The notes beneath the pieces were generated by a model, which worked only from the letters and a program-made list of their open reading frames with translations, ran no database searches and was not told the DNA's origin. A DNA stretch of 64,000 nt, taken from contig CANPUE010000013.1 in assembly GCA_947577185.1 (NCBI GenBank), forward strand, positions 1-64,000, in the 5' to 3' direction. The translations under genes and the position numbers were made by a program. This document shows positions 1 to 64,000 of the stretch, piece after piece; the stretch's first letter is position 1; each line of letters starts with the position of its first letter. The DNA is from an uncultured Lachnospiraceae bacterium (GTDB taxonomy: Bacteria; Bacillota; Clostridia; Lachnospirales; Lachnospiraceae).

Positions 1-37
1 TAGAATATATGGAGAATACAGAATTGAGAGGTCAGCT

Positions 38-511
38 ATGGACGTAACGATACGAGAAATGCAAAAACAAGAATATCCGTTACTGGATAATTTTCTATAT
101 GAAGCAATTTTTGTTCCAGAGGGTATCGAATCTCCACCTAAAACCATTATTACATCTCCCGAATTACAGGTTTATGTGGCGCATTTCGGGGAATCAAAAG
201 ATGATTGGGGATTAGTAGCAGAGGTTGACGGCAAGATTGTCGGTGCCGTTTGGGTTCGTATTATGAACGATTACGGGCATATAGATGATGAAACGCCCTC
301 TTTGGCAATTTCCCTTTATAAAAAATACCGGGGTTTTGGCATTGGAACAGCCATGATGAAAGAAATCCTTGCCTTGCTTAAATCACATGGGTATAAACAC
401 GTTTCTCTTTCCGTTCAAAAAGCCAATTATGCGGCAAAGATGTATCTAAAGATTGGCTTTGAGATTGTAAGGGAAAGTGAAGAAGAATACATTATGATTT
501 GCCATCTATAA
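38..511 (+). CDS. GNAT-family N-acetyltransferase
   Basis: A 157-residue protein of normal length for a stand-alone GNAT enzyme, which moves an acetyl group from acetyl-CoA to an amine on an unknown acceptor. The acetyl-CoA binding motif A is visible at about residues 98-112 (RGFGIGTAMMKEIL), and the motif B part KANYAAKMYLKIGFEIV follows near the C-terminus. A GAGAGG-type ribosome site lies just before the ATG. It is the first of three same-strand genes in an AT-rich block that ends at the 3' end of guaA, and its neighbour is a mobile-element type regulator, so it is probably accessory cargo. The substrate cannot be inferred. The family call is secure; the role is not. Confidence 0.85.
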   Translation: MDVTIREMQKQEYPLLDNFLYEAIFVPEGIESPPKTIITSPELQVYVAHFGESKDDWGLVAEVDGKIVGAVWVRIMNDYGHIDDETPSLAISLYKKYRGFGIGTAMMKEILALLKSHGYKHVSLSVQKANYAAKMYLKIGFEIVRESEEEYIMICHL

Positions 512-533
512 ATCAAAGAAAGGATATGACAAT

Positions 534-1100
534 ATGGTATTAGGAGAACAGATAAAGAGAATACGCACATTCCGGGGCTTGACACAGCGTGAATTGGGCT
601 TGAAATTGGGATATGAGGAACGCAATGCTGATGTTCGTATCGCACAGTATGAATCCGGCTATCGTGTTCCCAAAAACAACACTTTAATGGAAATGGCAAA
701 GATACTGAATGTCAATTATATCCATTTTATTGGTGTTACTCCCGGTTGTGCCGAAGATATTATGCTTACACTCCTTTGGCTTGATGAAGATGACCGCAGC
801 ACAATCCATTTATTTCAGCTTGTCCGTAATCCCGGCAAAACCAATCATTCCGATGATAAATCAGTGCGTTACTATGACAATGATGATTGGCCTGCTCATC
901 CACCAGTAGGTATGTGGTTAGAGTATGGATTAGTCAATGATTTCATGCGTGAGTGGTGTCTGCGAAAAGAGCAATTGAAAAATGGGGAAATTTCCGAGAA
1001 CGAGTATTTTGAGTGGAAAATCAACTGGCCTGCTACAAGTAGTAGTGTTGATGAAAAAGGGAATGACAAGAAAAATAATAGTTATCAATGGAGAGTGTAA
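534..1100 (+). CDS. XRE-family helix-turn-helix regulator, mobile-element type
   Basis: A 188-residue DNA-binding protein. Residues 4-62 form a Cro/CI-type helix-turn-helix (LGEQIKRIRTFRGLTQRELG, then IAQYESGYRVP). The C-terminal part carries the tail LKNGEISENEYFEWKINWP. As I recall, that tail resembles XRE regulators borne by Firmicutes integrative conjugative elements. The start has the ribosome site AAAGGATATG. It lies 22 bp after the acetyltransferase and 39 bp before the large ATPase, so the three may share a transcript. It probably controls the surrounding island. The DNA-binding class is clear; the ICE assignment is from memory of the family and from context. Confidence 0.85.
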   Translation: MVLGEQIKRIRTFRGLTQRELGLKLGYEERNADVRIAQYESGYRVPKNNTLMEMAKILNVNYIHFIGVTPGCAEDIMLTLLWLDEDDRSTIHLFQLVRNPGKTNHSDDKSVRYYDNDDWPAHPPVGMWLEYGLVNDFMREWCLRKEQLKNGEISENEYFEWKINWPATSSSVDEKGNDKKNNSYQWRV

Positions 1101-1139
1101 TCCAAATAAAATAACCTCATAAGATAAGGAGAAATAAAA

Positions 1140-3209
1140 ATGTCAAATATGAATTTATTAGCTTGTAGAAACAATATTGAAGAAGCTTTTAAGTCATTAA
1201 TTCAAAGCGGTAGACCAGATATTCGAGATGAAGAAAACAATGATTTGATACCTCAACTTTATGTCGATTTATTTGAAAACAACTATATATTACGGCAAGC
1301 TTTAGATGAAAATCATGTAATATTCAAAGGCAGAAAAGGTACTGGAAAATCCACCGTTTTTCTTCAAGCAGAAAATATATTAAAGCAAAATAAAAATAAG
1401 TTGTCCGTATATATAAACTTACAATCATGTTATGAAGAGATACGGGTCTCAAATATAGACACTCAAGAGGAATTGACACGTTATAATATTTATTACAATT
1501 TCTTCAATGAAATTTTAACAACTATTAAAAAGAACATATCAAAAATTATTCCCGACAAAAAACTGGATAAATTATTTGAGGAAATTCACGACGGAGAATA
1601 TATTGACGCCGATTTTTTACGAAATATGCAGGTAACAACAAATGCTGAAAATTCTAATAGTGTATCACTTAATTACAGCAAAACTAAAGAATCACCCTCT
1701 GAATTACATGCTTCGTTGACTAAAGATAAAAAAATCCAGTCTGAAACCAAGCATGAAAGTAGAGAGATTAGAATACTCTCAATAAATAAAATACTTACTA
1801 AACTGAAAGAGATTTTATCTAAGCACCGTATAAATAAAGTGTACCTATTTTTAGATGATTTTAGCGAATTAAACTTTAATCACCAAAAATTAGTTATTGA
1901 TTCTCTGATTTCACCAATTATTACATCCTATAATGATATGTTTGTAATTAAATTAGCAGCATATCCATACAGGATTTATTTGGGTAACATTGATTCATCA
2001 AAAATCATTCCACATTCATTAGATTTCTACGATGTATTTGAAAAAACTTCAACCAATTATGCCAAAGTAGAAGATTCGGCTATAAATTATGTTAAACGAA
2101 CATTAGAAAAGAGAATAACTGTATATACACATAACCAAATTCAACTAAATGAATTATTTGATACTGATAAAAATAAATTAGACGAATATTTTAAAACACT
2201 ATTTTTTGCCTCTGCTGGAATTCCTCGGTGTTTGGGATATGTCTTAACATATTGCTTTTTAGGTTCAATAAATCAAGGCGAGCCAATAACTATATCCAAT
2301 ATAAATAATGCCACCAAAAAATATTATACTGATAATATTTTGCCAGACTTTTTTAATGATGTACGATTCAAACAGTCTTTTTATGATGACAAAAAGATAT
2401 TGAACCAATTAGCCCAGAAAAATTTAATGGAACAACTTATAAATATATCAAAAAAGTTTAAGCGTATCCAAATAGAAAACTACAGCAAGAAAGAGAATAT
2501 CAAGCAAATTTACTCAGACACTCTAAAAAAGTATAAAATCAGTACCACATATTGGCTTCCTTCATCGCACTTTTTTGTTGATAAAGACATAGAAAGTATT
2601 CTTCACACTCTTGAGTTATACTTCATTGTTAATAAATTTAATGAAGGGAGCAGCCGAAAACCTGGGAAAAAAATATCTTATTTTGGATTAAATTATGGTC
2701 TCTGTCTAGAAAACAATATAGATTATGGGAAACCCGAATTTCGTCGTTCCTACGATTATTGGCGACAAGATGAATTTGATTATACAGATATAATTCCACA
2801 AATACTTAGCAACGTTGAACTCCCTATTTGTCAAAACTGTGGATACGAATATAAAGACGATTTAGAATATGAAATGGTCAAAAAATTTAATCGTTGCTTG
2901 AAATGTGGTGAAGAAGGAACTGTCCATGCAGTAAATAACTTTGAAGAACTTTTTAAAGAAAAAATCGAAAACTGGAAAAAAATTAGTTTGCCGGATTTAT
3001 ACATTAATATTCTAAGGATATTATACAATAATCGCCCCAATAAATTATCTGCACATGAAATTGCATTAGAAATTGATAAACACCATCTTGCAATCACAAA
3101 TGCAATGAAGAAACTTAAGCCATTAGGATATGTTTCTTACGACACTACTGATAAACGCTATTATTGTATAGAAGAAATAGCCATTTCTAAATTTTTTACT
3201 ACCAATTAA
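1140..3209 (+). CDS. Uncharacterised P-loop ATPase with zinc ribbon and winged helix
   Basis: A 689-residue AAA/ORC-CDC6-like ATPase of unknown function. The Walker A motif GRKGTGKST sits at residues 64-72, the Walker B motif VYLFLDD at 234-240, and a probable sensor strand VIKLAAYPYR follows. Near residues 563-590 two CxxC pairs (CQNC and CLKC) suggest a zinc ribbon. Residues about 615-680 look like a winged helix (LSAHEIALEIDKHHLAITNA). Codons are much more AT-rich than in the guaA side of the window, which suggests recent transfer. The ribosome site is AAGGAG. It is the last gene before the guaA 3' end. It resembles large single-protein ATPases found on islands, so a defence or element-maintenance role is possible, but this is inference only. 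Confidence 0.7.
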   Translation: MSNMNLLACRNNIEEAFKSLIQSGRPDIRDEENNDLIPQLYVDLFENNYILRQALDENHVIFKGRKGTGKSTVFLQAENILKQNKNKLSVYINLQSCYEEIRVSNIDTQEELTRYNIYYNFFNEILTTIKKNISKIIPDKKLDKLFEEIHDGEYIDADFLRNMQVTTNAENSNSVSLNYSKTKESPSELHASLTKDKKIQSETKHESREIRILSINKILTKLKEILSKHRINKVYLFLDDFSELNFNHQKLVIDSLISPIITSYNDMFVIKLAAYPYRIYLGNIDSSKIIPHSLDFYDVFEKTSTNYAKVEDSAINYVKRTLEKRITVYTHNQIQLNELFDTDKNKLDEYFKTLFFASAGIPRCLGYVLTYCFLGSINQGEPITISNINNATKKYYTDNILPDFFNDVRFKQSFYDDKKILNQLAQKNLMEQLINISKKFKRIQIENYSKKENIKQIYSDTLKKYKISTTYWLPSSHFFVDKDIESILHTLELYFIVNKFNEGSSRKPGKKISYFGLNYGLCLENNIDYGKPEFRRSYDYWRQDEFDYTDIIPQILSNVELPICQNCGYEYKDDLEYEMVKKFNRCLKCGEEGTVHAVNNFEELFKEKIENWKKISLPDLYINILRILYNNRPNKLSAHEIALEIDKHHLAITNAMKKLKPLGYVSYDTTDKRYYCIEEIAISKFFTTN

Positions 3210-3221
3210 AATTGTTAATAT

Positions 3222-3240
3222 AGGTATCAAAAAGGTATCA
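3222..3240. repeat. Direct repeat AGGTATCA x2, candidate island-end site
   Basis: Two perfect copies of AGGTATCA lie at 3222-3229 and 3233-3240, with an 11-bp period. They sit between the AT-rich cargo gene and the 3' end of guaA. Short direct repeats like this occur near the ends of integrated elements as recombinase arm or core sites. No integrase gene is seen in the window, so this is a suggestion only. Confidence 0.35.
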
Positions 3241-3254
3241 CGCCCCACACCAAA

Positions 3255-3290
3255 AGCCGGAAAGTCCTCTGTTTATGCGGCTTCCCGGCT
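3255..3290 (-). terminator. Hairpin downstream of guaA
   Basis: Arms AGCCGGAAAG (3255-3264) and CTTCCCGGCT (3281-3290) pair with one mismatch. On the minus strand the stem is followed by TTTT, then GG, so it is a modest intrinsic terminator for guaA. It may also stop read-through from the island genes. Confidence 0.55.
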
Positions 3291-3299
3291 CTCTGTTTA

Positions 3300-4592
3300 C
3301 TATTCGAACTCAATCGTAGCCGGCGGCTTTGGACTCATATCATAACAAACCCTGTTTACATTCCCAACCTCCGACAAAATCCTTCCGGTAATCTTCTCCA
3401 GCACATCCCAATCCACCTTCTCGATCGATGCTGTCATCGCATCTATCGTGTTGATCGCACGGATGATCACCATATACTCAAATACTCTTGCATTATTTTT
3501 CATCCCTACGGATTTAAAATCCGGAACCACTGTAAAGTACTGCCATACCTTTTTGTCCAAACCAGCTTTGGCAAACTCCTCGCGCAGGATCGCATCAGAC
3601 TCACGAACCGCTTCCAGTCTGTCTCTGGTGATCGCTCCAAGGCATCTCACACCGAGTCCCGGTCCCGGGAACGGCTGTCTGTACACCATATCATGGGGCA
3701 GGCCCAGCTCCACACCGCAGGCGCGCACTTCGTCCTTGAAAAGCTGTTTCAACGGCTCTACCAGTTCGAACTTCAAATCTTCCGGCAGACCGCCTACATT
3801 GTGATGGGATTTTACCATCTTTGCAGTTTTCGTACCGCTCTCGATGATATCGGGATAGATGGTTCCCTGACCAAGGAAATCGATTCCCTCCAGTTTTCTT
3901 GCTTCCTCTTCAAAAACGCGAATAAATTCCCCGCCGATGATCTTGCGTTTCTGCTCCGGATCTGCCACATTCTCAAGCTTACCCAGAAACCGCTCGGAAG
4001 CATCCACATAGATCAGATTGGCATGAAGTTCATCGCGGAAGACTTTTACCACACTCTCGGACTCATTTTTACGCATCAGACCATGGTTTACATGCACGCA
4101 CACCAGCTGTTGTCCGATCGCCCTGATTAACATCGCCGCCACCACGGAAGAATCAACGCCGCCGGACAATGCCAAAAGTACTTTCCTGTCACCTACCTGC
4201 TGCCTGATCAGCTCCACCTGATCTTCAATGAAGTTTTTCATGTTCCAGTTTGCTTCGGCCCCGCACTCTTCAAAAACGAATTTTCTGAGTGTTTCCTGAT
4301 CGGGCAGATCGCTTAACTGTGTCCCACACTTTGACTGCGGATAGTCTATGGATAACATCGGGATTCCCATATCGTAAAGTTCCGGTCTGACTTCCACTGC
4401 CTGTCCGTCAACAACTCGGTTTTCTCCTCCATTGAGCAATATACCTTTTACATTTTTTAATGCCCTCAATTCTTCCGGGCTGATATCATGGGGGTGTATC
4501 TCACTGTACACACCCAGCTCACGGATCGCGCGGGCAGCAACAGTATTTTTCGTACTGCCCAGATCCAAAATTACGATCAAATCTTGTTTCAT
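3300..4592 (-). CDS. guaA: GMP synthase with degenerate glutaminase domain
   Basis: GMP synthase converts XMP to GMP using ATP and ammonia, normally released from glutamine by an N-terminal class I amidotransferase domain. The ATP pyrophosphatase part is intact: P-loop SGGVDSS at residues 143-149, and the dimerisation domain ends with the usual KPPATIE signature. The N-terminal domain starts normally, but at residues 79-85 the expected nucleophile motif (LGICYG in typical enzymes) reads MLSIDYP. The sequence then passes almost directly to QETLRKFVFEECG, so the Cys nucleophile and the His-Glu pair are missing. The protein has 430 residues against the usual 510-525. The frame is open throughout, so this is not a frameshift. 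It probably uses free ammonia. Confidence 0.9.
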   Translation of the reverse strand: MKQDLIVILDLGSTKNTVAARAIRELGVYSEIHPHDISPEELRALKNVKGILLNGGENRVVDGQAVEVRPELYDMGIPMLSIDYPQSKCGTQLSDLPDQETLRKFVFEECGAEANWNMKNFIEDQVELIRQQVGDRKVLLALSGGVDSSVVAAMLIRAIGQQLVCVHVNHGLMRKNESESVVKVFRDELHANLIYVDASERFLGKLENVADPEQKRKIIGGEFIRVFEEEARKLEGIDFLGQGTIYPDIIESGTKTAKMVKSHHNVGGLPEDLKFELVEPLKQLFKDEVRACGVELGLPHDMVYRQPFPGPGLGVRCLGAITRDRLEAVRESDAILREEFAKAGLDKKVWQYFTVVPDFKSVGMKNNARVFEYMVIIRAINTIDAMTASIEKVDWDVLEKITGRILSEVGNVNRVCYDMSPKPPATIEFE

Positions 4593-4661
4593 TGGAATGT
4601 CCTCCTTCGTCTTGTCAATTCAATCTCGCTTCTACTGCAAACAAGAATACTGCTGCCTTTT

Positions 4662-4691
4662 ATTATATAGTAATATTTCCCCTAAAAGCAA
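4662..4691 (-). promoter_or_regulatory. Sigma-A promoter of guaA
   Basis: On the minus strand, -35 TTGCTT (4686-4691) and -10 TATAAT (4662-4667) are separated by 18 bp and lie about 70 bp upstream of the guaA ATG. The guaA ribosome site AGGAGG lies at about 4601. I saw no purine riboswitch in the short leader. Confidence 0.65.
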
Positions 4692-4721
4692 TGGATTTAC
4701 CTCAAAATACTCAGGAACGTT

Positions 4722-4870
4722 AATAGCTTGTTACTGTTCACTCCGTTCCAGTAACAGGTAAAAATCCATGCAAAATTTACTTCGCAAATGGATTTTTACT
4801 TGCAATAGATACGTTTTCGTACGGACTTAGCAATAAATGCTAAGTCCTGTGTGAACAGTAACAATAGCTT
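4722..4870. mobile_element. MITE-like element, 133 bp, with 8-bp target duplication
   Basis: The element proper is 4730-4862. Its ends are perfect 11-bp inverted repeats, GTTACTGTTCA and TGAACAGTAAC. Identical 8-bp AATAGCTT flanks it at 4722-4729 and 4863-4870, the expected footprint of transposition. It holds no ORF. Inside are two strong hairpins: a 12-bp stem (4758-4769 with 4788-4799) and a 10-bp stem (4823-4832 with 4838-4847). The left end can also pair with CAGTAAC at 4749-4755. It sits just upstream of the guaA promoter. The parent transposase family is not identified; an 8-bp duplication fits several IS families. Confidence 0.75.
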
Positions 4871-4900
4871 CCTCTTTACTTCAGACCCACCTGAATCTTT

Positions 4901-5038
4901 CTATGCAGCGTTATCATCAATCGGCGTATCCAGTGCTCTGGACTGTTGCCAGGGTGTTTCCTTCCGTTTGCAAGACCTTTCTTCCTTTCCCGCCGTGTGA
5001 CGGATATCATTCATTTCTTCCATAAGTAATTGTCTCAT
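4901..5038 (-). CDS. Small ORF, possible Spo0E-like phosphatase remnant
   Basis: A 45-codon ORF from ATG to TAG lies in the 540-bp gap between the chemoreceptor and guaA. Its product begins MRQLLMEEMNDIR and ends SRALDTPIDDNAA. Spo0E-family aspartyl phosphatases carry an N-terminal helix and then SQxLDxLI. Here LL to SRALD spans 29 residues, the same distance as in Bacillus YnzD as I recall it. It lacks an evident ribosome binding site, and the motif is degenerate (SR for SQ, TPI for xLI), so it may be a decayed gene or chance. The rest of the 4593-5134 gap holds only the guaA promoter, the MITE and the chemoreceptor terminator. Confidence 0.25.
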   Translation of the reverse strand: MRQLLMEEMNDIRHTAGKEERSCKRKETPWQQSRALDTPIDDNAA

Positions 5039-5089
5039 TCGAATGATACTTTGCGCTTTTTCCCAAACAAATATGCAAGTTTTTCAGTA

Positions 5090-5116
5090 AAAAACCTCCC
5101 ATTACGAGAGGTTTTT
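5090..5116 (-). terminator. Terminator of the chemoreceptor gene
   Basis: Arms AAAAACCTC (5090-5098) and GAGGTTTTT (5108-5116) form a 9-bp stem with a T-rich 3' side on the minus strand, 19 bp after the chemoreceptor stop codon. Confidence 0.8.
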
Positions 5117-5134
5117 AGATTCTTTCTGTCTGAC

Positions 5135-7117
5135 TTACCCTGCATTTGTCGGTGCAAGTGTAAATTGACTTACCAGTTGTTTTAAGCTGGCTGCCTCAGC
5201 CGAAAGCTGCTCGCTCGCGGCAGCGCCTTCTTCAGCGGTCGCGCTGTTGCTCTGTACGACAACCGATATCTGGTTGATTCCCTCTGAAACCTGCCAGACC
5301 GCATCTGACTGTTCATTCGATACCGTAGCAATGTTGTCAATAGAGTCGACCACGGACTGAATGCTGCCAACAACGCCAAATAAAATATCCGCCGTATTTT
5401 TTGCAATTTCCGTGCCCATATGTACCGCGTCCGTAGAATTTGCTATGAGCTGAGACGTATTCTGTGCTGCCTCCGCTGATTTTCCGGCCAGGCTGCGCAC
5501 TTCCTCTGCAACCACTGCAAATCCTTTTCCGGCGCTGCCTGCTCTCGCTGCTTCCACCGCGGCATTTAGCGCCAGAATATTGGTCTGAAAGGCAATGTCA
5601 TCTATCGTCTTTAATATCTTTTCAATCTCATTGGAACTGGACTGAATCCGATCCATGGCTTCTACGAGGTTCTGCATTTTCTGATTACACAAAGAAACTT
5701 CACTGCCGGTCTGATGCGTCTGTTTACGCAGATCCAACGCACCGCTTGCCGTACTTTTGGCCTGATCGGAAATCTCACTGATACGCGCCGCAAGTTCCTG
5801 TACGGAACTGGCCTGTTCCGCCGTTCCCTGGCTGAGTGTCTGGGCGCTTGCAGACAGCTGATTGCTCGCCATGGATACTTCCCCTGCTGAGTGGTTAACC
5901 TGCCTCATGGCGTTACTCAGTTCGCCTTTCATATTGCGCATGGATAACAGGATATCACGGAAACTGCCCACGTACACATCTTCATGTTCGGTATGAACAT
6001 CCAGATTCTGATTGGCCATTTCATTTAACAGATAACGGATATCTCCGATCACGGTACTCAGCCCTTCCACCAAAGAAGCCGTCGATTTTGCAAGCATACC
6101 TGTTTCATCCCTGCTCGTTATCTGCGGCATCGGTGTTTCCAAATCGCCTTCTACAAGCAGTTTCATGCGCGCTGCGCAGGCCTTCATCGGTTTGCTGATG
6201 CTGACAGCCAGCACCAGGGCCACGATAACAGAAAGCACGATTGAGATCAGGATCACCACGATATTAATAACCATAGCGTCACGTGTAGATTCCAGATAAT
6301 TCAACTGCGGCGCCGTCACCGCAAGACTCCAGCCGTCGGTATCCGCTACAGGCGCATAGGCGGCGAACATTTTGTGCCCTTCGCTCATATACTCTCCAAA
6401 CCCGTTTTTTCCCTGACGCATTTCGGTATGAATCGCTGCAAGCTGCGCCAGCGCCGGATCGCTTTGTGCTTCAGTTTCTATATTCTGAACCGTAATCGTT
6501 TCCAGGGTAATATCAGCGATCGTATCGCCTGCTTTGTTGATCATATAGGCTCTGCTGTTTTCTCCAATCTGAATGGCGGATACAATATCATTCAAAAAAG
6601 TCTCTTTCGGCACAAAATACACAACGCCGACTATAGAATCGCCATAAACGCCGTTCTGATATAAAGGCGCTGCAACCATAATGGACAATTCTCCTGTAAT
6701 CTTACTGATCAGCGGTTCTGATACAAAAATCTTTCCCTTCATAGCCTGCTGTACATATTCACGGTCGGAATAATCTTTTCCGTCAAAAATACTGATGCCA
6801 TCAGATCCGATTACGTTTCCCCGCTGGAAGTCATGCATAGAAGCACGTTCATCAACAATTGTTTTTTTCTCCTCTAACGACACCGCCGGGTCAGACAGCT
6901 GCGGAATGCAGCCCGCATCCATGACAGCGTTTTTGTAAGCCAGCAATTCCTGTTCCACACGCCCTGCCGCAAGAAGCGCTGTCTCTCCCATCATCTGCTC
7001 CACCGTAGCCACAGTACTGTAATAATTGGGTATGATACTGGAAATACCAGATGCAACCAGTCCCCCCAAAACAGTCAAAATAAGACATAAAGTGATCTTA
7101 GTTCTTATACTTTTCAT
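5135..7117 (-). CDS. Methyl-accepting chemotaxis protein
   Basis: A 660-residue membrane chemoreceptor that senses an external ligand and controls CheA through CheW. A first membrane helix lies at about residues 8-30, followed by an extracellular dCache-like sensor of about 250 residues containing [19 protein letters not shown] second membrane helix (about 283-310) leads into a HAMP domain. The C-terminal signalling domain has the conserved hairpin tip [18 protein letters not shown]. The ribosome site AGGGGGAAA precedes the ATG. It is monocistronic between a terminator and the next gene's terminator. The ligand is unknown; it lies beside a sugar-use locus, but that does not prove a sugar ligand. 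Confidence 0.95.
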
Positions 7118-7138
7118 TTTGCTTTCCCCCTGTTGATA

Positions 7139-7167
7139 ATTATAATTTTTCTAAAATCTTCTGTCTC
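7139..7167 (-). promoter_or_regulatory. Candidate promoter of the chemoreceptor
   Basis: The minus strand has -10 TATAAT (7139-7144) and a weak -35 GAGACA (7162-7167) with a 17-bp spacer, just upstream of the ribosome site. No sigma-D (flagellar) pattern was seen. Confidence 0.4.
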
Positions 7168-7220
7168 TGGTAATATGATATCTTTTTATGGCTATCCAGT
7201 CAACTGCAAAGAATAAGAAA

Positions 7221-7258
7221 AAAGGATAACAATGGAAATATATTCCCTGCTATCCTTT
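7221..7258 (-). terminator. Terminator of the glycosidase operon
   Basis: AAAGGATA (7221-7228) pairs with TATCCTTT (7251-7258). On the minus strand the stem runs into ATCCTTTTTTC, giving a U-tract about 50 bp after the alpha-mannosidase stop codon. Confidence 0.7.
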
Positions 7259-7305
7259 CATCATGTTCCTGTCACAAGTCTGATTCAGTTGTCTTTCGCG
7301 TTACT

Positions 7306-10300
7306 CTATTTTATTCTGACCGTTACCACTTCATAAGGCTTTAATCCAACATGAATCACATTTCCTTCTACTGCTGCCTCATATTCTGTTTCTTCCAACA
7401 GATTACATACATAAGCCTTTGCAAAATCCGTATGGACTGTCAGTTTTGCCTTCGTAGCAGCATTCTCGGATTCATACAGTCTGAGAATCGTTCCGTCTCC
7501 GTCTTCCGCCCGTTTCACGGTTTCCAGAATGACATTTTCACAGTCAACGGATGCAAAAGAATATTCTCTGTCCGCCGCCGTATGCATCTGCGCAACCAGC
7601 GGCTGGTTCAGCTTATAGGATTCCGCCGCCGTACCGGCCGCACGCCATCCTTCCGCATGCGGATAGAGCGCATAAGTGAAAACATGCTCTTCCTGATCCG
7701 TGGTCGGGTTCGGTTCTATTCCGGATTTGATCAATGTCAGCGCAATGTCAGAATCCTTGACGGAATGACCATACTTACAGTCATTGAGCAGAGACACTCC
7801 ATAATGTCCTTCTGACAGATCGATCCATTTCTGGCCGCAGCTCTCAAAACGTGCCTCATCCCAGCTCGTATTCCGATGCGTTTTTCTGGTCAGATTACCA
7901 AACTGTACGTCAAACGTTGCCTCATCTGTATGAACTGCAACCGGAAAATGTACCTTGAGCAGGGTCTGATGCTCCTTCCAGTCCACATAAGTCACAAACT
8001 CTATCCTGCGGCTGTCGGCGTAAAACAGGATCTTCTGCCGGATAGTAGAATTTGACTCCTTCCTTGTGATTTCAAGCGCTGCCCGCACCGGTCCCATTTC
8101 TGTCCACTCCATCTGTGCCACATCTTCGACATCCCAATATTTTTCTGTATAATAAATATCGATATCCCAGTTATCATAATAGATAGGCTTATCTTCATAC
8201 ATGCGCATGAGATTGGCACGTTTGCCAGGCTGGATCACCTCTCTGTCATTTTCTTTGTCATAGATACCCGTAAACATTCCCTGTTCGTCCAGCTTCACCT
8301 TATAAAAGGGCGTTTCCAGTTCATACTTACCGGAGAGGGTGAAAGGCGTCGGTATCTCCTGGGCTTTTGCGGCAGTATAAGACTTGTATCCCTTAGACGG
8401 CAGATTTCTGACAAATGCAATATTTCCGTCCTTCGTCTTCTGCACCGGGCAGACTGTGGCGTCCGCGTCCTGAATCGCCTCCGCTTCAAAATCACCGAGA
8501 CATACGATGTCATCTCTTACTTTACCTGTTGTATTGAATATGGTGACTGCTTCGCCATCGCCCGCAAGCAGTTTCCTGCGCTCCTGTGACATCGATGCGG
8601 CCTTTGACAGAAGTGCCTCGTATTCTTTCTTCGTCACCTCGTACACTTCATGGATCGAAGAGCCGGGAAGGATATCATGGAATTGATTGAGCAGCAGAAC
8701 TTTCCACATCGCATCCAGTTCCTCCTGCGGATAAGGAGTCTGCTGCGCCGCCAGTACGGATAACAGTTCCAGATCCATCAGTCCGAACTCCGCTTTCCGG
8801 TTGGCACGTTTATTGCGGGCCATCGACGTAAGCGTACCTCTGTGATATTCAAAATAAAACTCTCCTTCCCATACCGGAAGTCTCTTGTGATTCCCGACCC
8901 GTTCTTTCAGTTCATCAAAGTAAGTCCGCGCAAATTCCTGCCGCACCATCGGTATGCCTTTGATCCCTTTTTCCATTCGGATCGAAGTTTCCAGCATTTC
9001 TCTTGTCGGTCCGCCGCCGCCGTCACCGTATCCAAAAGCGACCAGGATATCATGATTGATCTCTTTGTTCTGATATCTCTGCCAGCCGCCCATAATGGCA
9101 TCCGGGTGGAGTATACCATTATATGTTGTGAAAAAGTTCGCAACCGGCTGTCCTACTCCCAGTGTTGTGATCAGATGGGTCAGCACTTCCGAACCGTCAA
9201 TCCCGCGCCACATCATCGTATCATAAGGGACTTTATTAAACTGGTTCCACGCAAGTTTGGTGGTCATAAAATAGTCAATGCCGCATTTTCTCATAATCTG
9301 GGGAAGTGCGCCCGAGTACCCGAACACGTCAGGCAGCCACAAAATCCTGTTGTCAACACCGAACTCTTCGCGGAAAAAGCGTTTCCCGTGTAAAAACTGA
9401 CGCACCAGAGATTCCCCGGATGTCAGGTTACAGTCGGCTTCCACCCACATGCCTCCCTCCGGCTCCCAGCGCTGTTCTCTGACACGCTCTTTGACCTTCG
9501 CATACAGTTCCGGATAACGTTCTTTCAGGAACACATAAAGCTGCGGCTGACTGGACATAAACCGATACCCCGGATATTCTTCCATCAGTTTTAAGACCGT
9601 GGCAAAGCTGCGTCCTACTTTTTCCCTCGTCTGCTCTACCGTCCACCACCATGCCACATCGATATGCGTATGCCCGATGCAGGTCGCAATGACATCCCTG
9701 TATCCGGCCCGATCCGAGTACAGCGCCTGTTCCAGATAGTCGGAAGCCTGTTTGAGCGTTTGATAAAACGCGTCAGAATAAGGTGTCCGCAAATCGAGGA
9801 AATTCACGGCTGTATTCAGGATTTCCTCAATCTCTTTCCGATTTCTGTCGTCTTCCTCCATCCGGTCGAATGCCGCAAGTGGAACCCACAAATCATAATA
9901 CAGCTTCTCAATATCCGCATCAATCTCCTGCATCTGTACAAACAGATTGAATTCCGTATATAATATTCCTGTGTAAGACTGCAGTTCAATGACCAGTTCT
10001 TCTCCGGCACAGGCCGAAGGGCTCAGAAAAACCTCTCTGTGGTTCATGTCGATTCCCTGCACCGCTTCGCCGTTTACAAACAAAAGAAACTGCGGATTCT
10101 TAGCGTCGTCCCATTCATCAATCTGGGTTGATACATGCAGCCACATGCGTTTGCCGTCCAGTTCTTTCGGTATCTTCCATACTGTCTTGAACCAGTAATG
10201 CCGGTCCTTCCCATACCAGTGCATTTTCCTGCAGTCAAACTTCTCCCACGGTGCACTGTCAGCCTGTGCATCTTCGGGATGGATATAATTTCCTTCTTTA

Positions 10301-10392
10301 TATTCCCAGTCTTCCACCGGAAATTTCTGTTTGATTTTCAGCTTTTTCAATTCATCACAGATCACTCTGACCCGCTTGTCTAAAAAATGCAT
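7306..10392 (-). CDS. GH38 alpha-mannosidase
   Basis: A 1028-residue retaining alpha-mannosidase of family GH38, which removes alpha-linked mannose from N-glycan fragments. An N-terminal beta domain (about 1-230) precedes the catalytic domain. The zinc ligands are in HTHIDVAWWW (His243 and Asp245). The nucleophile is predicted as Asp320 in MWVEADCNLTSGE, and HDILPGSSIHEVY is the conserved motif of the middle domain. No signal peptide is seen, so it acts in the cytoplasm on imported sugars. The start has AAGGAGAG upstream and lies 18 bp after the GH20 gene. It is the last gene of the kinase-regulator-GH130-GH20-GH38 operon. The family call is firm; the exact linkage preference is not known. 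Confidence 0.95.
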   Translation of the reverse strand: MHFLDKRVRVICDELKKLKIKQKFPVEDWEYKEGNYIHPEDAQADSAPWEKFDCRKMHWYGKDRHYWFKTVWKIPKELDGKRMWLHVSTQIDEWDDAKNPQFLLFVNGEAVQGIDMNHREVFLSPSACAGEELVIELQSYTGILYTEFNLFVQMQEIDADIEKLYYDLWVPLAAFDRMEEDDRNRKEIEEILNTAVNFLDLRTPYSDAFYQTLKQASDYLEQALYSDRAGYRDVIATCIGHTHIDVAWWWTVEQTREKVGRSFATVLKLMEEYPGYRFMSSQPQLYVFLKERYPELYAKVKERVREQRWEPEGGMWVEADCNLTSGESLVRQFLHGKRFFREEFGVDNRILWLPDVFGYSGALPQIMRKCGIDYFMTTKLAWNQFNKVPYDTMMWRGIDGSEVLTHLITTLGVGQPVANFFTTYNGILHPDAIMGGWQRYQNKEINHDILVAFGYGDGGGGPTREMLETSIRMEKGIKGIPMVRQEFARTYFDELKERVGNHKRLPVWEGEFYFEYHRGTLTSMARNKRANRKAEFGLMDLELLSVLAAQQTPYPQEELDAMWKVLLLNQFHDILPGSSIHEVYEVTKKEYEALLSKAASMSQERRKLLAGDGEAVTIFNTTGKVRDDIVCLGDFEAEAIQDADATVCPVQKTKDGNIAFVRNLPSKGYKSYTAAKAQEIPTPFTLSGKYELETPFYKVKLDEQGMFTGIYDKENDREVIQPGKRANLMRMYEDKPIYYDNWDIDIYYTEKYWDVEDVAQMEWTEMGPVRAALEITRKESNSTIRQKILFYADSRRIEFVTYVDWKEHQTLLKVHFPVAVHTDEATFDVQFGNLTRKTHRNTSWDEARFESCGQKWIDLSEGHYGVSLLNDCKYGHSVKDSDIALTLIKSGIEPNPTTDQEEHVFTYALYPHAEGWRAAGTAAESYKLNQPLVAQMHTAADREYSFASVDCENVILETVKRAEDGDGTILRLYESENAATKAKLTVHTDFAKAYVCNLLEETEYEAAVEGNVIHVGLKPYEVVTVRIK

Positions 10393-10410
10393 CTTGTTCT
10401 CTCCTTATTT

Positions 10411-12261
10411 TCAATCTTTTTCCCGCAGGCAGTCCGCATACCAGAACACGATTTCTGCGATGTGATGCAGGTCGCCCTCTCTGCTGGTCTTCCGCCACAG
10501 TTTCTTATATGCCATGAACCACCATTCCAGTCTTTCCGCCAGACGCTCCGCCTCTTCCTTCTCCCATGTGACACCACATGATCTCTGATACATAAAAGCT
10601 CCGACGTGGTTCCAGATACTGACCGCTTCCCCTGCGATCTCAAGCATTGCGATGAGCGGTCTGGAATCTGTCTCCACGTGTACCGCCGTCTCTTTCAGCT
10701 GTCTTATCAGGCCGCGCAGCTTCTCTTCTGTCTCCTTTACGTCTTGCATCCGCGAAACCGTCTCCGGCAGCAGCACACCGTCCTGCGGATCATAATGCAG
10801 TACCTGTTTCTCATAATAAACAACCGCTGCCCGCCAGTCAAATAAAGACTGTGCAGATAACTGTGCCATGAGACTGACCAGAGACTGCGTATCGTCTCCA
10901 TACTCCACAACTGATATCTGACGATTGATTTCCTCGAAACCGATCTCATCATGATTCCAGGAAAAAGCTGCTCCGTATATCATCCCCGGCACCGAAAACG
11001 CAGGCGCATTGACGTGTCCGAAATCTCCCCAGTCCGTATTCAGAAGCCCTTTTGCATGATACTTTTGAGCGTATCCGCACATCCTGACAATATTCTGATA
11101 AGAGTTTTCTATCATATTGATCCAGCGGTTCCAGCCGCATACTCCGGGACACAGATATTGTACCGCTCCCGCCTGCGCCATCGCACGGCACTCATCCTCC
11201 CGCTGTTTGGGGGCATATCCCCAGGTAAGGCACAATGTGTTCTTTGGCAGCTTATGGATGAAATCAGGATTTCTGCTGATAATATCCCCAAAAAACATAG
11301 GTTTCTTTCCCTGATCAGTCAAAAAATCACACAGCTCTTTCACAAAAGCTATATACATTTCTGAAACGCCTATCCGTTCCGCTGTCTCCTTCGATTTCTC
11401 ACAGCCCAGATCAAACGTTTCGTCCGCACAGATATTAAACTGGTCGGAAGAAAACAGCGCTCCGTATTCGGCGATCATATCTTTTACCAGCGCAAGAGCC
11501 CGCGCATCTGTCGGATTCAAAGTGTGATGCCGCATTCGATCATTAAACGAAAACGGGTTCTTCCAGGAATCACTGCGTTCACACAGTTCCCCGAAGCTTT
11601 TCGTCGAAAGCAGCATATAAAGATGTCCGAAACTGGCCATCGCCGGAACCAGCTCCACATGACGGCTGCGGCAATATGCGTCAAGTTCCAGTATCTCCTC
11701 TGCAGTTAAAGGCGTCTGGTCACGCCACATTTCTGACAGATTACGGAACAGATACGTATGCTCCACATATAGCTGCAATTGATTGATCTTGTATCGACTG
11801 ATTTGGTCAACCATTTTTTTCAATTCCGGGAGCGTCAGCACCCGTCCTCTCGTCTCGTCGAAAAAATAACCGCGGTTAAGCAGATCCGGTGCATCTTCAA
11901 TTTCCACACACGGCAGGACGCCCCCATACTGTCCGGCAATCTGACATAAGGTCTGTACACCGTACAGCACCGCGGCTCCATCGCCGCCCTCGATCACGAT
12001 TCCGTCCGCCGCTACCCTCAGATGATACTCCTGTGCCTGCAGATCAGGGCGGATTGTGAGGTAAATCCCTCCTGCTTCATTTTTCCCTTTTACCACTGCG
12101 CCTTCTATTCCTGTGTTCATTTTGAGGCTGTCCCGCAAAATGACCGCATAAGTCATTCCGTTTTCACGAAGTTTCTCATCCAGAATGATCCGGCTTTTCC
12201 AACTATACTCATAAGATCCCTGCTTTTCTTCTATCTTCTTTGGTCTGGGCAATAATATCAT
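10411..12261 (-). CDS. GH20 beta-N-acetylhexosaminidase
   Basis: A 616-residue family GH20 enzyme that releases terminal beta-linked GlcNAc or GalNAc by substrate-assisted catalysis. The first 120 residues form the alpha/beta domain that usually precedes the GH20 barrel. The barrel begins with NRGYFFDETRGRVLTLPELK. The catalytic Asp-Glu pair is D280-E281 in ICADETFDLG, a variant of the usual GGDE motif. The start is set at ATG 12261 because AAAAGGAG precedes it; a longer frame to 12471 only reads into the GH130 gene. There is no signal peptide, so it is cytoplasmic. With GH130 and GH38 it fits N-glycan core breakdown. Confidence 0.9.
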   Translation of the reverse strand: MILLPRPKKIEEKQGSYEYSWKSRIILDEKLRENGMTYAVILRDSLKMNTGIEGAVVKGKNEAGGIYLTIRPDLQAQEYHLRVAADGIVIEGGDGAAVLYGVQTLCQIAGQYGGVLPCVEIEDAPDLLNRGYFFDETRGRVLTLPELKKMVDQISRYKINQLQLYVEHTYLFRNLSEMWRDQTPLTAEEILELDAYCRSRHVELVPAMASFGHLYMLLSTKSFGELCERSDSWKNPFSFNDRMRHHTLNPTDARALALVKDMIAEYGALFSSDQFNICADETFDLGCEKSKETAERIGVSEMYIAFVKELCDFLTDQGKKPMFFGDIISRNPDFIHKLPKNTLCLTWGYAPKQREDECRAMAQAGAVQYLCPGVCGWNRWINMIENSYQNIVRMCGYAQKYHAKGLLNTDWGDFGHVNAPAFSVPGMIYGAAFSWNHDEIGFEEINRQISVVEYGDDTQSLVSLMAQLSAQSLFDWRAAVVYYEKQVLHYDPQDGVLLPETVSRMQDVKETEEKLRGLIRQLKETAVHVETDSRPLIAMLEIAGEAVSIWNHVGAFMYQRSCGVTWEKEEAERLAERLEWWFMAYKKLWRKTSREGDLHHIAEIVFWYADCLREKD

Positions 12262-12320
12262 ATCGATTCTCCTTTTTGTCTCAGATATTTCCTGCGGTCT
12301 TTCTGCGGCTGTCCCTGTTC

Positions 12321-13301
12321 TTACTCCATCGCCTCCATCAAACGGTCCGCCGTCGTAAACGCAAGCCCTGTCACCGTGTCTGCACATCCGTAATAAATGG
12401 CGATCCTGCCCGTGGCCGAATCGGTCAATGCCGCACACGGGAATACGACGTTCGGCACATCCCCCACACACTCATACAATTCGTGCGGTGCCAGAATATA
12501 ATTTCTTGTACGCTTCTTTACTTTCCACGGTTCCTCCAGATCAAGCAGCGCGCAGCCTGCCCGATAGACAAAGCCGTTACACGTATTAATGACGCCATGG
12601 TAGATCAGAAGCCAGCCCTCATCTGTCTCAATCGGTACACAGCCCGCACCGATCTTGGTACACTGCCATGCCGAGAAATCACCTTTCACCGTTCCCATGA
12701 CATGACGATGACGGCCCCAGTATTTCAGATCAGGGCTCTCGCTTATAAAAATATCCCCAAACGGCGTATGTCCGTTATCACTCGGACGGCTCAGCAGATA
12801 GTACTTTCCTCCGATTTTGCGCGGAAACAGGACCCCGTTTCTGTTAAACGGCAAAAAAGCATTCTCGAGCTGATAAAACGTTTTAAAGTCAAACGTATAG
12901 CCGATCCCGATCGTCGGATACTCATGATAGCCGTTACACCATGTCACATAATATCTGTCTTCCAGGAAGCAGACTCTCGGATCATACCGGAAATCCCTCT
13001 TTGCAATCTCCGGGTCCGCCCCTTCAAACATAATCGGATCGTCCGCTATCTCCCAATGAATCCCATCCTTACTGAATCCTGTAAAGATGTCCATACTAAT
13101 GGACTTACTGTCGCACCGGAACACGCCTGCATATCCGTCTTCAAAGGGAACGACTGCACTGTTAAAAATACTGTTTGAATTTTTGGTCGCAAACCGCTCT
13201 ATGATCGGATTTGCATCATAACGCCATACTGGCATCCTATTCCCGGCCGCGGGTTCCTGCCACGGCATGTCCGGTAATTCTTTCCCGATGATCTTAACCA
13301 T
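12321..13301 (-). CDS. GH130 beta-1,4-mannoside phosphorylase
   Basis: A 326-residue GH130 protein with a five-bladed beta-propeller fold. These enzymes cleave beta-1,4-mannosides by phosphorolysis, giving mannose 1-phosphate. Motifs typical of the family include [39 protein letters not shown], and [15 protein letters not shown]. In this context, with GH38 and GH20, the likely substrate is Man-GlcNAc from the N-glycan core. Mannooligosaccharide activity cannot be excluded. The start at 13301 is chosen because GGAGG stands 7 bp upstream. It lies 29 bp after the response regulator gene. Confidence 0.9.
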
Positions 13302-13330
13302 ATTTATACCTCCATTTGTCATAATATTTT

Positions 13331-14116
13331 TCAGATTTCTTTTACTTCTGTGTTTTCTCCGTTCTCACCCATCCGCATTTTCAACGGCGAAATTCCATAA
13401 TAATTATGAAAATGCTGATAAAAATAATTCATGTTCGTATAGCCGATCCCATCCGCAATTTGGGCAATTTTATCATCTGTACTCAGAATACGGCAGCGCG
13501 CCACATACATACGATATGCCATCAGATATTCCGTGAATTTCATGCCTGTTTCTTTGATAAAAATCTGCCCCATATAAGTCGGATTCATCCGAAAACGGTC
13601 GGCAATGCTCTTTAGCGAAATATGCTGTCCGTATTCCATCGCCACGATCATCACGATCTTACGGATGAGCGGGGACAGCTCCGGATAAGGGCGCTTCAAA
13701 ACCGGATCGGCTTCCTCACCGATTTCCTCCGGAACGGTTCCGTGCAATTTTTCCACAATGATCTGTTTGACTCTCTGCAATAATTTTCCCCCGTCAATGG
13801 GTTTTAACAGATAATCGAGCGCCCCGCAGCGAAGTGCCTCACAGGCATAGGTAAACTCATCATAACCGCTCATCATGATATAATTTGACCGCACGCCCAT
13901 CTCACCAAGGCGGGTGATCAGTTCATACCCAAGCTCGTTGCCGATCCGAACATCCATCAGGCAAACATCCGGTTTCCAGTCCACCACATGGGAAATCACT
14001 TCAAAGCTGCTCTTCGCCGTCCTGATCTGATCAAATCCGAGGGCTTTCCAATCTAACAATCTGCTGACTCCTTCCAGAATCGCCGATTCATCATCCACAA
14101 TCATCAACGTATACAT
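13331..14116 (-). CDS. AraC-type response regulator (YesN family)
   Basis: A 261-residue response regulator. The receiver domain (1-120) has acidic residues D8 and D9, phospho-acceptor D55 in VCLMDVRIG, and K105 in YLLKPIDGG. The C-terminal 100 residues form an AraC double helix-turn-helix ([20 protein letters not shown] and [20 protein letters not shown]). It starts 19 bp after the sensor kinase gene and should be its partner. Regulators of this type usually activate nearby sugar transport and glycosidase genes, so it probably turns on this operon and the adjacent ABC transporter. Confidence 0.95.
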
Positions 14117-14135
14117 TTCTTACCCTTTCCAGAGT

Positions 14136-15893
14136 CTAGTTCTCCTTCTCCTGTGGAAGAAAAATCGAAACCCGGAAACCGCCTTCCGCATTATTTTCCA
14201 CATCCATCTGAAATCTGCTGCCATAAAAATAATTCAGCCTCATATAGACGTTCCGAAGCCCGATATCCTTTTTCCCTTCGTCATTTCCTTCCATCATGCC
14301 GCGCCGAATGTCCTCAATCCTTGACGGGTCCGCGCCGCTTCCGTTATCGATAAACAGAATTTCCGCGCCGTCTTCTTTCCTGCATCCGCTTACGATCAGC
14401 AGATTATATTCATTCTCCTGTCTAAATCCATGTGCAAAAAAGTTTTCCGCCAAAGGCTGCATCCAGAAATTAACCGTCAGAATTTCCCCGATGCTCTCCT
14501 CCATCTCCATTCGATAGACAAAGCTGTTTCCAAAACGCAGCGTCATGATTTTAAGATACATCTCAAGAGAAGCAAATTCTTCCTTTAACGTAATGGAATC
14601 CGTCTTGCGGATCCGTACACGGTACAAAGAACCAAGCATGGCGATCGCGTCCGCCATATCCCTGTCCCCATTTACCAATGCCTTCGATTGCAGCATTTCC
14701 AGTGAATTATACAAAAAATGCGGGTTAATCTGATGCTGCAAGGCACGCATCTGACTCTCCTGCTCTTTCAGCTTTAGAATATACTCTGTCTCAATATATC
14801 CCTTCTGCTTCATTCCAACGTCTTTCAATGCTTCTGCAATGATTTTATACTCATTTTGTCTGTGCCTGACCGGCAGGGCAAGTTTCTGCATCCGGTTAAA
14901 GTCACCGTGTTCCATGCAAGAGAGCATCTCCATGATCATCGTCATAAATTCTGCATCCGATCGAAGCCCCGCATAATAACAGGCCAATACGCCAAGCGCC
15001 ACTGCAACAAATGCGGCAAGCATTACTGCTACCGTAAGACGGTTGTCATAAAGCGCCGAACCGATATCCTTCATAACGAGAAAGCAATAACCGTTTTCCT
15101 CAGAAAACTCTCTGACAAAGAATACGGGCAATGCGCTTTCCATCCATACCCACCCTGCCTGCCGCTCTTCTTCCTGCAGTTTCGAAAAATACTGACCATA
15201 TTGTTTTGCCAGACCCGCATCCAGCAGGACCATACCATTCTCATCCGTGATCGCCCACTGCGCCGGAACAGCTCTTGTCCCATAAATATTCTGACTGTTT
15301 ACCCAGAAATTGATCTTGCCAAGCGTCTGTTCCATATGCTTTGGATCACGAATAGGAAAAGCTGCCACCATAATATCCCCGGTGCCATGCGTCATCATAA
15401 AATCTTTGGCGTCCTCCAGTCCATACTTGAGCCGGATAATTCCGTATTCCCAACAAATCGCCTTATTCCCGCTGTCCGACTCCAGTGTCACTCCTGTGAT
15501 CTGGTTTTGCCGATCCATTAATTTCCTGCTGATATTCGCCGGCAGGTAATCAATCTGCGCGCTGCTGTTGAGGCTGTTCATTCTGCGGAATTCCGTATAC
15601 TCTTCTTCACTGTGCGCAGAAAGCAAAGCTGCCGTATCTTCCATCAGTCTGGCATCCCCGTACATTCCGTTTGTATAATCTAACGCCCGCAGCCTGATAT
15701 TATCCAGCATTCTTTCTCTTTGCGCAAATACGTCCTGAGTCTGCTGCCATAAGTCCTGCATCCATGTATTCATCAAAAAAACCAGAACGCCGGAAAAGAC
15801 AATCGCACTGATGAGAAATACAAAGCAAATAATCTTTATAAACTTTATCCTGTATATTTGATATTCCCAGAAAACAGACCGAAATTTACTCAT
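14136..15893 (-). CDS. Sensor histidine kinase (YesM family)
   Basis: A 585-residue membrane histidine kinase. Membrane helices at about 18-41 and 286-310 flank a roughly 240-residue extracellular sensor. A HAMP-like linker follows. The phospho-acceptor is H392 in ALQHQINPHFLYNSLEMLQ, the His_kinase signature of the YesM/LytS class. The ATP-binding domain has the N box MQPLAENFFAHG and the motif DIGLRNVYMRLNYFYG. It leads the operon that continues with its regulator and three glycosidase genes. It probably senses an external oligosaccharide, perhaps with the binding protein encoded just upstream; the ligand is unknown. Confidence 0.95.
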   Translation of the reverse strand: MSKFRSVFWEYQIYRIKFIKIICFVFLISAIVFSGVLVFLMNTWMQDLWQQTQDVFAQRERMLDNIRLRALDYTNGMYGDARLMEDTAALLSAHSEEEYTEFRRMNSLNSSAQIDYLPANISRKLMDRQNQITGVTLESDSGNKAICWEYGIIRLKYGLEDAKDFMMTHGTGDIMVAAFPIRDPKHMEQTLGKINFWVNSQNIYGTRAVPAQWAITDENGMVLLDAGLAKQYGQYFSKLQEEERQAGWVWMESALPVFFVREFSEENGYCFLVMKDIGSALYDNRLTVAVMLAAFVAVALGVLACYYAGLRSDAEFMTMIMEMLSCMEHGDFNRMQKLALPVRHRQNEYKIIAEALKDVGMKQKGYIETEYILKLKEQESQMRALQHQINPHFLYNSLEMLQSKALVNGDRDMADAIAMLGSLYRVRIRKTDSITLKEEFASLEMYLKIMTLRFGNSFVYRMEMEESIGEILTVNFWMQPLAENFFAHGFRQENEYNLLIVSGCRKEDGAEILFIDNGSGADPSRIEDIRRGMMEGNDEGKKDIGLRNVYMRLNYFYGSRFQMDVENNAEGGFRVSIFLPQEKEN

Positions 15894-15938
15894 TTCCTAT
15901 TTCCTCTGACGCCATCAACATTACATCCCTGCAAGAAT

Positions 15939-15967
15939 ATTATATCGGTTTGTCCTATGGGCTGCAA
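15939..15967 (-). promoter_or_regulatory. Sigma-A promoter of the kinase-glycosidase operon
   Basis: On the minus strand, -35 TTGCAG (15962-15967) and -10 TATAAT (15939-15944) with a 17-bp spacer lie about 45 bp upstream of the sensor kinase start. A constitutive-looking promoter here would supply basal kinase and regulator. Confidence 0.7.
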
Positions 15968-15992
15968 GATAATTACTGTCCTTAAATTCCCC

Positions 15993-16027
15993 AAAAACCC
16001 CAGGCAGCATTCCTGCCCAGGGTTTTT
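15993..16027 (-). terminator. Terminator of the sugar ABC operon
   Basis: A long stem with arms AAAAACCC plus AGGCAG and CTGCC plus AGGGTTTTT, with a short CATT loop, lies about 50 bp after the binding-protein stop codon. It separates the transporter operon from the kinase operon. Confidence 0.85.
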
Positions 16028-16077
16028 CGTGACTCATCATACAGCCTGCATGTCAGACTATATTGAAAAGTTCCTTC

Positions 16078-17643
16078 TTATTTAAAGAATTCATCAATCT
16101 GCTTCTGTGCTTCCGCTATGATCGTATCAAGCCCTGCCGCTTTCAGTTCTTCAATACATTTCGGTACAGCCTGTGCCGGATCGGAAGCGCCTGTCAGCAT
16201 ATCGTATTTGTATTTATCCCAAGTGGTATTCACATTGGATACTTCATTCTGGATATTTGTAACATCAAGTGCAAATCCCAGACAGCTGGAAGCCATCGCT
16301 TCTTCGTTCTGCTTCTTTACCTCATCCCACTGGTTCGGGTCAGAGCCTTCCTGGTTGCCCATGATAAAGAATGTTCCCTGTGTGTAAGCAGGCCATGTCC
16401 AGTCATCTCTCAGTCTCTTTACACTGCCGTCTTCCAGATATTCGAAATGGTCTCCTTCCACTCCATATGCACACATATCGCGGAACTTAGGATCCGTATT
16501 GATCAGCTGTAATACCTTCAATGCTTCCTCTTTGTAATTAGAGTTCACGGAAATTGCGTTCATGGAACCCTGGATCGTCTCCGTTGTGTATAAAGGACCG
16601 AATACTTTCACAGCATCATACTTCTCAACACCCTGCAGTGTCTGCCACTGTACTACCGCGCTGGGCCATCCCTGTGCATTACCGAATGCATTACCCTTGC
16701 TGTCTTCTGTCACAACATTCGCATCCGGATTAATGATTCCGTCAACATACCAGGAATGAAGCAGTTCCAGATTTTTCTGTACATCTTCCTGTTCCAGTGT
16801 GCACACTACCTTACGCTCCGGGTCGTCGATTCTGACGCCGATTGGCTGCATACCGCCTGCCAGACCGTCATAATCATTGAAAAAGCCGCTCCACAGCGCG
16901 CCCTGATTCAGCATAAGAGGATAGAAGGATTTTCCCTCCCCTTCTTTGATCGTACGCACGATCGGATCAAGTGTTTCCAGATCCTTCAGGCTTCCCATAT
17001 CAATGTTGTATTTCTGTACATACTGATCGTCCAGATAATAGAACTGTGTCAGTGATGAATCCTTGTATGTCGGCACCGCATATACATTGCCGTGGATCTG
17101 CACGCCACTCCAGAGTTTCTCCGGAATAAAGCTGTACAGTTCAGGCGTCACTGTCTGTACCATGTCGCTGATATTTTCAAACGCGCCCAGATTTACAAAT
17201 TTGCTGTAGTTTGTATTGTTTGTGAACATGATGTCAAAATACTCTCCGGCATTGACAATCGTATTCGTTTTAGAATCATAATCGCCCCAGCCGGCAATCT
17301 TCACATCCAGCCTTACACCGATCTTTTCTTCACTGTAATCACTGATCTTTGCAATGGCGTCTTCAAAATCATCCGCCGGCGTTCCGCCTACCGTCCACCA
17401 GATCAGAGTAGGAACCTCTCCTGATGCCTGGTCAGAGGTTTCTGTCTGCGTATCAGCAGTATCTGCTGTATCCGCTGTATCCGTCTCTTCGCTCTTGGTC
17501 TCAGTCGTCTGTTGTGCCGAGTCATTCGCAGGTGTAGAAGCCCCCCCCTCCTCGTTTTTGTTGCCGCAGCCTGATAAGACACCTGCCGTCATTATCGCGG
17601 TCATTCCTAATGCAAGAAACCTGTTGATACTTTTTCTTTTCAT
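16078..17643 (-). CDS. Sugar ABC transporter substrate-binding lipoprotein
   Basis: A 521-residue extracellular binding protein of the large CUT1/LplA-YtcQ type. The signal peptide ends in the lipobox VLSGC with lipidated C26. A Ser/Thr/Glu/Asp-rich linker containing four tandem TAD or TAD-like units (about 50-68) tethers it to the membrane. The mature protein has the solute-binding fold, with IWWTVGGTPADDFEDAI at its start. The start codon has GGAGG. It is the third gene after two permeases, a common order in YesMN-controlled loci. Given the glycosidases next door, it probably binds N-glycan-derived oligosaccharides, but the ligand is inferred from context only. Confidence 0.92.
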   Translation of the reverse strand: MKRKSINRFLALGMTAIMTAGVLSGCGNKNEEGGASTPANDSAQQTTETKSEETDTADTADTADTQTETSDQASGEVPTLIWWTVGGTPADDFEDAIAKISDYSEEKIGVRLDVKIAGWGDYDSKTNTIVNAGEYFDIMFTNNTNYSKFVNLGAFENISDMVQTVTPELYSFIPEKLWSGVQIHGNVYAVPTYKDSSLTQFYYLDDQYVQKYNIDMGSLKDLETLDPIVRTIKEGEGKSFYPLMLNQGALWSGFFNDYDGLAGGMQPIGVRIDDPERKVVCTLEQEDVQKNLELLHSWYVDGIINPDANVVTEDSKGNAFGNAQGWPSAVVQWQTLQGVEKYDAVKVFGPLYTTETIQGSMNAISVNSNYKEEALKVLQLINTDPKFRDMCAYGVEGDHFEYLEDGSVKRLRDDWTWPAYTQGTFFIMGNQEGSDPNQWDEVKKQNEEAMASSCLGFALDVTNIQNEVSNVNTTWDKYKYDMLTGASDPAQAVPKCIEELKAAGLDTIIAEAQKQIDEFFK

Positions 17644-17695
17644 AGATATCCTCCTTCATTTTCATTATGGCCAGACTAAAGCCATTCTATATCTT

Positions 17696-17716
17696 CCGCT
17701 GCACTATGTGCAGCGG
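17696..17716 (-). promoter_or_regulatory. Intercistronic hairpin between permease and binding-protein genes
   Basis: CCGCTGCAC and GTGCAGCGG form a perfect 9-bp stem with a 3-nt loop. No U-tract follows on the minus strand, so it is more likely an mRNA stabiliser or processing stop than a terminator. Such hairpins often allow higher expression of the binding protein than of the permeases. Confidence 0.6.
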
Positions 17717-17752
17717 TTTGATATCCTTGCCGCCGCTTCTAAAAGAATCCTT

Positions 17753-18703
17753 TTATCCCTTCACCGCTCCCAGCGTAAGTCCGGAAATAAAGTACTTTTG
17801 GAAGAACGGATATGCACAGGCAATGGGTGCCACAATGAGCACTACAATCGCCATACGCGCTGCCTCCTGAGGCATATTAGCCAACATTTCCGCCGCACCG
17901 AGTCCCATGGTCGACGCATTCTTTGCCAACATTTGAATGTTTGTTAAAATAGCATTTAGCAGTGCCTGTAAGGAATACAGCCTGGCATCTTCAATGTAGA
18001 GCATGGATTGATACCAGTCGTTCCAATAAGAAAAGCACAGAAACAATCCAATGGTTGCCAGCAGCGGCTTACAGATTGGTAATACGATCCTCGAAAAAAT
18101 TGTAAGCTGGCTGGCGCCGTCCATTTTAGCCGATTCAATCAGCGATTCAGGCACCGTAGTCTTGAAAAACGTCCGGCTGATCACGACATTAAAAGATGAT
18201 ACGCTAAGCGGCAGTATAAGCGCCCAAATCGAATTTTTTAAACCCAGAAGCTGGCTGATTACATAATAGGTAGAAACCAGACCGCCGTTAAATACCATCG
18301 GAATAAATACCACCATTGTCAGGAAACCATTCAGCTTGTAGCCGGGACGGGAAAGCACATATCCCATCAACGTCGTTAGCAAAACACCCAGCGCCGTTCC
18401 CACTACGGTTACAAAGATCGATACGCCCAGCGCACGGAAGATCATTTTACTCTGGGAAGCCAAAAACGTATAACCTTCCAGCGAAAAAATCTTAGGTATA
18501 AAACGGTAGCCGTATTCTGTAATGGATGCCTCTGCCGAGAAAGAAATCGCCACCACCAGAAGAACCGGTATGATACATGCCAATGCCATTATTATAAATA
18601 CCAGGTTCAGAACTATATTGGCCGGTTTCGAGACCCGGTTAAAACGGTCGAATCCGGTTAACTCTTCATTATTCATTTTCTGTATCCGTTTTACGTTACT
18701 CAT
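17753..18703 (-). CDS. Carbohydrate ABC transporter permease (LplC/YtcP type)
   Basis: A 316-residue inner-membrane permease with six predicted membrane spans. The cytoplasmic EAA loop is visible as ESLIESAKMDGASQLTIFSR, with the invariant Gly, which contacts the ATPase. The C-terminus FQKYFISGLTLGAVKG is typical of this CUT1 subfamily. The start at 18703 is chosen because GGAGGG stands 4 bp upstream; the longer frame from 18733 lacks one. It pairs with the upstream permease to import an oligosaccharide. No ATPase gene is present nearby, so a shared MsmX-like ATPase elsewhere is expected. Confidence 0.93.
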   Translation of the reverse strand: MSNVKRIQKMNNEELTGFDRFNRVSKPANIVLNLVFIIMALACIIPVLLVVAISFSAEASITEYGYRFIPKIFSLEGYTFLASQSKMIFRALGVSIFVTVVGTALGVLLTTLMGYVLSRPGYKLNGFLTMVVFIPMVFNGGLVSTYYVISQLLGLKNSIWALILPLSVSSFNVVISRTFFKTTVPESLIESAKMDGASQLTIFSRIVLPICKPLLATIGLFLCFSYWNDWYQSMLYIEDARLYSLQALLNAILTNIQMLAKNASTMGLGAAEMLANMPQEAARMAIVVLIVAPIACAYPFFQKYFISGLTLGAVKG

Positions 18704-18796
18704 ATTTCCCTCCATATCGAAGCAGTTTGCCACGCTGATCTGTCTTTATGCATTGATATCCGCGTGTCAGTCCTATTTCCAGATCAATTCTGCCTG

Positions 18797-19744
18797 TCAG
18801 ATCATAGCGCTTTCTTTATCCACTTTTCTGACAATCGCATTTGCTGTCAGTATGGTAATACAGCCCGCAACCGACTGGATAAATGCTGCCGCAGCAGACA
18901 TACCCGTGGTAGATGTCTTCAACTGCTTATATACATAGACATCCAGCGTATACACGACATCATACAGAGAATTGGAATCTCTCGGTACCTGATAGAACAG
19001 ACCAAAATCGGAGTAGAAAATACGTCCGACATTCATAATGAACATAAGAATAATGACTGTCTTTAACAGAGGCAGTGTGATATAACGAATCTGCTGCCAT
19101 ATCGTCGCACCGTCAATCCCTGCCGCTTCATAATAGCTCTTGTCAATACCCGTAATGGTTGCAAGATACACCACCATTCCGTAGCCGACACCTTTCCACA
19201 AATTCATAAATACCAGAAACGGCGGCCACATCTCCGGTTTCATATACCACTGCTGTCTTTCCATGCCAAAAAATTCCAGCATGTTATTGATCAGTCCCTT
19301 ATCATAACTTAGAAATGCCCATACCAGTGCGGTTACAACTACCCACGACAGGAAGTACGGCATAAACATTGCTGTCTGGTAAATCTTCGTCAGTTTCTTG
19401 GAATGAAGCTGTCCGATTGCAATCGCGGCCGTAACCGGCACCACAATACCCAGAATAATAAATACAATATTATAAGCCAATGTATTCTTGATGATCATCC
19501 AGATATCTTTTGTGGAAAACAGAAAATTGAAATTGTCAAATCCCACCCATTCACTTGTAAGAAAACTCTTTAGAAATCCGCCGTTAATCTTAAATTTTTT
19601 AAAGGCAATCACGATACCGAACATCGGCATAAAGCAAAACAAAAAATACCATATCGTAGTCGGCAGCGCCAACAGAGTCAGTTCCGTATCGTCCTTGTTC
19701 CAATGCCTTTTTTTGGGTTTTACATTCTTTTTCTCTGTGCTCAT
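18797..19744 (-). CDS. Carbohydrate ABC transporter permease (LplB type)
   Basis: A 315-residue permease with six predicted membrane spans. The EAA-like loop DKSYYEAAGIDGATIWQQIR is at about residues 198-217. The N-terminal sequence LLALPTTIWYFLFCFMPMFG is typical of LplB proteins. AGGAGAGG precedes the ATG. It is the first gene of the transporter operon, with a 208-bp AT-rich region upstream that should hold the regulated promoter. It works as a heterodimer with the next permease. Confidence 0.93.
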   Translation of the reverse strand: MSTEKKNVKPKKRHWNKDDTELTLLALPTTIWYFLFCFMPMFGIVIAFKKFKINGGFLKSFLTSEWVGFDNFNFLFSTKDIWMIIKNTLAYNIVFIILGIVVPVTAAIAIGQLHSKKLTKIYQTAMFMPYFLSWVVVTALVWAFLSYDKGLINNMLEFFGMERQQWYMKPEMWPPFLVFMNLWKGVGYGMVVYLATITGIDKSYYEAAGIDGATIWQQIRYITLPLLKTVIILMFIMNVGRIFYSDFGLFYQVPRDSNSLYDVVYTLDVYVYKQLKTSTTGMSAAAAFIQSVAGCITILTANAIVRKVDKESAMI

Positions 19745-19952
19745 ACCCTCTCCTCTCCCGCCCGGTTATCCGGAGCACCATATGCGATTGTCTTTCTTTA
19801 TTATTTCTTAATATAATTATTATAACTTTGATAATATGCTCATAATATCCCTATTTCTTTAGAAAATAGTATGAAAAAATTAGTTTACATTTATAATTTG
19901 CGCCTCAATATTTGTGCACTTTTGATATAATGAATTGTTTTTTTGCAAAATA
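19745..19952 (-). promoter_or_regulatory. AT-rich upstream region of the ABC transporter operon
   Basis: This 208-bp region holds no gene. It contains an imperfect palindrome at 19851-19869 (CTATTT, then AAATAG) and several TATAAT-like boxes without a good -35 element, for example at 19819-19824. That pattern suits an activator-dependent promoter, presumably bound by the AraC-type regulator of the adjacent operon. No terminator for the upstream acyltransferase gene is seen, so read-through is possible. Confidence 0.4.
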
Positions 19953-20789
19953 TTAGTCTTTTTGTACAATATCGACATTTTGCCGCCGGAGGACTCCATG
20001 CGCATCCCGAATCACGCCGCCCGAAAGAAGGTGCCGCTTCATCTTTCTCTGCAGCGTTGTTCGTTCGGGCAGTTCCGCAAAATCATCCGTGCGGCTCTGA
20101 AACACCCACTCGATGCATCCGGTGTCCGCCTCACCTTCGTCTGCAATCTCAAAACGACGCTGAAAGCGGATAATATTGCTCTCCTCTCTCAACATTCCCT
20201 CCAGCTGACGGTCCATCAGCCAGGAATGACAGTGATACGCCGCAAACACGATTTCCGGAAAGCATTCCGCAAAAAAACGCTCCGCACGCGCAAGTGATCG
20301 CGATACGGCATCCGGTGAAAAATCGGCATCAGAAGGGATATGGAGCTCGATCACCTTATTGTGTTCTGTCTCTTCGATCTCGTATTCCAGCTCGCCGATC
20401 CGAAACAGACTGCCGCCCGCCTGACGTACAGTCCACCACTCTCTGTCAAAACAAAATTTTCCGGTCATCCGGTAAGTCTCTCCGATAAAACGCGGATAGC
20501 ATTTCATCGTATCGACGTAGATCTCGTCACTGATCCCCTTTTCCCTGTAAAAATCATACAGATCAGCTGACGCTTTGAGCATACAGGCAAGTACCCTGAC
20601 GTGATCAGTATCTTCACCAAGTAACATCTGCAGTTCTTTTAAAGCATTCTGCCTTTCCCCATGCATTCTGAACTTTTTAAGCAGACCGTCGACAGCCTGA
20701 AAGTCAAAGCCTGATGCAAATTCCAAAACTCTGCTTTTCATTTCAGACTGCAGGTTTATACTATTGCACAGTGTTGTGATGTCCATCAT
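19953..20789 (-). CDS. NAT_N/GNAT_C-type acyltransferase-domain protein
   Basis: A 278-residue soluble protein. I recognise it as resembling the two-domain acyltransferase-domain proteins common in gut Clostridia, with an N-terminal all-alpha region (about 1-120) and a C-terminal GNAT-like region (about 125-275, with VIELHIPSDADFSPDAVSRS). No catalytic residue can be named with confidence and the substrate is unknown. AAAGGA precedes the ATG by 7 bp. It lies upstream of the sugar transporter genes on the same strand with no terminator between them, which suggests a link to sugar metabolism. The family assignment is from memory and is moderately secure. Confidence 0.6.
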   Translation of the reverse strand: MMDITTLCNSINLQSEMKSRVLEFASGFDFQAVDGLLKKFRMHGERQNALKELQMLLGEDTDHVRVLACMLKASADLYDFYREKGISDEIYVDTMKCYPRFIGETYRMTGKFCFDREWWTVRQAGGSLFRIGELEYEIEETEHNKVIELHIPSDADFSPDAVSRSLARAERFFAECFPEIVFAAYHCHSWLMDRQLEGMLREESNIIRFQRRFEIADEGEADTGCIEWVFQSRTDDFAELPERTTLQRKMKRHLLSGGVIRDAHGVLRRQNVDIVQKD

Positions 20790-20952
20790 TTATCGTTCCT
20801 TTCTCCGTCCGGATCGAACGTTCCCAGGATGATTGGAGGCTTCTCAATTATCTTTTCCTGTCTTTCATCAAATCATTCCCCAATTATCATAATTGTATCA
20901 TCGTTCCCCCAAAACACCTGCACCCGATCGTTTCATCCGTCTCAAAAATAGT

Positions 20953-20999
20953 AAAAAGAGATACCAAAGAATTGCGTTTCCTTTGATATCCCTCTTTTT
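20953..20999 (-). terminator. Terminator of tpiA
   Basis: The stem pairs AAAAAGAGATACCAAAG with CTTTGATATCCCTCTTTTT with two mismatches and ends in a T-run on the minus strand, about 40 bp after the tpiA stop codon. Confidence 0.75.
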
Positions 21000-21036
21000 C
21001 TGTGTTTTCTTGCTGTCAGATTACTGAATATACTTT

Positions 21037-21786
21037 TTATTTGTAATTTACAATCTTACCGAAATCTGCCTTCAAAGAAGCGCCGCCAACCAGACCGCCG
21101 TCAATATCAGGCTGTGCAAATAACTCTGCAGCATTGCCCGCATTTACGGAACCGCCGTACTGAATGCGTACTGCTTCTGCCGTTGCCGCATCATAAATCT
21201 CAGCGATACACTCACGGATTCCCTTACATACTTCCTCTGCCTGCTCTGTAGTAGCGGTCTTACCCGTTCCGATCGCCCAGATCGGCTCGTATGCGATCAC
21301 CATGCCTGCTGCCTGCTGTGCCGTAACACCTGTCAGGTCAGATTTGATCTGCAGTCTGATCCAATCCATTGTAACGCCCATTTCACGCTGCTCTAATGTC
21401 TCGCCGCAGCAAAGGATCGGTACAAGTCCTGCTTCAAGCGCTTTCTTTACTTTCTTATTGAGAAGCTCGTCATCCTCTTTAAAATAATCGCGTCTCTCGG
21501 AATGCCCGATGATCACGTACTTCGCGCCGGCATCTTTGATCATGGAAGCTGAAATTTCTCCTGTGTATGCGCCTTTTTCCTCAAAATACATATTCTCAGC
21601 GCCAACTTCCACGTTTGTATCCTTTACAGCTTCTACAACCGGAACGATATCGATCGCAGGCACACAGTATACAACGTCAACATCGTCTGATTTCACCAGA
21701 TCTTTTAATTCACTGCAAAGCTTTACTGCCTCACTGGGTGTCATGTTCATCTTCCAGTTACCGGCTACGATTTTTCTTCTTGCCAT
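21037..21786 (-). CDS. tpiA: Triosephosphate isomerase
   Basis: A 249-residue enzyme that interconverts dihydroxyacetone phosphate and glyceraldehyde 3-phosphate in glycolysis. The substrate site GNWKMN lies near the N-terminus, the electrophile His is in VIIGHSERR, and the catalytic Glu is in [20 protein letters not shown] and GGLVGGASL bind the phosphate. The start at 21786 is preferred because GGAGAAGAG stands upstream; a frame starting 15 nt earlier overlaps that site. It is the third gene of gap-pgk-tpiA and is separated from pgk by a 190-bp structured region. Confidence 0.97.
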
Positions 21787-21833
21787 TTTTCTCTTCTCCA
21801 TTCTTTATTCTTCTATCATCAATGACATTATGG

Positions 21834-21960
21834 AAGAATGGCTCATCAGAGCCATTCTTTCCGGAATAACTTAGAATATCCTGGCTGATGTCTTTTATCA
21901 GCCTGGTTATTCTTTATTCCGTTTTATCGTCTGCCGCTTACTACACGGCGTAGCAGCGGC
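21834..21960 (-). promoter_or_regulatory. Three consecutive hairpins between pgk and tpiA
   Basis: In mRNA order these are a GCCGCT/AGCGGC stem (21933-21960), a long imperfect stem of about 25 bp (21862-21921), and a perfect 11-bp stem AAGAATGGCTC (21834-21859). None is followed by a strong U-tract. They may stabilise the pgk transcript, mark RNase cleavage, or partly stop transcription before tpiA. Confidence 0.6.
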
Positions 21961-22002
21961 TTTTGCTCTTTCGACTGTTTATTTATCGTCTGCCGCTACT
22001 AC
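21923..22002. repeat. Duplicated tail of pgk
   Basis: The last coding bases of pgk (21982-22002) recur at 21923-21944 as a near-identical copy with one extra base. The copy lies outside the gene and forms part of the hairpin at 21933-21960. It looks like a small local duplication. Confidence 0.6.
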
Positions 22003-23202
22003 GCCGGGGAGTTCTTTGCCTTCGAGGAATTCAAGGGATGCGCCGCCGCCTGTGGAGATGTGGCTCATCTTATCGGCAAATCCAAGCTGGTTAACGGCTG
22101 CCGCACTGTCACCGCCGCCGATGATCGTTGTAGCGTCTGTCTCTGCGAGGGATTTTGCAACTGCAATCGTACCTGCTGCCAGTGTCGGATTCTCGAATAC
22201 GCCCATAGGTCCGTTCCATACAACTGTCTTAGCGGATTTCACTGCATCAGCATACAGTTTAGCAGTCTCTGTACCGATATCAAGGCCTTCCTTATCTGCC
22301 GGAATCTTGTCTGCCGCAACAACTTCCACTTCGATCGGTCCATCGATCGGATCCGGGAAATGATCAGCGATCGTCGTATCAACCGGTAAAAGCAGCTTCT
22401 TGCCGAGTTTGTCTGCTTTTTCCATCATTTCCCTGCAGTAATCGAGTTTCTCGTTATCTACAAGAGAATTACCAACTTCCATACCTTTTGCTTTTAAGAA
22501 GGTAAATGCCATGCCGCCGCCGATAATGAGCGTATCGCATTTCTCCAGCAGGTTGTTGATAACATTCAGTTTATCAGCCACTTTTGCGCCGCCGAGGATC
22601 GCAACGAAAGGTCTGACCGGATTTTCTACTGCATTGCCAAGGAAATCGATCTCTTTCTGCATTAAGTAACCAACTGCGTTCTCGCCGCCTTTTTCGGAGA
22701 TGAATTTCGTAACGCCTGCTACAGAAGCATGTGCTCTGTGGGAGGAACCGAATGCATCACATACATAAGCATCCGCCAGATCTGCCAGTTCTTTACTGAA
22801 CTCTTCGCCGTTCTTTGTCTCTTCTTTGCCGCGGAAACGGGTATTCTGCAGTAAAACAACATCTCCCTCGTTCATGTCTGCAACCGCTTTTGTAGCAGCA
22901 TCGCCTGTCACATTGTAATCAGAAACAAAGTTTACCTCTTTTCCCAGTTTCTCGGAAAGTCTCTTTGCAACCGGTGCAAGGGATTCTCCCTCGTTAGGGC
23001 CGTTCTTTACTTTGCCAAGGTGAGAGCAGAGGATCACTTTCGCGCCGTCGCCGATCAGTTTGTTGATCGTAGGCAGTGCCGCCACGATACGGGTTTCGTC
23101 TGTAATCTCGCCATTCTTTAAAGGTACGTTAAAATCGCATCTTACCAGAACGCGTTTTCCTTTTACATTGATGTCATCTACGGATTTCTTATTCAATCCC
23201 AT
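21979..23202 (-). CDS. pgk: Phosphoglycerate kinase
   Basis: A 407-residue glycolytic kinase that makes ATP from 1,3-bisphosphoglycerate. The N-terminal substrate motif [18 protein letters not shown] is intact, as are the basic patch SHLGK and the nucleotide-binding GGGMAFTF and [19 protein letters not shown] precedes the ATG. It is the second gene of gap-pgk-tpiA and is separated from gap by a hairpin. No fusion or truncation is seen. Confidence 0.98.
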
Positions 23203-23267
23203 CTTTCTTTCCTCCTATACTAAAAGAAATGCCTGAACGGTTTCTTCTTTTCCTGTCAAATAACAAA

Positions 23268-23298
23268 TAAGATCCGGCCCAACAAGGCCGGACCTTAC
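23268..23298 (-). terminator. Hairpin between gap and pgk
   Basis: TCCGGCC (23273-23279) pairs with GGCCGGA (23286-23292), with extra A-T pairs outside. A weak U-rich stretch follows on the minus strand. It probably acts as a partial terminator or processing site that lets gap be expressed above pgk. Confidence 0.55.
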
Positions 23299-23333
23299 GA
23301 TCTTAGCTTAGATTCTTTTCAAACTGCAAATAA

Positions 23334-24335
23334 TTAGCCTAATTCAGCGAAGTATTTGATTGTTCTTACCATCTGGCTTGTGTAGCTGTTCTCATTGTCA
23401 TACCAGGAAACAACCTGTACAAGATTGTCAGCGCCAACCATGGTCTGTGTTGCATCGAAGAGAGAACCATATCTCATGCCGATTACGTCAGAAGATACGA
23501 TTTCTTCCTCATTGTATCCAAAGGACTCGTTTGCTGCTGCTTTCATTGCTGCATTGATCTCATCCTTTGTTACAGATTTCTCAACAGTTGCTACAAGAAT
23601 CGTTGTAGAACCTGTCGGGGTCGGTACACGCTGAGCAGAACCGATCAGTTTGCCGTTCAGTTCAGGAATAACAAGACCGATAGCTTTCGCTGCGCCTGTG
23701 CTGTTAGGAACGATGTTGATCGCGCCTGCACGGGATCTTCTCAGATCGCCTTTTCTCTGAGGACCGTCAAGGATCATCTGATCACCTGTGTAAGCATGGA
23801 TTGTGCTCATGATACCGGATTTGATGGTAGCAAGATCATTCAGTGCTTTTGCCATAGGAGCAAGGCAGTTTGTCGTACAGGATGCTGCGGAAATGATCGT
23901 ATCATCCTTTGTCAGTGTTGTGTGGTTTACGTTGTAAACGATTGTCGGAAGGTCATTTCCTGCAGGAGCAGAAATAACAACTTTCTTAGCGCCGGCATTG
24001 ATATGAGCCTGTGCTTTTTCTTTGGATGTATAGAATCCGGAGCACTCTAAAACAACATCTACCCCAAGTTCTCCCCAAGGACAATTGTTTGCGTCTGGCT
24101 CTTTGTAAATTTTCAGCGTCTTGCCGTCAACTGTGATGGAATCTTCCCCTGCTGAAACAGTGTCGCCTTTTTCATATCTTCCCTGGGAAGAGTCATACTT
24201 GAGCAAGTGTGCCAGCATCTTAGGGCTTGTCAGATCATTGATCGCTACTACTTCGTATCCGTCTGCACCGAACATCTGTCTGAACGCAAGACGACCGATA
24301 CGGCCAAAACCATTGATTGCTACTTTTACTGCCAT
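23334..24335 (-). CDS. gap: Glyceraldehyde-3-phosphate dehydrogenase
   Basis: A 333-residue NAD-dependent dehydrogenase of glycolysis. The Rossmann motif INGFGRIGR is at residues 7-15, the catalytic Cys is in [10 protein letters not shown], and the C-terminal domain has the usual [26 protein letters not shown] precedes the ATG. It leads the gap-pgk-tpiA cluster and faces a divergently transcribed phosphatase gene. Between them lies a palindrome that could be an operator. Confidence 0.98.
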
Positions 24336-24371
24336 TTTAAATTCCTCCTAAACATAAAATTTAATGATTTT

Positions 24372-24395
24372 ATTATATTGTTTCGTCATCCGCAA
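24372..24395 (-). promoter_or_regulatory. Candidate promoter of gap
   Basis: On the minus strand, TTGCGG (24390-24395) stands 17 bp before TAAAAT, while a perfect TATAAT (24372-24377) overlaps that spacing but has no good -35. The promoter is therefore placed here, but the exact boxes are uncertain. Confidence 0.45.
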
Positions 24396-24447
24396 CCTGC
24401 AGGCACCACATAAAACTCCCACTGTGCAGTTTCCGCGGCATACAGAT

Positions 24448-24497
24448 TGACAAAATTTTGTCAGCAAAATTATTTTACCTAATTTGTCCGCAAAATT
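24448..24497. promoter_or_regulatory. Palindrome and repeated operator-like sites upstream of gap
   Basis: TGACAAAATTTTGTCA (24448-24463) is a perfect 16-bp palindrome. The motif TTTGTCNGCAAAATT occurs at 24457-24471 and again at 24483-24497, 26 bp apart. This spacing is close to two and a half helical turns and suggests a dimeric regulator between the divergent gap and hisJ-like genes. The protein is unknown. Confidence 0.5.
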
Positions 24498-24572
24498 CAA
24501 GGTGTAAATCGAAAATATTTGGAAATTTAAGAGAATTTTTCCAATTGCGGGATTTCGCCGCGTGATATGTGG

Positions 24573-24601
24573 TTGCGATTTGTACTGAAACAAACTATAC
24601 T
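24573..24601 (+). promoter_or_regulatory. Sigma-A promoter of the PHP phosphatase gene
   Basis: The -35 TTGCGA (24573-24578) and -10 TATACT (24596-24601) have a 17-bp spacer, and AGGAGG lies 7 bp before the start codon. Confidence 0.75.
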
Positions 24602-24633
24602 GGTAAAAAGTATACCACAAAGGAGGCAAAATT

Positions 24634-25452
24634 ATGCCTGTCACAGCAGATTACCACATGCACTCTTCTTTTTCGGGCGATTCTTCCGCTCCCATGGAAG
24701 AAATGATCTTAAACGGAATCCGTCTCGGACTCACACAGATGTGTTTTACCGAGCACCAGGACTTTGATTTTCCCATATCGGAAGCATTTCCGGAAGGTTT
24801 TTTTGAAATCAACCCGGATGCTTACCTTTATGATCTTTTGAAATTTAAAAATAAATATGCGGACCAGATCAAAGTATGTTTCGGCGTAGAACTTGGTCTA
24901 CAGCCTCATCTTTCCAGAAAAAACGCCGCCTTTGCCAAAGCGCATGAATATGATTTTATCATCGCCTCTTCCCATCTGTGCAACGGCCGCGACCCCGGCT
25001 TTCCCGCTTTTTATGAAGGAAAAACACAGGAAGAGGGTTACCGCGAATACTTTGAATCCATCTATGAAAATCTGAAAACATTCAGCAACTTTGACGTGTA
25101 CGGTCATCTGGATTATGTTGTCCGCTATGGCCCTCGCAAAGACGAAGGATATTCCAGCGAACAGTATCGTGATATCATCGATGCCATTTTGCAAAAACTG
25201 ATCGCGGACGGTAAAGGCATTGAGATCAACACAAAGGGACTTTCAGGCGGACTGCGCGACGTCAATCCCTGTACCGCCATCATCCGCCGCTACAAAGAGC
25301 TTGGAGGTGAGATCATCACCGTCGGTTCCGATGCCCACGCGCCCGGACAGATTGCCGCTCATTTTGGCAGAGCTGCCGATATTTTGTCGGCGTGCGGATT
25401 CCGCTATTACACGACCTTTGAAAAGCGCAGTGCGGCGTTTCACAAACTATAA
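24634..25452 (+). CDS. HisJ-family histidinol-phosphatase (PHP domain)
   Basis: A 272-residue PHP-domain phosphoesterase. The metal-binding motif DYHMHSSFSGD opens the protein. GVELGLQPHL, IASSHLCNG, DVYGHLDYVVRYG and VGSDAHAPGQ follow as the other metal-ligand motifs. HisJ enzymes remove phosphate from histidinol phosphate in histidine synthesis. No other his genes are near, so the substrate may differ. A strong promoter and AGGAGG ribosome site lie upstream. It is monocistronic or shares a weak extension into the small gene downstream. Confidence 0.88.
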   Translation: MPVTADYHMHSSFSGDSSAPMEEMILNGIRLGLTQMCFTEHQDFDFPISEAFPEGFFEINPDAYLYDLLKFKNKYADQIKVCFGVELGLQPHLSRKNAAFAKAHEYDFIIASSHLCNGRDPGFPAFYEGKTQEEGYREYFESIYENLKTFSNFDVYGHLDYVVRYGPRKDEGYSSEQYRDIIDAILQKLIADGKGIEINTKGLSGGLRDVNPCTAIIRRYKELGGEIITVGSDAHAPGQIAAHFGRAADILSACGFRYYTTFEKRSAAFHKL

Positions 25453-25465
25453 AAAAGCTGTCTGC

Positions 25466-25494
25466 TTCCAAATCAGGCCGAACTATGGTACGAT
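25466..25494 (+). promoter_or_regulatory. Weak candidate promoter of the 60-residue protein gene
   Basis: TTCCAA (25466-25471) and TACGAT (25489-25494) have a 17-bp spacer. Both boxes are imperfect, but an excellent AGGAGG ribosome site follows. Confidence 0.4.
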
Positions 25495-25537
25495 AACAAT
25501 ATAACAACCTGATTCTTTTACACAGGAGGTGGCGCCT

Positions 25538-25720
25538 ATGCCTGTGCCAACAAACGAAAAAGAATACAACGGCTTTTTATTTGACCAGTTATCTCTGATT
25601 GAAGAAATAACCGAAGTGGCACAAAAAGAGAATGCCACGGCAACATTATCTGTTCTGGAAAAGAAAAAAAAGCAGGTGGAGAGAAAACTATATCAACAAC
25701 CGCCGCTCATCAGTGGATGA
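25538..25720 (+). CDS. Small hypothetical protein, 60 residues
   Basis: A small acidic-then-basic protein, MPVPTNEKEYNGFLFDQL at its start and a Lys/Glu-rich helix (VLEKKKKQVERKLY) near its end. It is probably helical and soluble. The ATG at 25538 is chosen because AGGAGGT stands 9 bp upstream; an in-frame GTG at 25529 overlaps that site. Its last 28 bp overlap the 3' end of the convergent mnmA gene. I do not recognise the family. The strong ribosome site supports real translation. Confidence 0.6.
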   Translation: MPVPTNEKEYNGFLFDQLSLIEEITEVAQKENATATLSVLEKKKKQVERKLYQQPPLISG

Positions 25721-26799
25721 GTGATCACCCCGCCCCCGAGCACACAGTCGTCTTCATAAAAAACGACAGCCTGTCCGGGGGTGATTGCACGGACGGGGCT
25801 ATGGAAACTGCACTTTACGCAGTCCTCGCCCGCTTTTTCGATCAGACATTTCTCCCCGCTGTGTGCATAACGGATCTTGGCCAGAACTTCTCTCGGCTCT
25901 GACAGCTCTTCGATTCCCATCCAATTCAAACCGGTACAAAACAGCACCTCCCCGAACACATCTTCTGCCTCTCCGATCACGACTTCATTGCTCTGTGCCC
26001 TGATCTCGGTGACAAAGACCGGATGACCCATCGCAAGATTTAACCCTTTACGCTGTCCGATCGTATAATGCGTAATCCCCAGATGTTCTCCGATCACGCT
26101 TCCATCAGCCTTTACAAACTTTCCTTTCCCCGGTACTGCGCCCGCCGCTTCCCTTTCGATAAAAGCTGCATAATCATTGTCCGGGACAAAGCATATTTCC
26201 TGGCTGTCCGGCTTATCCGCCACAAAAAGGCCCTCTCTCTTTGCGATCTGCCGTATCTCCTCTTTCGTGTACGCTCCGACCGGCATCAATGTATGCGCAA
26301 GCTGATACTGCGTCAGATTATAAAGCGCATAGGTCTGATCTTTTGCGGCCGTCACGGAATTGCTGACCGCATAACGCCCGTTTGGGAGTCTCCTGATTCT
26401 GGCGTAATGCCCGGTCGCGATATAGTCTGCCCCGATTTCAAGGCTCCTTTTTAATAAAGACTCCCACTTGACATAACGATTGCAGGCAATACAGGGATTG
26501 GGTGTCTGTCCTGCCAAGTAAGCCGCCACAAAATAATCCATCACCTTTTCTTTAAATTCTTTTTTAAAGTTCATGACATAATAAGGGATCCCAAGCTGCT
26601 GCGCTACCCTGCGGGCATCTTCCACCGCAGACAGTCCGCAGCAGCCACCGTTTTGTGCCTGCACCTGCGCATCCTCATCCTGCCAGATCTGCATGGTCAC
26701 ACCGATCACTTCATACCCCTGTTCTTTCAAAAGCCAGGCCGCCACGGAAGAATCCACACCGCCGGACATGCCTACCACTACCCTTTTTCCCTGCTTCAT
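25693..26799 (-). CDS. mnmA: tRNA-specific 2-thiouridylase
   Basis: A 368-residue enzyme that adds sulfur to uridine 34 of Lys, Glu and Gln tRNAs. The PP-loop GMSGGVDSSVAAWLL is at the N-terminus. The two reactive cysteines lie in NPCIACN and SQEICFVPD. The C-terminal beta-barrel domain is present with FHSPVRAITPGQAVVFY. GAGGG precedes the ATG. Upstream is a 250-bp leader that is strongly purine-rich on the mRNA strand. It converges on and slightly overlaps the small 60-residue gene. Confidence 0.97.
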   Translation of the reverse strand: MKQGKRVVVGMSGGVDSSVAAWLLKEQGYEVIGVTMQIWQDEDAQVQAQNGGCCGLSAVEDARRVAQQLGIPYYVMNFKKEFKEKVMDYFVAAYLAGQTPNPCIACNRYVKWESLLKRSLEIGADYIATGHYARIRRLPNGRYAVSNSVTAAKDQTYALYNLTQYQLAHTLMPVGAYTKEEIRQIAKREGLFVADKPDSQEICFVPDNDYAAFIEREAAGAVPGKGKFVKADGSVIGEHLGITHYTIGQRKGLNLAMGHPVFVTEIRAQSNEVVIGEAEDVFGEVLFCTGLNWMGIEELSEPREVLAKIRYAHSGEKCLIEKAGEDCVKCSFHSPVRAITPGQAVVFYEDDCVLGGGVITHPLMSGGC

Positions 26800-27054
26800 A
26801 ATCTGCCCTCATTCCTGAACCCGGTCTCAGACTCTCTTTTTCTGTTCCCGGTTTTTTCTTTTATATTCTTCTCCTGCTATTTTCTCTTAATTTCCTGTGA
26901 TTACTTTTCTCTTATTTCCAGCTCCCGGTTTTTCTATTTGTTTCCCGTTCTTACTTTATCGCCTGTTTTTCTTTCGGCCGCCTGCCGCGTCATTTGTTCT
27001 GCTTTTCTTATCTTGTGCATACTATGAAATAACAAGCCTTTTTGTTGGTGTGAT

Positions 27055-28431
27055 ATGCAGCGTAAAAATCCTCTCCTGATCGGAACCGCTATCTTGACGA
27101 TTACCGGACTTCTCAGCCGCTTCATCGGTTTTTTCTACCGTATTTTCCTCTCCAAAGTATTCGGCGCGGAGGGCATGGGCATTTATCAGCTCATCTCTCC
27201 GGTGTTGGCGCTTTCGTTTTCCCTGACTGTATCGGGTATGCAGACGGCCATTTCCAAATACGTGGCGAGCGAGACGACGACACACGACTATAAGACTTCC
27301 TTTCGTACTCTGTGGGCGGGGTTCGTGCTCTCCATGGCGCTCTCCTTTGCCTGCATGGCTTTTATCTATCAATATGCCGACTGGATCGCCGTAACTTTTC
27401 TTCTGGAAGAAAGAACCGCGCCGCTGCTGCGCATTATTTCTCTGTCCATTCCGATGGCTACAGTGCATTCCTGCATCAACGGATATTTTTATGGGATCAA
27501 AAAAACCGCGGTTCCCGCCCTGTCCCAATTATCGGAACAGGTCATCCGGGTCGGCTCCGTATATCTCATTTATCATATCTGCATGCGTCATCATATGACG
27601 CCTACGATCAATTTCGCAGTTGTCGGCCTCGTCATCGGAGAAAGCGCCTCTATGATCGTCTCCGCTGTCGCTATCATCATGCGTTCTTTCCATGTATTTG
27701 GAAAGCCTTCTTATCTTTTGAAAATGGCCTCCCCGGACAGTTCCCGGATCATCGCCTACCGCCGGATCTCCGGAAATCTGCTGCGCCTGGCCGTACCGCT
27801 GTCGACAAACCGGATCATCATCAATCTGCTGCAAAGCATCGAGGCCGTTTTCATTCCGAACAGGCTGATGGCGTACGGATTAAATAACGCTGACGCGTTA
27901 GGCGTTTATGGTGTATTAAGCGGCATGAGCCTGCCGTTAATCCTCTTTCCGTCCGCAATCACCAACTCGATTTCCGTACTGCTTCTGCCGATCGTCTCCG
28001 AAGCGGATGCCAGCGGGAACAGACATACCGTGACAAAAGCGATCTTTAAGTCGATTCAGTACTGCCTGCTGCTCGGTTTTGGCTGTACCGCCGTCTTTTT
28101 GCTGTGTGGCCGCATGGCCGGAAGAGTTTTATTTGACAGCGAACTGGCCGGAAGCTTCATCCTTACCCTGAGCTTCATCTGCCCTTTTTTATATATCGCC
28201 AGCACTTTAAACAGTATCCTAAACGGACTTGGCAAGACGACACTGACATTTTTCTACAGTATCCTCAGCCTGCTCGTAAGACTCCTGTTCGTCTTCTTCG
28301 CCATCCCCGCCTGGGGGATCAAAGGCTATCTGTGGGGCCTGCTCGCCAGCCAGATGGTGCAGACTGTACTCTGCACATTCTCCGCACTGCGTTTCTGCCG
28401 GACATCCGACAGGGTAAAGAGGACGATATAG
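27055..28431 (+). CDS. SpoVB-like polysaccharide flippase (MATE/MOP superfamily)
   Basis: A 458-residue membrane protein with about 12-14 predicted spans and the family start GTAILTITGLLSRFIGFFYR. It belongs to the MOP exporter superfamily, which includes SpoVB and MurJ-like lipid-linked sugar flippases. GYFYGIKKTAVPALSQLSEQ and LSTNRIIINLLQSIEAVFIP are conserved segments of the SpoVB group. SpoVB works in spore cortex synthesis in Bacillus. There is no strong ribosome site before the ATG. A second member lies at 47154-48791, so the two may have divided roles. Confidence 0.85.
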   Translation: MQRKNPLLIGTAILTITGLLSRFIGFFYRIFLSKVFGAEGMGIYQLISPVLALSFSLTVSGMQTAISKYVASETTTHDYKTSFRTLWAGFVLSMALSFACMAFIYQYADWIAVTFLLEERTAPLLRIISLSIPMATVHSCINGYFYGIKKTAVPALSQLSEQVIRVGSVYLIYHICMRHHMTPTINFAVVGLVIGESASMIVSAVAIIMRSFHVFGKPSYLLKMASPDSSRIIAYRRISGNLLRLAVPLSTNRIIINLLQSIEAVFIPNRLMAYGLNNADALGVYGVLSGMSLPLILFPSAITNSISVLLLPIVSEADASGNRHTVTKAIFKSIQYCLLLGFGCTAVFLLCGRMAGRVLFDSELAGSFILTLSFICPFLYIASTLNSILNGLGKTTLTFFYSILSLLVRLLFVFFAIPAWGIKGYLWGLLASQMVQTVLCTFSALRFCRTSDRVKRTI

Positions 28432-28439
28432 TTTCCTGC

Positions 28440-28468
28440 TTGCGATTCTTCCATTAATATACTATAAT
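28440..28468 (+). promoter_or_regulatory. Sigma-A promoter of the DAHP synthase gene
   Basis: The -35 TTGCGA (28440-28445) and -10 TATAAT (28463-28468) have a 17-bp spacer, about 80 bp upstream of the start codon. No leader peptide or T-box was seen. Confidence 0.75.
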
Positions 28469-28546
28469 GTATGTGCTTTCGCAAGAAAACAAAAAATGAT
28501 CCGAAAAAGATATATCAAAATCCGAAAGAAAAGGAGCGTTTTAACC

Positions 28547-29575
28547 ATGTCTTTTCAATATGTGAGTCAACTGCCAACCCCGGATGAGATCAGGGCGGAT
28601 TATCCGGTCCCGGCACATCTTACTGCCCTAAAAAAACAGCGCGACAAAGAAATCGCTGACGTCATCACCGGAAAGAGCAATAAATTTCTGGTGATCATCG
28701 GCCCCTGTTCCGCAGACAACGAGGACGCCGTCTGCGAATATATCAGCCGTCTTTCAAGAGTGAATGAAAAAGTGAAGGACAGGCTGATCCTGATACCCAG
28801 AATTTACACAAATAAGCCAAGGACCACCGGCGAAGGATACAAAGGCATCGTGAGCCAGCCCGATCCGGAAAAGAAACCGGACTTTAAAGCCGGACTGATC
28901 GCCATGCGCAAAATGCACATCCATGCCATGGAAGAATCAGGTCTCACCGCGGCGGATGAAATGCTCTATCCGGACAACTGGGGGTATGTGGAGGACATCC
29001 TCTCCTACGTCGCAATCGGCGCGCGTTCCGTGGAAGACCAACAGCACCGCATGACCGTCAGCGGCTTTGACGTCGCAAGCGGCATGAAAAACCCGACCAG
29101 CGGCACACTCTCTGTCATGTTAAACTCCGTCTATGCGGCGCAGCATTCCCATTCTTTTATCTATCGCGGATTTGAAGTAAAGACAAGCGGCAACCCGCTG
29201 GCGCATACCGTGCTGCGCGGCGCCGTCAACAAACACGGTCAGAGCATACCAAACTACCATTATGAAGACCTGAACAGACTGCTCGCACTCTACAATGAGC
29301 GCGACCTTGTCAATCCGGCCTGTATCATCGATGCCAACCACAATAATTCCAACAAAGAATATGAACAGCAGATTCGGATTGTCAAAGAAGTAATGCACAG
29401 CCGGAAACTCAATTCCGACATTTACAAACTTGTTAAAGGTGTCATGATCGAAAGTTATCTGGTGGAAGGCTGTCAGAAGATAGGCGGGGGCATTTACGGA
29501 AAATCTATTACCGATCCCTGTCTTGGATGGGAAGCCTCAGAACGCCTGATTTACGATATTGCGGATTATCAATAA
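28547..29575 (+). CDS. 3-deoxy-7-phosphoheptulonate synthase, class I
   Basis: A 342-residue AroF/G/H-type DAHP synthase that joins phosphoenolpyruvate and erythrose 4-phosphate, the first step of aromatic amino acid synthesis. IIGPCSADNE, RIYTNKPRTTGEGYKG, DEMLYPDNWGYVEDI and DANHNNSNKEYEQQ hold the active-site and metal-binding residues. The start at 28547 is chosen because AAGGAG stands about 10 bp upstream; an earlier in-frame ATG lacks one. It has its own promoter and faces xerD across a repeat-rich spacer. Confidence 0.95.
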   Translation: MSFQYVSQLPTPDEIRADYPVPAHLTALKKQRDKEIADVITGKSNKFLVIIGPCSADNEDAVCEYISRLSRVNEKVKDRLILIPRIYTNKPRTTGEGYKGIVSQPDPEKKPDFKAGLIAMRKMHIHAMEESGLTAADEMLYPDNWGYVEDILSYVAIGARSVEDQQHRMTVSGFDVASGMKNPTSGTLSVMLNSVYAAQHSHSFIYRGFEVKTSGNPLAHTVLRGAVNKHGQSIPNYHYEDLNRLLALYNERDLVNPACIIDANHNNSNKEYEQQIRIVKEVMHSRKLNSDIYKLVKGVMIESYLVEGCQKIGGGIYGKSITDPCLGWEASERLIYDIADYQ

Positions 29576-29577
29576 AA

Positions 29578-29601
29578 AGCGCAAGCTTTACAGCTTGCGC
29601 T
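29578..29601 (-). terminator. Hairpin terminator in the aroF-xerD spacer, minus-strand orientation
   Basis: AGCGCAAGCT and AGCTTGCGCT form a perfect 10-bp stem with a 4-nt loop. The T-run follows on the minus strand (GCGCTTTTTATT), so it best stops leftward transcription from xerD before it enters the DAHP synthase gene. In the plus direction it lacks a U-tract but could still protect the mRNA end. Confidence 0.65.
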
Positions 29602-29602
29602 C

Positions 29603-29758
29603 CAAGAATTTACTACGTAAATTCTTGCCTGTATTCCACTAATGCGCAGCATTCTCCCTGAGGTGTTTTACTTTATTCCCAGTTATTTACTGCGTTAATT
29701 CTTGCGTGACTCCCTCCAATGCGCAGCATTCTCCCTGAGGTGTTTTTCTCTGAATTTT
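29603..29758. repeat. 77-bp tandem repeat, two copies
   Basis: Two 77-bp units run from about 29605 to 29681 and 29682 to 29758. A 29-bp core is identical in both (29641-29669 and 29718-29746) and contains the small dyad AATGCGCAGCATT. The first unit is preceded by a perfect 11-bp inverted repeat (CAAGAATTTAC, 29603-29613 with 29617-29627). The repeat is noncoding and lies between two hairpins. Confidence 0.7.
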
Positions 29759-29817
29759 CGCAGTGTAATTCACTCGATTCGGAGTATGTCAGTCATCAGA
29801 GTCATCCATCACACCAA

Positions 29818-29845
29818 AAAAGCTCATCCGCGGGGATGAGCTTTT
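29818..29845 (-). terminator. Terminator overlapping the xerD stop codon
   Basis: AAAAGCTCATCC (29818-29829) and GGATGAGCTTTT (29834-29845) form a perfect 12-bp stem. The stem encodes the last xerD codons, and TTTTTT follows on the minus strand. It is symmetric enough to act on both strands. Confidence 0.8.
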
Positions 29846-30708
29846 GCATATATTTCTCTGATATGATTATGATTGATATTAGCGTAAATCTGTGTCGTGG
29901 AAATATCGGAATGTCCCAGCATCTCCTGCACGCTGCGCAGATCCGCCCCGTTTTCGACCAGATGCGCCGCAAAGGAATGTCTCAGCGTATGCGGTGTGAT
30001 GTCTGCCTGGATTCCTGCTTTCCGCGCATAATATTTGATCAGCTTCCAGAATCCCTGCCTGCTCATCGGCTGTCCGGAACAGTTCGCAAAAAGGATTTCC
30101 GATTTCTTATCTTCCACCATGGATTCCCTTGTACCGTCCAGGTATCTGTCCAGCGCTTCCTTCGCCGCGTTCCCGAATGGGATCACTCTCTCCTTATTGG
30201 CATCCTTACAGCGCAGAAATCCCATCTGCAGATTAATATCATAAACTTTCAGAGTGATCAGTTCACTCACACGGATCCCTGTCGCATAAAGAAGTTCCAG
30301 CATGGCCTTATCGCGGATCTCTTTGGGAGAATTTCCACCCGGCTGTTCCAACAGCCTCACCACTTCTTCCGGAGACATGATCTCCGGTATCTTTTTTTCT
30401 ATCTTTGGAGCCTTTAACACCGTGGAAATGTCTTCTTTTACAAGTTCCTCCTGCACGAGATAGTGAAAAAACGCTTTGATCGATGCCACGCTTCTCGAAA
30501 CCGTGGCTGCCGCAAAATGATTTTCCTCCAGATCATTTACATAAGCACATAATCCTTCCGCTGTCACATCCATAACATCATAAATCTCTTTTGCCGCCAT
30601 AAAATGCTGTAATTTCTCTAAATCCCGTTTATAAGATAACTCTGTATTATTTGATGTTTTCTTAACATTATGTAAATAAGATATAAATGCCGTAATTTCT
30701 TTTTCCAT
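29824..30708 (-). CDS. xerD: Site-specific tyrosine recombinase XerD
   Basis: A 294-residue tyrosine recombinase that resolves chromosome dimers at dif with XerC. The N-terminal SAM-like core-binding domain spans about 1-95. The catalytic residues are in ATGIRVSEL (Arg), HTLRHSFAAHLVENG (His-x-x-Arg), MLGHSDISTTQIYA (His and the nucleophile Tyr). The length is typical of chromosomal XerD rather than an element integrase. A sigma-A promoter stands upstream. The order NUDIX-spoIIM-xerD matches that in Bacillus relatives and supports the name. Confidence 0.92.
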   Translation of the reverse strand: MEKEITAFISYLHNVKKTSNNTELSYKRDLEKLQHFMAAKEIYDVMDVTAEGLCAYVNDLEENHFAAATVSRSVASIKAFFHYLVQEELVKEDISTVLKAPKIEKKIPEIMSPEEVVRLLEQPGGNSPKEIRDKAMLELLYATGIRVSELITLKVYDINLQMGFLRCKDANKERVIPFGNAAKEALDRYLDGTRESMVEDKKSEILFANCSGQPMSRQGFWKLIKYYARKAGIQADITPHTLRHSFAAHLVENGADLRSVQEMLGHSDISTTQIYANINHNHIREIYAKAHPRG

Positions 30709-30765
30709 GCATCCGGAGGCCTTTCCAAAATGATTTTATGTCAATGAAAGCAGTGTCCATTTAAC

Positions 30766-30794
30766 ATTATAAGCAGATTTTTTGAGAAAAGCAA
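30766..30794 (-). promoter_or_regulatory. Sigma-A promoter of xerD
   Basis: On the minus strand, -35 TTGCTT (30789-30794) and -10 TATAAT (30766-30771) have a 17-bp spacer, about 60 bp upstream of the xerD start. Confidence 0.75.
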
Positions 30795-30895
30795 ATGGAT
30801 TTTTCCCAGATTTTACGGGCATTTCAGATACTTTCCAGGGAAAGCACAACATATCGTCAGATGGTATATTATGTCTACTACATCTTGAAAAAAAT

Positions 30896-31501
30896 TCAAA
30901 AAATTTTTAACATATAATAAATGATTTTGGGGTTGACATAACTCTCCAGTGCACAGCCGCAGACAATGACAAAAAGGATTCCCAACAGGCTGATCCCCTT
31001 TTTTAACAGAAACTGTTTCCCGACAAGATAACGGCCTTCCAGCCCGTCGCTTTTTCCATACAGCCTCCTGTTGCAGTCCATGCCCCAGTGAAACAAAAGA
31101 ATATATCCCGGTATTAATAAAATGCCATGCGGAAACATGCCGGCGGCCATGAAAAAAAGCCCCCTGATGCCATACCGGACGACTGCGATCGACAAAATAC
31201 AGCCTGCGCTGATTCCGAGATAACAGACATACCCGCACACTACCGGAAGCCCTATCATCGTAGAGGCAAGCACGCTGATGACAAGCGTACTCACGACTCT
31301 GTGCCTGATGATATATGTAAACAGATAATTGCCGTCAAGCTCACTTCCCTGAAGCCGTCTTAACATGGCAGTATTTAACAGACCGTCCTCTCTCACCCAA
31401 AGATCATGCTGCATGTTGACCAGGATGATCCCCAGGAATAAGCCTGTCATAAATAGATACAACAAATAATATGCCCCTTTGTTTCTCTGTCTTGATACCA
31501 T
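30896..31501 (-). CDS. spoIIM: Stage II sporulation protein M family membrane protein
   Basis: A 201-residue membrane protein with about five predicted spans. SpoIIM is part of the SpoIID-SpoIIM-SpoIIP complex that thins septal peptidoglycan for engulfment. The conserved glycine-rich part GLFFMAAGMFPHGILLIPGY supports the DUF95/SpoIIM family. The start at 31501 is preferred over the ATG six bases earlier because AGAAGG is then 7 bp upstream. The gene lies between NUDIX and xerD as in Bacillus. Its leader can fold to hide the start site. Confidence 0.85.
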   Translation of the reverse strand: MVSRQRNKGAYYLLYLFMTGLFLGIILVNMQHDLWVREDGLLNTAMLRRLQGSELDGNYLFTYIIRHRVVSTLVISVLASTMIGLPVVCGYVCYLGISAGCILSIAVVRYGIRGLFFMAAGMFPHGILLIPGYILLFHWGMDCNRRLYGKSDGLEGRYLVGKQFLLKKGISLLGILFVIVCGCALESYVNPKIIYYMLKIF

Positions 31502-31575
31502 ATACATGCCTTCTTTTCATACATCCTCAGAGACTTCTCTTCACACTAATATATGTCGGCAGGAAGGCATGTATA
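31501..31575 (-). promoter_or_regulatory. Leader hairpin sequestering the spoIIM ribosome site
   Basis: A perfect 13-bp inverted repeat, TATACATGCCTTC (31501-31513) and its complement (31563-31575), encloses a 49-nt loop. The 3' arm in the mRNA contains the AGAAGG ribosome site and runs into the start codon. If transcription starts upstream of 31575, folding would block translation. Confidence 0.6.
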
Positions 31576-31649
31576 CGCAAATCTTCTATACAGATCACAA
31601 TGCGTAACGCTTTGTCAGTCACTTCACGTTACAGTACGAAAAAGAACTT

Positions 31650-32198
31650 TCACTGACGGCAGTATTTATCTTTATAGGCAAGCAGGGCCGCAATTGTCTT
31701 GCCATCCTCAATCTTACACTCATAGATCATCTGTACCAGTTCATCAATCCCGTAAGCTTCCACATTGATATACTCATCCTCGTCGAGATTCTGACTGCCG
31801 GGTGTTAATTCTGTAGCCACATAGATATCAATCTTTTCATTACAGAATGCCACTGTTGTGCGCAGAGAAAGCAGCAGTTCCATCTTTGCCGCCCTGTAAC
31901 CGGTCTCTTCCTCCAGTTCGCGCGCAGCGGCATCTTTGGTCGGCTCCTCCACACTCTTTAATCCGCCCGCCGGGATTTCTATCGTCTCCCGGTCCAGTGC
32001 ATTACGGTACTGTCTTACCATCAGCAGCTTTCCCTCCGGATTCACCGCCACGACCGCCGCCGCTCCATTGTGTCCGATGAAGTCCCACTTAACGATATTC
32101 CCGTTGGGTATTTTAACGGTGTCCTGATAATAATTCAGGATAGCGCCTTTTTGCACAAGTGTCCTTTCCAGACGTTCAAACTTTTCCATATCAATCAT
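31650..32198 (-). CDS. NUDIX hydrolase, ADP-ribose pyrophosphatase type
   Basis: A 182-residue NUDIX enzyme. The NUDIX box is at GGLKSVEEPTKDAAARELEE, followed by the rest of the REXXEEXGY motif (ETGY). The ADP-ribose pyrophosphatase subgroup usually has a residue pattern like this, with IEIPAGG just before the box. It probably removes free ADP-ribose. Two starts are possible: 32198, with AAAGG 5 bp upstream, and 32189, with AGGA 9 bp upstream; the former is listed. The gene lies upstream of spoIIM, as nudF does in Bacillus. Confidence 0.9.
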   Translation of the reverse strand: MIDMEKFERLERTLVQKGAILNYYQDTVKIPNGNIVKWDFIGHNGAAAVVAVNPEGKLLMVRQYRNALDRETIEIPAGGLKSVEEPTKDAAARELEEETGYRAAKMELLLSLRTTVAFCNEKIDIYVATELTPGSQNLDEDEYINVEAYGIDELVQMIYECKIEDGKTIAALLAYKDKYCRQ

Positions 32199-32267
32199 TC
32201 CTGCCTTTCTGCCGCAAACAATGCAACGCTGCAACGCACACTTCTTACACGTCCGATACCGGCACCT

Positions 32268-33560
32268 TTATTCAGACATTTCTCCCAACAGCTTCTTAAC
32301 ACTCACCAGCTTCACGCACAAAACAAACAGATCTGTTGCCGCCGCCATCTCTTCAGGTGTGGGGAATGTCGGTGCAATACGGATATTGCTGTCTTTTGGA
32401 TCCTTCCCATAAGGATAAGTCGCGCCTGCACCCGTAAGAACGACTCCCGCTTCCTTACATTTGGCTACGATCTCTTTCGCACAGCCTTCCATCGCATCAA
32501 AGGAAATGAAGTAGCCTCCCACCGGTCTGGTCCAGTCTGCGATCCCCAGTCCGTCAATCTCTCTGTCAAGAACATCCAGTACCGCCTCAAACTTGGGACG
32601 CAGGATCTCCGCATGTCTCTTCATATGTGCAAGAACTCCGTTAAGATCCTTAAAATATTTTACATGACGCAGCTGATTCACCTTATCATAACCGATCGTG
32701 CGGACCGTCATTCCTTCTCTGATCGATTTCAGATTCGCCACAGAAGATGCCATACCGGCAATCCCGCCTCCCGCAAAGCTGATCTTCGAAGTAGAGCAGA
32801 ACTCAAAAACAAGATCCGGATTTCCGGCTTTTTCACATTCACTCAGGATTTCGAGAATCTCATCCTGTTTATCCTCATACAGGTGATGCACTGCATAGGC
32901 ATTATCCCAGTAAATCCTGAAATCTTCTGCCGCAGGTTTTAAATTCGCAAACCTTCTGACAGTTTCATCCGAATAGGAAATCCCCTGCGGATTTGAATAT
33001 TTCGGTACGCACCAGATGCCTTTCACTGTCGGGTCATTGTTCACATACTCTTCTACCAGATCCATATCCGGCCCTGCAGGCGTCATCGGAATCGGGATCA
33101 TCTCAATGCCAAAATATTCTGTCACCTTAAAATGTCTGTCATATCCCGGAACCGGGCATAAAAATTTCACCTGATCCAGTTTACACCACGGTGTACTACC
33201 CATAACACCATGTGTTACGGAATGGGAAACCGCATCGTACATAATGCTCAGGCTGGAGTTTCCGTATACCAATACATTCTCGGCAGGCACTCCCATGATA
33301 TCTCCCAGCAGCTTCTTTGCCTCCGGGATTCCATCCATCAGACCATAATTTCTGCAGTCAAGTCCATCCTCCGTTTTCAGCACGGAATCGGAATCCAATA
33401 CATCCATAATACTCATTGTCATATCCAGCTGTGATGTCGTCTGCTTTCCTCTGGACATATCCAGTTTCAGTCCCTTACTCTTTTCTTCCTCAAATTTCTT
33501 TTCCAATTCCTCTTTTAATAACACCAGTTCTTCCTTGCTCAACTCTTTGTAGGGCCTCAT
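32268..33560 (-). CDS. Class I/II aminotransferase, Ic-type aspartate aminotransferase
   Basis: A 430-residue PLP enzyme of the subgroup Ic aspartate aminotransferases, which differ strongly from the classical type. YSNPQGISYSDETVRR, IYWDNAYAVHHLY and EFCSTSKISFAGGGIAG carry the PLP-contact residues; the Schiff-base Lys is in STSKISFAG. The N-terminal sequence LSKEELVLLKEELEKKFEE and SRGKQTTSQLDM fit the subgroup. It should transfer amino groups between aspartate and 2-oxoglutarate. An imperfect promoter region with a TTGTATACAA palindrome lies upstream. Confidence 0.9.
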   Translation of the reverse strand: MRPYKELSKEELVLLKEELEKKFEEEKSKGLKLDMSRGKQTTSQLDMTMSIMDVLDSDSVLKTEDGLDCRNYGLMDGIPEAKKLLGDIMGVPAENVLVYGNSSLSIMYDAVSHSVTHGVMGSTPWCKLDQVKFLCPVPGYDRHFKVTEYFGIEMIPIPMTPAGPDMDLVEEYVNNDPTVKGIWCVPKYSNPQGISYSDETVRRFANLKPAAEDFRIYWDNAYAVHHLYEDKQDEILEILSECEKAGNPDLVFEFCSTSKISFAGGGIAGMASSVANLKSIREGMTVRTIGYDKVNQLRHVKYFKDLNGVLAHMKRHAEILRPKFEAVLDVLDREIDGLGIADWTRPVGGYFISFDAMEGCAKEIVAKCKEAGVVLTGAGATYPYGKDPKDSNIRIAPTFPTPEEMAAATDLFVLCVKLVSVKKLLGEMSE

Positions 33561-33609
33561 ATGCCAACCTCCATGTATTCATTCTTTCTCTTGTCTGCCG
33601 GACTGCATA

Positions 33610-33621
33610 ATTGTATACAAT
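33610..33621. promoter_or_regulatory. Palindrome upstream of the aminotransferase
   Basis: ATTGTATACAAT is a perfect 12-bp palindrome 50 bp upstream of the start codon. Its form resembles GntR-family operators, but no regulator gene is adjacent, so the assignment is speculative. Confidence 0.3.
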
Positions 33622-33672
33622 CATACACTGCCAATTATTCTACTACATTCTCACATGGAACACAAGCAGAAA

Positions 33673-33702
33673 TTAAAAAATCGTCACCAGGCAGCGACGA
33701 TT
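33673..33702 (-). terminator. Second terminator downstream of rny
   Basis: AATCGTC and GACGATT form a 7-bp stem with a 10-nt loop, followed by TTTTTT on the minus strand. Confidence 0.65.
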
Positions 33703-33737
33703 CAAAGTTTCGGGCTTTTGTGATTCCCAAACGTTAA

Positions 33738-33767
33738 AAAACTCTGTAGATTTCTCTACAGAGTTTT
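33738..33767 (-). terminator. Main terminator of rny
   Basis: AAAACTCTGTAGA and its perfect complement form a 13-bp stem with a TTTC loop, and a T-run follows on the minus strand right after the rny stop codon. Confidence 0.9.
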
Positions 33768-33772
33768 AAGCA

Positions 33773-35329
33773 CTATTTAGCATAATCGATAACGCGACTC
33801 TCACGGATCACATTGACTTTAATCTGTCCGGGATATTCCAACTCAGCTTCGATCTGTTTGGAAATATCTCTCGCCAGCAATACCATGTCAGAATCTGTAA
33901 TCTGTTCTGGAACTACCATAACACGAATCTCTCTACCTGCCTGAATAGCAAAAGATTTATCAACACCTTTGAAATTGTTTGTAATGTCTTCTAATTGTTT
34001 TAACCTGCTTGTATATGTTTCTAATGTTTCTCTTCTTGCCCCCGGTCTTGCCGCGGAAATCGTATCTGCCGCCTGTACCAGACATGCAATCAGAGTCTGC
34101 GGCTCAACATCTCCATGGTGAGATTCTACCGCATTGATGACAATCGGTGATTCTTTGTATTTTCTACAAAGTTCAACACCCAATTGGATATGGGAGCCTT
34201 CCATTTCATGATCCACAGCTTTTCCAATGTCATGCAGCAAACCTGCACGTTTGGCAACTCTGACGTCCAATCCCATTTCTGCAGCCAGCAGGCCCGATAA
34301 CTGCGCTACCTCAATAGAATGTTTCAGCGCATTCTGCCCATAGCTGGTTCTGAACTTCATCTTACCGAGTAATCTGACAAGTTCCGGATGAATGCCGTGT
34401 ACGCCTACTTCCAGCGTAGCTGCTTCACCTTCTTCTTTTATCATGACTTCTACTTCTTTTTGCGCTTTCTCAACCATTTCTTCGATCCTGGCCGGATGGA
34501 TTCTTCCATCCACGATCAGTTTCTCAAGCGCGATTCTGGCTACCTCACGACGGATCGGGTCAAATCCGGATAAAATAACTGCCTCCGGCGTATCATCAAT
34601 AATCAGATCCACGCCCGTCATCGTTTCAAGGGTTCTGATATTACGTCCCTCTCTGCCGATGATCCTGCCCTTCATCTCATCGTTTGGAAGCTGTACCACA
34701 GATATGGTCGTCTCAGAAACATGATCCGCAGCACATTTCTGAATGGCTGTCACAACATATTCCTTCGCTTTCTTATCTGCTTCTTCCTTCGCCCTGCTCT
34801 CCATTTCCTTGATCATAACAGCGGCTTCATGTTTCACTTCATCTTCAACAATTTTCAACAAATAATCTTTTGCCTGTTCGGAGGTTAAACCTGAGATTCG
34901 TTCCAGTTCCTGTAATCTCTGCTCATTTAGCTTTGCAATCTCTTCCCGCTGCTTTGCAAGGGATTCCTCCCTGGCAGTCAGGCTTGCTTCCTTCTTCTCA
35001 ATCGCATCCGCTTTCTTATCAATGTTCTCTTCCTTCTGCTGAACTCTGCGCTCATACCTCTGCGCCTCGGCACGACGTTCCTTGATCTCTTTGTCCAGTT
35101 CATTCTTTGTGTGGATCGTTTCTTCTTTTGCTTCAAGCAACGCCTCACGCTTCTTCGTCTCAGCCGTTTTCAGAGCTTCATCAATAATCTCTCTTGCTTT
35201 TTCATCCGCATTTCCCAGTTTCGCCTCTACTACCTTTTTACGATAATTTGTTGCCACAACAGCTGTAACCGGTACGGATACAAGTAAAGTGAGGAGTATT
35301 GATATGATTGCTACCACAATATCAGGCAT
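33773..35329 (-). CDS. rny: Ribonuclease Y
   Basis: A 518-residue membrane-anchored endoribonuclease that starts mRNA decay in Firmicutes. A single membrane helix lies at about 4-26, followed by a long coiled coil rich in Lys and Glu (about 35-200). A KH domain contains [15 protein letters not shown], and an HD domain has [15 protein letters not shown] with its metal ligands. The length is standard for the family. Ribosome site AGGAGG lies upstream. Two strong terminators end the transcript. Confidence 0.97.
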
Positions 35330-35366
35330 TTACAGGAGCACCTCCTTATTTAATTTTCATTGTACA

Positions 35367-35395
35367 TATCTATTATAGAATGCAACGACGGTCAA
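35367..35395 (-). promoter_or_regulatory. Candidate promoter of rny
   Basis: On the minus strand, TTGACC (35390-35395) and TAGATA (35367-35372) have a 17-bp spacer. A perfect TATAAT (35372-35377) overlaps it but has a poor -35. Confidence 0.45.
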
Positions 35396-35484
35396 AACCA
35401 TGCTTGTACAGGTTTTTTCTGCCGTAAATGAAAACATTCTAATCATAAACCGAAAGCTACAACAAATTAATTCTACCTCGAAAA

Positions 35485-36102
35485 TCATGTTATGTCAAGT
35501 AAAAGTGCTCTGGAGATTGCATCTGCATGAAACCCTTTCCTGTATAGAAAAGAGTACATTTTCCGCCTCTCTGCCAGCGTAGCCGTATCATTATGATAAT
35601 TTTTCTTCAAAAAAATTTCCTGCATCACGGAAAGTTCATCCACCTCGATTCCCTCCTGCGACAGTTCGTCGAAAGTCTGACGGATCAGGTCTTTGCGGAT
35701 CCCCTTTTGCAACAGATCGTTCTCGATCCGTCTCCGGCTTCTCGTCTGCACGTGGTATTCGATATAATCCCTTGCATACGCTCTGTCATTGAGATAACCG
35801 TACGAAGCCACATAAGCAATGGCATCTTCGATCACCTCCTCCGGATATCCGCCCTGCATCAGCTTATCCTCCAGTTGTTTTTGAGTATACGACTTTGTCT
35901 TTAACAGATTCAGGCATCGCAGTCTTGCCCGCTTTGGCAGGATCTCACGGAGAATACTCAGATAAATCTCCTCCGGAATATCCGCACCCTGCTTTATCTG
36001 AAAACGGCGCAGTTCGCCTTTATACAGTACAATGGATACCTCCTCATCCAATACCACTTTATATCTTCCTTTTGTAATCGATGTGATCTCCGTAACCGTC
36101 AT
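35485..36102 (-). CDS. recX: RecX family regulator of RecA
   Basis: A 205-residue helical protein with three repeats of a three-helix unit. RecX binds the RecA filament and modulates it. Motifs such as ARLRCLNLLKTKSYTQKQLE, GYLNDRAYARDYIEY and GIRKDLIRQTFDEL are typical. It follows recA with a 58-bp gap on the same strand and is probably cotranscribed, so it should share SOS control. Confidence 0.9.
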   Translation of the reverse strand: MTVTEITSITKGRYKVVLDEEVSIVLYKGELRRFQIKQGADIPEEIYLSILREILPKRARLRCLNLLKTKSYTQKQLEDKLMQGGYPEEVIEDAIAYVASYGYLNDRAYARDYIEYHVQTRSRRRIENDLLQKGIRKDLIRQTFDELSQEGIEVDELSVMQEIFLKKNYHNDTATLAERRKMYSFLYRKGFHADAISRALLLDIT

Positions 36103-36160
36103 TTAAATGCCTCACTTGTCCCGTCCGCCGTATTGATCACGGAGGCCGCTGCCATACTCT

Positions 36161-37273
36161 CTACTTTTCTCCTTTTTCTTTGGAAGCCTTCTGCGCAGAA
36201 GCTTTTTCTCCGGAAGTTTTTGCAGTGTCAGCCTTTTCACCGGCTCCTTTTTCTTTTTCACTGGAATCCGCCCCCGGTGCTTCCAGGTTAAACAGCTCCC
36301 TGACCTTCCTGTCGACTTCCCCGCAGATTTCAGGGTGTTCTCTCAGATACTGCTTCGCATTCTCTCTGCCCTGCCCGATCTTGCTTCCACCGTAGGCATA
36401 CCATGCGCCGCTTTTATTAATAATCCCGTTCTCTGCAGCCAGATCCAGAATATCTCCCACGCTCGAAATGCCCTCTCCGAACATGATGTCAAACTCAGCC
36501 TCTTTAAACGGAGGCGCAATCTTATTTTTTACGACCTTGACCCTCGTCCTGTTGCCAATCACTTCTCCGCCCTGCTTCAAAGATTCGATTCTTCTGACAT
36601 CCAGTCTGACAGAAGAATAGAATTTCAGTGCACGGCCGCCTGTCGTCGTCTCCGGATTTCCAAACATAACGCCTACCTTCTCACGAAGCTGATTGATAAA
36701 GACAACCGTACAGTTTGATTTGCTGATAACACCTGTCAGTTTACGAAGCGCCTGCGACATCAGCCTTGCCTGTAACCCTACGTGAGAGTCTCCCATATCT
36801 CCGTCAATTTCCGCCTTGGGCACGAGCGCCGCTACCGAATCGACGACAACGATATCGATCGCACCGGAACGCACCATCGTCTCTGTGATCTCAAGTGCCT
36901 GCTCCCCGTTATCCGGCTGTGAAATATACAGATTATCCACGTCAACTCCGATATTCCTGGCATAAACGGGATCCAACGCATGTTCTGCGTCGATAAACCC
37001 TGCGATGCCGCCGCGCTTCTGCACTTCAGCTACCATATGTAAAGTGACCGTCGTCTTACCACTCGATTCCGGTCCGTAGATCTCTACAATCCTTCCTTTC
37101 GGGATCCCGCCCAGCCCCAATGCAATATCAAGGCTTAAAGAACCGGTAGGAATCGTCTCCACATTCATCTGTACGGACGGATCACCCAGTTTCATAACGG
37201 CACCTTTTCCATACTGTCTCTCTATCTGGCCGATGGCCGCATCCAATGCTTTTAATTTTTCTTCTCTTTCCAT
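36161..37273 (-). CDS. recA: Recombinase RecA
   Basis: A 370-residue strand-exchange protein and SOS coprotease. Walker [10 protein letters not shown] lies at residues 67-75, Walker B is [14 protein letters not shown], and DNA-binding loops L1 ([16 protein letters not shown]) and L2 follow. The C-terminal 25 residues are a Lys/Ala/Glu-rich tail of low complexity, longer than in Bacillus. AAGGAGAG precedes the ATG. Two LexA boxes overlap its promoter. recX follows. Confidence 0.99.
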
Positions 37274-37296
37274 GATCTGCTCTCCTTCTCATAGTA

Positions 37297-37344
37297 GAAC
37301 ATTTGTTCTTACAATAGATTAAAACAAATGTTCGATTTTGTCAA
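37297..37344 (-). promoter_or_regulatory. SOS promoter of recA with two LexA boxes
   Basis: On the minus strand, -35 TTGACA (37339-37344) and -10 TAATCT (37316-37321) have a 17-bp spacer. A LexA half-site pair GAAC-N4-GTTT lies inside the spacer (37322-37333). A perfect GAAC-N4-GTTC box lies just downstream (37297-37308). Both match the Gram-positive SOS box. Confidence 0.85.
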
Positions 37345-37474
37345 CTGCTTTCTTTCTTTTTTACATGTTACCATTTTATAAGTACCATAAATGACTCTTT
37401 GAGCATCCCTCCCCTTATTTTATTTTTTGCTTTGAAATGTTGGCGAGATGCCGGATATGCAAAGCAGAAATCTG

Positions 37475-37505
37475 ACAGAGCACCTTTCTGAAAAAGATGC
37501 TCTGT
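37475..37505 (-). terminator. Hairpin downstream of the repeat-protein gene
   Basis: ACAGAGCA (37475-37482) pairs with TGCTCTGT (37498-37505). The U-tract is weak on the minus strand, so termination may be partial. Confidence 0.45.
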
Positions 37506-37513
37506 TACATTTT

Positions 37514-39250
37514 TTAGAATATCTTTAAAAAGTCTTTGTAATCATGATAGGTGACTGTAACCCAGCCCTCATCATAATTGAAACCAATTTCCATGCCCTG
37601 TGGTGTGTAGAAGATAATCAGATTGCCTTCTGAACTGAGCAGTTCCGTAATATCCTGATCCGTCATCCATTCCAGCCCTTCCACAGAACCGTTCTGTTCA
37701 TCGCTTCTGTATCTGAAATCCACGGAAAAATCATCGTTCACCGTAATGATATCCGTATTATCCAGAATCACGCCATTTTGCATATCAACATTAATACTAT
37801 ATAAATAAATAGAATCGAAATAATCTGTATATACATATTCCGAAAAGACGACGCTCAGGACATCCTCAGACATATAAGTCACATATCCTGCCGCAAATGC
37901 ATTAAAATAACTGGTGTCATCACTCATATAACCGGCATATTCATCTTCATAATATTCTGTAAAAACAGTCACTTCCCCGGCTATAATATCATTGATCTTA
38001 TCCAGATTCGGTACGTGGCTCCCGACAATAATCGGATATTCCACCCTGATCGATACATTTTCCTCATCCGTATCATATGCGTAGTCTTCCCATTCGATCG
38101 AGTACGACAGATCCCTGATATCATCATGCAGCGTATAATACTCATCCGCATCATAGTCGTGATCATATGCATCCATGTCATGATCCGGAATGGCATCCTC
38201 GTCCTCTTCTTCTAAACGGTCCGCTTTCTCATAGTCATCTGATCCGTCATTCTCCTCTTCACGGTCATTAAACTGCCCTCGATCATAATCGTCTTTCTGA
38301 TAAGTATCCTCTTCAAAATAATCTTTATAAAACTCCTTTAAGTACTCTTCATCCCGTCTTTTGGACATCGTTTCGATCGTATGGTAGAGCAGCGCCAAAA
38401 TTGCGATCAAAAACAGAACAACAATGCCAATGATTACACCGATGATCAATCCCGTTTGTTTTTTTCTGGGTGGCACTGCATATGGACTGTAAGGAGAATA
38501 CTGATACTGGCCTGCACCGTAGGGACTTCCGTACGGATTTTTCCCATACTGACCGCCGTACTGCTGATTTCCAAATGAACCGTTTGCGCAGGAATTGTTT
38601 CCATATTGACCGTTTCCATACGGGCTGTTTCCGTAGGGAGCATTTCCGTAAGTACTGTTTCCATATTGACCGTTTCCACACGCACCATTTCCGTAGGGCC
38701 TGATCCCGTACTGGTTTTTTCCATAGGTAGAATCCCCATATTGTGTATTCCCGCAGGGCTGATTCCCATCGGTATTATTTCTGTACTGATCATTTCCGTA
38801 TACATTGCTTCCGTATTGCTCATTGCCATATGCATTGTTTCCATACTGGTCGTTGCCATATGCGTTGCTTTCATATTGGGCATTCCTGTAAACGCTGCTT
38901 CCATACTGATCGTTCCCGTACGCATTACTTCCGTATTGCTCATTGCCATATGCGTTGTTTCCATATTGGTCATGGCCGTATGCATTGTTTCCATACTGAT
39001 CGTTCCCGTATGCATTGCTCCCATATTGGGCATTCCCATAAGGCGGAGGCCCATACTGGCCATTGCCGCAGGTGCCGTCCGCAGTCTGCTCTCCGGAAAA
39101 TACGCCGCCGGTATCAACGCTTTCTACATGGATATCCGGTGTCTGATAAATATCGTCTTCTGTCTGCGACTGATAAACATCGGGCGTACCGTAAATATGA
39201 TCTTCTGACTGTCCCAATTGCGACAGCTGCTCTCGCTCAAACTCATTCAT
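37514..39250 (-). CDS. Membrane protein with prion-like QYGN repeats and C-terminal DUF3298-like domain
   Basis: A 578-residue protein. Residues about 65-245 are about 17 copies of a 10-residue unit like DQYGNNAYGN, rich in Gly, Asn, Tyr and Gln. A basic PPRKKQ and a membrane helix (about 267-290, GLIIGVIIGIVVLFLIAILA) follow. An extracellular Asp/Glu/Tyr-rich stretch leads to a C-terminal domain (about 380-578) that resembles the RsiV/DUF3298 fold. The repeats should lie in the cytoplasm. The gene is 21 bp downstream of cinA and looks like the last of the yicC operon. The function is unknown. Confidence 0.75.
   Translation of the reverse strand: MNEFEREQLSQLGQSEDHIYGTPDVYQSQTEDDIYQTPDIHVESVDTGGVFSGEQTADGTCGNGQYGPPPYGNAQYGSNAYGNDQYGNNAYGHDQYGNNAYGNEQYGSNAYGNDQYGSSVYRNAQYESNAYGNDQYGNNAYGNEQYGSNVYGNDQYRNNTDGNQPCGNTQYGDSTYGKNQYGIRPYGNGACGNGQYGNSTYGNAPYGNSPYGNGQYGNNSCANGSFGNQQYGGQYGKNPYGSPYGAGQYQYSPYSPYAVPPRKKQTGLIIGVIIGIVVLFLIAILALLYHTIETMSKRRDEEYLKEFYKDYFEEDTYQKDDYDRGQFNDREEENDGSDDYEKADRLEEEDEDAIPDHDMDAYDHDYDADEYYTLHDDIRDLSYSIEWEDYAYDTDEENVSIRVEYPIIVGSHVPNLDKINDIIAGEVTVFTEYYEDEYAGYMSDDTSYFNAFAAGYVTYMSEDVLSVVFSEYVYTDYFDSIYLYSINVDMQNGVILDNTDIITVNDDFSVDFRYRSDEQNGSVEGLEWMTDQDITELLSSEGNLIIFYTPQGMEIGFNYDEGWVTVTYHDYKDFLKIF
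38520..39055 (-). repeat. 30-bp tandem repeats encoding the QYGN region
   Basis: About 17 degenerate 30-bp units encode the 10-residue repeat of the membrane protein. Units are conserved in amino acid pattern but differ in synonymous bases. The repeat could change length by slippage. Confidence 0.8.
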
Positions 39251-39271
39251 TGCGCTATTCCTGCTCCCTTT

Positions 39272-40543
39272 TTATGATTTCTTTGCTCCAAAAGTTACTT
39301 CGCTGTAATATGCAAGAATGGATTCACGCATCAAAGACAATGCAGAAGAGACACTGCTTTCACGGATTTTCATCCGGCTGCCGCTAAAATGGCATTCTTT
39401 CACATTTACACGTCCGCATACGCTGCATGCGATATAAACAAGTCCCACCGGTTTTTCTTCAGATCCGCCTTCCGGTCCTGCGATCCCGGTGATTCCGACT
39501 GTCACATCCGCCTTGGTAAAAACCGAGGCACCCTTTGCCATCTGCTTCGCGATCTCAGCACTGACTGCTCCGTGCTTTTCGAGAGAGGCCTTCTTGATTC
39601 CCAGCAGTTTACGCTTGGATTTATTGGAATATGTAATATATCCTGTCTTAAATACTTCCGAAACGCCTGAGACATTGATCAGCCTTGCCGCCAGCATACC
39701 GCCTGTGCAGGACTCGACTGTACTGACTGTCAGATGGTTCGCAAGCAGCAGATCTACGACCGCCTTTTCCAGGGTCACTTCTTCCTGTGTCGTATAAATA
39801 TGATTTCCAAAACGGGTCTTTAATTCTTTGACAAACGGCTTGACAAGTTTTTTCGCCTCTTTTTCCTCGTCCGCTCTCGCCGTCACCCGCAGATGGACTT
39901 CTCCGGTCTTTGCGTAGGTCGCGATTGTCGGATTGCTCTGTGTATTGATCAGATCCTCTATCATATGCTCTACTTTGCTCTCACCGATACCGCAAATCTT
40001 AACGGTCTGAGAATAGATGATTCCCGGCTGTAATGTATTCAAATACGGAATGACCGCATTTTCAAACATCGGAACGAGTTCATTGGGCGGTCCCGGCATA
40101 AGAATCAAATGTCTGCCGTTATCCTCCATGATGATCCCCGGCGCCGTGCCGTTAGGATTCTCCAGGACGATACAGCCTTCCGGCACCATCGCCTGTTTCC
40201 AGTTATTATCCGTGATCTCCATGCCTCTTTGTCTGAAAAATTCGGCGATCGCCTGTTTGCTCTGTTCATGCAGATACAGTCCTCTGCCGATGGCTGCCGC
40301 CGCCGTCTCTTTTGTCAGATCATCCTGTGTAGGCCCAAGACCCCCTGACAGGAGCAGGACATCCGCCCTCGAGAGCGCAGTCCGGATCACCTGCATCAGC
40401 CGCTCTCCGTTATCACCCACAACATCCTGATAATAACAGGACAGCCCGAGCCCTGCACACTTTTCCGCCAGATAAGCCGCATTGGTGTTTACGATGTTTC
40501 CAAGCAAAATCTCTGTTCCAACCGAAATAATTTCCACTACCAT
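39272..40543 (-). CDS. cinA: CinA-family protein (nicotinamide-nucleotide amidase)
   Basis: A 423-residue two-domain protein. The N-terminal MoCF-like domain (about 1-170) begins VEIISVGTEILLG and contains LLLSGGLGPTQDD. The C-terminal amidase domain (about 260-420) has STVESCTGGMLAARL and GVTGIAGPEGG, where it cleaves nicotinamide mononucleotide to recycle NAD breakdown products. It often lies next to pgsA and recA in Firmicutes, as here. The start is uncertain: 40543 gives MVVEIISVG, while 40555 is 2 bp from AGGAG. Confidence 0.92.
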   Translation of the reverse strand: MVVEIISVGTEILLGNIVNTNAAYLAEKCAGLGLSCYYQDVVGDNGERLMQVIRTALSRADVLLLSGGLGPTQDDLTKETAAAAIGRGLYLHEQSKQAIAEFFRQRGMEITDNNWKQAMVPEGCIVLENPNGTAPGIIMEDNGRHLILMPGPPNELVPMFENAVIPYLNTLQPGIIYSQTVKICGIGESKVEHMIEDLINTQSNPTIATYAKTGEVHLRVTARADEEKEAKKLVKPFVKELKTRFGNHIYTTQEEVTLEKAVVDLLLANHLTVSTVESCTGGMLAARLINVSGVSEVFKTGYITYSNKSKRKLLGIKKASLEKHGAVSAEIAKQMAKGASVFTKADVTVGITGIAGPEGGSEEKPVGLVYIACSVCGRVNVKECHFSGSRMKIRESSVSSALSLMRESILAYYSEVTFGAKKS

Positions 40544-40592
40544 CCCGATAACCATGCTCCTGTTCTTTGTTTGCGTCCGGAACCGTTAAAAG

Positions 40593-41126
40593 TCAACGCT
40601 GTTCCTTCATCACATCTTTATTCTTCACCAGATAGTCAATCAGTGACACCACTGTCAGTATAACGGCAGCCCACGTCACGATTGCCGTCAATAGCCGAAT
40701 TGCTTCCAAATCCACAACCAGCAGACAGATCATCACCATCTGAAACGTTGTCTTAAACTTTCCCCAGTAGCTTGCCGCGATCACAACCCCGTTATCGGCG
40801 GCAATCAGCCGGAAGCCGCTGATGATAAACTCCCGCGCAATGATGACGATAACCATCCACGCCGGGATCCTGTCAAGCGCTACCAGGCAGATCAGTGCGG
40901 AACACACCAGCAGTTTATCTGCAAGGGGATCCATAAATTTGCCGAAGTTTGTGACCAGATTGTATTTTCTGGCAATCTTACCGTCCAAAAGATCCGTCAA
41001 GCTCGCGATAATGAAAATCGCCAGCGCAATCCACTGATCCATCTCGGTTATGTCAACCAGCAGAAACAAAACAAAAAAGGGGATCAGGATCACCCGGAAC
41101 AATGTCAGTTTATTAGGCAGATTCAT
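40593..41126 (-). CDS. pgsA: CDP-diacylglycerol-glycerol-3-phosphate 3-phosphatidyltransferase
   Basis: A 177-residue membrane enzyme that makes phosphatidylglycerophosphate, the precursor of phosphatidylglycerol. The CDP-alcohol transferase motif is seen as DGKIARKYNLVTNFGKFMDP followed by LADKL. Four to five membrane spans are predicted. The start overlaps the end of rimO by 14 bp, showing translational coupling. It is the sixth gene of the yicC operon. Confidence 0.95.
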   Translation of the reverse strand: MNLPNKLTLFRVILIPFFVLFLLVDITEMDQWIALAIFIIASLTDLLDGKIARKYNLVTNFGKFMDPLADKLLVCSALICLVALDRIPAWMVIVIIAREFIISGFRLIAADNGVVIAASYWGKFKTTFQMVMICLLVVDLEAIRLLTAIVTWAAVILTVVSLIDYLVKNKDVMKEQR

Positions 41127-42459
41127 CTTCTAACTCTCCAATCAAATCATATTCATTTGCACCGGTGATCCTGCATTTCACAAAATCTCCGGTCATCAGC
41201 TCCCTCTTCGTATTGATAAAAAGAAAACCGTCCACATTCGGCGCATCCTTATAGGTTCTGGCCACATAAACATCCTCATCCGCGACCCTGCCCTCAATCA
41301 TGGCATCGACGATCCTGCCTTTCATGGAAAGCGCCGCGTCAAAAGCAATTTCCTGCTGCAGCTCCATGATCTGATCCCTGCGTTCTTCTTTGACCTCTTC
41401 CGAAATCTGGCCGGGCATCAGCGCCGCAGGCGTATCTTCTTCCTGCGAATAGGGAAAAACCCCCAGACGGTCAAATTCCATTTCGTCCACAAATGCAAGC
41501 AGGTTTTCGTGCGCTTCTATTGTCTCTCCGGGAAATCCGGTGATCAGTGTCGTGCGGATACAGATATCAGGAATCTGTGCACGCAGCCTGCCGATAATCG
41601 CAGTGATCTGTTCCCTGTCCGTCCGGCGCCCCATTTTCTTTAAGATGGCGTCGTCCGCATGCTGTATCGGCAGATCCAGATAATGACAGATCTTTGGTTC
41701 CTCTTTCATGACCCGGATCAGTTCATCGTCAATCTCCTCCGGATAGCAGTACAAAATTCTGACCCAGTGCAGTCCTTCTATGCGGCACAGCTTTCGCAGC
41801 AGCTCGGAAAGGCGCTTTTCTCCATACAGATCGGTCCCATACAAAGTGCTTTCCTGCGCTACCAGAATCAGCTCTTTGACCCCGTCAGCCGCCAGTCCTT
41901 CTGCCTCTTTTAGAAGCGATTCCATCGGAACGCTCCTGTAAGTTCCCCGCACTTTGGGGATGATACAGTATGTGCAGTGTTTGTCACAGCCTTCCGCAAT
42001 CTTCAGATAAGCATAATGCCCGCCCGTCGTATTGATCCGCTTTGTATCCGCCAAAGGTTTCTCGTTTAAGTCTCTGTAATGATTCTTTTTACATCCACTG
42101 TCTAAAAATTCCTGCAGCGATCCGGCTATTTCCTGTATCGCTGTCGTACCAATGATCAAATCGACTTCCGGAATCTCTTTTTGAATCTCTTCCCGGTAGC
42201 GCTGCGCCAGACAGCCTGCCGCCGCAAGCGCCCTGATCCGGCCGCTTTTTCTAAGTTCCGCCATTTCCAGCAGTGTATCGATGCTCTCCTGCTTTGCGTC
42301 ATTGATAAAGCAGCAGGTATTGACAACGACAATATCCGCTTCGTCCTCATCGTCGGTAAAAGCAAACCCTTTTTCCGCCAGCAGGCCTAACATTCTCTCA
42401 GAGTCCACGAGATTCTTGTCGCATCCCAGAGAGACAAATAAAATTTTATCCTTCATCAT
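41113..42459 (-). CDS. rimO: Ribosomal protein S12 methylthiotransferase
   Basis: A 448-residue radical SAM enzyme that adds a methylthio group to an Asp of ribosomal protein S12. The N-terminal UPF0004 domain has ILFVSLGCDKNLVDSERMLG with its cluster-binding Cys residues. The radical SAM motif CDKHCTYC is near residue 155. A C-terminal TRAM domain spans about 380-445. The S12-specific subgroup fits the sequence start. It lies between rpoZ and pgsA in a dense operon. Confidence 0.97.
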   Translation of the reverse strand: MMKDKILFVSLGCDKNLVDSERMLGLLAEKGFAFTDDEDEADIVVVNTCCFINDAKQESIDTLLEMAELRKSGRIRALAAAGCLAQRYREEIQKEIPEVDLIIGTTAIQEIAGSLQEFLDSGCKKNHYRDLNEKPLADTKRINTTGGHYAYLKIAEGCDKHCTYCIIPKVRGTYRSVPMESLLKEAEGLAADGVKELILVAQESTLYGTDLYGEKRLSELLRKLCRIEGLHWVRILYCYPEEIDDELIRVMKEEPKICHYLDLPIQHADDAILKKMGRRTDREQITAIIGRLRAQIPDICIRTTLITGFPGETIEAHENLLAFVDEMEFDRLGVFPYSQEEDTPAALMPGQISEEVKEERRDQIMELQQEIAFDAALSMKGRIVDAMIEGRVADEDVYVARTYKDAPNVDGFLFINTKRELMTGDFVKCRITGANEYDLIGELEDESA

Positions 42460-42471
42460 TTTCCTGAACTT

Positions 42472-42741
42472 TTATTCCTCGTTATCTTCGATCGTCTCTG
42501 TCTCTTCTTCTTCCTCGGTCAGGATCTTAATCTGCGCCTGATTCAGCTCCTCCACCGCGACCGACAGCGGTTTCTTTCCATAAGAGCCTTCCACGAGCGG
42601 CTCATCCCCTGCAATGATCTGTCTTGCTCTTTTGGAGGTCGCCATGACAATGGAATAACGGCTGCTTACTACCGGTTCTTCTCCCTCGTCAACATCTTTG
42701 TTTACTACTCTCATTAAATCTGTGTAAGATGGATGTAACAT
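42472..42741 (-). CDS. rpoZ: RNA polymerase omega subunit
   Basis: An 89-residue subunit that helps assemble and stabilise RNA polymerase. YTDLMRVVNK, SRYSIVMATSKRARQI and KPLSVAVEELNQAQIKI are the family motifs. The C-terminus is an acidic tail of Glu and Thr. AAAGGAG precedes the ATG. The neighbouring gmk stop codon overlaps its start by one base, as is common. Confidence 0.92.
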   Translation of the reverse strand: MLHPSYTDLMRVVNKDVDEGEEPVVSSRYSIVMATSKRARQIIAGDEPLVEGSYGKKPLSVAVEELNQAQIKILTEEEEETETIEDNEE

Positions 42742-43379
42742 TATTTTTCTCCTTTCGCGAGAACGTTCAGTTCCGCCCTGATTGTTTCGATAAATGTCTC
42801 ATTTCTAAATGGGGTATTATGAGCAGCCGTGATAATCTCATGAAGCTGTTTCACACATTGCTCCAGATCATCATTGACTACAATATAATCGTATTCCTCG
42901 ACGCCTTCCGCCTCCTCGACCGCGCGCTCCATGCGCTTTTTGATCACTTCCGGGGGCTCGGTGCCTCTGCCTGTCAGACGCCGTTTCAGTTCCTGTGCAT
43001 CCGGCGGCATCACAAACAAAAGCAATGCAGTCGGATACTGTTCTTTTATCTTTAACGCACCCTGAATCTCAATTTCCAGGATCACATCCCTGCCTTCCAT
43101 AAGGTGCTTTTCCACATAATCTCTCGGTGTCCCGTAATAGTTGCCGCAGTAGCAGGCATACTCTACGAATCCTCCTTCTGCGATCTTTTCCTCAAACGCA
43201 TCTTTATTCAGGAAAAAATACTCAACGCCGTCCGTCTCTCCCGGTCTGGGCGCTCTGGTCGTTGCGGAGACAGACAGCGCATAGCCTGCATACTCCTGCA
43301 CCAGTTTCTTCATCAAAGTACCTTTCCCCGCTCCCGAAAATCCGGAAACAACTATTAATATGCCCTCATTATGCTTCAT
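42741..43379 (-). CDS. gmk: Guanylate kinase
   Basis: A 212-residue kinase that converts GMP to GDP. The P-loop VVSGFSGAGKGTLMKKL is at about 10-26. SVSATTRAPRPGETDGVEY binds GMP. RGTEPPEVIKKRM holds the lid. It overlaps remA by 11 bp. With guaA it sets the guanine nucleotide supply, but the two are in separate operons. Confidence 0.98.
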   Translation of the reverse strand: MKHNEGILIVVSGFSGAGKGTLMKKLVQEYAGYALSVSATTRAPRPGETDGVEYFFLNKDAFEEKIAEGGFVEYACYCGNYYGTPRDYVEKHLMEGRDVILEIEIQGALKIKEQYPTALLLFVMPPDAQELKRRLTGRGTEPPEVIKKRMERAVEEAEGVEEYDYIVVNDDLEQCVKQLHEIITAAHNTPFRNETFIETIRAELNVLAKGEK

Positions 43380-43629
43380 CTGTATCCCCGCCTTCTGCCT
43401 GCGCTCTGCCTGAAATAGTCTCCGGGAGCAGTGCCGACAACACGATCTGACTGTTTTCCATGATCAGCACCGCTTTTGTTTTCCTGCCCTGTGTTGCATC
43501 GATTGCCATTCCGGTTTCCTTCGCCTTCTGCACCAGCCGTTTAACCGGCGCGGAATCAGGACTCACGATCGCTATGATCTTTCCGGTATTTACAACATTG
43601 CCAAAACCTATGTGAATCAGTTTTCCCAA
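43369..43629 (-). CDS. remA: RemA/DUF370 family DNA-binding protein
   Basis: An 86-residue protein of the RemA family, which in Bacillus activates biofilm matrix operons. The conserved blocks IHIGFGNVVNTGKIIAIVSP and IDATQGRKTKAVLIM are present. The start codon is TTG with AGGA 8-9 bp upstream. The position between yicC and gmk is conserved in Firmicutes. The targets in this organism are unknown. Confidence 0.9.
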   Translation of the reverse strand: MGKLIHIGFGNVVNTGKIIAIVSPDSAPVKRLVQKAKETGMAIDATQGRKTKAVLIMENSQIVLSALLPETISGRAQAEGGDTDEA

Positions 43630-43659
43630 AATTTCTTCCTGCCTTTGCCCGGTGCTTCA

Positions 43660-44538
43660 TCATTCAATATTCTGAATCTGCTCACGCACTTTTTCAATCT
43701 CTGTTTTGAGCTCGATCGCCCGGTTGGAGATTTCCAGATCATTGGATTTCGAGAGGATCGTGTTTGCTTCCCTGTTCATCTCCTGCGCAATGAAATCCAG
43801 CTTTCTCCCGATGCTTCCTCCCTGAACCAGATTCTCCTTCGTCGTTTCTATATGGCTCCTTAAACGAACCAGTTCTTCATCCACACATACTTTATCTGCG
43901 AAGATGGTTACTTCCATCAGTAACCTGCTCTCATCTACCTGCGCGTCTCCTAAAAGTTCCTTAACCTTATCCTCCAGCTTCTGCCGGTACTCTGTAATGA
44001 TCTGCGGGGAACGTTTTGTGATATAATCCACATGCTCCAGCATGCCGTCCAGTTTGGAGATCAGATCGCTCCTTAAATTTTCTCCCTCGCGGATCCTGGT
44101 TTCCACAAAGCCCTTCAGGGCCTGTCGCAGCGCCTTCTCCAGTAAATGCCAGAGTTCTTCCTCGTCGATCGTCTGATCTTCCATACTCAAAACTTCGGGA
44201 TATCTGGACAAAGCAGACACCCTGACATCATTGTCAAGTGAGAAGTCCTCCGCCATCTGATCCAGATACTTCATATACTCCGCCGCCAGTTCTTTGTTAT
44301 ATTTCACACAGAGATTGGTATCCGTATAATCTTCATACGCGATAAAAATATCAACTTTCCCTCTCTGAACGTCATTTTTCAGTTCATTTCTGACAGCTGT
44401 CTCAAAGAATGTCAGTTTCTTCGGCATTTTGATGCTGACATCCAGATATCTGTGATTGACAGATTTCATCTCCACTGTGATCTTACGGTCTTTCTCAATG
44501 ATCTCACTCCTGCCGAATCCGGTCATGCTCTTAATCAT
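43660..44538 (-). CDS. yicC: YicC-family endoribonuclease
   Basis: A 292-residue protein of the YicC/YloC family; members have endoribonuclease activity on small RNAs and mRNA. The family start MIKSMTGFGRSE and the C-terminal DFIAQEMNREANTILSKS are both present. The start at 44538 is chosen because GGAAG stands 6 bp upstream. A strong sigma-A promoter leads from here into the eight-gene operon. Confidence 0.92.
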   Translation of the reverse strand: MIKSMTGFGRSEIIEKDRKITVEMKSVNHRYLDVSIKMPKKLTFFETAVRNELKNDVQRGKVDIFIAYEDYTDTNLCVKYNKELAAEYMKYLDQMAEDFSLDNDVRVSALSRYPEVLSMEDQTIDEEELWHLLEKALRQALKGFVETRIREGENLRSDLISKLDGMLEHVDYITKRSPQIITEYRQKLEDKVKELLGDAQVDESRLLMEVTIFADKVCVDEELVRLRSHIETTKENLVQGGSIGRKLDFIAQEMNREANTILSKSNDLEISNRAIELKTEIEKVREQIQNIE

Positions 44539-44589
44539 ATCCATCTTCCACTCTTCTCTTATCGTATTTTATTACAAACAACCGATAAT

Positions 44590-44618
44590 ATTATAAGATA
44601 ATAGGAGATTCAAGTCAA
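44590..44618 (-). promoter_or_regulatory. Sigma-A promoter of the yicC operon
   Basis: On the minus strand, -35 TTGACT (44613-44618) and -10 TATAAT (44590-44595) have a 17-bp spacer. It is close to consensus and divergent from the rqcH promoter. Confidence 0.85.
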
Positions 44619-44633
44619 GCGAATACTCTGCGA

Positions 44634-44662
44634 TTGAAAACAGGAAGAAAATATTGTAAAAT
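44634..44662 (+). promoter_or_regulatory. Sigma-A promoter of rqcH
   Basis: -35 TTGAAA (44634-44639) and -10 TAAAAT (44657-44662) have a 17-bp spacer; AAAGGA follows about 10 bp before the start codon. Confidence 0.75.
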
Positions 44663-44708
44663 ATAAAAATATATTTGAGACAAAGCAAAAGAAAGGAAAC
44701 GACCTGCC

Positions 44709-46466
44709 ATGGCCTTTGACGGTATTACGATAGCGAACATTGCAAAAGAATTAAACGACACCCTGTCCGGCGGACGTATTTATAAGATCTCACAGCCGGA
44801 GCCTGACGAACTGATCCTCACAGTCAAAAACAACAGTTCTCAGTACAGACTGTTTCTGTCGGCGGACGCTTCCCTGCCGCTCATCTACCTGACAGATAAG
44901 AATAAGCAAAGTCCTCTGACGGCACCCGGCTTCTGCATGCTTCTCAGAAAGCATCTGCAAAACGCCAGAATCCTCGACATCACGCAGCCGGGATTAGAGC
45001 GCATTCTCCGCATCCGGATGGAACATCTCGACGATTTGGGGGATCTCTGTCAAAAAACACTTGTTATTGAAATTATGGGAAAGCACAGCAATATCATCTT
45101 CTGCAGACAGGATGACACGATCGTTGACAGCATCAAGCATATTTCCGGTATGGTCAGCTCCGTCAGGGAAGTCCTGCCCGGCAGGCAATACTTTATTCCG
45201 CAGACGCAGGACAAGACAGACCCGTTCACACTTTTTGAAAATCCGGCGCAGGACAGTGCGAAAAAAGACTTCGCGGCAAAGCTCGCCTCCATGCCGATGC
45301 CTGTCTATAAGGCACTCTACTGCGCCTACACCGGTTTATCTCCCGTCATGGCACAGGAAATCTGCCTGCGCGCCGATATCGACGGAGACCTGCCTGCCAG
45401 CGCACTGCCGGAAGCTTCTCTCAGCGCGCTCTATAACGTCCTGACAGCCATCTTAGAACAGATTAAGGACGGGGATTTCACGCCGAACATTATCTATGAT
45501 AAAAAGGCACCGATTGAGTTTGCCTCCCTGCCGCTGCGCATTTATGCCGGTCAGGAATCCGTCGTCTTTGAAACCATCAGCGAACTCCTGGAACATTACT
45601 ATGAGGAAAAAAACACCCTCACCAATATCCGGCAGAAATCGGCCGATCTGCGCAAGATTGTCCAGACTGCCCTTGAACGGAACGTAAAAAAATATGATCT
45701 GCAGATCAGACAGATAAAAGATACCGAAAAGAGGGAAAAATACCGCATCTACGGTGAACTTCTGAATACTTACGGCTACGGCGTCGCTCCCGGAGCCAAA
45801 TCCATGGAGGCACTCAATTATTATACGAACGAAATGGTAACGGTTCCCCTTGATGAGACGATGACCCCTTCCGAAAATGCCAAAAAATATTTTGACAAAT
45901 ATGGAAAGTTAAAGCGCACTTACGAAGCGCTCTCAGAATTGACTATTCAGGTCAAACAGGAAATCGAGCATCTGGAGTCTGTCGCCGCCGCACTCGATAT
46001 CGCCCTGCTGGAGGAAGATCTCGTGCAGATCAAAGAAGAACTGATCGAAAGCGGCTATATCCGCAGAAAGGGCGGAGGCAAAAAAGTAAAGATAACAAGC
46101 AAGCCCTTTCATTACCTCAGCTCAGACGGCTTTCATATTTATATCGGAAAGAATAACTATCAAAACGATGAGCTGACATTCCGGCTGGCCTCCGGGAACG
46201 ACTGGTGGTTCCATGCCAAAGGAATCCCGGGCTCGCATGTGATCATCAAAACGGAAGGGAAAGAACTGCCCGACCGGGCATTTGAAGAAGCTGCAAAACT
46301 GGCAGCATACTATTCTAAAGGCAGAGCGCAGGAAAAAGTAGAGATCGATTATCTGCAGAAAAAAAATGTGAAAAAGCCTAATGGTTCCAAGCCCGGTTTT
46401 GTCGTTTACTATACGAATTATTCCATGATGATCGAACCCGATATCTCTGATCTGACGCAGCTGTAG
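44709..46466 (+). CDS. rqcH: RqcH, ribosome quality control factor (NFACT family)
   Basis: A 585-residue NFACT protein that binds stalled 50S subunits and directs alanine tails for protein degradation. The N-terminal NFACT-N domain starts DGITIANIAKELNDTLSGGR. A long coiled coil spans about 290-440. The C-terminal NFACT-R domain has GNDWWFHAKGIPGSHVIIK and GSKPGFVVYYTNYSMMIEPD. Such proteins were earlier called fibronectin-binding. It is monocistronic and ends at a bidirectional hairpin. Confidence 0.95.
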   Translation: MAFDGITIANIAKELNDTLSGGRIYKISQPEPDELILTVKNNSSQYRLFLSADASLPLIYLTDKNKQSPLTAPGFCMLLRKHLQNARILDITQPGLERILRIRMEHLDDLGDLCQKTLVIEIMGKHSNIIFCRQDDTIVDSIKHISGMVSSVREVLPGRQYFIPQTQDKTDPFTLFENPAQDSAKKDFAAKLASMPMPVYKALYCAYTGLSPVMAQEICLRADIDGDLPASALPEASLSALYNVLTAILEQIKDGDFTPNIIYDKKAPIEFASLPLRIYAGQESVVFETISELLEHYYEEKNTLTNIRQKSADLRKIVQTALERNVKKYDLQIRQIKDTEKREKYRIYGELLNTYGYGVAPGAKSMEALNYYTNEMVTVPLDETMTPSENAKKYFDKYGKLKRTYEALSELTIQVKQEIEHLESVAAALDIALLEEDLVQIKEELIESGYIRRKGGGKKVKITSKPFHYLSSDGFHIYIGKNNYQNDELTFRLASGNDWWFHAKGIPGSHVIIKTEGKELPDRAFEEAAKLAAYYSKGRAQEKVEIDYLQKKNVKKPNGSKPGFVVYYTNYSMMIEPDISDLTQL

Positions 46467-46505
46467 CTACAGGCAGGATCACGTATCATAACAGGTGATG
46501 TCAAA

Positions 46506-46551
46506 AAATCTCCCGTTAACATCCGCATTTGCAGATATTAATGGGAGATTT
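46506..46551. terminator. Bidirectional terminator between rqcH and the coat-like genes
   Basis: AAATCTCCCGTTAA (46506-46519) and TTAATGGGAGATTT (46538-46551) form a 14-bp stem with one G-U pair. T-runs follow on both strands, so it can serve both converging genes. Confidence 0.85.
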
Positions 46552-46580
46552 AATTTTCAGGCAATCCCTGTAATTTCCGG

Positions 46581-46841
46581 CTAAATTGTCTTTTCGGTAA
46601 AGAGAGATTTCACATGGTCGATCTCAGACTGTGTGGCCTTCGCCGCCGGCACATAATAGGATTTCTCTCTTGCGATCTGATATAATTCTTCCTGAGACTG
46701 CTCACAGGCGTTACGGAACTGCTTTAAAGTCTGTTTTAACTCTTTGTTTTCTGTCTGCGGGATCATTTCACCAAAGCGAACCAGTTCCCCGTTGATTCCT
46801 GTCAGCGTATCCGCTACCATTGTTTTTTCCTGCATCTGCAT
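46581..46841 (-). CDS. CotF-like spore coat protein
   Basis: An 86-residue helical protein. The pattern NACEQSQEELYQIAREKSYYVPA followed by ATQSEIDHVKSLF is typical of the short CotF-related coat proteins in Clostridia. GGAGGG stands 6 bp before the ATG. It lies 27 bp after the small TTG-start gene and is probably cotranscribed with it. A coat role is inferred from the family; it is unclear whether this strain sporulates. Confidence 0.7.
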   Translation of the reverse strand: MQMQEKTMVADTLTGINGELVRFGEMIPQTENKELKQTLKQFRNACEQSQEELYQIAREKSYYVPAAKATQSEIDHVKSLFTEKTI

Positions 46842-46868
46842 AATAAGCCCTCCATTCTTCTCTAACGT

Positions 46869-47054
46869 TTAACGTAAAAATTCCATTAACTGCTGCTTGT
46901 TCTGCATCGCCGATTTCGCGCCTTTTTCAAAAAACTGCTTTACCTGCGTGTCAGACGCACATTCCGCGTATTCTTTCATTTTGCAGTGTGTTACGTCATA
47001 GCCGCCCATGAGATGACGAAGATTCTGTAATTCGAGTTCTGATAAATTTGCCAA
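46869..47054 (-). CDS. Small coat-associated helical protein
   Basis: A 61-residue protein that begins with a TTG codon (AGGAGGT stands about 8 bp upstream). The sequence ELELQNLRHLMGGYDVTHCKM followed by KEYAECASDTQVKQFFE suggests a two-helix bundle like the N-terminal half of ferritin-like coat proteins. It precedes the CotF-like gene and may form a pair with it. The family is recognised only in outline. Confidence 0.55.
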   Translation of the reverse strand: MANLSELELQNLRHLMGGYDVTHCKMKEYAECASDTQVKQFFEKGAKSAMQNKQQLMEFLR

Positions 47055-47153
47055 TTTAGGTTACCTCCTGATATCATTTTTACACCGTCTGCCCGCTCGG
47101 CGGACATCACTGTACCTCTTTTAGTATCCCGAATCGGCTGTCATTTATTCATT

Positions 47154-48791
47154 TTATTTTTTTAACAGATGCATTTTCTTTGCGATACGGACCAACATGG
47201 CTCCCTTGGGAAATGCTTTCAATTCTGCCTCATTCACAGCTCCAAATTTCATGATCAGAACGAAATAAATAACTGCTGATATTCCAATTGCGATTACCAC
47301 GCTGATCCGGTTCAGTTTGATCACATAATAGACACCCTGATAGATCCCGAAGGCCGCCGCACCCATACAGCCTGCGGCCAGTCCGGGTTTGATGTAGGTA
47401 TTCACGACATTTTCCCGGTATCTCAGCGACCTTTTCACCTCGGCATGATTCAGAATGCACATAATCAGCGAATAGACGATATTGGCAATCGCCAGCGCAT
47501 ACAGGTCCAGATCCGTGAATAATAACAGCATGACGAGAACGACAACCTGAATCACCAGCGCAAAAGACGCATGGACGACGGGAACGTTGACTCTGCCGAT
47601 CCCCTGCAGTACTGCGTTTGTCAGCGTAGACAGGCCGTATAAAATAACCGTGACCGCCAGCACCCGGATCAGCTCTGAGGCGGCATCGAGCGCCTCTCTG
47701 TGCGGATAGATAAACTGCACAATCGGTCTGGCCAGGGCAAACAGACCGACCGCAGAAGGAATGGCTACAAGCATCGTCATTCTTGTCACCTGCTCTACTT
47801 TATGTCTTGTCTCTTTTTTCTTTTTCATGGCAAAAGAAGCGGAGATTCCCGGTATGGCGGCGGAAGACAGAGACGAGGCCACAGCGATCGGAATATTAAT
47901 GATCGTGATCGCCTGCGTGGCAAAAATACCGTACTGGATCGCCACAAACGTTTCTTCCATGCCCTCCACGTCCGTCATGATATACTGATAGATCTTCATA
48001 TTGACGGCTGTGGAACAGTTATAGATGAACGTACTTAAAATAAATGGAGTAACCGTTGTTATTATTATCCTGAAAATATCTCTGTAGCTTTCCTGAAACC
48101 GCGTATGATCCCTCTTGATCCGGTTTTTGATCACACTTCCGTTGACACAATACATACCATACATGAAAAGCAAGGCGATCAAAACACCCGCGCCTGTGCC
48201 GAGCGCACTGCCGGAAGCGCCGTAAACCGCCTGTGTGGTCTCCCCTTCGCCCTTCACCATACCGATCAAAAGCCAGGCCGCAAGCATACTGACGGCGGCA
48301 TTCAGAATCTGTTCGAGAATCTGAGAAATCGAGGTATGAACCATCGAGCCGTGTGCCTGAAAATATCCGCGCAGCACGCCCAACAGCCCCGAAAAGAAAA
48401 TCGTCGGTGCAAAAACCCGCAGCACCGGCACCGCATTCTCGATATCGACAAGAAAAGGCGCACCAAAAAAAGTGAGCAGAGAGGCAATTCCGCCCACGAT
48501 TACAACATAAATCAACGCACACTGAAATACCCTCTGGGCATTTCGATATTCTTTATAAGCCAGTCGCTGCGCAATGACTTTCGAAATGGCAGAGGGTATA
48601 CTGTACGAAGACACCAACAAAATAATGGTATATATATTGATAGCGCTGCTGTAGTAGCCGTTTCCTTCCAGCCCGATAATGCTGGTTAACGGACTGCGGT
48701 AGAGCAGCCCAATGATTCTGACGATAATGCCGGCAGCCGCAAGAATGCCGGCCTGAAGCACAAAACTGTCTTTCTTCTTTTGTTGTGCCAT
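47154..48791 (-). CDS. SpoVB/YtgP-type polysaccharide flippase
   Basis: A 545-residue MOP-superfamily membrane protein with about 14 predicted spans. VLQAGILAAAGIIVRIIGLLYR at the start and GVLRGYFQAHGSMVHTSISQ mark the SpoVB/YtgP group of lipid-linked sugar flippases; YtgP is a lipid II flippase in Bacillus. The start at 48791 is preferred because the ATG at 48803 directly abuts AAAGG. It lies 27 bp downstream of glgA. It is longer than the 458-residue homolog at 27055. Confidence 0.82.
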   Translation of the reverse strand: MAQQKKKDSFVLQAGILAAAGIIVRIIGLLYRSPLTSIIGLEGNGYYSSAINIYTIILLVSSYSIPSAISKVIAQRLAYKEYRNAQRVFQCALIYVVIVGGIASLLTFFGAPFLVDIENAVPVLRVFAPTIFFSGLLGVLRGYFQAHGSMVHTSISQILEQILNAAVSMLAAWLLIGMVKGEGETTQAVYGASGSALGTGAGVLIALLFMYGMYCVNGSVIKNRIKRDHTRFQESYRDIFRIIITTVTPFILSTFIYNCSTAVNMKIYQYIMTDVEGMEETFVAIQYGIFATQAITIINIPIAVASSLSSAAIPGISASFAMKKKKETRHKVEQVTRMTMLVAIPSAVGLFALARPIVQFIYPHREALDAASELIRVLAVTVILYGLSTLTNAVLQGIGRVNVPVVHASFALVIQVVVLVMLLLFTDLDLYALAIANIVYSLIMCILNHAEVKRSLRYRENVVNTYIKPGLAAGCMGAAAFGIYQGVYYVIKLNRISVVIAIGISAVIYFVLIMKFGAVNEAELKAFPKGAMLVRIAKKMHLLKK

Positions 48792-48817
48792 TTTCCGTTC
48801 CATCCTTTAATACTGCA

Positions 48818-50263
48818 CTAGCCGATCAGCCAGTCATACATTTCCTGATACTTTCTGGCCGACACATGCCATGAGAAGTCCGCCGCCATGGCACGGTCTA
48901 TGATCTTATTCCACTCTCTTTTCTTATCGTAATAAATACGTTCCGCATAACGGATCGTGTTTAACATTTCGTGTGCATTGTAATTCACAAAACTAAATCC
49001 CGTGCCGCTGCTCTCATACTCATTATATGGCACTACCGTGTCTTTGAGACCACCCGTTTCGCGCACGATCGGCACCGTACCATAACGAAGAGACATCAGC
49101 TGGCTGAGTCCGCAGGGTTCAAACAGCGACGGCATCAAAAAGGCATCGCTGGCCGCATAAATCTTGTGAGACAACGGATCGGAATAATAAATATTCGCTG
49201 AAACCTTTCCGTGATATTTCCAGTCATAGTGACGGAACATATTTTCATACTGTTCTTCACCGGTTCCGAGTACAACAATCTGCACATTGTCCTGGCACAG
49301 CTCATCCATCACATACGAGATCAGGTCAAACCCTTTTTGCCCGGTCAGTCTGGAAACAATTCCGATCAACATCGTCTTGTCGTCCTGGTTTAATCCCAGT
49401 TCAGCCTGCAGAGCACGTTTATTCTTAATTTTTTCCTTGCGGAAGTTCATCGCATTATAAGGAAATTCTATGTTCGCATCCGTTTCCGGATTAAAATCGT
49501 CGTAATCGATCCCGTTCACAATACCGCGCAGATCATTTGTTCTGGCACAGAGCAGACCGTTTAAGCCCTCCCCATAGAACGCTGTCTTGATCTCCTCCGC
49601 ATACGTATCGCTGACAGTTGTGATCGCATCGGCGTAGACAAGGCCGCCCTTTAAGAGATTAGCGTCTTTATAGGCCTCCAGCTTGTCAGCCGTAAAGAAA
49701 TACTCCGGCAGTCCGGTGATCTCCCTTACTTCTTTCACGTTCCATTTTCCCTGGAACATCAGGTTGTGAATGGTCATAGCCGTCTTGATGCCTCTGTAAA
49801 ATTCTCCGCCCTGGAATCGTTCTTTCAAATAAACAGGGATCAGTCCGGTCTGCCAGTCATGACAGTGGATCAGGTCCGGCCTGAAATCGATCACCGGCAG
49901 GATCGAGAGTACGGCTTTACAGAAGAACGCATATTTCTCAATCTCAAACAACGCATTGTCACTGTACGGCTTAAACCCATTAAAGAAGGATTCATTGTCG
50001 ATAAAGTAATATTTCACCCCGTCAACTTCCGCTTCCAAAATGCCGACATATTCATTTTTCCAATGAAAATCCATATAAAAATGTGTTTTATACTGTAGTA
50101 CATCCTTCATTTTCTGTGACATACAGGTATACTTCGGCAAAACAACTCTGACGTCAAAATACTCTTTATCAATACATTTCGGCAAAGAACCGACAACATC
50201 CGCCAGACCGCCCGTTTTAATAAATGGAACCCCTTCCGATGCAGCAAATAAAATCTTCTTCAT
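48818..50263 (-). CDS. glgA: Glycogen synthase (ADP-glucose type)
   Basis: A 481-residue GT5 enzyme that extends alpha-1,4-glucan with ADP-glucose. KTGGLADVVGSLPK is at the N-terminus with the ADP-glucose Lys. The catalytic C-terminal domain has RLTGQKGFDL and EPCGLSQLMSLRYGTVPIVR. GGAGGG precedes the ATG. No other glg genes are nearby. Its own promoter lies upstream, and a flippase gene follows. Confidence 0.96.
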   Translation of the reverse strand: MKKILFAASEGVPFIKTGGLADVVGSLPKCIDKEYFDVRVVLPKYTCMSQKMKDVLQYKTHFYMDFHWKNEYVGILEAEVDGVKYYFIDNESFFNGFKPYSDNALFEIEKYAFFCKAVLSILPVIDFRPDLIHCHDWQTGLIPVYLKERFQGGEFYRGIKTAMTIHNLMFQGKWNVKEVREITGLPEYFFTADKLEAYKDANLLKGGLVYADAITTVSDTYAEEIKTAFYGEGLNGLLCARTNDLRGIVNGIDYDDFNPETDANIEFPYNAMNFRKEKIKNKRALQAELGLNQDDKTMLIGIVSRLTGQKGFDLISYVMDELCQDNVQIVVLGTGEEQYENMFRHYDWKYHGKVSANIYYSDPLSHKIYAASDAFLMPSLFEPCGLSQLMSLRYGTVPIVRETGGLKDTVVPYNEYESSGTGFSFVNYNAHEMLNTIRYAERIYYDKKREWNKIIDRAMAADFSWHVSARKYQEMYDWLIG

Positions 50264-50307
50264 GAATCAACCCTCCAAAACACTGTTTTGCTTATTTTAT
50301 TTCTGTT

Positions 50308-50336
50308 ATTATACCTCATTTCGGATGGTATTGAAA
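50308..50336 (-). promoter_or_regulatory. Sigma-A promoter of glgA
   Basis: On the minus strand, -35 TTTCAA (50331-50336) and -10 TATAAT (50308-50313) have a 17-bp spacer, about 45 bp upstream of the start codon. Confidence 0.65.
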
Positions 50337-50372
50337 GGATTAATTTGTATTAAATGTAAATTACACTGCATA

Positions 50373-50900
50373 TTAATTGCCGAAATTTCTGTACTGCAGA
50401 CGGATCTTATCTGCGATCAGCGCAATAAACTCGGAATTGGTCGGTTTTCCTTTCCCCGTATTGATCGTATAGCCAAACAATGCATCCAGCGTTTCCATTC
50501 TGCCTCTGGACCATGCTACCTCGATTGCGTGTCTTATGGCGCGTTCCACCCTGCTTGGAGTCGTCTGATACTTACCAGCGATTGTAGGATAGAGAACTTT
50601 CGTGATCGACCCAAGCATTTCCACGTCTTCCACGGACATCATAATCGCCTCCCGTAAATACTGATAGCCCTTAATATGAGCCGGAACACCGATCTCATGT
50701 ATCATATTGGTGACATCTTTTTCCAGATCATGCAAAACAGGCTCCTTTACGGCATCCTGTATCACGACCGGTACATCCTCCTGCTTCCCTGAAGGTACTG
50801 TTATCATAATCTGAAATTCTTTATCCCCGCTCATCAGATTGTTCAGAATCTGATAGACTTTCTCATTATCTCTTGTTACGGTTAGATTCAACTGTTCCAT
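50373..50900 (-). CDS. spo0A: Spo0A with truncated receiver domain
   Basis: The C-terminal 115 residues are a full Spo0A DNA-binding domain: [50 protein letters not shown] and [17 protein letters not shown] are nearly as in Bacillus. The N-terminal part is only about 60 residues. Residues 1-40 align with the first strand, helix and second strand of the receiver, then the rest is missing. The phospho-acceptor Asp, the conserved Thr and the Lys are absent, and the DD pair is reduced to RDN. The protein has 175 residues against about 265. The location after spoIVB is canonical. It cannot be a phosphorelay target. The isolated DNA-binding domain of Bacillus Spo0A is constitutively active. Confidence 0.9.
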
Positions 50901-50927
50901 AAAAATCACCATGCCTTTCTCTCAGCC

Positions 50928-50990
50928 TGCAAATTTGAGTGCGGATCCGGTCCGCAATGCGCATGCGCCATGCACAGGCACAAATTTGCA
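50928..50990 (-). promoter_or_regulatory. Structured leader of spo0A
   Basis: TGCAAATTTG (50928-50937) pairs with CAAATTTGCA (50981-50990). The enclosed part has a TGCGGA/TCCGCA hairpin (50940-50956) and the palindrome GCGCATGCGC (50959-50968). A TATAAT -10 box lies upstream at 51018-51023, with a poor -35. Confidence 0.5.
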
Positions 50991-51076
50991 TTGTCCTGGC
51001 AACATCACGCTAACAATATTATAAACAATGGTGAAGCCCTATGGAATATTTAGGCATCGCACAATCTCATAAACCG

Positions 51077-52345
51077 TCACTGTACCAGCATATTTTCAAT
51101 AAAAATTCCGTACCCGCTCGTCGCATCCTGTACCAGTACATGCGTTACCGCGCCGACCAGTTTCCCGTTTTGCAAAATGGGACTGCCGCTCATTCCCTGA
51201 ATGATGCCGCCGGTCAGGGTCAGAAGTTCTTCATCCGTGATCTTAATAACAAGCCCCCTGTTGATGTTGTCGTCTTCGAGATGGAGTTCCTGTATTGTGA
51301 TGTCATACAGCTGCGGTTCTCCTGTAACGGAACAGATGATCTGTGCCGGACCGATCTCCACCTCCTGCTTTAGCGCGATGGGAACTGCCTCATGAGATGT
51401 CTGCTGCACGACGGCATCGTCACAGACCCCGAAAATCCCTTCCGCCGTATTCTCCATGATCTCACCGATGATATTCTCATTGTCATATTCGATATACCCT
51501 GTGAGTTCTCCCGGCGAGCCGCCTTTTCCCTTCGTGATGCCGACAATTTCCGTCTTGTACAAAGTACCTTCCTCAAGCCGCATGAGCGTGGACGTATCAA
51601 CATCATTGATGCCGTGCCCAAGCGCGCCGAAACTGTCATCCGTATTGACATAGGTCAGCGTACCGATCCCCTGTGCGTTATCTCTGATCCAGATCCCAAG
51701 CTTCCACTCCCCGCTCTGGTTGCCTTCCGGCTTTATCTTAACTTCTGTCGTTTCCTCCCCCCGCCGCAGGGTCATGATCATCTCTTCCCCCGCCGAGTCT
51801 GCTATCATCTGCACGAACTGTTTTTTATTTTCTACTTTTTCCCCGTTTACGTCCAGAATATAATCTCCGGTCTGTAAAATATACTTTGCGGGTGAGATAG
51901 TCTCCCCGCTTTCGTTTTCAAATTCTCCGATACCGACTACCAGAACGCCGTCCGTCTTGACATAAATACCGACCGGCATCCCCGATGGAATCAGCGTCTT
52001 ATCCTGTATCACCTGAATGTCAACACTCTTATAAGGAAGGATCCCGAACAGTTTCAGATTGATCTTGTAATTATCAATCTGATTCGCCCTGACCGTGACC
52101 CCTCTGGAAAAATTGACATGAAGGCTTTCCACCCCTGTGGAGAGGCTTTCCACCGCTTCCTGATAGATTTCACCGGACACCGGAACATGAAAATCCAGTT
52201 CCTGCTCGACTCCCGCACGGATCTTGATCGTGGAAGGCACCTTTTTCCAATAATCAATGTACACTGCCAAAAACAGCGAGAACAAAGCGGCAGCCAACAG
52301 GATATATAAAAATCTGCGATAATTCTTTAATTTAGCGTCCGTCAT
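51077..52345 (-). CDS. spoIVB: SpoIVB serine peptidase
   Basis: A 422-residue secreted peptidase that signals from the forespore to activate pro-sigma-K processing. One membrane helix is at about 12-30. A PDZ domain (about 100-200) contains AKYILQTGDYILDVNGEKVE. The peptidase has the catalytic His in GALGHGINDVD and the Ser in GMSGSPILQNG. The start at 52345 is chosen because AAAGGA stands 8 bp upstream. It is intact, unlike its neighbour spo0A. Confidence 0.95.
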   Translation of the reverse strand: MTDAKLKNYRRFLYILLAAALFSLFLAVYIDYWKKVPSTIKIRAGVEQELDFHVPVSGEIYQEAVESLSTGVESLHVNFSRGVTVRANQIDNYKINLKLFGILPYKSVDIQVIQDKTLIPSGMPVGIYVKTDGVLVVGIGEFENESGETISPAKYILQTGDYILDVNGEKVENKKQFVQMIADSAGEEMIMTLRRGEETTEVKIKPEGNQSGEWKLGIWIRDNAQGIGTLTYVNTDDSFGALGHGINDVDTSTLMRLEEGTLYKTEIVGITKGKGGSPGELTGYIEYDNENIIGEIMENTAEGIFGVCDDAVVQQTSHEAVPIALKQEVEIGPAQIICSVTGEPQLYDITIQELHLEDDNINRGLVIKITDEELLTLTGGIIQGMSGSPILQNGKLVGAVTHVLVQDATSGYGIFIENMLVQ

Positions 52346-52408
52346 TTCCGTGTTCCTTTCCCAATGCAGTAAAAAGCTTACGCCTGTCCTTTCTACCGCC
52401 ATGAATAA

Positions 52409-52453
52409 ACATACTAAAAAAGAACATACGAATGTATGTCCCTTTTAGTATGT
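52409..52453 (-). terminator. Nested hairpin terminator between recN and spoIVB
   Basis: An inner stem ACATAC/GTATGT on the minus strand is followed by a TTTTTT run, which is a plausible terminator. A longer outer pairing of ACATACTAAAA with TTTTAGTATGT encloses it and would use the same T-run, so the two folds compete. Confidence 0.65.
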
Positions 52454-52473
52454 GAAAAATATTTGATTTTAAT

Positions 52474-54159
52474 TTAATATTGTTTTGATTTTGTTGCCAA
52501 ATCTTTCATTTCTTTTGCATTATTCAACACATTCTCCGTTATAACAGCACCTCCGAGCATTCTGGCGACCTCTTCTATACTCTCTTTTTCATCCAGCTCC
52601 CGGATTTTTGTAGCCGTCCGCTCTCCGGAAACAGATTTTTCAATCTGAAAATGAGAATCTGCCATCGCAGCGATCTGCGGAAGATGCGTGATGCATATCA
52701 GCTGGTGTTTCCTGCCCAGAATCCCCATTTTCTCGGACACTTTCCATGCCGTCCTGCCGCTGATCCCGGTATCGATCTCGTCGAAGATCAGCGTATCGAT
52801 CTCATCCTTATCCGCCAGTACGGTCTTGAGCGCCAGCATGATCCTTGACAGCTCACCGCCGCTTGCAATCTGAGCCAGCGGTTTTGGCGACTCTCCCGGA
52901 TTCGTGGAAATCATAAAGGCAGTCTCATCATAACCGTCCGCACTGATTTTTTCCTGCACAGGCTTTACTGCGATCTCAAAGACAACATCCATAAAATTCA
53001 AATCTATCAAAGCTGCTTTCATGGATTCCGCCAGCTTTGCGGCATTTTTCCTGCGGATTCTGGACACCTCGCCGCATCTGCGCAGAAGTTCTTTTTTCAA
53101 AGCCGCTTCCTGTTCTTCAAGCTGCTTTCTGTAATCATCATAATTCTGATAACGATCCAGTTTTTCCTGCAAGGTATCCTGATAGGACAAGATGTCTTCG
53201 ATTGTATTGCCGTATTTGGATTTTAATCTGTTGATCAGATCAAGTCTCTCCTCAGTCTTTGCAAACAGTTCCCCGTCAAATTCCAGATCGGACAGATAGT
53301 CCGCCGCCGCCCTGTTATAATCATTTAGCAGTGCATCGATATCAAGAAGCTGTTTTTCAAATTCCTGCAATGTCTCATCATACGATGCCACCGCACGAAT
53401 CTCTTTGAGCGCTCTCCCGATCGCGTCTCCCGCCCCGCCGTTATCATAACCGCTCATCTGATGGGCGTTCGTCAACGCTTCCTGAATCTTTTGCCCGTTG
53501 ACGAGCCTCCTGTAGTCCTTTTCGAGCGCTTCATCTTCCCCCGTCATAAGCGCCACCGACTCGATCTCCTGTAATTCAAATTCAGCCAGCGCGGTCTCCT
53601 TTTTTCTGATCTCCTCATCCACATCATTTTCTGCAAGCGCCCTTACGACTTCTCTGTATTTCCGGTAACATTCTCCAAGACGCTCCTTTGGACGGCAGAG
53701 TTCTTCCTTCGCATAGTCATCCAGAATCTCCATCTGTTTCGTCTCTTTCAATAACGACTGGTGTTCATGCTGCCCGTGAATGTCAATCAGAATCTCAGAA
53801 AGCATCCTGAGCTGTTTTACGCTGACTGTCTCGCCTCCGACTTTACACAGAGATTTGCCCTGCATGATCCGTCTTTGCAGGATCACCGTTCCGTCCTCTT
53901 CTATCGGCAGTTCGAGTTCCCGTATCCGCGAAAGCTGCTCTTCCTTTTCAACTTGAAATACCAGTTCGATCAGGGCATAGTCCGCCCCGGTACGAATCAT
54001 ATCTTTTTCCGCTTTTGCGCCGAGCGCAAGGTTTACAGACCCGATAATGATCGATTTTCCGGCCCCGGTCTCTCCCGTCAGTATGTTCAGTCCGTTTCCG
54101 AAATATACTTCCGTTTCGTCAATTAATGCAAGATTCTTTACATGTAAGCTTACTAACAT
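52474..54159 (-). CDS. recN: DNA repair protein RecN
   Basis: A 561-residue SMC-like ATPase in double-strand break repair. Walker A GETGAGKSIIIGS is at about 30-42. A long central coiled coil follows. The signature ASGGELSRIMLALK and Walker B TLIFDEIDTGISG come at the C-terminal side. It follows argR by 6 bp and is usually the last gene of this operon. Confidence 0.98.
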   Translation of the reverse strand: MLVSLHVKNLALIDETEVYFGNGLNILTGETGAGKSIIIGSVNLALGAKAEKDMIRTGADYALIELVFQVEKEEQLSRIRELELPIEEDGTVILQRRIMQGKSLCKVGGETVSVKQLRMLSEILIDIHGQHEHQSLLKETKQMEILDDYAKEELCRPKERLGECYRKYREVVRALAENDVDEEIRKKETALAEFELQEIESVALMTGEDEALEKDYRRLVNGQKIQEALTNAHQMSGYDNGGAGDAIGRALKEIRAVASYDETLQEFEKQLLDIDALLNDYNRAAADYLSDLEFDGELFAKTEERLDLINRLKSKYGNTIEDILSYQDTLQEKLDRYQNYDDYRKQLEEQEAALKKELLRRCGEVSRIRRKNAAKLAESMKAALIDLNFMDVVFEIAVKPVQEKISADGYDETAFMISTNPGESPKPLAQIASGGELSRIMLALKTVLADKDEIDTLIFDEIDTGISGRTAWKVSEKMGILGRKHQLICITHLPQIAAMADSHFQIEKSVSGERTATKIRELDEKESIEEVARMLGGAVITENVLNNAKEMKDLATKSKQY

Positions 54160-54165
54160 AAAATT

Positions 54166-54618
54166 TTAATCACCTGTCATTTTCTTTATTTTATCCATAA
54201 CAAACGCCGCTTCTTCCGCAGTCTTTATCACGATCATGATCGTATCGTCTCCGGCAATACAACCCAGAATCTCCTGCATTTCCATCGCATCCACCGCTGC
54301 AGCAACAGCCATCGCCATACCGGAAACCGTTTTCATGACCAGAATATTCTGCGCCCTGTCGACAGAGACATAGCCATCCCTGAGGACGCGGATATATTTA
54401 TCGCCAAGCAGGCTGTCCTGTCCGGTGCGGAGAACATACTTCTGTCTGCCGCCCGTACCCGCTGTTTTAGACAGCTTTAACTCTCTGATGTCTCTGGAGA
54501 CCGTCGCCTGCGTTACCTGATAGCCTTCTTTCTTTAATCTGTCCGCCAGTTCTTCCTGCGTCTCAATCTCTTCCCTGCTTATCATTTCGATAATCTTTTC
54601 CTGCCTGCTCTTTTTCAC
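54166..54618 (-). CDS. argR: Arginine repressor
   Basis: A 150-residue regulator that represses arginine synthesis and activates catabolism when it binds arginine as a hexamer. The N-terminal winged helix has SREEIETQEELADRLKKEGY and VTQATVSRDIRELKL. The C-terminal core has AVDAMEMQEILGCIAGDDTI with the arginine-binding acidic residues. The start codon is GTG with GGAGGG upstream. Confidence 0.97.
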   Translation of the reverse strand: MKKSRQEKIIEMISREEIETQEELADRLKKEGYQVTQATVSRDIRELKLSKTAGTGGRQKYVLRTGQDSLLGDKYIRVLRDGYVSVDRAQNILVMKTVSGMAMAVAAAVDAMEMQEILGCIAGDDTIMIVIKTAEEAAFVMDKIKKMTGD

Positions 54619-54630
54619 ACTACCCCTCCA

Positions 54631-55467
54631 TTAATCAACCATCTTTTTATGCAGGATTTCTAAAAAGCTTTCCGTATTGAGTTTCAGGATTCCCGTTGTC
54701 CTGGACGCTCTTTTGATCACAATTTTATCGCCCGTACGCAGGACAATTTTGTGTGCACCGTCAAAATTTGCCTCTACCGTCTGCACCGTCTTCTCTCTTC
54801 CCGCCGGGATCTCGATCCTGACCTCATCCTCCGGCGAAAGAATGATGCTTCTGTTATTGAGTGTGTGCGGACAAATCGGTGTAAGCAGAAGCAGGCTTGC
54901 TCCGGGCTCCACGATCGGACCGCCCGCCGACATATTATATCCGGTGGAACCGGTCGGCGTTGCCACGATCATGCCGTCACCGCTGTATCCGTTTAAAAAC
55001 TGTCCGTTCACATAAATATCGAACTGTAAAACCTGCATCGGGCCGCATCGGGATATGACGATATCATTTAAGGCATAATGGTGTTCCTGATCTGCATCCT
55101 TTAAATAAGCCCTGCCGGAAAGCATCATTCTGTTCTCGATCATATACTGTCCGCTAAGGAGCTTCGAAAGCGCATTCTCGATATTGCCGATCTCCACCTC
55201 GGCCAGATACCCCAGCGTGCCAAGATTCACGCCAAGCAGAGGGATGTCGCATTCCCGCATATCCTGCGCCGCTTTTAACAGCGTACCATCCCCGCCTAAA
55301 ACGACCGCACATTCCATGCCCGCGGGCACCTCAATACGCTCCCTCGTCCTGTCACTCACCGCACAGACTGCTTCTGCGCCGTGCGCACGCAGGTATTCCG
55401 TGATCCGATTGGTATAAATTCCTTCCGGATCTTTCACCCTGTTTGTTATCAGGAAAAAATGTTTCAT
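54631..55467 (-). CDS. nadK: NAD kinase
   Basis: A 278-residue kinase that makes NADP. The GGDGTLLKAA motif is at about 61-70 and the second motif TPTGSTGYNMSAGG at about 160-173. The start at 55467 overlaps the tlyA stop in an ATGA junction and has AAGGA upstream; a frame from 55581 only reads back into tlyA. It is part of the conserved operon. Confidence 0.97.
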   Translation of the reverse strand: MKHFFLITNRVKDPEGIYTNRITEYLRAHGAEAVCAVSDRTRERIEVPAGMECAVVLGGDGTLLKAAQDMRECDIPLLGVNLGTLGYLAEVEIGNIENALSKLLSGQYMIENRMMLSGRAYLKDADQEHHYALNDIVISRCGPMQVLQFDIYVNGQFLNGYSGDGMIVATPTGSTGYNMSAGGPIVEPGASLLLLTPICPHTLNNRSIILSPEDEVRIEIPAGREKTVQTVEANFDGAHKIVLRTGDKIVIKRASRTTGILKLNTESFLEILHKKMVD

Positions 55468-56357
55468 GCCAGTTCCTTCTCTGCTTTCCTTACGATAGGC
55501 AGGATGATCTGTTCCATAGATTCCTCCCTGTCTTCCGTGAGAATTTGCTGCAGTTTTTTTTCTGCCTCCGCCTCTGACCACGTCCTGATCTCTTCCGGCA
55601 GATCCTCTTTTTTCTCAAGATAAACCAGATACTCAATATTTCCTTCCGGGCCCTTGATCGGTGACCAGGTAAGACCCTTTACTGAAAAACCGATCAGTTC
55701 CGCATAGGCAACGACCTTGCGGATCACTTCTTCGTGAACGGCCGCTTCCCTGACTACGCCTTTTTTCCCGACTTTATCCCTTCCTGCTTCAAACTGCGGC
55801 TTGATCAGGCAGACCATACGCCCCGTTTCCTTCAACAGGTTTCTCGCCGGGATCAGGATCTTCGTCAGAGAGATAAATGAGACATCCACTGATGCAAAAT
55901 CCAGTCTGTCCGCTATGTCCTCCGGCTTCATATAGCGGAAATTCGTCTTTTCCATGCAGACAACCCGCTCATCCTGCCGCAGTTTCCAGGCAAACTGTCC
56001 GTGCCCGACATCAACGGAATAGACCTTTGCCGCTCCGTTTTGCAGCATACAGTCCGTGAAACCGCCGGTAGAAGCGCCGATATCCATACAGACGGCATCT
56101 GTTAACAAAATGTCAAACTCCTCTATGGCCTTTTCCAGTTTAAGCCCGCCTCTGCTGACATATTTCTGATGGTTCCCTCTGACTTCAATATGAACTTTTT
56201 CCTCTTCAAACGCGGTGCCTGCCTTGTCTTCCCGCTGCCCGTCCACAAAAACATTCCCTGTCATGATAACGGCCTTCGCCTTCTCTCTTGAAGGCGCAAG
56301 CCCCTGCCTGACAAGCAATATATCTAATCTTTCTTTCATTTTTATATCATCCGTCAT
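55464..56357 (-). CDS. tlyA: TlyA-family rRNA 2'-O-methyltransferase
   Basis: A 297-residue protein with an N-terminal S4 RNA-binding domain (about 8-68) and an FtsJ-like methyltransferase domain. VCMDIGASTGGFTDCMLQNG is the SAM-binding motif. TlyA methylates 16S and 23S rRNA in some bacteria; in Bacillus the same gene is yqxC. It overlaps both dxs and nadK by 4 bp in ATGA junctions, so the genes are translationally coupled. Confidence 0.93.
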   Translation of the reverse strand: MTDDIKMKERLDILLVRQGLAPSREKAKAVIMTGNVFVDGQREDKAGTAFEEEKVHIEVRGNHQKYVSRGGLKLEKAIEEFDILLTDAVCMDIGASTGGFTDCMLQNGAAKVYSVDVGHGQFAWKLRQDERVVCMEKTNFRYMKPEDIADRLDFASVDVSFISLTKILIPARNLLKETGRMVCLIKPQFEAGRDKVGKKGVVREAAVHEEVIRKVVAYAELIGFSVKGLTWSPIKGPEGNIEYLVYLEKKEDLPEEIRTWSEAEAEKKLQQILTEDREESMEQIILPIVRKAEKELA

Positions 56358-58222
56358 TTGCGGCGTCTGCGTTCCGCCGTGATCTTTTCTACGATGGAAT
56401 CCGCATCGATGCCAATCTCCTGTTTTAAAAGTTCCACATTGCCATGCTCTACATATTCATCGGGAATCGCAATGCAAAGCACGTCCGTCTTTGTATGTAA
56501 AGAATCCACACAGGCCCTGACCTTCTCACCAAAACCGCCGCTTGCTACATTTTCTTCTAACGTCACAATTAATTTATGCTTTTGGCAGGCTTCTTTGACC
56601 GCCGCCTCATCAATCGGCTTCACAAATCTTGCATTGGTAAGGGAACAGGAATGTCCCATTTCCTTTAACTGTCTGCGCACTTCCAAAGCAACTTTGACCA
56701 TACTGCCGACTGCTAAAAGCATAATTTCCTTTTCCTCGTAAATCGGCTCGCTCTTTCCATATACAACAGGCTCTCTATATTCTTTCAGGCCGTCAAACGC
56801 TTCCCCGCGAGGATAACGGATCGCGACCGGAGCCGCAAATGCGACCGCGAATTTGATCATATCAGAAAGCTCCCATTTATTTTTGGGCGCCATAATATGC
56901 ATATTGGGAATCGAGGAAAGATAGGACAGGTCAAAAATACCCTGATGGGTCTCCCCGTCGCTTCCGACAAGCCCTGCCCGGTCAATCGCAAAAATAACAG
57001 GCAGATTCTGAATACAGACATCGTGGAGGATCTGGTCATATGCCCTCTGCAGGAAGGAGGAATACACCGCCACGATAGGTTTCAGGCCACCCGCCGCCAG
57101 TCCCGCGGCAAAAGTAACTGCATGTTCTTCCGCGATCCCCACATCAAAAAAGCGGTCAGGATACATGTTGCGGAAACGTTTGAGTCCTGTCCCGTCCGGC
57201 ATGGCCGCCGTGATGGCCACCACTTTTTCATCCCGCTGTCCAAGTTTACACATTACAGTGGAAAAAATATCCGTATAATTTGCCTTTGTCCGCGGCTTAC
57301 TGGGAATCCCGGTCTCAATCGTAAACGGCTCTGCCCCGTGAAACCTCGCCGGATGGCGCTCCGCCGGAGCGTATCCCCTCCCCTTTTGTGTAATCACGTG
57401 GAGCATGACCGCTCCTTTTATCTTTCTGGCCTCCTTAAACATACGCATCATTTCCGTGATGTTATGACCGTCCACCGGTCCGAGATAGGTAATCCCCATA
57501 TCTTCAAAGAACATTCCCGGCACGACCAGATGTTTAAAACTGCTCTTTGCACGGCGGATCTGGGATACGACTTTGTCGCCGTACCTGGATTTTCCATGCA
57601 GAGAATTGTACACGCCTTCTTTTAAGTCCAGATACATATCCGCAGTCCTGATATTGTTCAGATATTTCGAAACGCCGCCCACATTTTCAGAGATCGACAT
57701 GTTATTGTCATTGAGAATAATGATAAAATTAGTTTCCAGTCTGGATGCATTATTCAGCGCTTCATAGGCCATTCCGCCCGTCAGGGAACCGTCACCGATC
57801 ACGGAAACAATCGTGTTTTTCCCGCCTTCCAGATCTCTTGCTTTGACCATGCCAAGCCCGGCTGAGATAGAAGTGGAACTGTGTCCCGTATCAAAACAGT
57901 CGCAGTCGCTTTCTTTGCGTTTCGGAAAGCCGCTGATACCGCCGTATTTGCGCAGATTGACAAAAGCCTCTCTGCGGCCGGTGAGTATCTTATGGGTGTA
58001 CGACTGGTGACCCACGTCCCATATAATCTTATCTTCCGGCAGGTTCAAAGACAGATGCAGCGCCATCGTCAGTTCCACTGCCCCCAGATTGGAACCCAGA
58101 TGTCCTCCGGTCACACTGATTGACTGGATCAGAAACTGTCTGATCTCTTCCGCCAGAGCATTATAATCCTCCGGTCTGATCTCCTTGATATCATTAGTCT
58201 TTTCTATTTGTTCAAGAAACAT
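56354..58222 (-). CDS. dxs: 1-deoxy-D-xylulose-5-phosphate synthase
   Basis: A 622-residue thiamine diphosphate enzyme that starts the MEP isoprenoid pathway from pyruvate and glyceraldehyde 3-phosphate. The ThDP motif GDGSLTGGMAYEALNN is near residue 143. The transketolase central domain has DVGIAEEHAVTFAAGLA with the catalytic Glu. AAGAGG precedes the ATG. It lies between ispA and tlyA in the usual order. Confidence 0.98.
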   Translation of the reverse strand: MFLEQIEKTNDIKEIRPEDYNALAEEIRQFLIQSISVTGGHLGSNLGAVELTMALHLSLNLPEDKIIWDVGHQSYTHKILTGRREAFVNLRKYGGISGFPKRKESDCDCFDTGHSSTSISAGLGMVKARDLEGGKNTIVSVIGDGSLTGGMAYEALNNASRLETNFIIILNDNNMSISENVGGVSKYLNNIRTADMYLDLKEGVYNSLHGKSRYGDKVVSQIRRAKSSFKHLVVPGMFFEDMGITYLGPVDGHNITEMMRMFKEARKIKGAVMLHVITQKGRGYAPAERHPARFHGAEPFTIETGIPSKPRTKANYTDIFSTVMCKLGQRDEKVVAITAAMPDGTGLKRFRNMYPDRFFDVGIAEEHAVTFAAGLAAGGLKPIVAVYSSFLQRAYDQILHDVCIQNLPVIFAIDRAGLVGSDGETHQGIFDLSYLSSIPNMHIMAPKNKWELSDMIKFAVAFAAPVAIRYPRGEAFDGLKEYREPVVYGKSEPIYEEKEIMLLAVGSMVKVALEVRRQLKEMGHSCSLTNARFVKPIDEAAVKEACQKHKLIVTLEENVASGGFGEKVRACVDSLHTKTDVLCIAIPDEYVEHGNVELLKQEIGIDADSIVEKITAERRRRK

Positions 58223-58235
58223 AATATACCTCTTA

Positions 58236-59138
58236 TTATTTTTCCCTGTAAATCAACTGTTCTGCCAGTTTCTCCAAAAACAGATTTCTCGATGGAAAAG
58301 AAGACAATAGCGCAATCGCTTCTCTGGACAAGCTGCGTACCATTTCCTGCGACTGATCCAGTCCATGCATCGTAACAAATGTTATTTTATTGTTTTTTGC
58401 ATCACTGCCGACAGGTTTTCCCAAAATCTCCTGACTGCCTGTTACATCCAGAATATCATCCTGGATCTGAAACGCGATACCGATATTATAAGCACATTTC
58501 TCCACATCGGCAATCTGGCGCTCGTCCGCACCGGCAAGAACCGCACCGCACATCATCGCACACTCTATGAGCGCTGCGGTTTTGTTCTCATGGATAAAAA
58601 GAAGCATGTCCGGTGTGACAGTATCCTGCTTTTTTTCCGCCTCAATATCAGCGCACTGTCCGCCGATCATGCCATAGATCCCCGCTTTTTTGCCCAAAAT
58701 TGTAAGCGCGGCAGCAACTCTTTTATACTCTTCCAGACTCCGCGCCTCTTCAAATGCCCTGCAGGCAGTCTCAAACGCATAATTGAGCAGACCATCTCCT
58801 GCCAGCACAGCCATTCCCTCACCGTACACGACATGTGTCGTCTTACGGCCCCGTCTGTATTCGTCATTGTCCATCGCCGGCAGATCGTCATGCACAAGGG
58901 AATAATTATGTATCATTTCCACTGCTGCCATAAAAGAATCCGCCAGTCTGTCCGTACCGCCGAACATCCGATAAGTCTCCGAAAGCAGCATGGGACGCAG
59001 TCTTTTACCGCCTGCCAGAATTGAATAGTTCATCGCTTCGATCACAGTCTTCTGAAATCCCTCTTCCTTCGGCAGAAAAGATTCCAACACCGCTTCGATC
59101 TGTTTCGTTTTCTCTCTTAACGTCTCCTCAAAATTCAT
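58236..59138 (-). CDS. ispA: Farnesyl diphosphate synthase (IspA-type prenyltransferase)
   Basis: A 300-residue trans-prenyltransferase that condenses isopentenyl diphosphate with allylic diphosphates. The first Asp-rich motif is YSLVHDDLPAMDNDEYRRG and the second QIQDDILD. GGKRLRP near the N-terminus binds the diphosphate. The start at 59138 overlaps the xseB stop by 11 bp. It precedes dxs, so two isoprenoid genes are cotranscribed. Confidence 0.95.
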   Translation of the reverse strand: MNFEETLREKTKQIEAVLESFLPKEEGFQKTVIEAMNYSILAGGKRLRPMLLSETYRMFGGTDRLADSFMAAVEMIHNYSLVHDDLPAMDNDEYRRGRKTTHVVYGEGMAVLAGDGLLNYAFETACRAFEEARSLEEYKRVAAALTILGKKAGIYGMIGGQCADIEAEKKQDTVTPDMLLFIHENKTAALIECAMMCGAVLAGADERQIADVEKCAYNIGIAFQIQDDILDVTGSQEILGKPVGSDAKNNKITFVTMHGLDQSQEMVRSLSREAIALLSSFPSRNLFLEKLAEQLIYREK

Positions 59139-59373
59139 CCAGTTCACCATTTTCGTTTATTTTTAAAACCTGTTTTTCCACTCTGTCAATCTTTTCATTA
59201 CAATATTTCAGGAGTTTCATACCCTCTTTATAGACCTGAAACGATTCTTCCAATGTGATCTCTTCCTCTTCCAGACGGTCTATCGTCTCTTCGATCCGGG
59301 CGAACGCTTCTTCGAGACAAATCTCTCTCCCGGCTTCCTTTTCTGCCTGTGTGTCCTTATTTACTTTCCCCAT
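59128..59373 (-). CDS. xseB: Exodeoxyribonuclease VII small subunit
   Basis: An 81-residue helical subunit that binds the large subunit. LEEAFARIEETIDRLEEEEI and TLEESFQVYKEGMKLLKYCN are the usual blocks. The start at 59373 is chosen because AAGGG stands 7 bp upstream; an in-frame ATG at 59388 is too close to that site. It overlaps xseA by 17 bp. Confidence 0.95.
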   Translation of the reverse strand: MGKVNKDTQAEKEAGREICLEEAFARIEETIDRLEEEEITLEESFQVYKEGMKLLKYCNEKIDRVEKQVLKINENGELDEF

Positions 59374-60589
59374 ATCCATACCCTTCATCTAACCGCTGTC
59401 TGTCTGTCACCTCTGTATGAAGAATGCCGTCTTTGACATACACCTGCAGTTTATCTCCCGTTTTCACCTGACCGATCCGGCAGACCGTCCTGCCCTGTGC
59501 GTCTGCGGCATAGGCATATCCCTGATTTAGTTTTTCAAGCGGAGAAAGACCTTTCATCCGCTCAATATAAAGCGAAAAACGATGCCTTTTATCAGACAGC
59601 TTACGCGTCATACTGTTTTGCAGCGCCTCTTCAAGCTGCATCAGATTCGTTCTCTTTTCCCGTATCTGATTCGCCGGGCTCAAATATTTCAGCTGCATCT
59701 GATAATTACCGAGCCTGTTTCTGTCCCGCTCAATGCAGGTCCGGCAAAGATGCCGCATCGTATAGGCGTATTCACTCAGTTTTTCTTCAAACTGATCGAT
59801 ATCATAAACTGCCAGCTCCGCCGCGGCTGATGGCGTCGGCGCCCGCAGATCTGCCACAAAATCCGCTATCGTCGTATCTGTCTCATGCCCGACTGCTGAT
59901 ATCACGGGAATCGGACAGTCAAAGATTGCCTGCGCTACGGCTTCCTCATTAAATGCCCACAGATCTTCGATGGAACCGCCGCCTCTGCCGACTATGATCG
60001 TGTCCACTCCATAATGCTCCATCGCATGAATACCGTTTACGATACTGCCGACTGCCTGATCCCCCTGCACGATCGCCGGATAAAGTATGATCTGTACATA
60101 GGGATTCCTTCTCGATGCGATCTGTATGATGTCGCGCACCGCGGCGCCCGTCTGTGCAGTAACTACGCCAAGGCGGCTGATATAACGGGGAATCGGCTGC
60201 TTATATTCTTTTGCAAACATCCCGCGTTCTTCAAGTTCCTCCTTGAGACGCTCGAACCGCTCATACAAAGCCCCCGCACCGTCCTGCCTGATCTGTCTGG
60301 CATAAAGCTGATATTTTCCGTCCCGCTCATAGACATCAATCGTACCGTTTACGACAACCTGCTGTCCCTCCGCCATCCGGAATAGCAGACCACCCCGGCT
60401 GCCTGCAAACATAACGCATGATATCGTTCCTTTTTCATCCTTTAATGTAAAATAAATATGTCCAGAGGAATGGTATTTACAGTTGCTGACTTCGCCTTTA
60501 ACGGCAATAGACTGCATCATAAAGTCCTGCGTGAACATATTTTTTATATAAGAATTAACCTGCGCTACCGTATATACATTCTGCATCAT
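59357..60589 (-). CDS. xseA: Exodeoxyribonuclease VII large subunit
   Basis: A 410-residue nuclease subunit that degrades single-stranded DNA. An N-terminal OB fold (about 1-100) holds VKGEVSNCKYHSSGHIYFTL. The catalytic domain has RLGVVTAQTGAAVRDI and IIVGRGGGSIEDLWAFNEE. ISAVGHETDTTIADFVADLRAPTP is split here only by motif boundaries. The start at 60589 lies just after the nusB stop; the longer frame from 60682 only overlaps nusB. Confidence 0.97.
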   Translation of the reverse strand: MMQNVYTVAQVNSYIKNMFTQDFMMQSIAVKGEVSNCKYHSSGHIYFTLKDEKGTISCVMFAGSRGGLLFRMAEGQQVVVNGTIDVYERDGKYQLYARQIRQDGAGALYERFERLKEELEERGMFAKEYKQPIPRYISRLGVVTAQTGAAVRDIIQIASRRNPYVQIILYPAIVQGDQAVGSIVNGIHAMEHYGVDTIIVGRGGGSIEDLWAFNEEAVAQAIFDCPIPVISAVGHETDTTIADFVADLRAPTPSAAAELAVYDIDQFEEKLSEYAYTMRHLCRTCIERDRNRLGNYQMQLKYLSPANQIREKRTNLMQLEEALQNSMTRKLSDKRHRFSLYIERMKGLSPLEKLNQGYAYAADAQGRTVCRIGQVKTGDKLQVYVKDGILHTEVTDRQRLDEGYGYGESK

Positions 60590-60599
60590 AACACCCGAA

Positions 60600-60995
60600 T
60601 CATGCAAATTTCGCCAAAATGCCGTTGATAAAACCTGAAGATGCATCCTGTCCGAATTTTTTGGCCAGTTCCACCGCCTCATTGATCGCTACGCCGGTCG
60701 GAACCTCTTCATCATAAGTAATCTCATAGACTGCCAGCCGCAGAATGGTCAGATCCACTTTCCCCATCCTTGTAGTATCCCAGTTTTCGGTCTTTTCATT
60801 CAGCATTTCGTCAATCTTTGTCAGCTGTTCCACGATCTTTTTGTACTTGGATGAAATATATTCCGTGTCCTTCTCATCTGCCTCACAGGTATCTTCAAAA
60901 AAAAGCTGTTCCTGCTCCGGCATCTCTTCCAGACTGTTAAACTCAATCCGGAACAGCAGTTTAAAGATCTGTTCTCTCAATTCTCTTCTGCTCAT
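60600..60995 (-). CDS. nusB: Transcription antitermination factor NusB
   Basis: A 131-residue helical protein that binds boxA with S10 in rRNA antitermination. SRRELREQIFKLLFRIEFNS opens the protein, and PTGVAINEAVELAKKFGQDA with FINGILAKFA closes it. CAGGTG precedes the ATG. It follows the Asp23 gene by 18 bp in the conserved operon. Confidence 0.96.
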   Translation of the reverse strand: MSRRELREQIFKLLFRIEFNSLEEMPEQEQLFFEDTCEADEKDTEYISSKYKKIVEQLTKIDEMLNEKTENWDTTRMGKVDLTILRLAVYEITYDEEVPTGVAINEAVELAKKFGQDASSGFINGILAKFA

Positions 60996-61013
60996 CTAAA
61001 CACCTGTCACGCC

Positions 61014-61412
61014 CTATCTGTCTTTCGATACGTTAATGCCGGCAATGCGGATATTCACATCGGTCACTTCCAGACCGGTCATGTTTTCCACCGCATTTTT
61101 TACTTTGGTCTGTACTCTCTGACAGGTTGCCGGGATATTAAAGCCATACTCTATCATGATCGCCAAATCCACTTTTACTTTCTTCTGTATCACCTCTACC
61201 CTGGTTCCTCTGGCAGCATTTTTGACACCCACTCTGCTTAAAAGTTCATTGGTCATGTTGCCCGATAACGCTGCGACACCTTCCACCTCTGTTGCCGCCA
61301 ACGCCGCAATCATGGCCACCACATCATCCGCGATCTTCACAGAACCGATCTTTTCGCTCTCTTCTTCCGAAACCTCATACATATCTTTACTCAATTCCTG
61401 CTCCATACCCAT
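61014..61412 (-). CDS. Asp23/Gls24 family envelope protein (YqhY type)
   Basis: A 132-residue Asp23-fold protein. GSVKIADDVVAMIAALAATE and VEGVAALSGN are the family start. The Bacillus YqhY protein is involved in lipid metabolism control through acetyl-CoA carboxylase. The start at 61412 is chosen because AAAGG stands 6 bp upstream. It leads the nusB operon, as yqhY does in Bacillus. Confidence 0.9.
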   Translation of the reverse strand: MGMEQELSKDMYEVSEEESEKIGSVKIADDVVAMIAALAATEVEGVAALSGNMTNELLSRVGVKNAARGTRVEVIQKKVKVDLAIMIEYGFNIPATCQRVQTKVKNAVENMTGLEVTDVNIRIAGINVSKDR

Positions 61413-61454
61413 ACCATACCTTTCTTTGCGTTTTCTCAACACCCTGTCTGGTTC

Positions 61455-61483
61455 AGTATAACAAAATTTATTTGATTTTTCAA
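61455..61483 (-). promoter_or_regulatory. Sigma-A promoter of the Asp23-nusB-recN operon
   Basis: On the minus strand, -35 TTGAAA (61478-61483) and -10 TATACT (61455-61460) have a 17-bp spacer. The -35 box is only a few bases after the stop codon of the transglutaminase-like gene. It drives a ten-gene operon. Confidence 0.8.
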
Positions 61484-61488
61484 CAATC

Positions 61489-62754
61489 TTATAGCCAGAA
61501 ACTCATGCTGTACTGTTCTTCACTGTCCGTGTAGGACACTACGCCGTCCTCACTGTCCAGATAATGGAAGATCTCCTGATTCGTGATCAGCATCTCCTGC
61601 ATCTGCCCGTAAATTTCGGCAGAAGCGCATTTCAGGGTCACGTAAGCATTCCCTCTCTCATAACCATCCGCAAAAATACCCGCAAGCTGCTCTTTATCCA
61701 GTGAGGTAAAATAAAGCCCCTCTCTGACATAATAATTCGCTTCCATAGAAGCACACTGCGGAAGTTCCACCACGTTGTCAATCTCGTGTGTCTTACACAG
61801 CTGTTTCGTTGTCACGCATAAATAATCGTAATTGATTGACGGCATCTTTTTTTCGGGGAAGTCTGCCGTTGCCCCCACCGCCTGATAGGAGGCATCTCCC
61901 CAGGTGGTGTCCACATAATACCAGCTGCCGTCTATCCTGACAAGGTTCCAGGCATGTCCCTCTCCCGCAGACACTCTTCCGAGCACAAGCGTAGCATATA
62001 TGCCCGCTTTCTGCAGAAGGTACTGAGTCGCTTTGGCATAACCCTGACAGACGGAACTGCCGTTTAGAAAAACGGAACAGATATTCTGGTTATTTTCCGA
62101 TTCGGCATCATATTCCGTATGAAAAATCAGATACTCATAAATATATTTTACCGTCTCATATTCATCTGCATTCTCCGGCAGTCCTTCCAGACACTGATTT
62201 ACATAAGTTTCGATCTGCTGCCGCTTTTGGTCAATCTCCGGTCCCTCCATCTGATAGGTCCCTGTAAATGTGATTTTTTTCAGGATATCCCCCAATGTAT
62301 ACTGGGTATAGGTGTACCCGTCCACATAAAAGATCTCCGGATGGTCATTTAGCACACATTGAAAGATGCGCGCAATCTCATCCTGATCCATACTGGAAAG
62401 TACCACATTCTCCTGAAATTCTGTAAGCGCCCAAAGGATCTCGATGTAGATCTCCTGTTCCGGCTGTGTGAGATGCTGATAAGCATAAGAATCTGTCTGC
62501 TTCTCTTTCAGCAGTACGCGCACCTGATCAGTCAGTTTAACTGCTTCATGGGAAACTGCCTGTGCCTGTCTGGGTGAGGCCTCCACTTTCTCCACAGTGA
62601 TGGCATCCGCCTCTTCCCGCATGGTGACAGACGGCGTTTTTTCCAGCAAAACATAGTCGGCCGTTTCCGCGCCTCTTGCACCGCCGCCAAACTGGTAGGC
62701 AAGACACCCGGCAAACATCATGATGCTGATGAATAAGAACAAAATCTTTTTCAT
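61489..62754 (-). CDS. Transglutaminase-like lipoprotein
   Basis: A 421-residue predicted lipoprotein. The signal peptide ends with FAGC, so Cys is lipidated at about residue 17. A helical N-terminal part is followed by a transglutaminase-like domain with the triad Cys in GSSVCQGYAKA, His in GEGHAWNLV and Asp in YYVDTTWGD. Such proteins may crosslink or cleave cell-surface proteins or peptides. The start at 62754 is chosen because GGAGG stands upstream. The function is not known. Confidence 0.85.
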   Translation of the reverse strand: MKKILFLFISIMMFAGCLAYQFGGGARGAETADYVLLEKTPSVTMREEADAITVEKVEASPRQAQAVSHEAVKLTDQVRVLLKEKQTDSYAYQHLTQPEQEIYIEILWALTEFQENVVLSSMDQDEIARIFQCVLNDHPEIFYVDGYTYTQYTLGDILKKITFTGTYQMEGPEIDQKRQQIETYVNQCLEGLPENADEYETVKYIYEYLIFHTEYDAESENNQNICSVFLNGSSVCQGYAKATQYLLQKAGIYATLVLGRVSAGEGHAWNLVRIDGSWYYVDTTWGDASYQAVGATADFPEKKMPSINYDYLCVTTKQLCKTHEIDNVVELPQCASMEANYYVREGLYFTSLDKEQLAGIFADGYERGNAYVTLKCASAEIYGQMQEMLITNQEIFHYLDSEDGVVSYTDSEEQYSMSFWL

Positions 62755-62828
62755 GAAAATCCTCCATTCCTGTTCCGTCCGCATATCAGAGCGCAGGCAC
62801 AGCCGAAAGATGAGTCTGGTCCATTTAT

Positions 62829-64000
62829 CTAGTTCCTGCCAAACTCAGAAAGGATCAGGCCGCTGTTTCGTTCGACCGTCATGCCGATGCTCCACTGATT
62901 GACAAATAATAAGAGCGGATTTCCTTTCAGATCCCTGATCTTTTTCATATCGGAAGTGCCTGTAAGCGCATCCAGATCAATCTCATCGTTCTCAATCCAC
63001 CTGATATGTTCATAGGGCAGATTCTCCAGACGGATCTCTACATTATATTCATTCTCCAGACGGTACTTCAAAACATCGAACTGCAGTACGCCCACAACGC
63101 CTACGATAATCTCTTCCATCCCTGTATGAAACTCCTGAAAGATCTGGATCGCCCCTTCCTGCGCGATCTGGGTGATACCTTTGACAAACTGCTTTCTTTT
63201 CATCGTATCGATCTGGCGCACTCTGGCAAAATGTTCCGGCGCAAAGGTCGGAATCCCTTCATATTGAAACTGGTCTTTCGGCATACATATTGTGTCTCCG
63301 ATCGCAAAGATACCCGGATCAAAGACACCGATAATGTCCCCGGCATAGGCTTCTGTCAGAATCTTGCGCTCATCTGCCAGGATCTGCTGCGGCTGTGAGA
63401 GACGCATGACCTTACCGCCCTGCACATGCTTTACTTCCATGCTGGCCTCATATTTGCCGGAACAGATTCGCATAAAAGCAATCCTGTCTCTGTGCGCCTT
63501 GTTCATATTGGCCTGTATCTTAAAGACAAAGGCAGAAAAATCATTTTCTACCGGATCGATCAGGCCGGTATCCGCCCTGCGCGGCAGGGGTGTCGTTGTC
63601 ATCTTCAAAAAATGCTGCAAAAAGATCTCCACGCCGAAATTTGTCAGCGCCGAGCCGAAAAACACCGGCGTGAGCTCCCCCGCGCGGATCCGATCCAGAT
63701 CGTATTCCGCACTGGCGCCGTCTAACAGATCGATCTCATCTGTTAACTGGCTTTTAAATTCCTCTCCGATGTGCGCGAGCAGTCCCGCTTCCTCCGTGAT
63801 CGGGATCTGGGTAGCCTGTCCTTCTTTCGTGCCCTTTTCCGTATCCGAATAAGTGATGACGCATTTTGTTTCCCTGTCATAAACCCCTTTAAAATTCTTA
63901 CCGGAACCGATCGGCCAGTTCATCGGGCAGGTCGCTATGCCAAGTTCTTTCTCAATCTCATCCAAAAGTTCAAAGGTATCATTAGCGTCCCTGTCCATCT
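62829..64000 (-). CDS. prfC: Peptide chain release factor 3, partial
   Basis: The C-terminal 390 residues of RF3, a GTPase that recycles RF1 and RF2 from the ribosome. The first residues MDRDANDTFELLDEIEKELG follow the G4 motif NKMD, so the GTPase motifs lie beyond the window. Domain II and the RF3 C-terminal domain (FAPEHFARVRQIDTMKRKQF) are present. The gene is open at the window edge and no start can be given. Confidence 0.93.
   Translation of the reverse strand, partial: MDRDANDTFELLDEIEKELGIATCPMNWPIGSGKNFKGVYDRETKCVITYSDTEKGTKEGQATQIPITEEAGLLAHIGEEFKSQLTDEIDLLDGASAEYDLDRIRAGELTPVFFGSALTNFGVEIFLQHFLKMTTTPLPRRADTGLIDPVENDFSAFVFKIQANMNKAHRDRIAFMRICSGKYEASMEVKHVQGGKVMRLSQPQQILADERKILTEAYAGDIIGVFDPGIFAIGDTICMPKDQFQYEGIPTFAPEHFARVRQIDTMKRKQFVKGITQIAQEGAIQIFQEFHTGMEEIIVGVVGVLQFDVLKYRLENEYNVEIRLENLPYEHIRWIENDEIDLDALTGTSDMKKIRDLKGNPLLLFVNQWSIGMTVERNSGLILSEFGRN

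Follow-up and report, generated by a model that had tools for sequence, protein, structure and literature searches.

In Bacillus and Clostridia, Spo0A (TIGR02875) combines a receiver domain (REC) with a DNA-binding domain (Spo0A_C). The isolated DNA-binding domain of Bacillus subtilis Spo0A is active without phosphorylation and binds DNA constitutively. Phosphorylation control of a response regulator is lost in the aspartate-less receivers, which retain the receiver domain (PMC4395418). A survey describes gut Lachnospiraceae as rich in sporulation genes, including some that “had lost spo0A” (PMC11170972). No description of a natural receiver-less Spo0A was found among the open-licence papers listed, judged by titles and abstract openings.

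The gene described here lies on a 64,000-nucleotide stretch of DNA from an uncultured Lachnospiraceae bacterium (GCA_947577185.1, contig CANPUE010000013.1; hereafter, the window). It is a receiver-less spo0A encoding 175 aa at 50373..50900 on the minus strand. The open reading frame runs over 50373-50912 (minus strand, 179 aa), with an upstream in-frame ATG at 50912 and a conserved inner ATG at 50900; the latter is taken as the start codon, and the same start is aligned in 55 receiver-less sequences. The 175-aa product consists of a 38-residue receiver remnant, a linker of ~21 residues, and a complete Spo0A_C. A sequence-only reading of the window had described the DNA-binding domain as intact, and the Pfam match (50403..50714, minus strand; 156 bits against a cut-off of 25) does cover positions 1-104 of 104. 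No receiver domain was matched in the window protein by Pfam, with matches shown up to E 10, and TIGR02875, which scores 206.1 bits (above its cut-off of 200), aligns over model positions 138-259 of 262 alone. Both reading and alignment bear out that the protein lacks the phospho-acceptor Asp as well as the conserved Thr and Lys, while the frame stays open; with the phospho-acceptor site gone, the proposed loss of phosphorelay input is supported too. Over an 18-residue recognition-helix stretch, the protein matches the solved Spo0A domains 1fc3 and 1lq1 residue for residue. The locus is the canonical one, as had been stated: the gene adjoins spoIVB (S55 peptidase; 51077..52402, minus strand; TIGR02860, 374 bits), its usual upstream neighbor, with recN and argR beyond. 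In many relatives, spoIVB was not seen in the ~6 kb taken upstream.

The window gene thus has the locus, the DNA-binding domain, and the recognition-helix stretch of Spo0A from Bacillus and Clostridia. Unlike those proteins, it is without a receiver fold or phospho-acceptor, exact 0A boxes before the gene are much rarer, a new promoter element stands in their place, and a clade-specific paralogue exists (see below). Assignment to the Spo0A equivalog (TIGR02875) was considered feature by feature. The DNA-binding domain and the spoIVB neighbor are there, and the receiver with its phospho-acceptor Asp is not. Presence alongside sporulation genes holds in the family (SpoIVA in 26/26 receiver-less genomes); none was seen in the window genome, which is 67% complete. 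Judging by its sequence, the window gene is a Spo0A ortholog minus a defining domain, and we did not apply the canonical response regulator class. The aspartate-less receiver class was rejected as well, as the receiver core itself is gone (73 residues in an intermediate form, G288) and not just the Asp. Pseudogene was a third class rejected, given that the frame is open in 56/60 genomes of the genus and that pN/pS stays low (DNA-binding domain, 0.024; remnant, 0.137).

The remnant (50787..50900, minus strand) agrees well with the “about 40” receiver residues noted initially: 31 of its 38 residues (1-31) are homologous to the beginning of the Spo0A receiver. Full-length Lachnospiraceae Spo0A receivers align to these residues in register from their start, at an hhalign probability of 97.1% (96.4% leaving out G288), for which the best of 200 column shuffles reached 5.4%. 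These figures come from trimmed alignments; with uncut alignments the value was 94.9%, yet 1/60 column-shuffled controls hit 99.75%. The remnant ends in E-F-Q-I-x-I-T-V-P, a stretch with at least 90% conservation over 35 aligned members that is unlike the full-length receivers compared. Pooled over 31 genus sequences, pN/pS is 0.745 in the variable linker (50724..50786, minus strand), against the far lower values of the two flanking parts, all three being rough because synonymous sites are close to saturation. Codon comparison thus indicates that the remnant and the DNA-binding domain are under purifying selection and that the linker is fast-evolving. Selection on the remnant was not foreseen by the sequence-only reading, nor were the paralogue and the shared promoter element described below.

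AlphaFold2 was confident for the DNA-binding domain alone and predicted the remnant at low confidence, as would be expected of a segment that needs association in order to fold. The remnant probably serves in self-association or in binding of a partner. One conceivable partner is a receiver that was separated rather than lost: a phosphorylated stand-alone receiver would act in trans on the short Spo0A, perhaps docking at the remnant. No receiver-like gene adjoins spo0A in the window, and we consider such an arrangement distinctly unlikely, although the remnant is conserved despite being too short for a receiver fold, and these genomes contain many response-regulator-like TIGR02875 matches.

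The truncation had been taken for a property of this strain. In fact, it is common to the genus and to 24 sampled genera, which fall on one side of a branch in an RpoB tree. The genus sample comprised 60 genomes, window genome included, all of which have a Spo0A_C match (60/60). In 56 of them there is a short spo0A with an open frame of 175-226 aa that leaves no room for a full receiver; 31 of the genus sequences were read individually. The remaining four are G045, in which the short spo0A is split over two frames, and G016, G023, and G051, where the second paralogue alone was found. The full-length second spo0A that the sequence-only reading had allowed for was not found, as canonical full-length Spo0A occurs in 0/60 genus genomes; one of them (G038) encodes a distant receiver protein in which Spo0A_C is matched weakly, at 79.5 bits. 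Nor did we see any sign of the assembly artefact that had been raised as an alternative, which is ruled out because the same short form recurs in so many assemblies.

Beyond the genus, we sampled 298 genomes of the family that are at least 90% complete, excluding the window's own. Spo0A_C was found in 207/298, and the receiver-less form in 26 genomes of 24 genera, so the question of whether the deletion is clade-wide can be answered in the affirmative. The 26 include G087, which has an in-frame TAG in spo0A, and exclude G195, in which the contig stops within the gene and whose RpoB groups with those of full-length genomes. Three of the receiver-less genomes (G130, G141, G244) also have distant receiver proteins that end in a divergent Spo0A_C-like part. 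Among 80 named loci, 23 are receiver-less (L062-L084), all from Lachnospiraceae or unclassified according to title or taxonomy; all except one are labeled as MAG or uncultured, and three as Acetatifactor. Across 393 Clostridia genomes, the first residue of the remnant was reached, among the matches listed, only in five receiver-less Lachnospiraceae genomes. On this sampling, the window gene is a real, clade-wide Spo0A variant whose defining input domain is gone and whose output domain and genetic surroundings are retained.

An RpoB tree of 50 genomes places the receiver-less genomes in one block, which also contains two genomes without Spo0A (G062 and G161), and G288 branches next. When the Spo0A-less genomes are left out, a single branch separates 28 receiver-less rows from 16 others (SH-aLRT 98.9, obtained by a quick method with no bootstrap). 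These 28 rows represent 24 of the 26 receiver-less family genomes plus four genus genomes; G141, whose RpoB was not matched, and G059, which was not entered, are absent. The position of G288 at the edge of the branch suggests how the receiver was deleted. Compared with full-length proteins, its Spo0A has a single in-frame gap of 73 residues (32-104), under a mild gap-extension penalty that favors one long gap. Strand 1 and helix 1 of the receiver are thereby joined directly to the K-P motif and the last receiver helix. The latter piece is recognized in G288 with an hhalign probability of 85.9% (best of 100 shuffles, 15.3%), and is unrecognizable in the other receiver-less proteins (3.1%). Most simply, the receiver core would have been removed once, by an in-frame internal deletion.

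Does the branch still sporulate? The sequence-only reading offered two possibilities, that sporulation had stopped or that Spo0A is differently controlled. The second is the likelier of the two, and the first fares poorly in view of the retained SpoIVA, SpoIIE, and SpoIIAA. SpoIVA occurs in all 26 receiver-less family genomes (the G223 copy has an internal stop). SpoIIE was matched in 57/59 genomes searched (33/33 genus genomes that are at least 90% complete and 24/25 other receiver-less genomes; missing from the window genome, G000, 67% complete, and from G244) and SpoIIAA in 30/30, 25 of them receiver-less. All SpoIIE matches (0/59 passing) and all receiver-less SpoIIAA matches (0/25) are under the NCBIfam cut-offs, and that for SpoIIE is passed in just 10/298 family genomes, most full-length genomes failing it too. 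In gene content, then, the receiver-less branch is one that retains sporulation genes.

The possibility that sporulation was given up and spo0A survives as a relic draws on a few individual genomes: the two Spo0A-less members of the RpoB block (G062, G161), the TAG codons in both spo0A and spoIIE of G087, the split gene of G045, and the 67% complete window genome, in which neither SpoIVA nor SpoIIE (nor the second paralogue) was found. We regard it as very improbable, because the pN/pS values of 0.024 and 0.137 speak against it, as do SpoIVA in 26/26 and SpoIIAA in 25/25 receiver-less genomes. By contrast, SpoIVA is missing in 19 of the 20 Spo0A_C-negative genomes listed.

Several side observations concern these genes. 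SpoIIE is short in the branch (L352-L381), with main matches that begin at model position 410 or later and frames of 386-495 aa; short SpoIIE also occurs in some genomes with full-length Spo0A. The TAG in G087 spo0A (L190, L216) is at a Gln of the relatives, and together with the one in spoIIE may reflect decay or amber read-through. Three genomes (G092, G174, G227) have SpoIVA yet no Spo0A_C match, either having sporulation genes without Spo0A or being incomplete assemblies. Against a functional sporulation Spo0A stands a published predictor, which scored an Acetatifactor MAG as non-sporulating; the 24 Lachnospirales MAGs in the same set all received that score (PMC12536801).

A further Spo0A_C-only protein of ~126 aa (paralogue B) is found in 58/60 genus genomes, the exceptions being G019 and the window genome, which has one Spo0A_C gene and is 67% complete. 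In the family, two or more Spo0A_C matches were found in each of the 26 receiver-less genomes. In a Spo0A_C tree, 35 second copies form one clade with an SH-aLRT of 94, slightly below the 95 mark; the G223 copy (L398), being too divergent, is placed outside it. Full-length Lachnospiraceae, like the receiver-less branch, also have extra short Spo0A_C paralogues (open frames of at least 113 aa), and the 12 such proteins placed in the same tree lie outside the paralogue B clade.

The second Spo0A_C-only gene lies in an exopolysaccharide cluster (L142-L161, L302-L321, L394-L398) and has its own predicted sigma-A-like promoter. In 40/41 loci, including L398, it has one or more of ten polysaccharide reference genes nearby; these ten were drawn from eight of the tested loci (the sole hit of L317 is its own gene). 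For example, the Pfam neighbors at L143 are RmlD, GDP-mannose dehydratase, an epimerase, three family-2 glycosyltransferases, and a sugar transferase, with two further neighbors to which no Pfam name was given. Unlike paralogue B, the extra paralogues of full-length genomes are beside such reference genes in 0/13 cases (the 12 placed in the tree and one of G165; loci of 3-5.5 kb).

In the receiver-less branch, control of spo0A appears to have shifted to its promoter. Within 300 bp before spo0A, an exact 0A box is present in 26/49 full-length versus 6/55 receiver-less genomes, related genomes not being independent. (The full-length promoter set has 55 loci from 49 genomes, and the 0A-box count was redone per genome.) In the genus, a different element, GCGATnnCTnA, occurs upstream of spo0A in 29/31 genomes, accompanied at nearly constant spacing by a -10 resembling TATAAT, compared with 0.13 expected, 0/55 full-length loci, and a background of 0.020 per kb. 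In the window it is GCGATGCCTAA (51050..51060, minus strand), just 5′ of the -35 position, and the predicted -10 hexamer, TATAAT (51018..51023, minus strand), lies 37 nt past the element start. The window holds three copies of the element at no more than one mismatch, of which the spo0A copy alone has a -10 at the right distance. As the element was spotted by eye in genus promoter alignments and counted afterwards, the other receiver-less genomes and full-length loci provide a more independent test. There, the strict form precedes spo0A in 3/24 other receiver-less genomes, and a relaxed form precedes spo0A in 15/24 and the paralogue in 8/25, versus 7/55 full-length loci; 5/49 full-length genomes, too, show a loose match (GCGAT with a -10).

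The same element is upstream of the paralogue in 12/16 genus loci, and an exact 0A box in 5/16 (expected 0.32); among other receiver-less genomes the counts are 2/25 and 3/25, respectively. When the spo0A, paralogue, spoIIE, and spoIIA regions of genus loci were scanned, the complete element with a -10 was seen only before spo0A and the paralogue. The two promoters may share it by descent from a duplication, and even then, its persistence would suggest that it is used.

Taken together, we think it rather likely that this is an orthologous, functional spo0A with a deleted receiver core, the activity of which is set by transcription rather than by phosphorylation. Like the isolated B. subtilis domain, the short Spo0A would need no phosphate to bind DNA and would probably be freed from an inhibitory receiver in the same manner; the decision to sporulate would therefore depend on its abundance. 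This abundance would be governed at a sigma-A-type promoter by way of GCGATnnCTnA, which in the genus would also serve the domain-only paralogue of the exopolysaccharide cluster. Unlike the laboratory truncation of B. subtilis, however, the short Spo0A is natural, clade-wide, under selection, and equipped with a conserved 38-residue remnant.

The upstream regions of early sporulation genes bear on which targets the short Spo0A may have. A paired element, TGTCnnA-N23..25-TT(T/C)GACA, precedes spoIIE in 10/17 other receiver-less versus 5/10 full-length genomes, a pattern picked after viewing the aligned or scanned promoters and then counted on those same loci. Since the receiver-less genomes outside the genus keep it in 10/17 cases, direct control of spoIIE by the short Spo0A is plausible in the wider branch; the window's genus, with 0/23, is outside that claim. 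Plain exact 0A boxes before spoIIE are near chance (2 versus 0.82 expected in 30 loci), and the lack of any exact 0A box before spoIIA in 30 loci is uninformative, as five full-length loci are among them. In the 23 genus loci, a different conserved stretch, AATAATnnGGACAACC..CATATATTGAT, replaces the paired element before spoIIE; we take it to resemble a mother-cell sigma promoter.

The replacement before spoIIE in the genus could mean that the short Spo0A was retained in a different role (stationary-phase or matrix control, for instance), with sporulation begun by a different regulator (e.g., paralogue B or another factor). The promoter element that ties spo0A to the exopolysaccharide-linked paralogue would fit such a role. 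Nevertheless, the recognition-helix stretch is unchanged, the other receiver-less genomes retain the spoIIE element (10/17), and receiver-less spo0A and SpoIVA co-occur in 26/26 genomes, so we rate this change of role as unlikely.

Returning to transcriptional control of a functional spo0A, a bolder version, which we offer tentatively and with more doubt than belief, is that in one lineage of gut bacteria phosphorylation control of a master regulator of cell fate was swapped for a purely transcriptional switch. Two receiver-less Spo0As, one for spores and one in the exopolysaccharide cluster, would be linked by binding of paralogue B or Spo0A to GCGATnnCTnA in both promoters, and feedback would couple the spore and matrix decisions. 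If the spore program does run without a phosphorylation gate, the branch would show in nature whether such control can be dispensed with altogether, and G288 provides an intermediate step in the rewiring of a two-component output. Receiver-less spo0A also affects the prediction of sporulation from gut genomes, and short spo0A genes might account for part of the genomes reported as having lost spo0A in the survey (PMC11170972).

Spo0A_C domains occur in other unusual contexts in this family. A very divergent Spo0A_C-like output domain is found in sporadic receiver proteins (L154, L465-L468), which apparently form a family separate from Spo0A. A third Spo0A_C type is present in some receiver-less genomes (L464, L470, L471, L473), and in two of these (L464 and L471) the protein has a remnant-like N-terminus, ..LQIILSYDAP... 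In other Lachnospiraceae, Spo0A genes occur as tandem pairs (L186, L189, L343), and, at least in L186, the receiver of one copy is degenerate, with Asn-Pro in the position of the phospho-Asp. Finally, G111 (L348 / L393) has, beside a full-length Spo0A, another whose receiver was truncated separately, a possible case of parallel loss.
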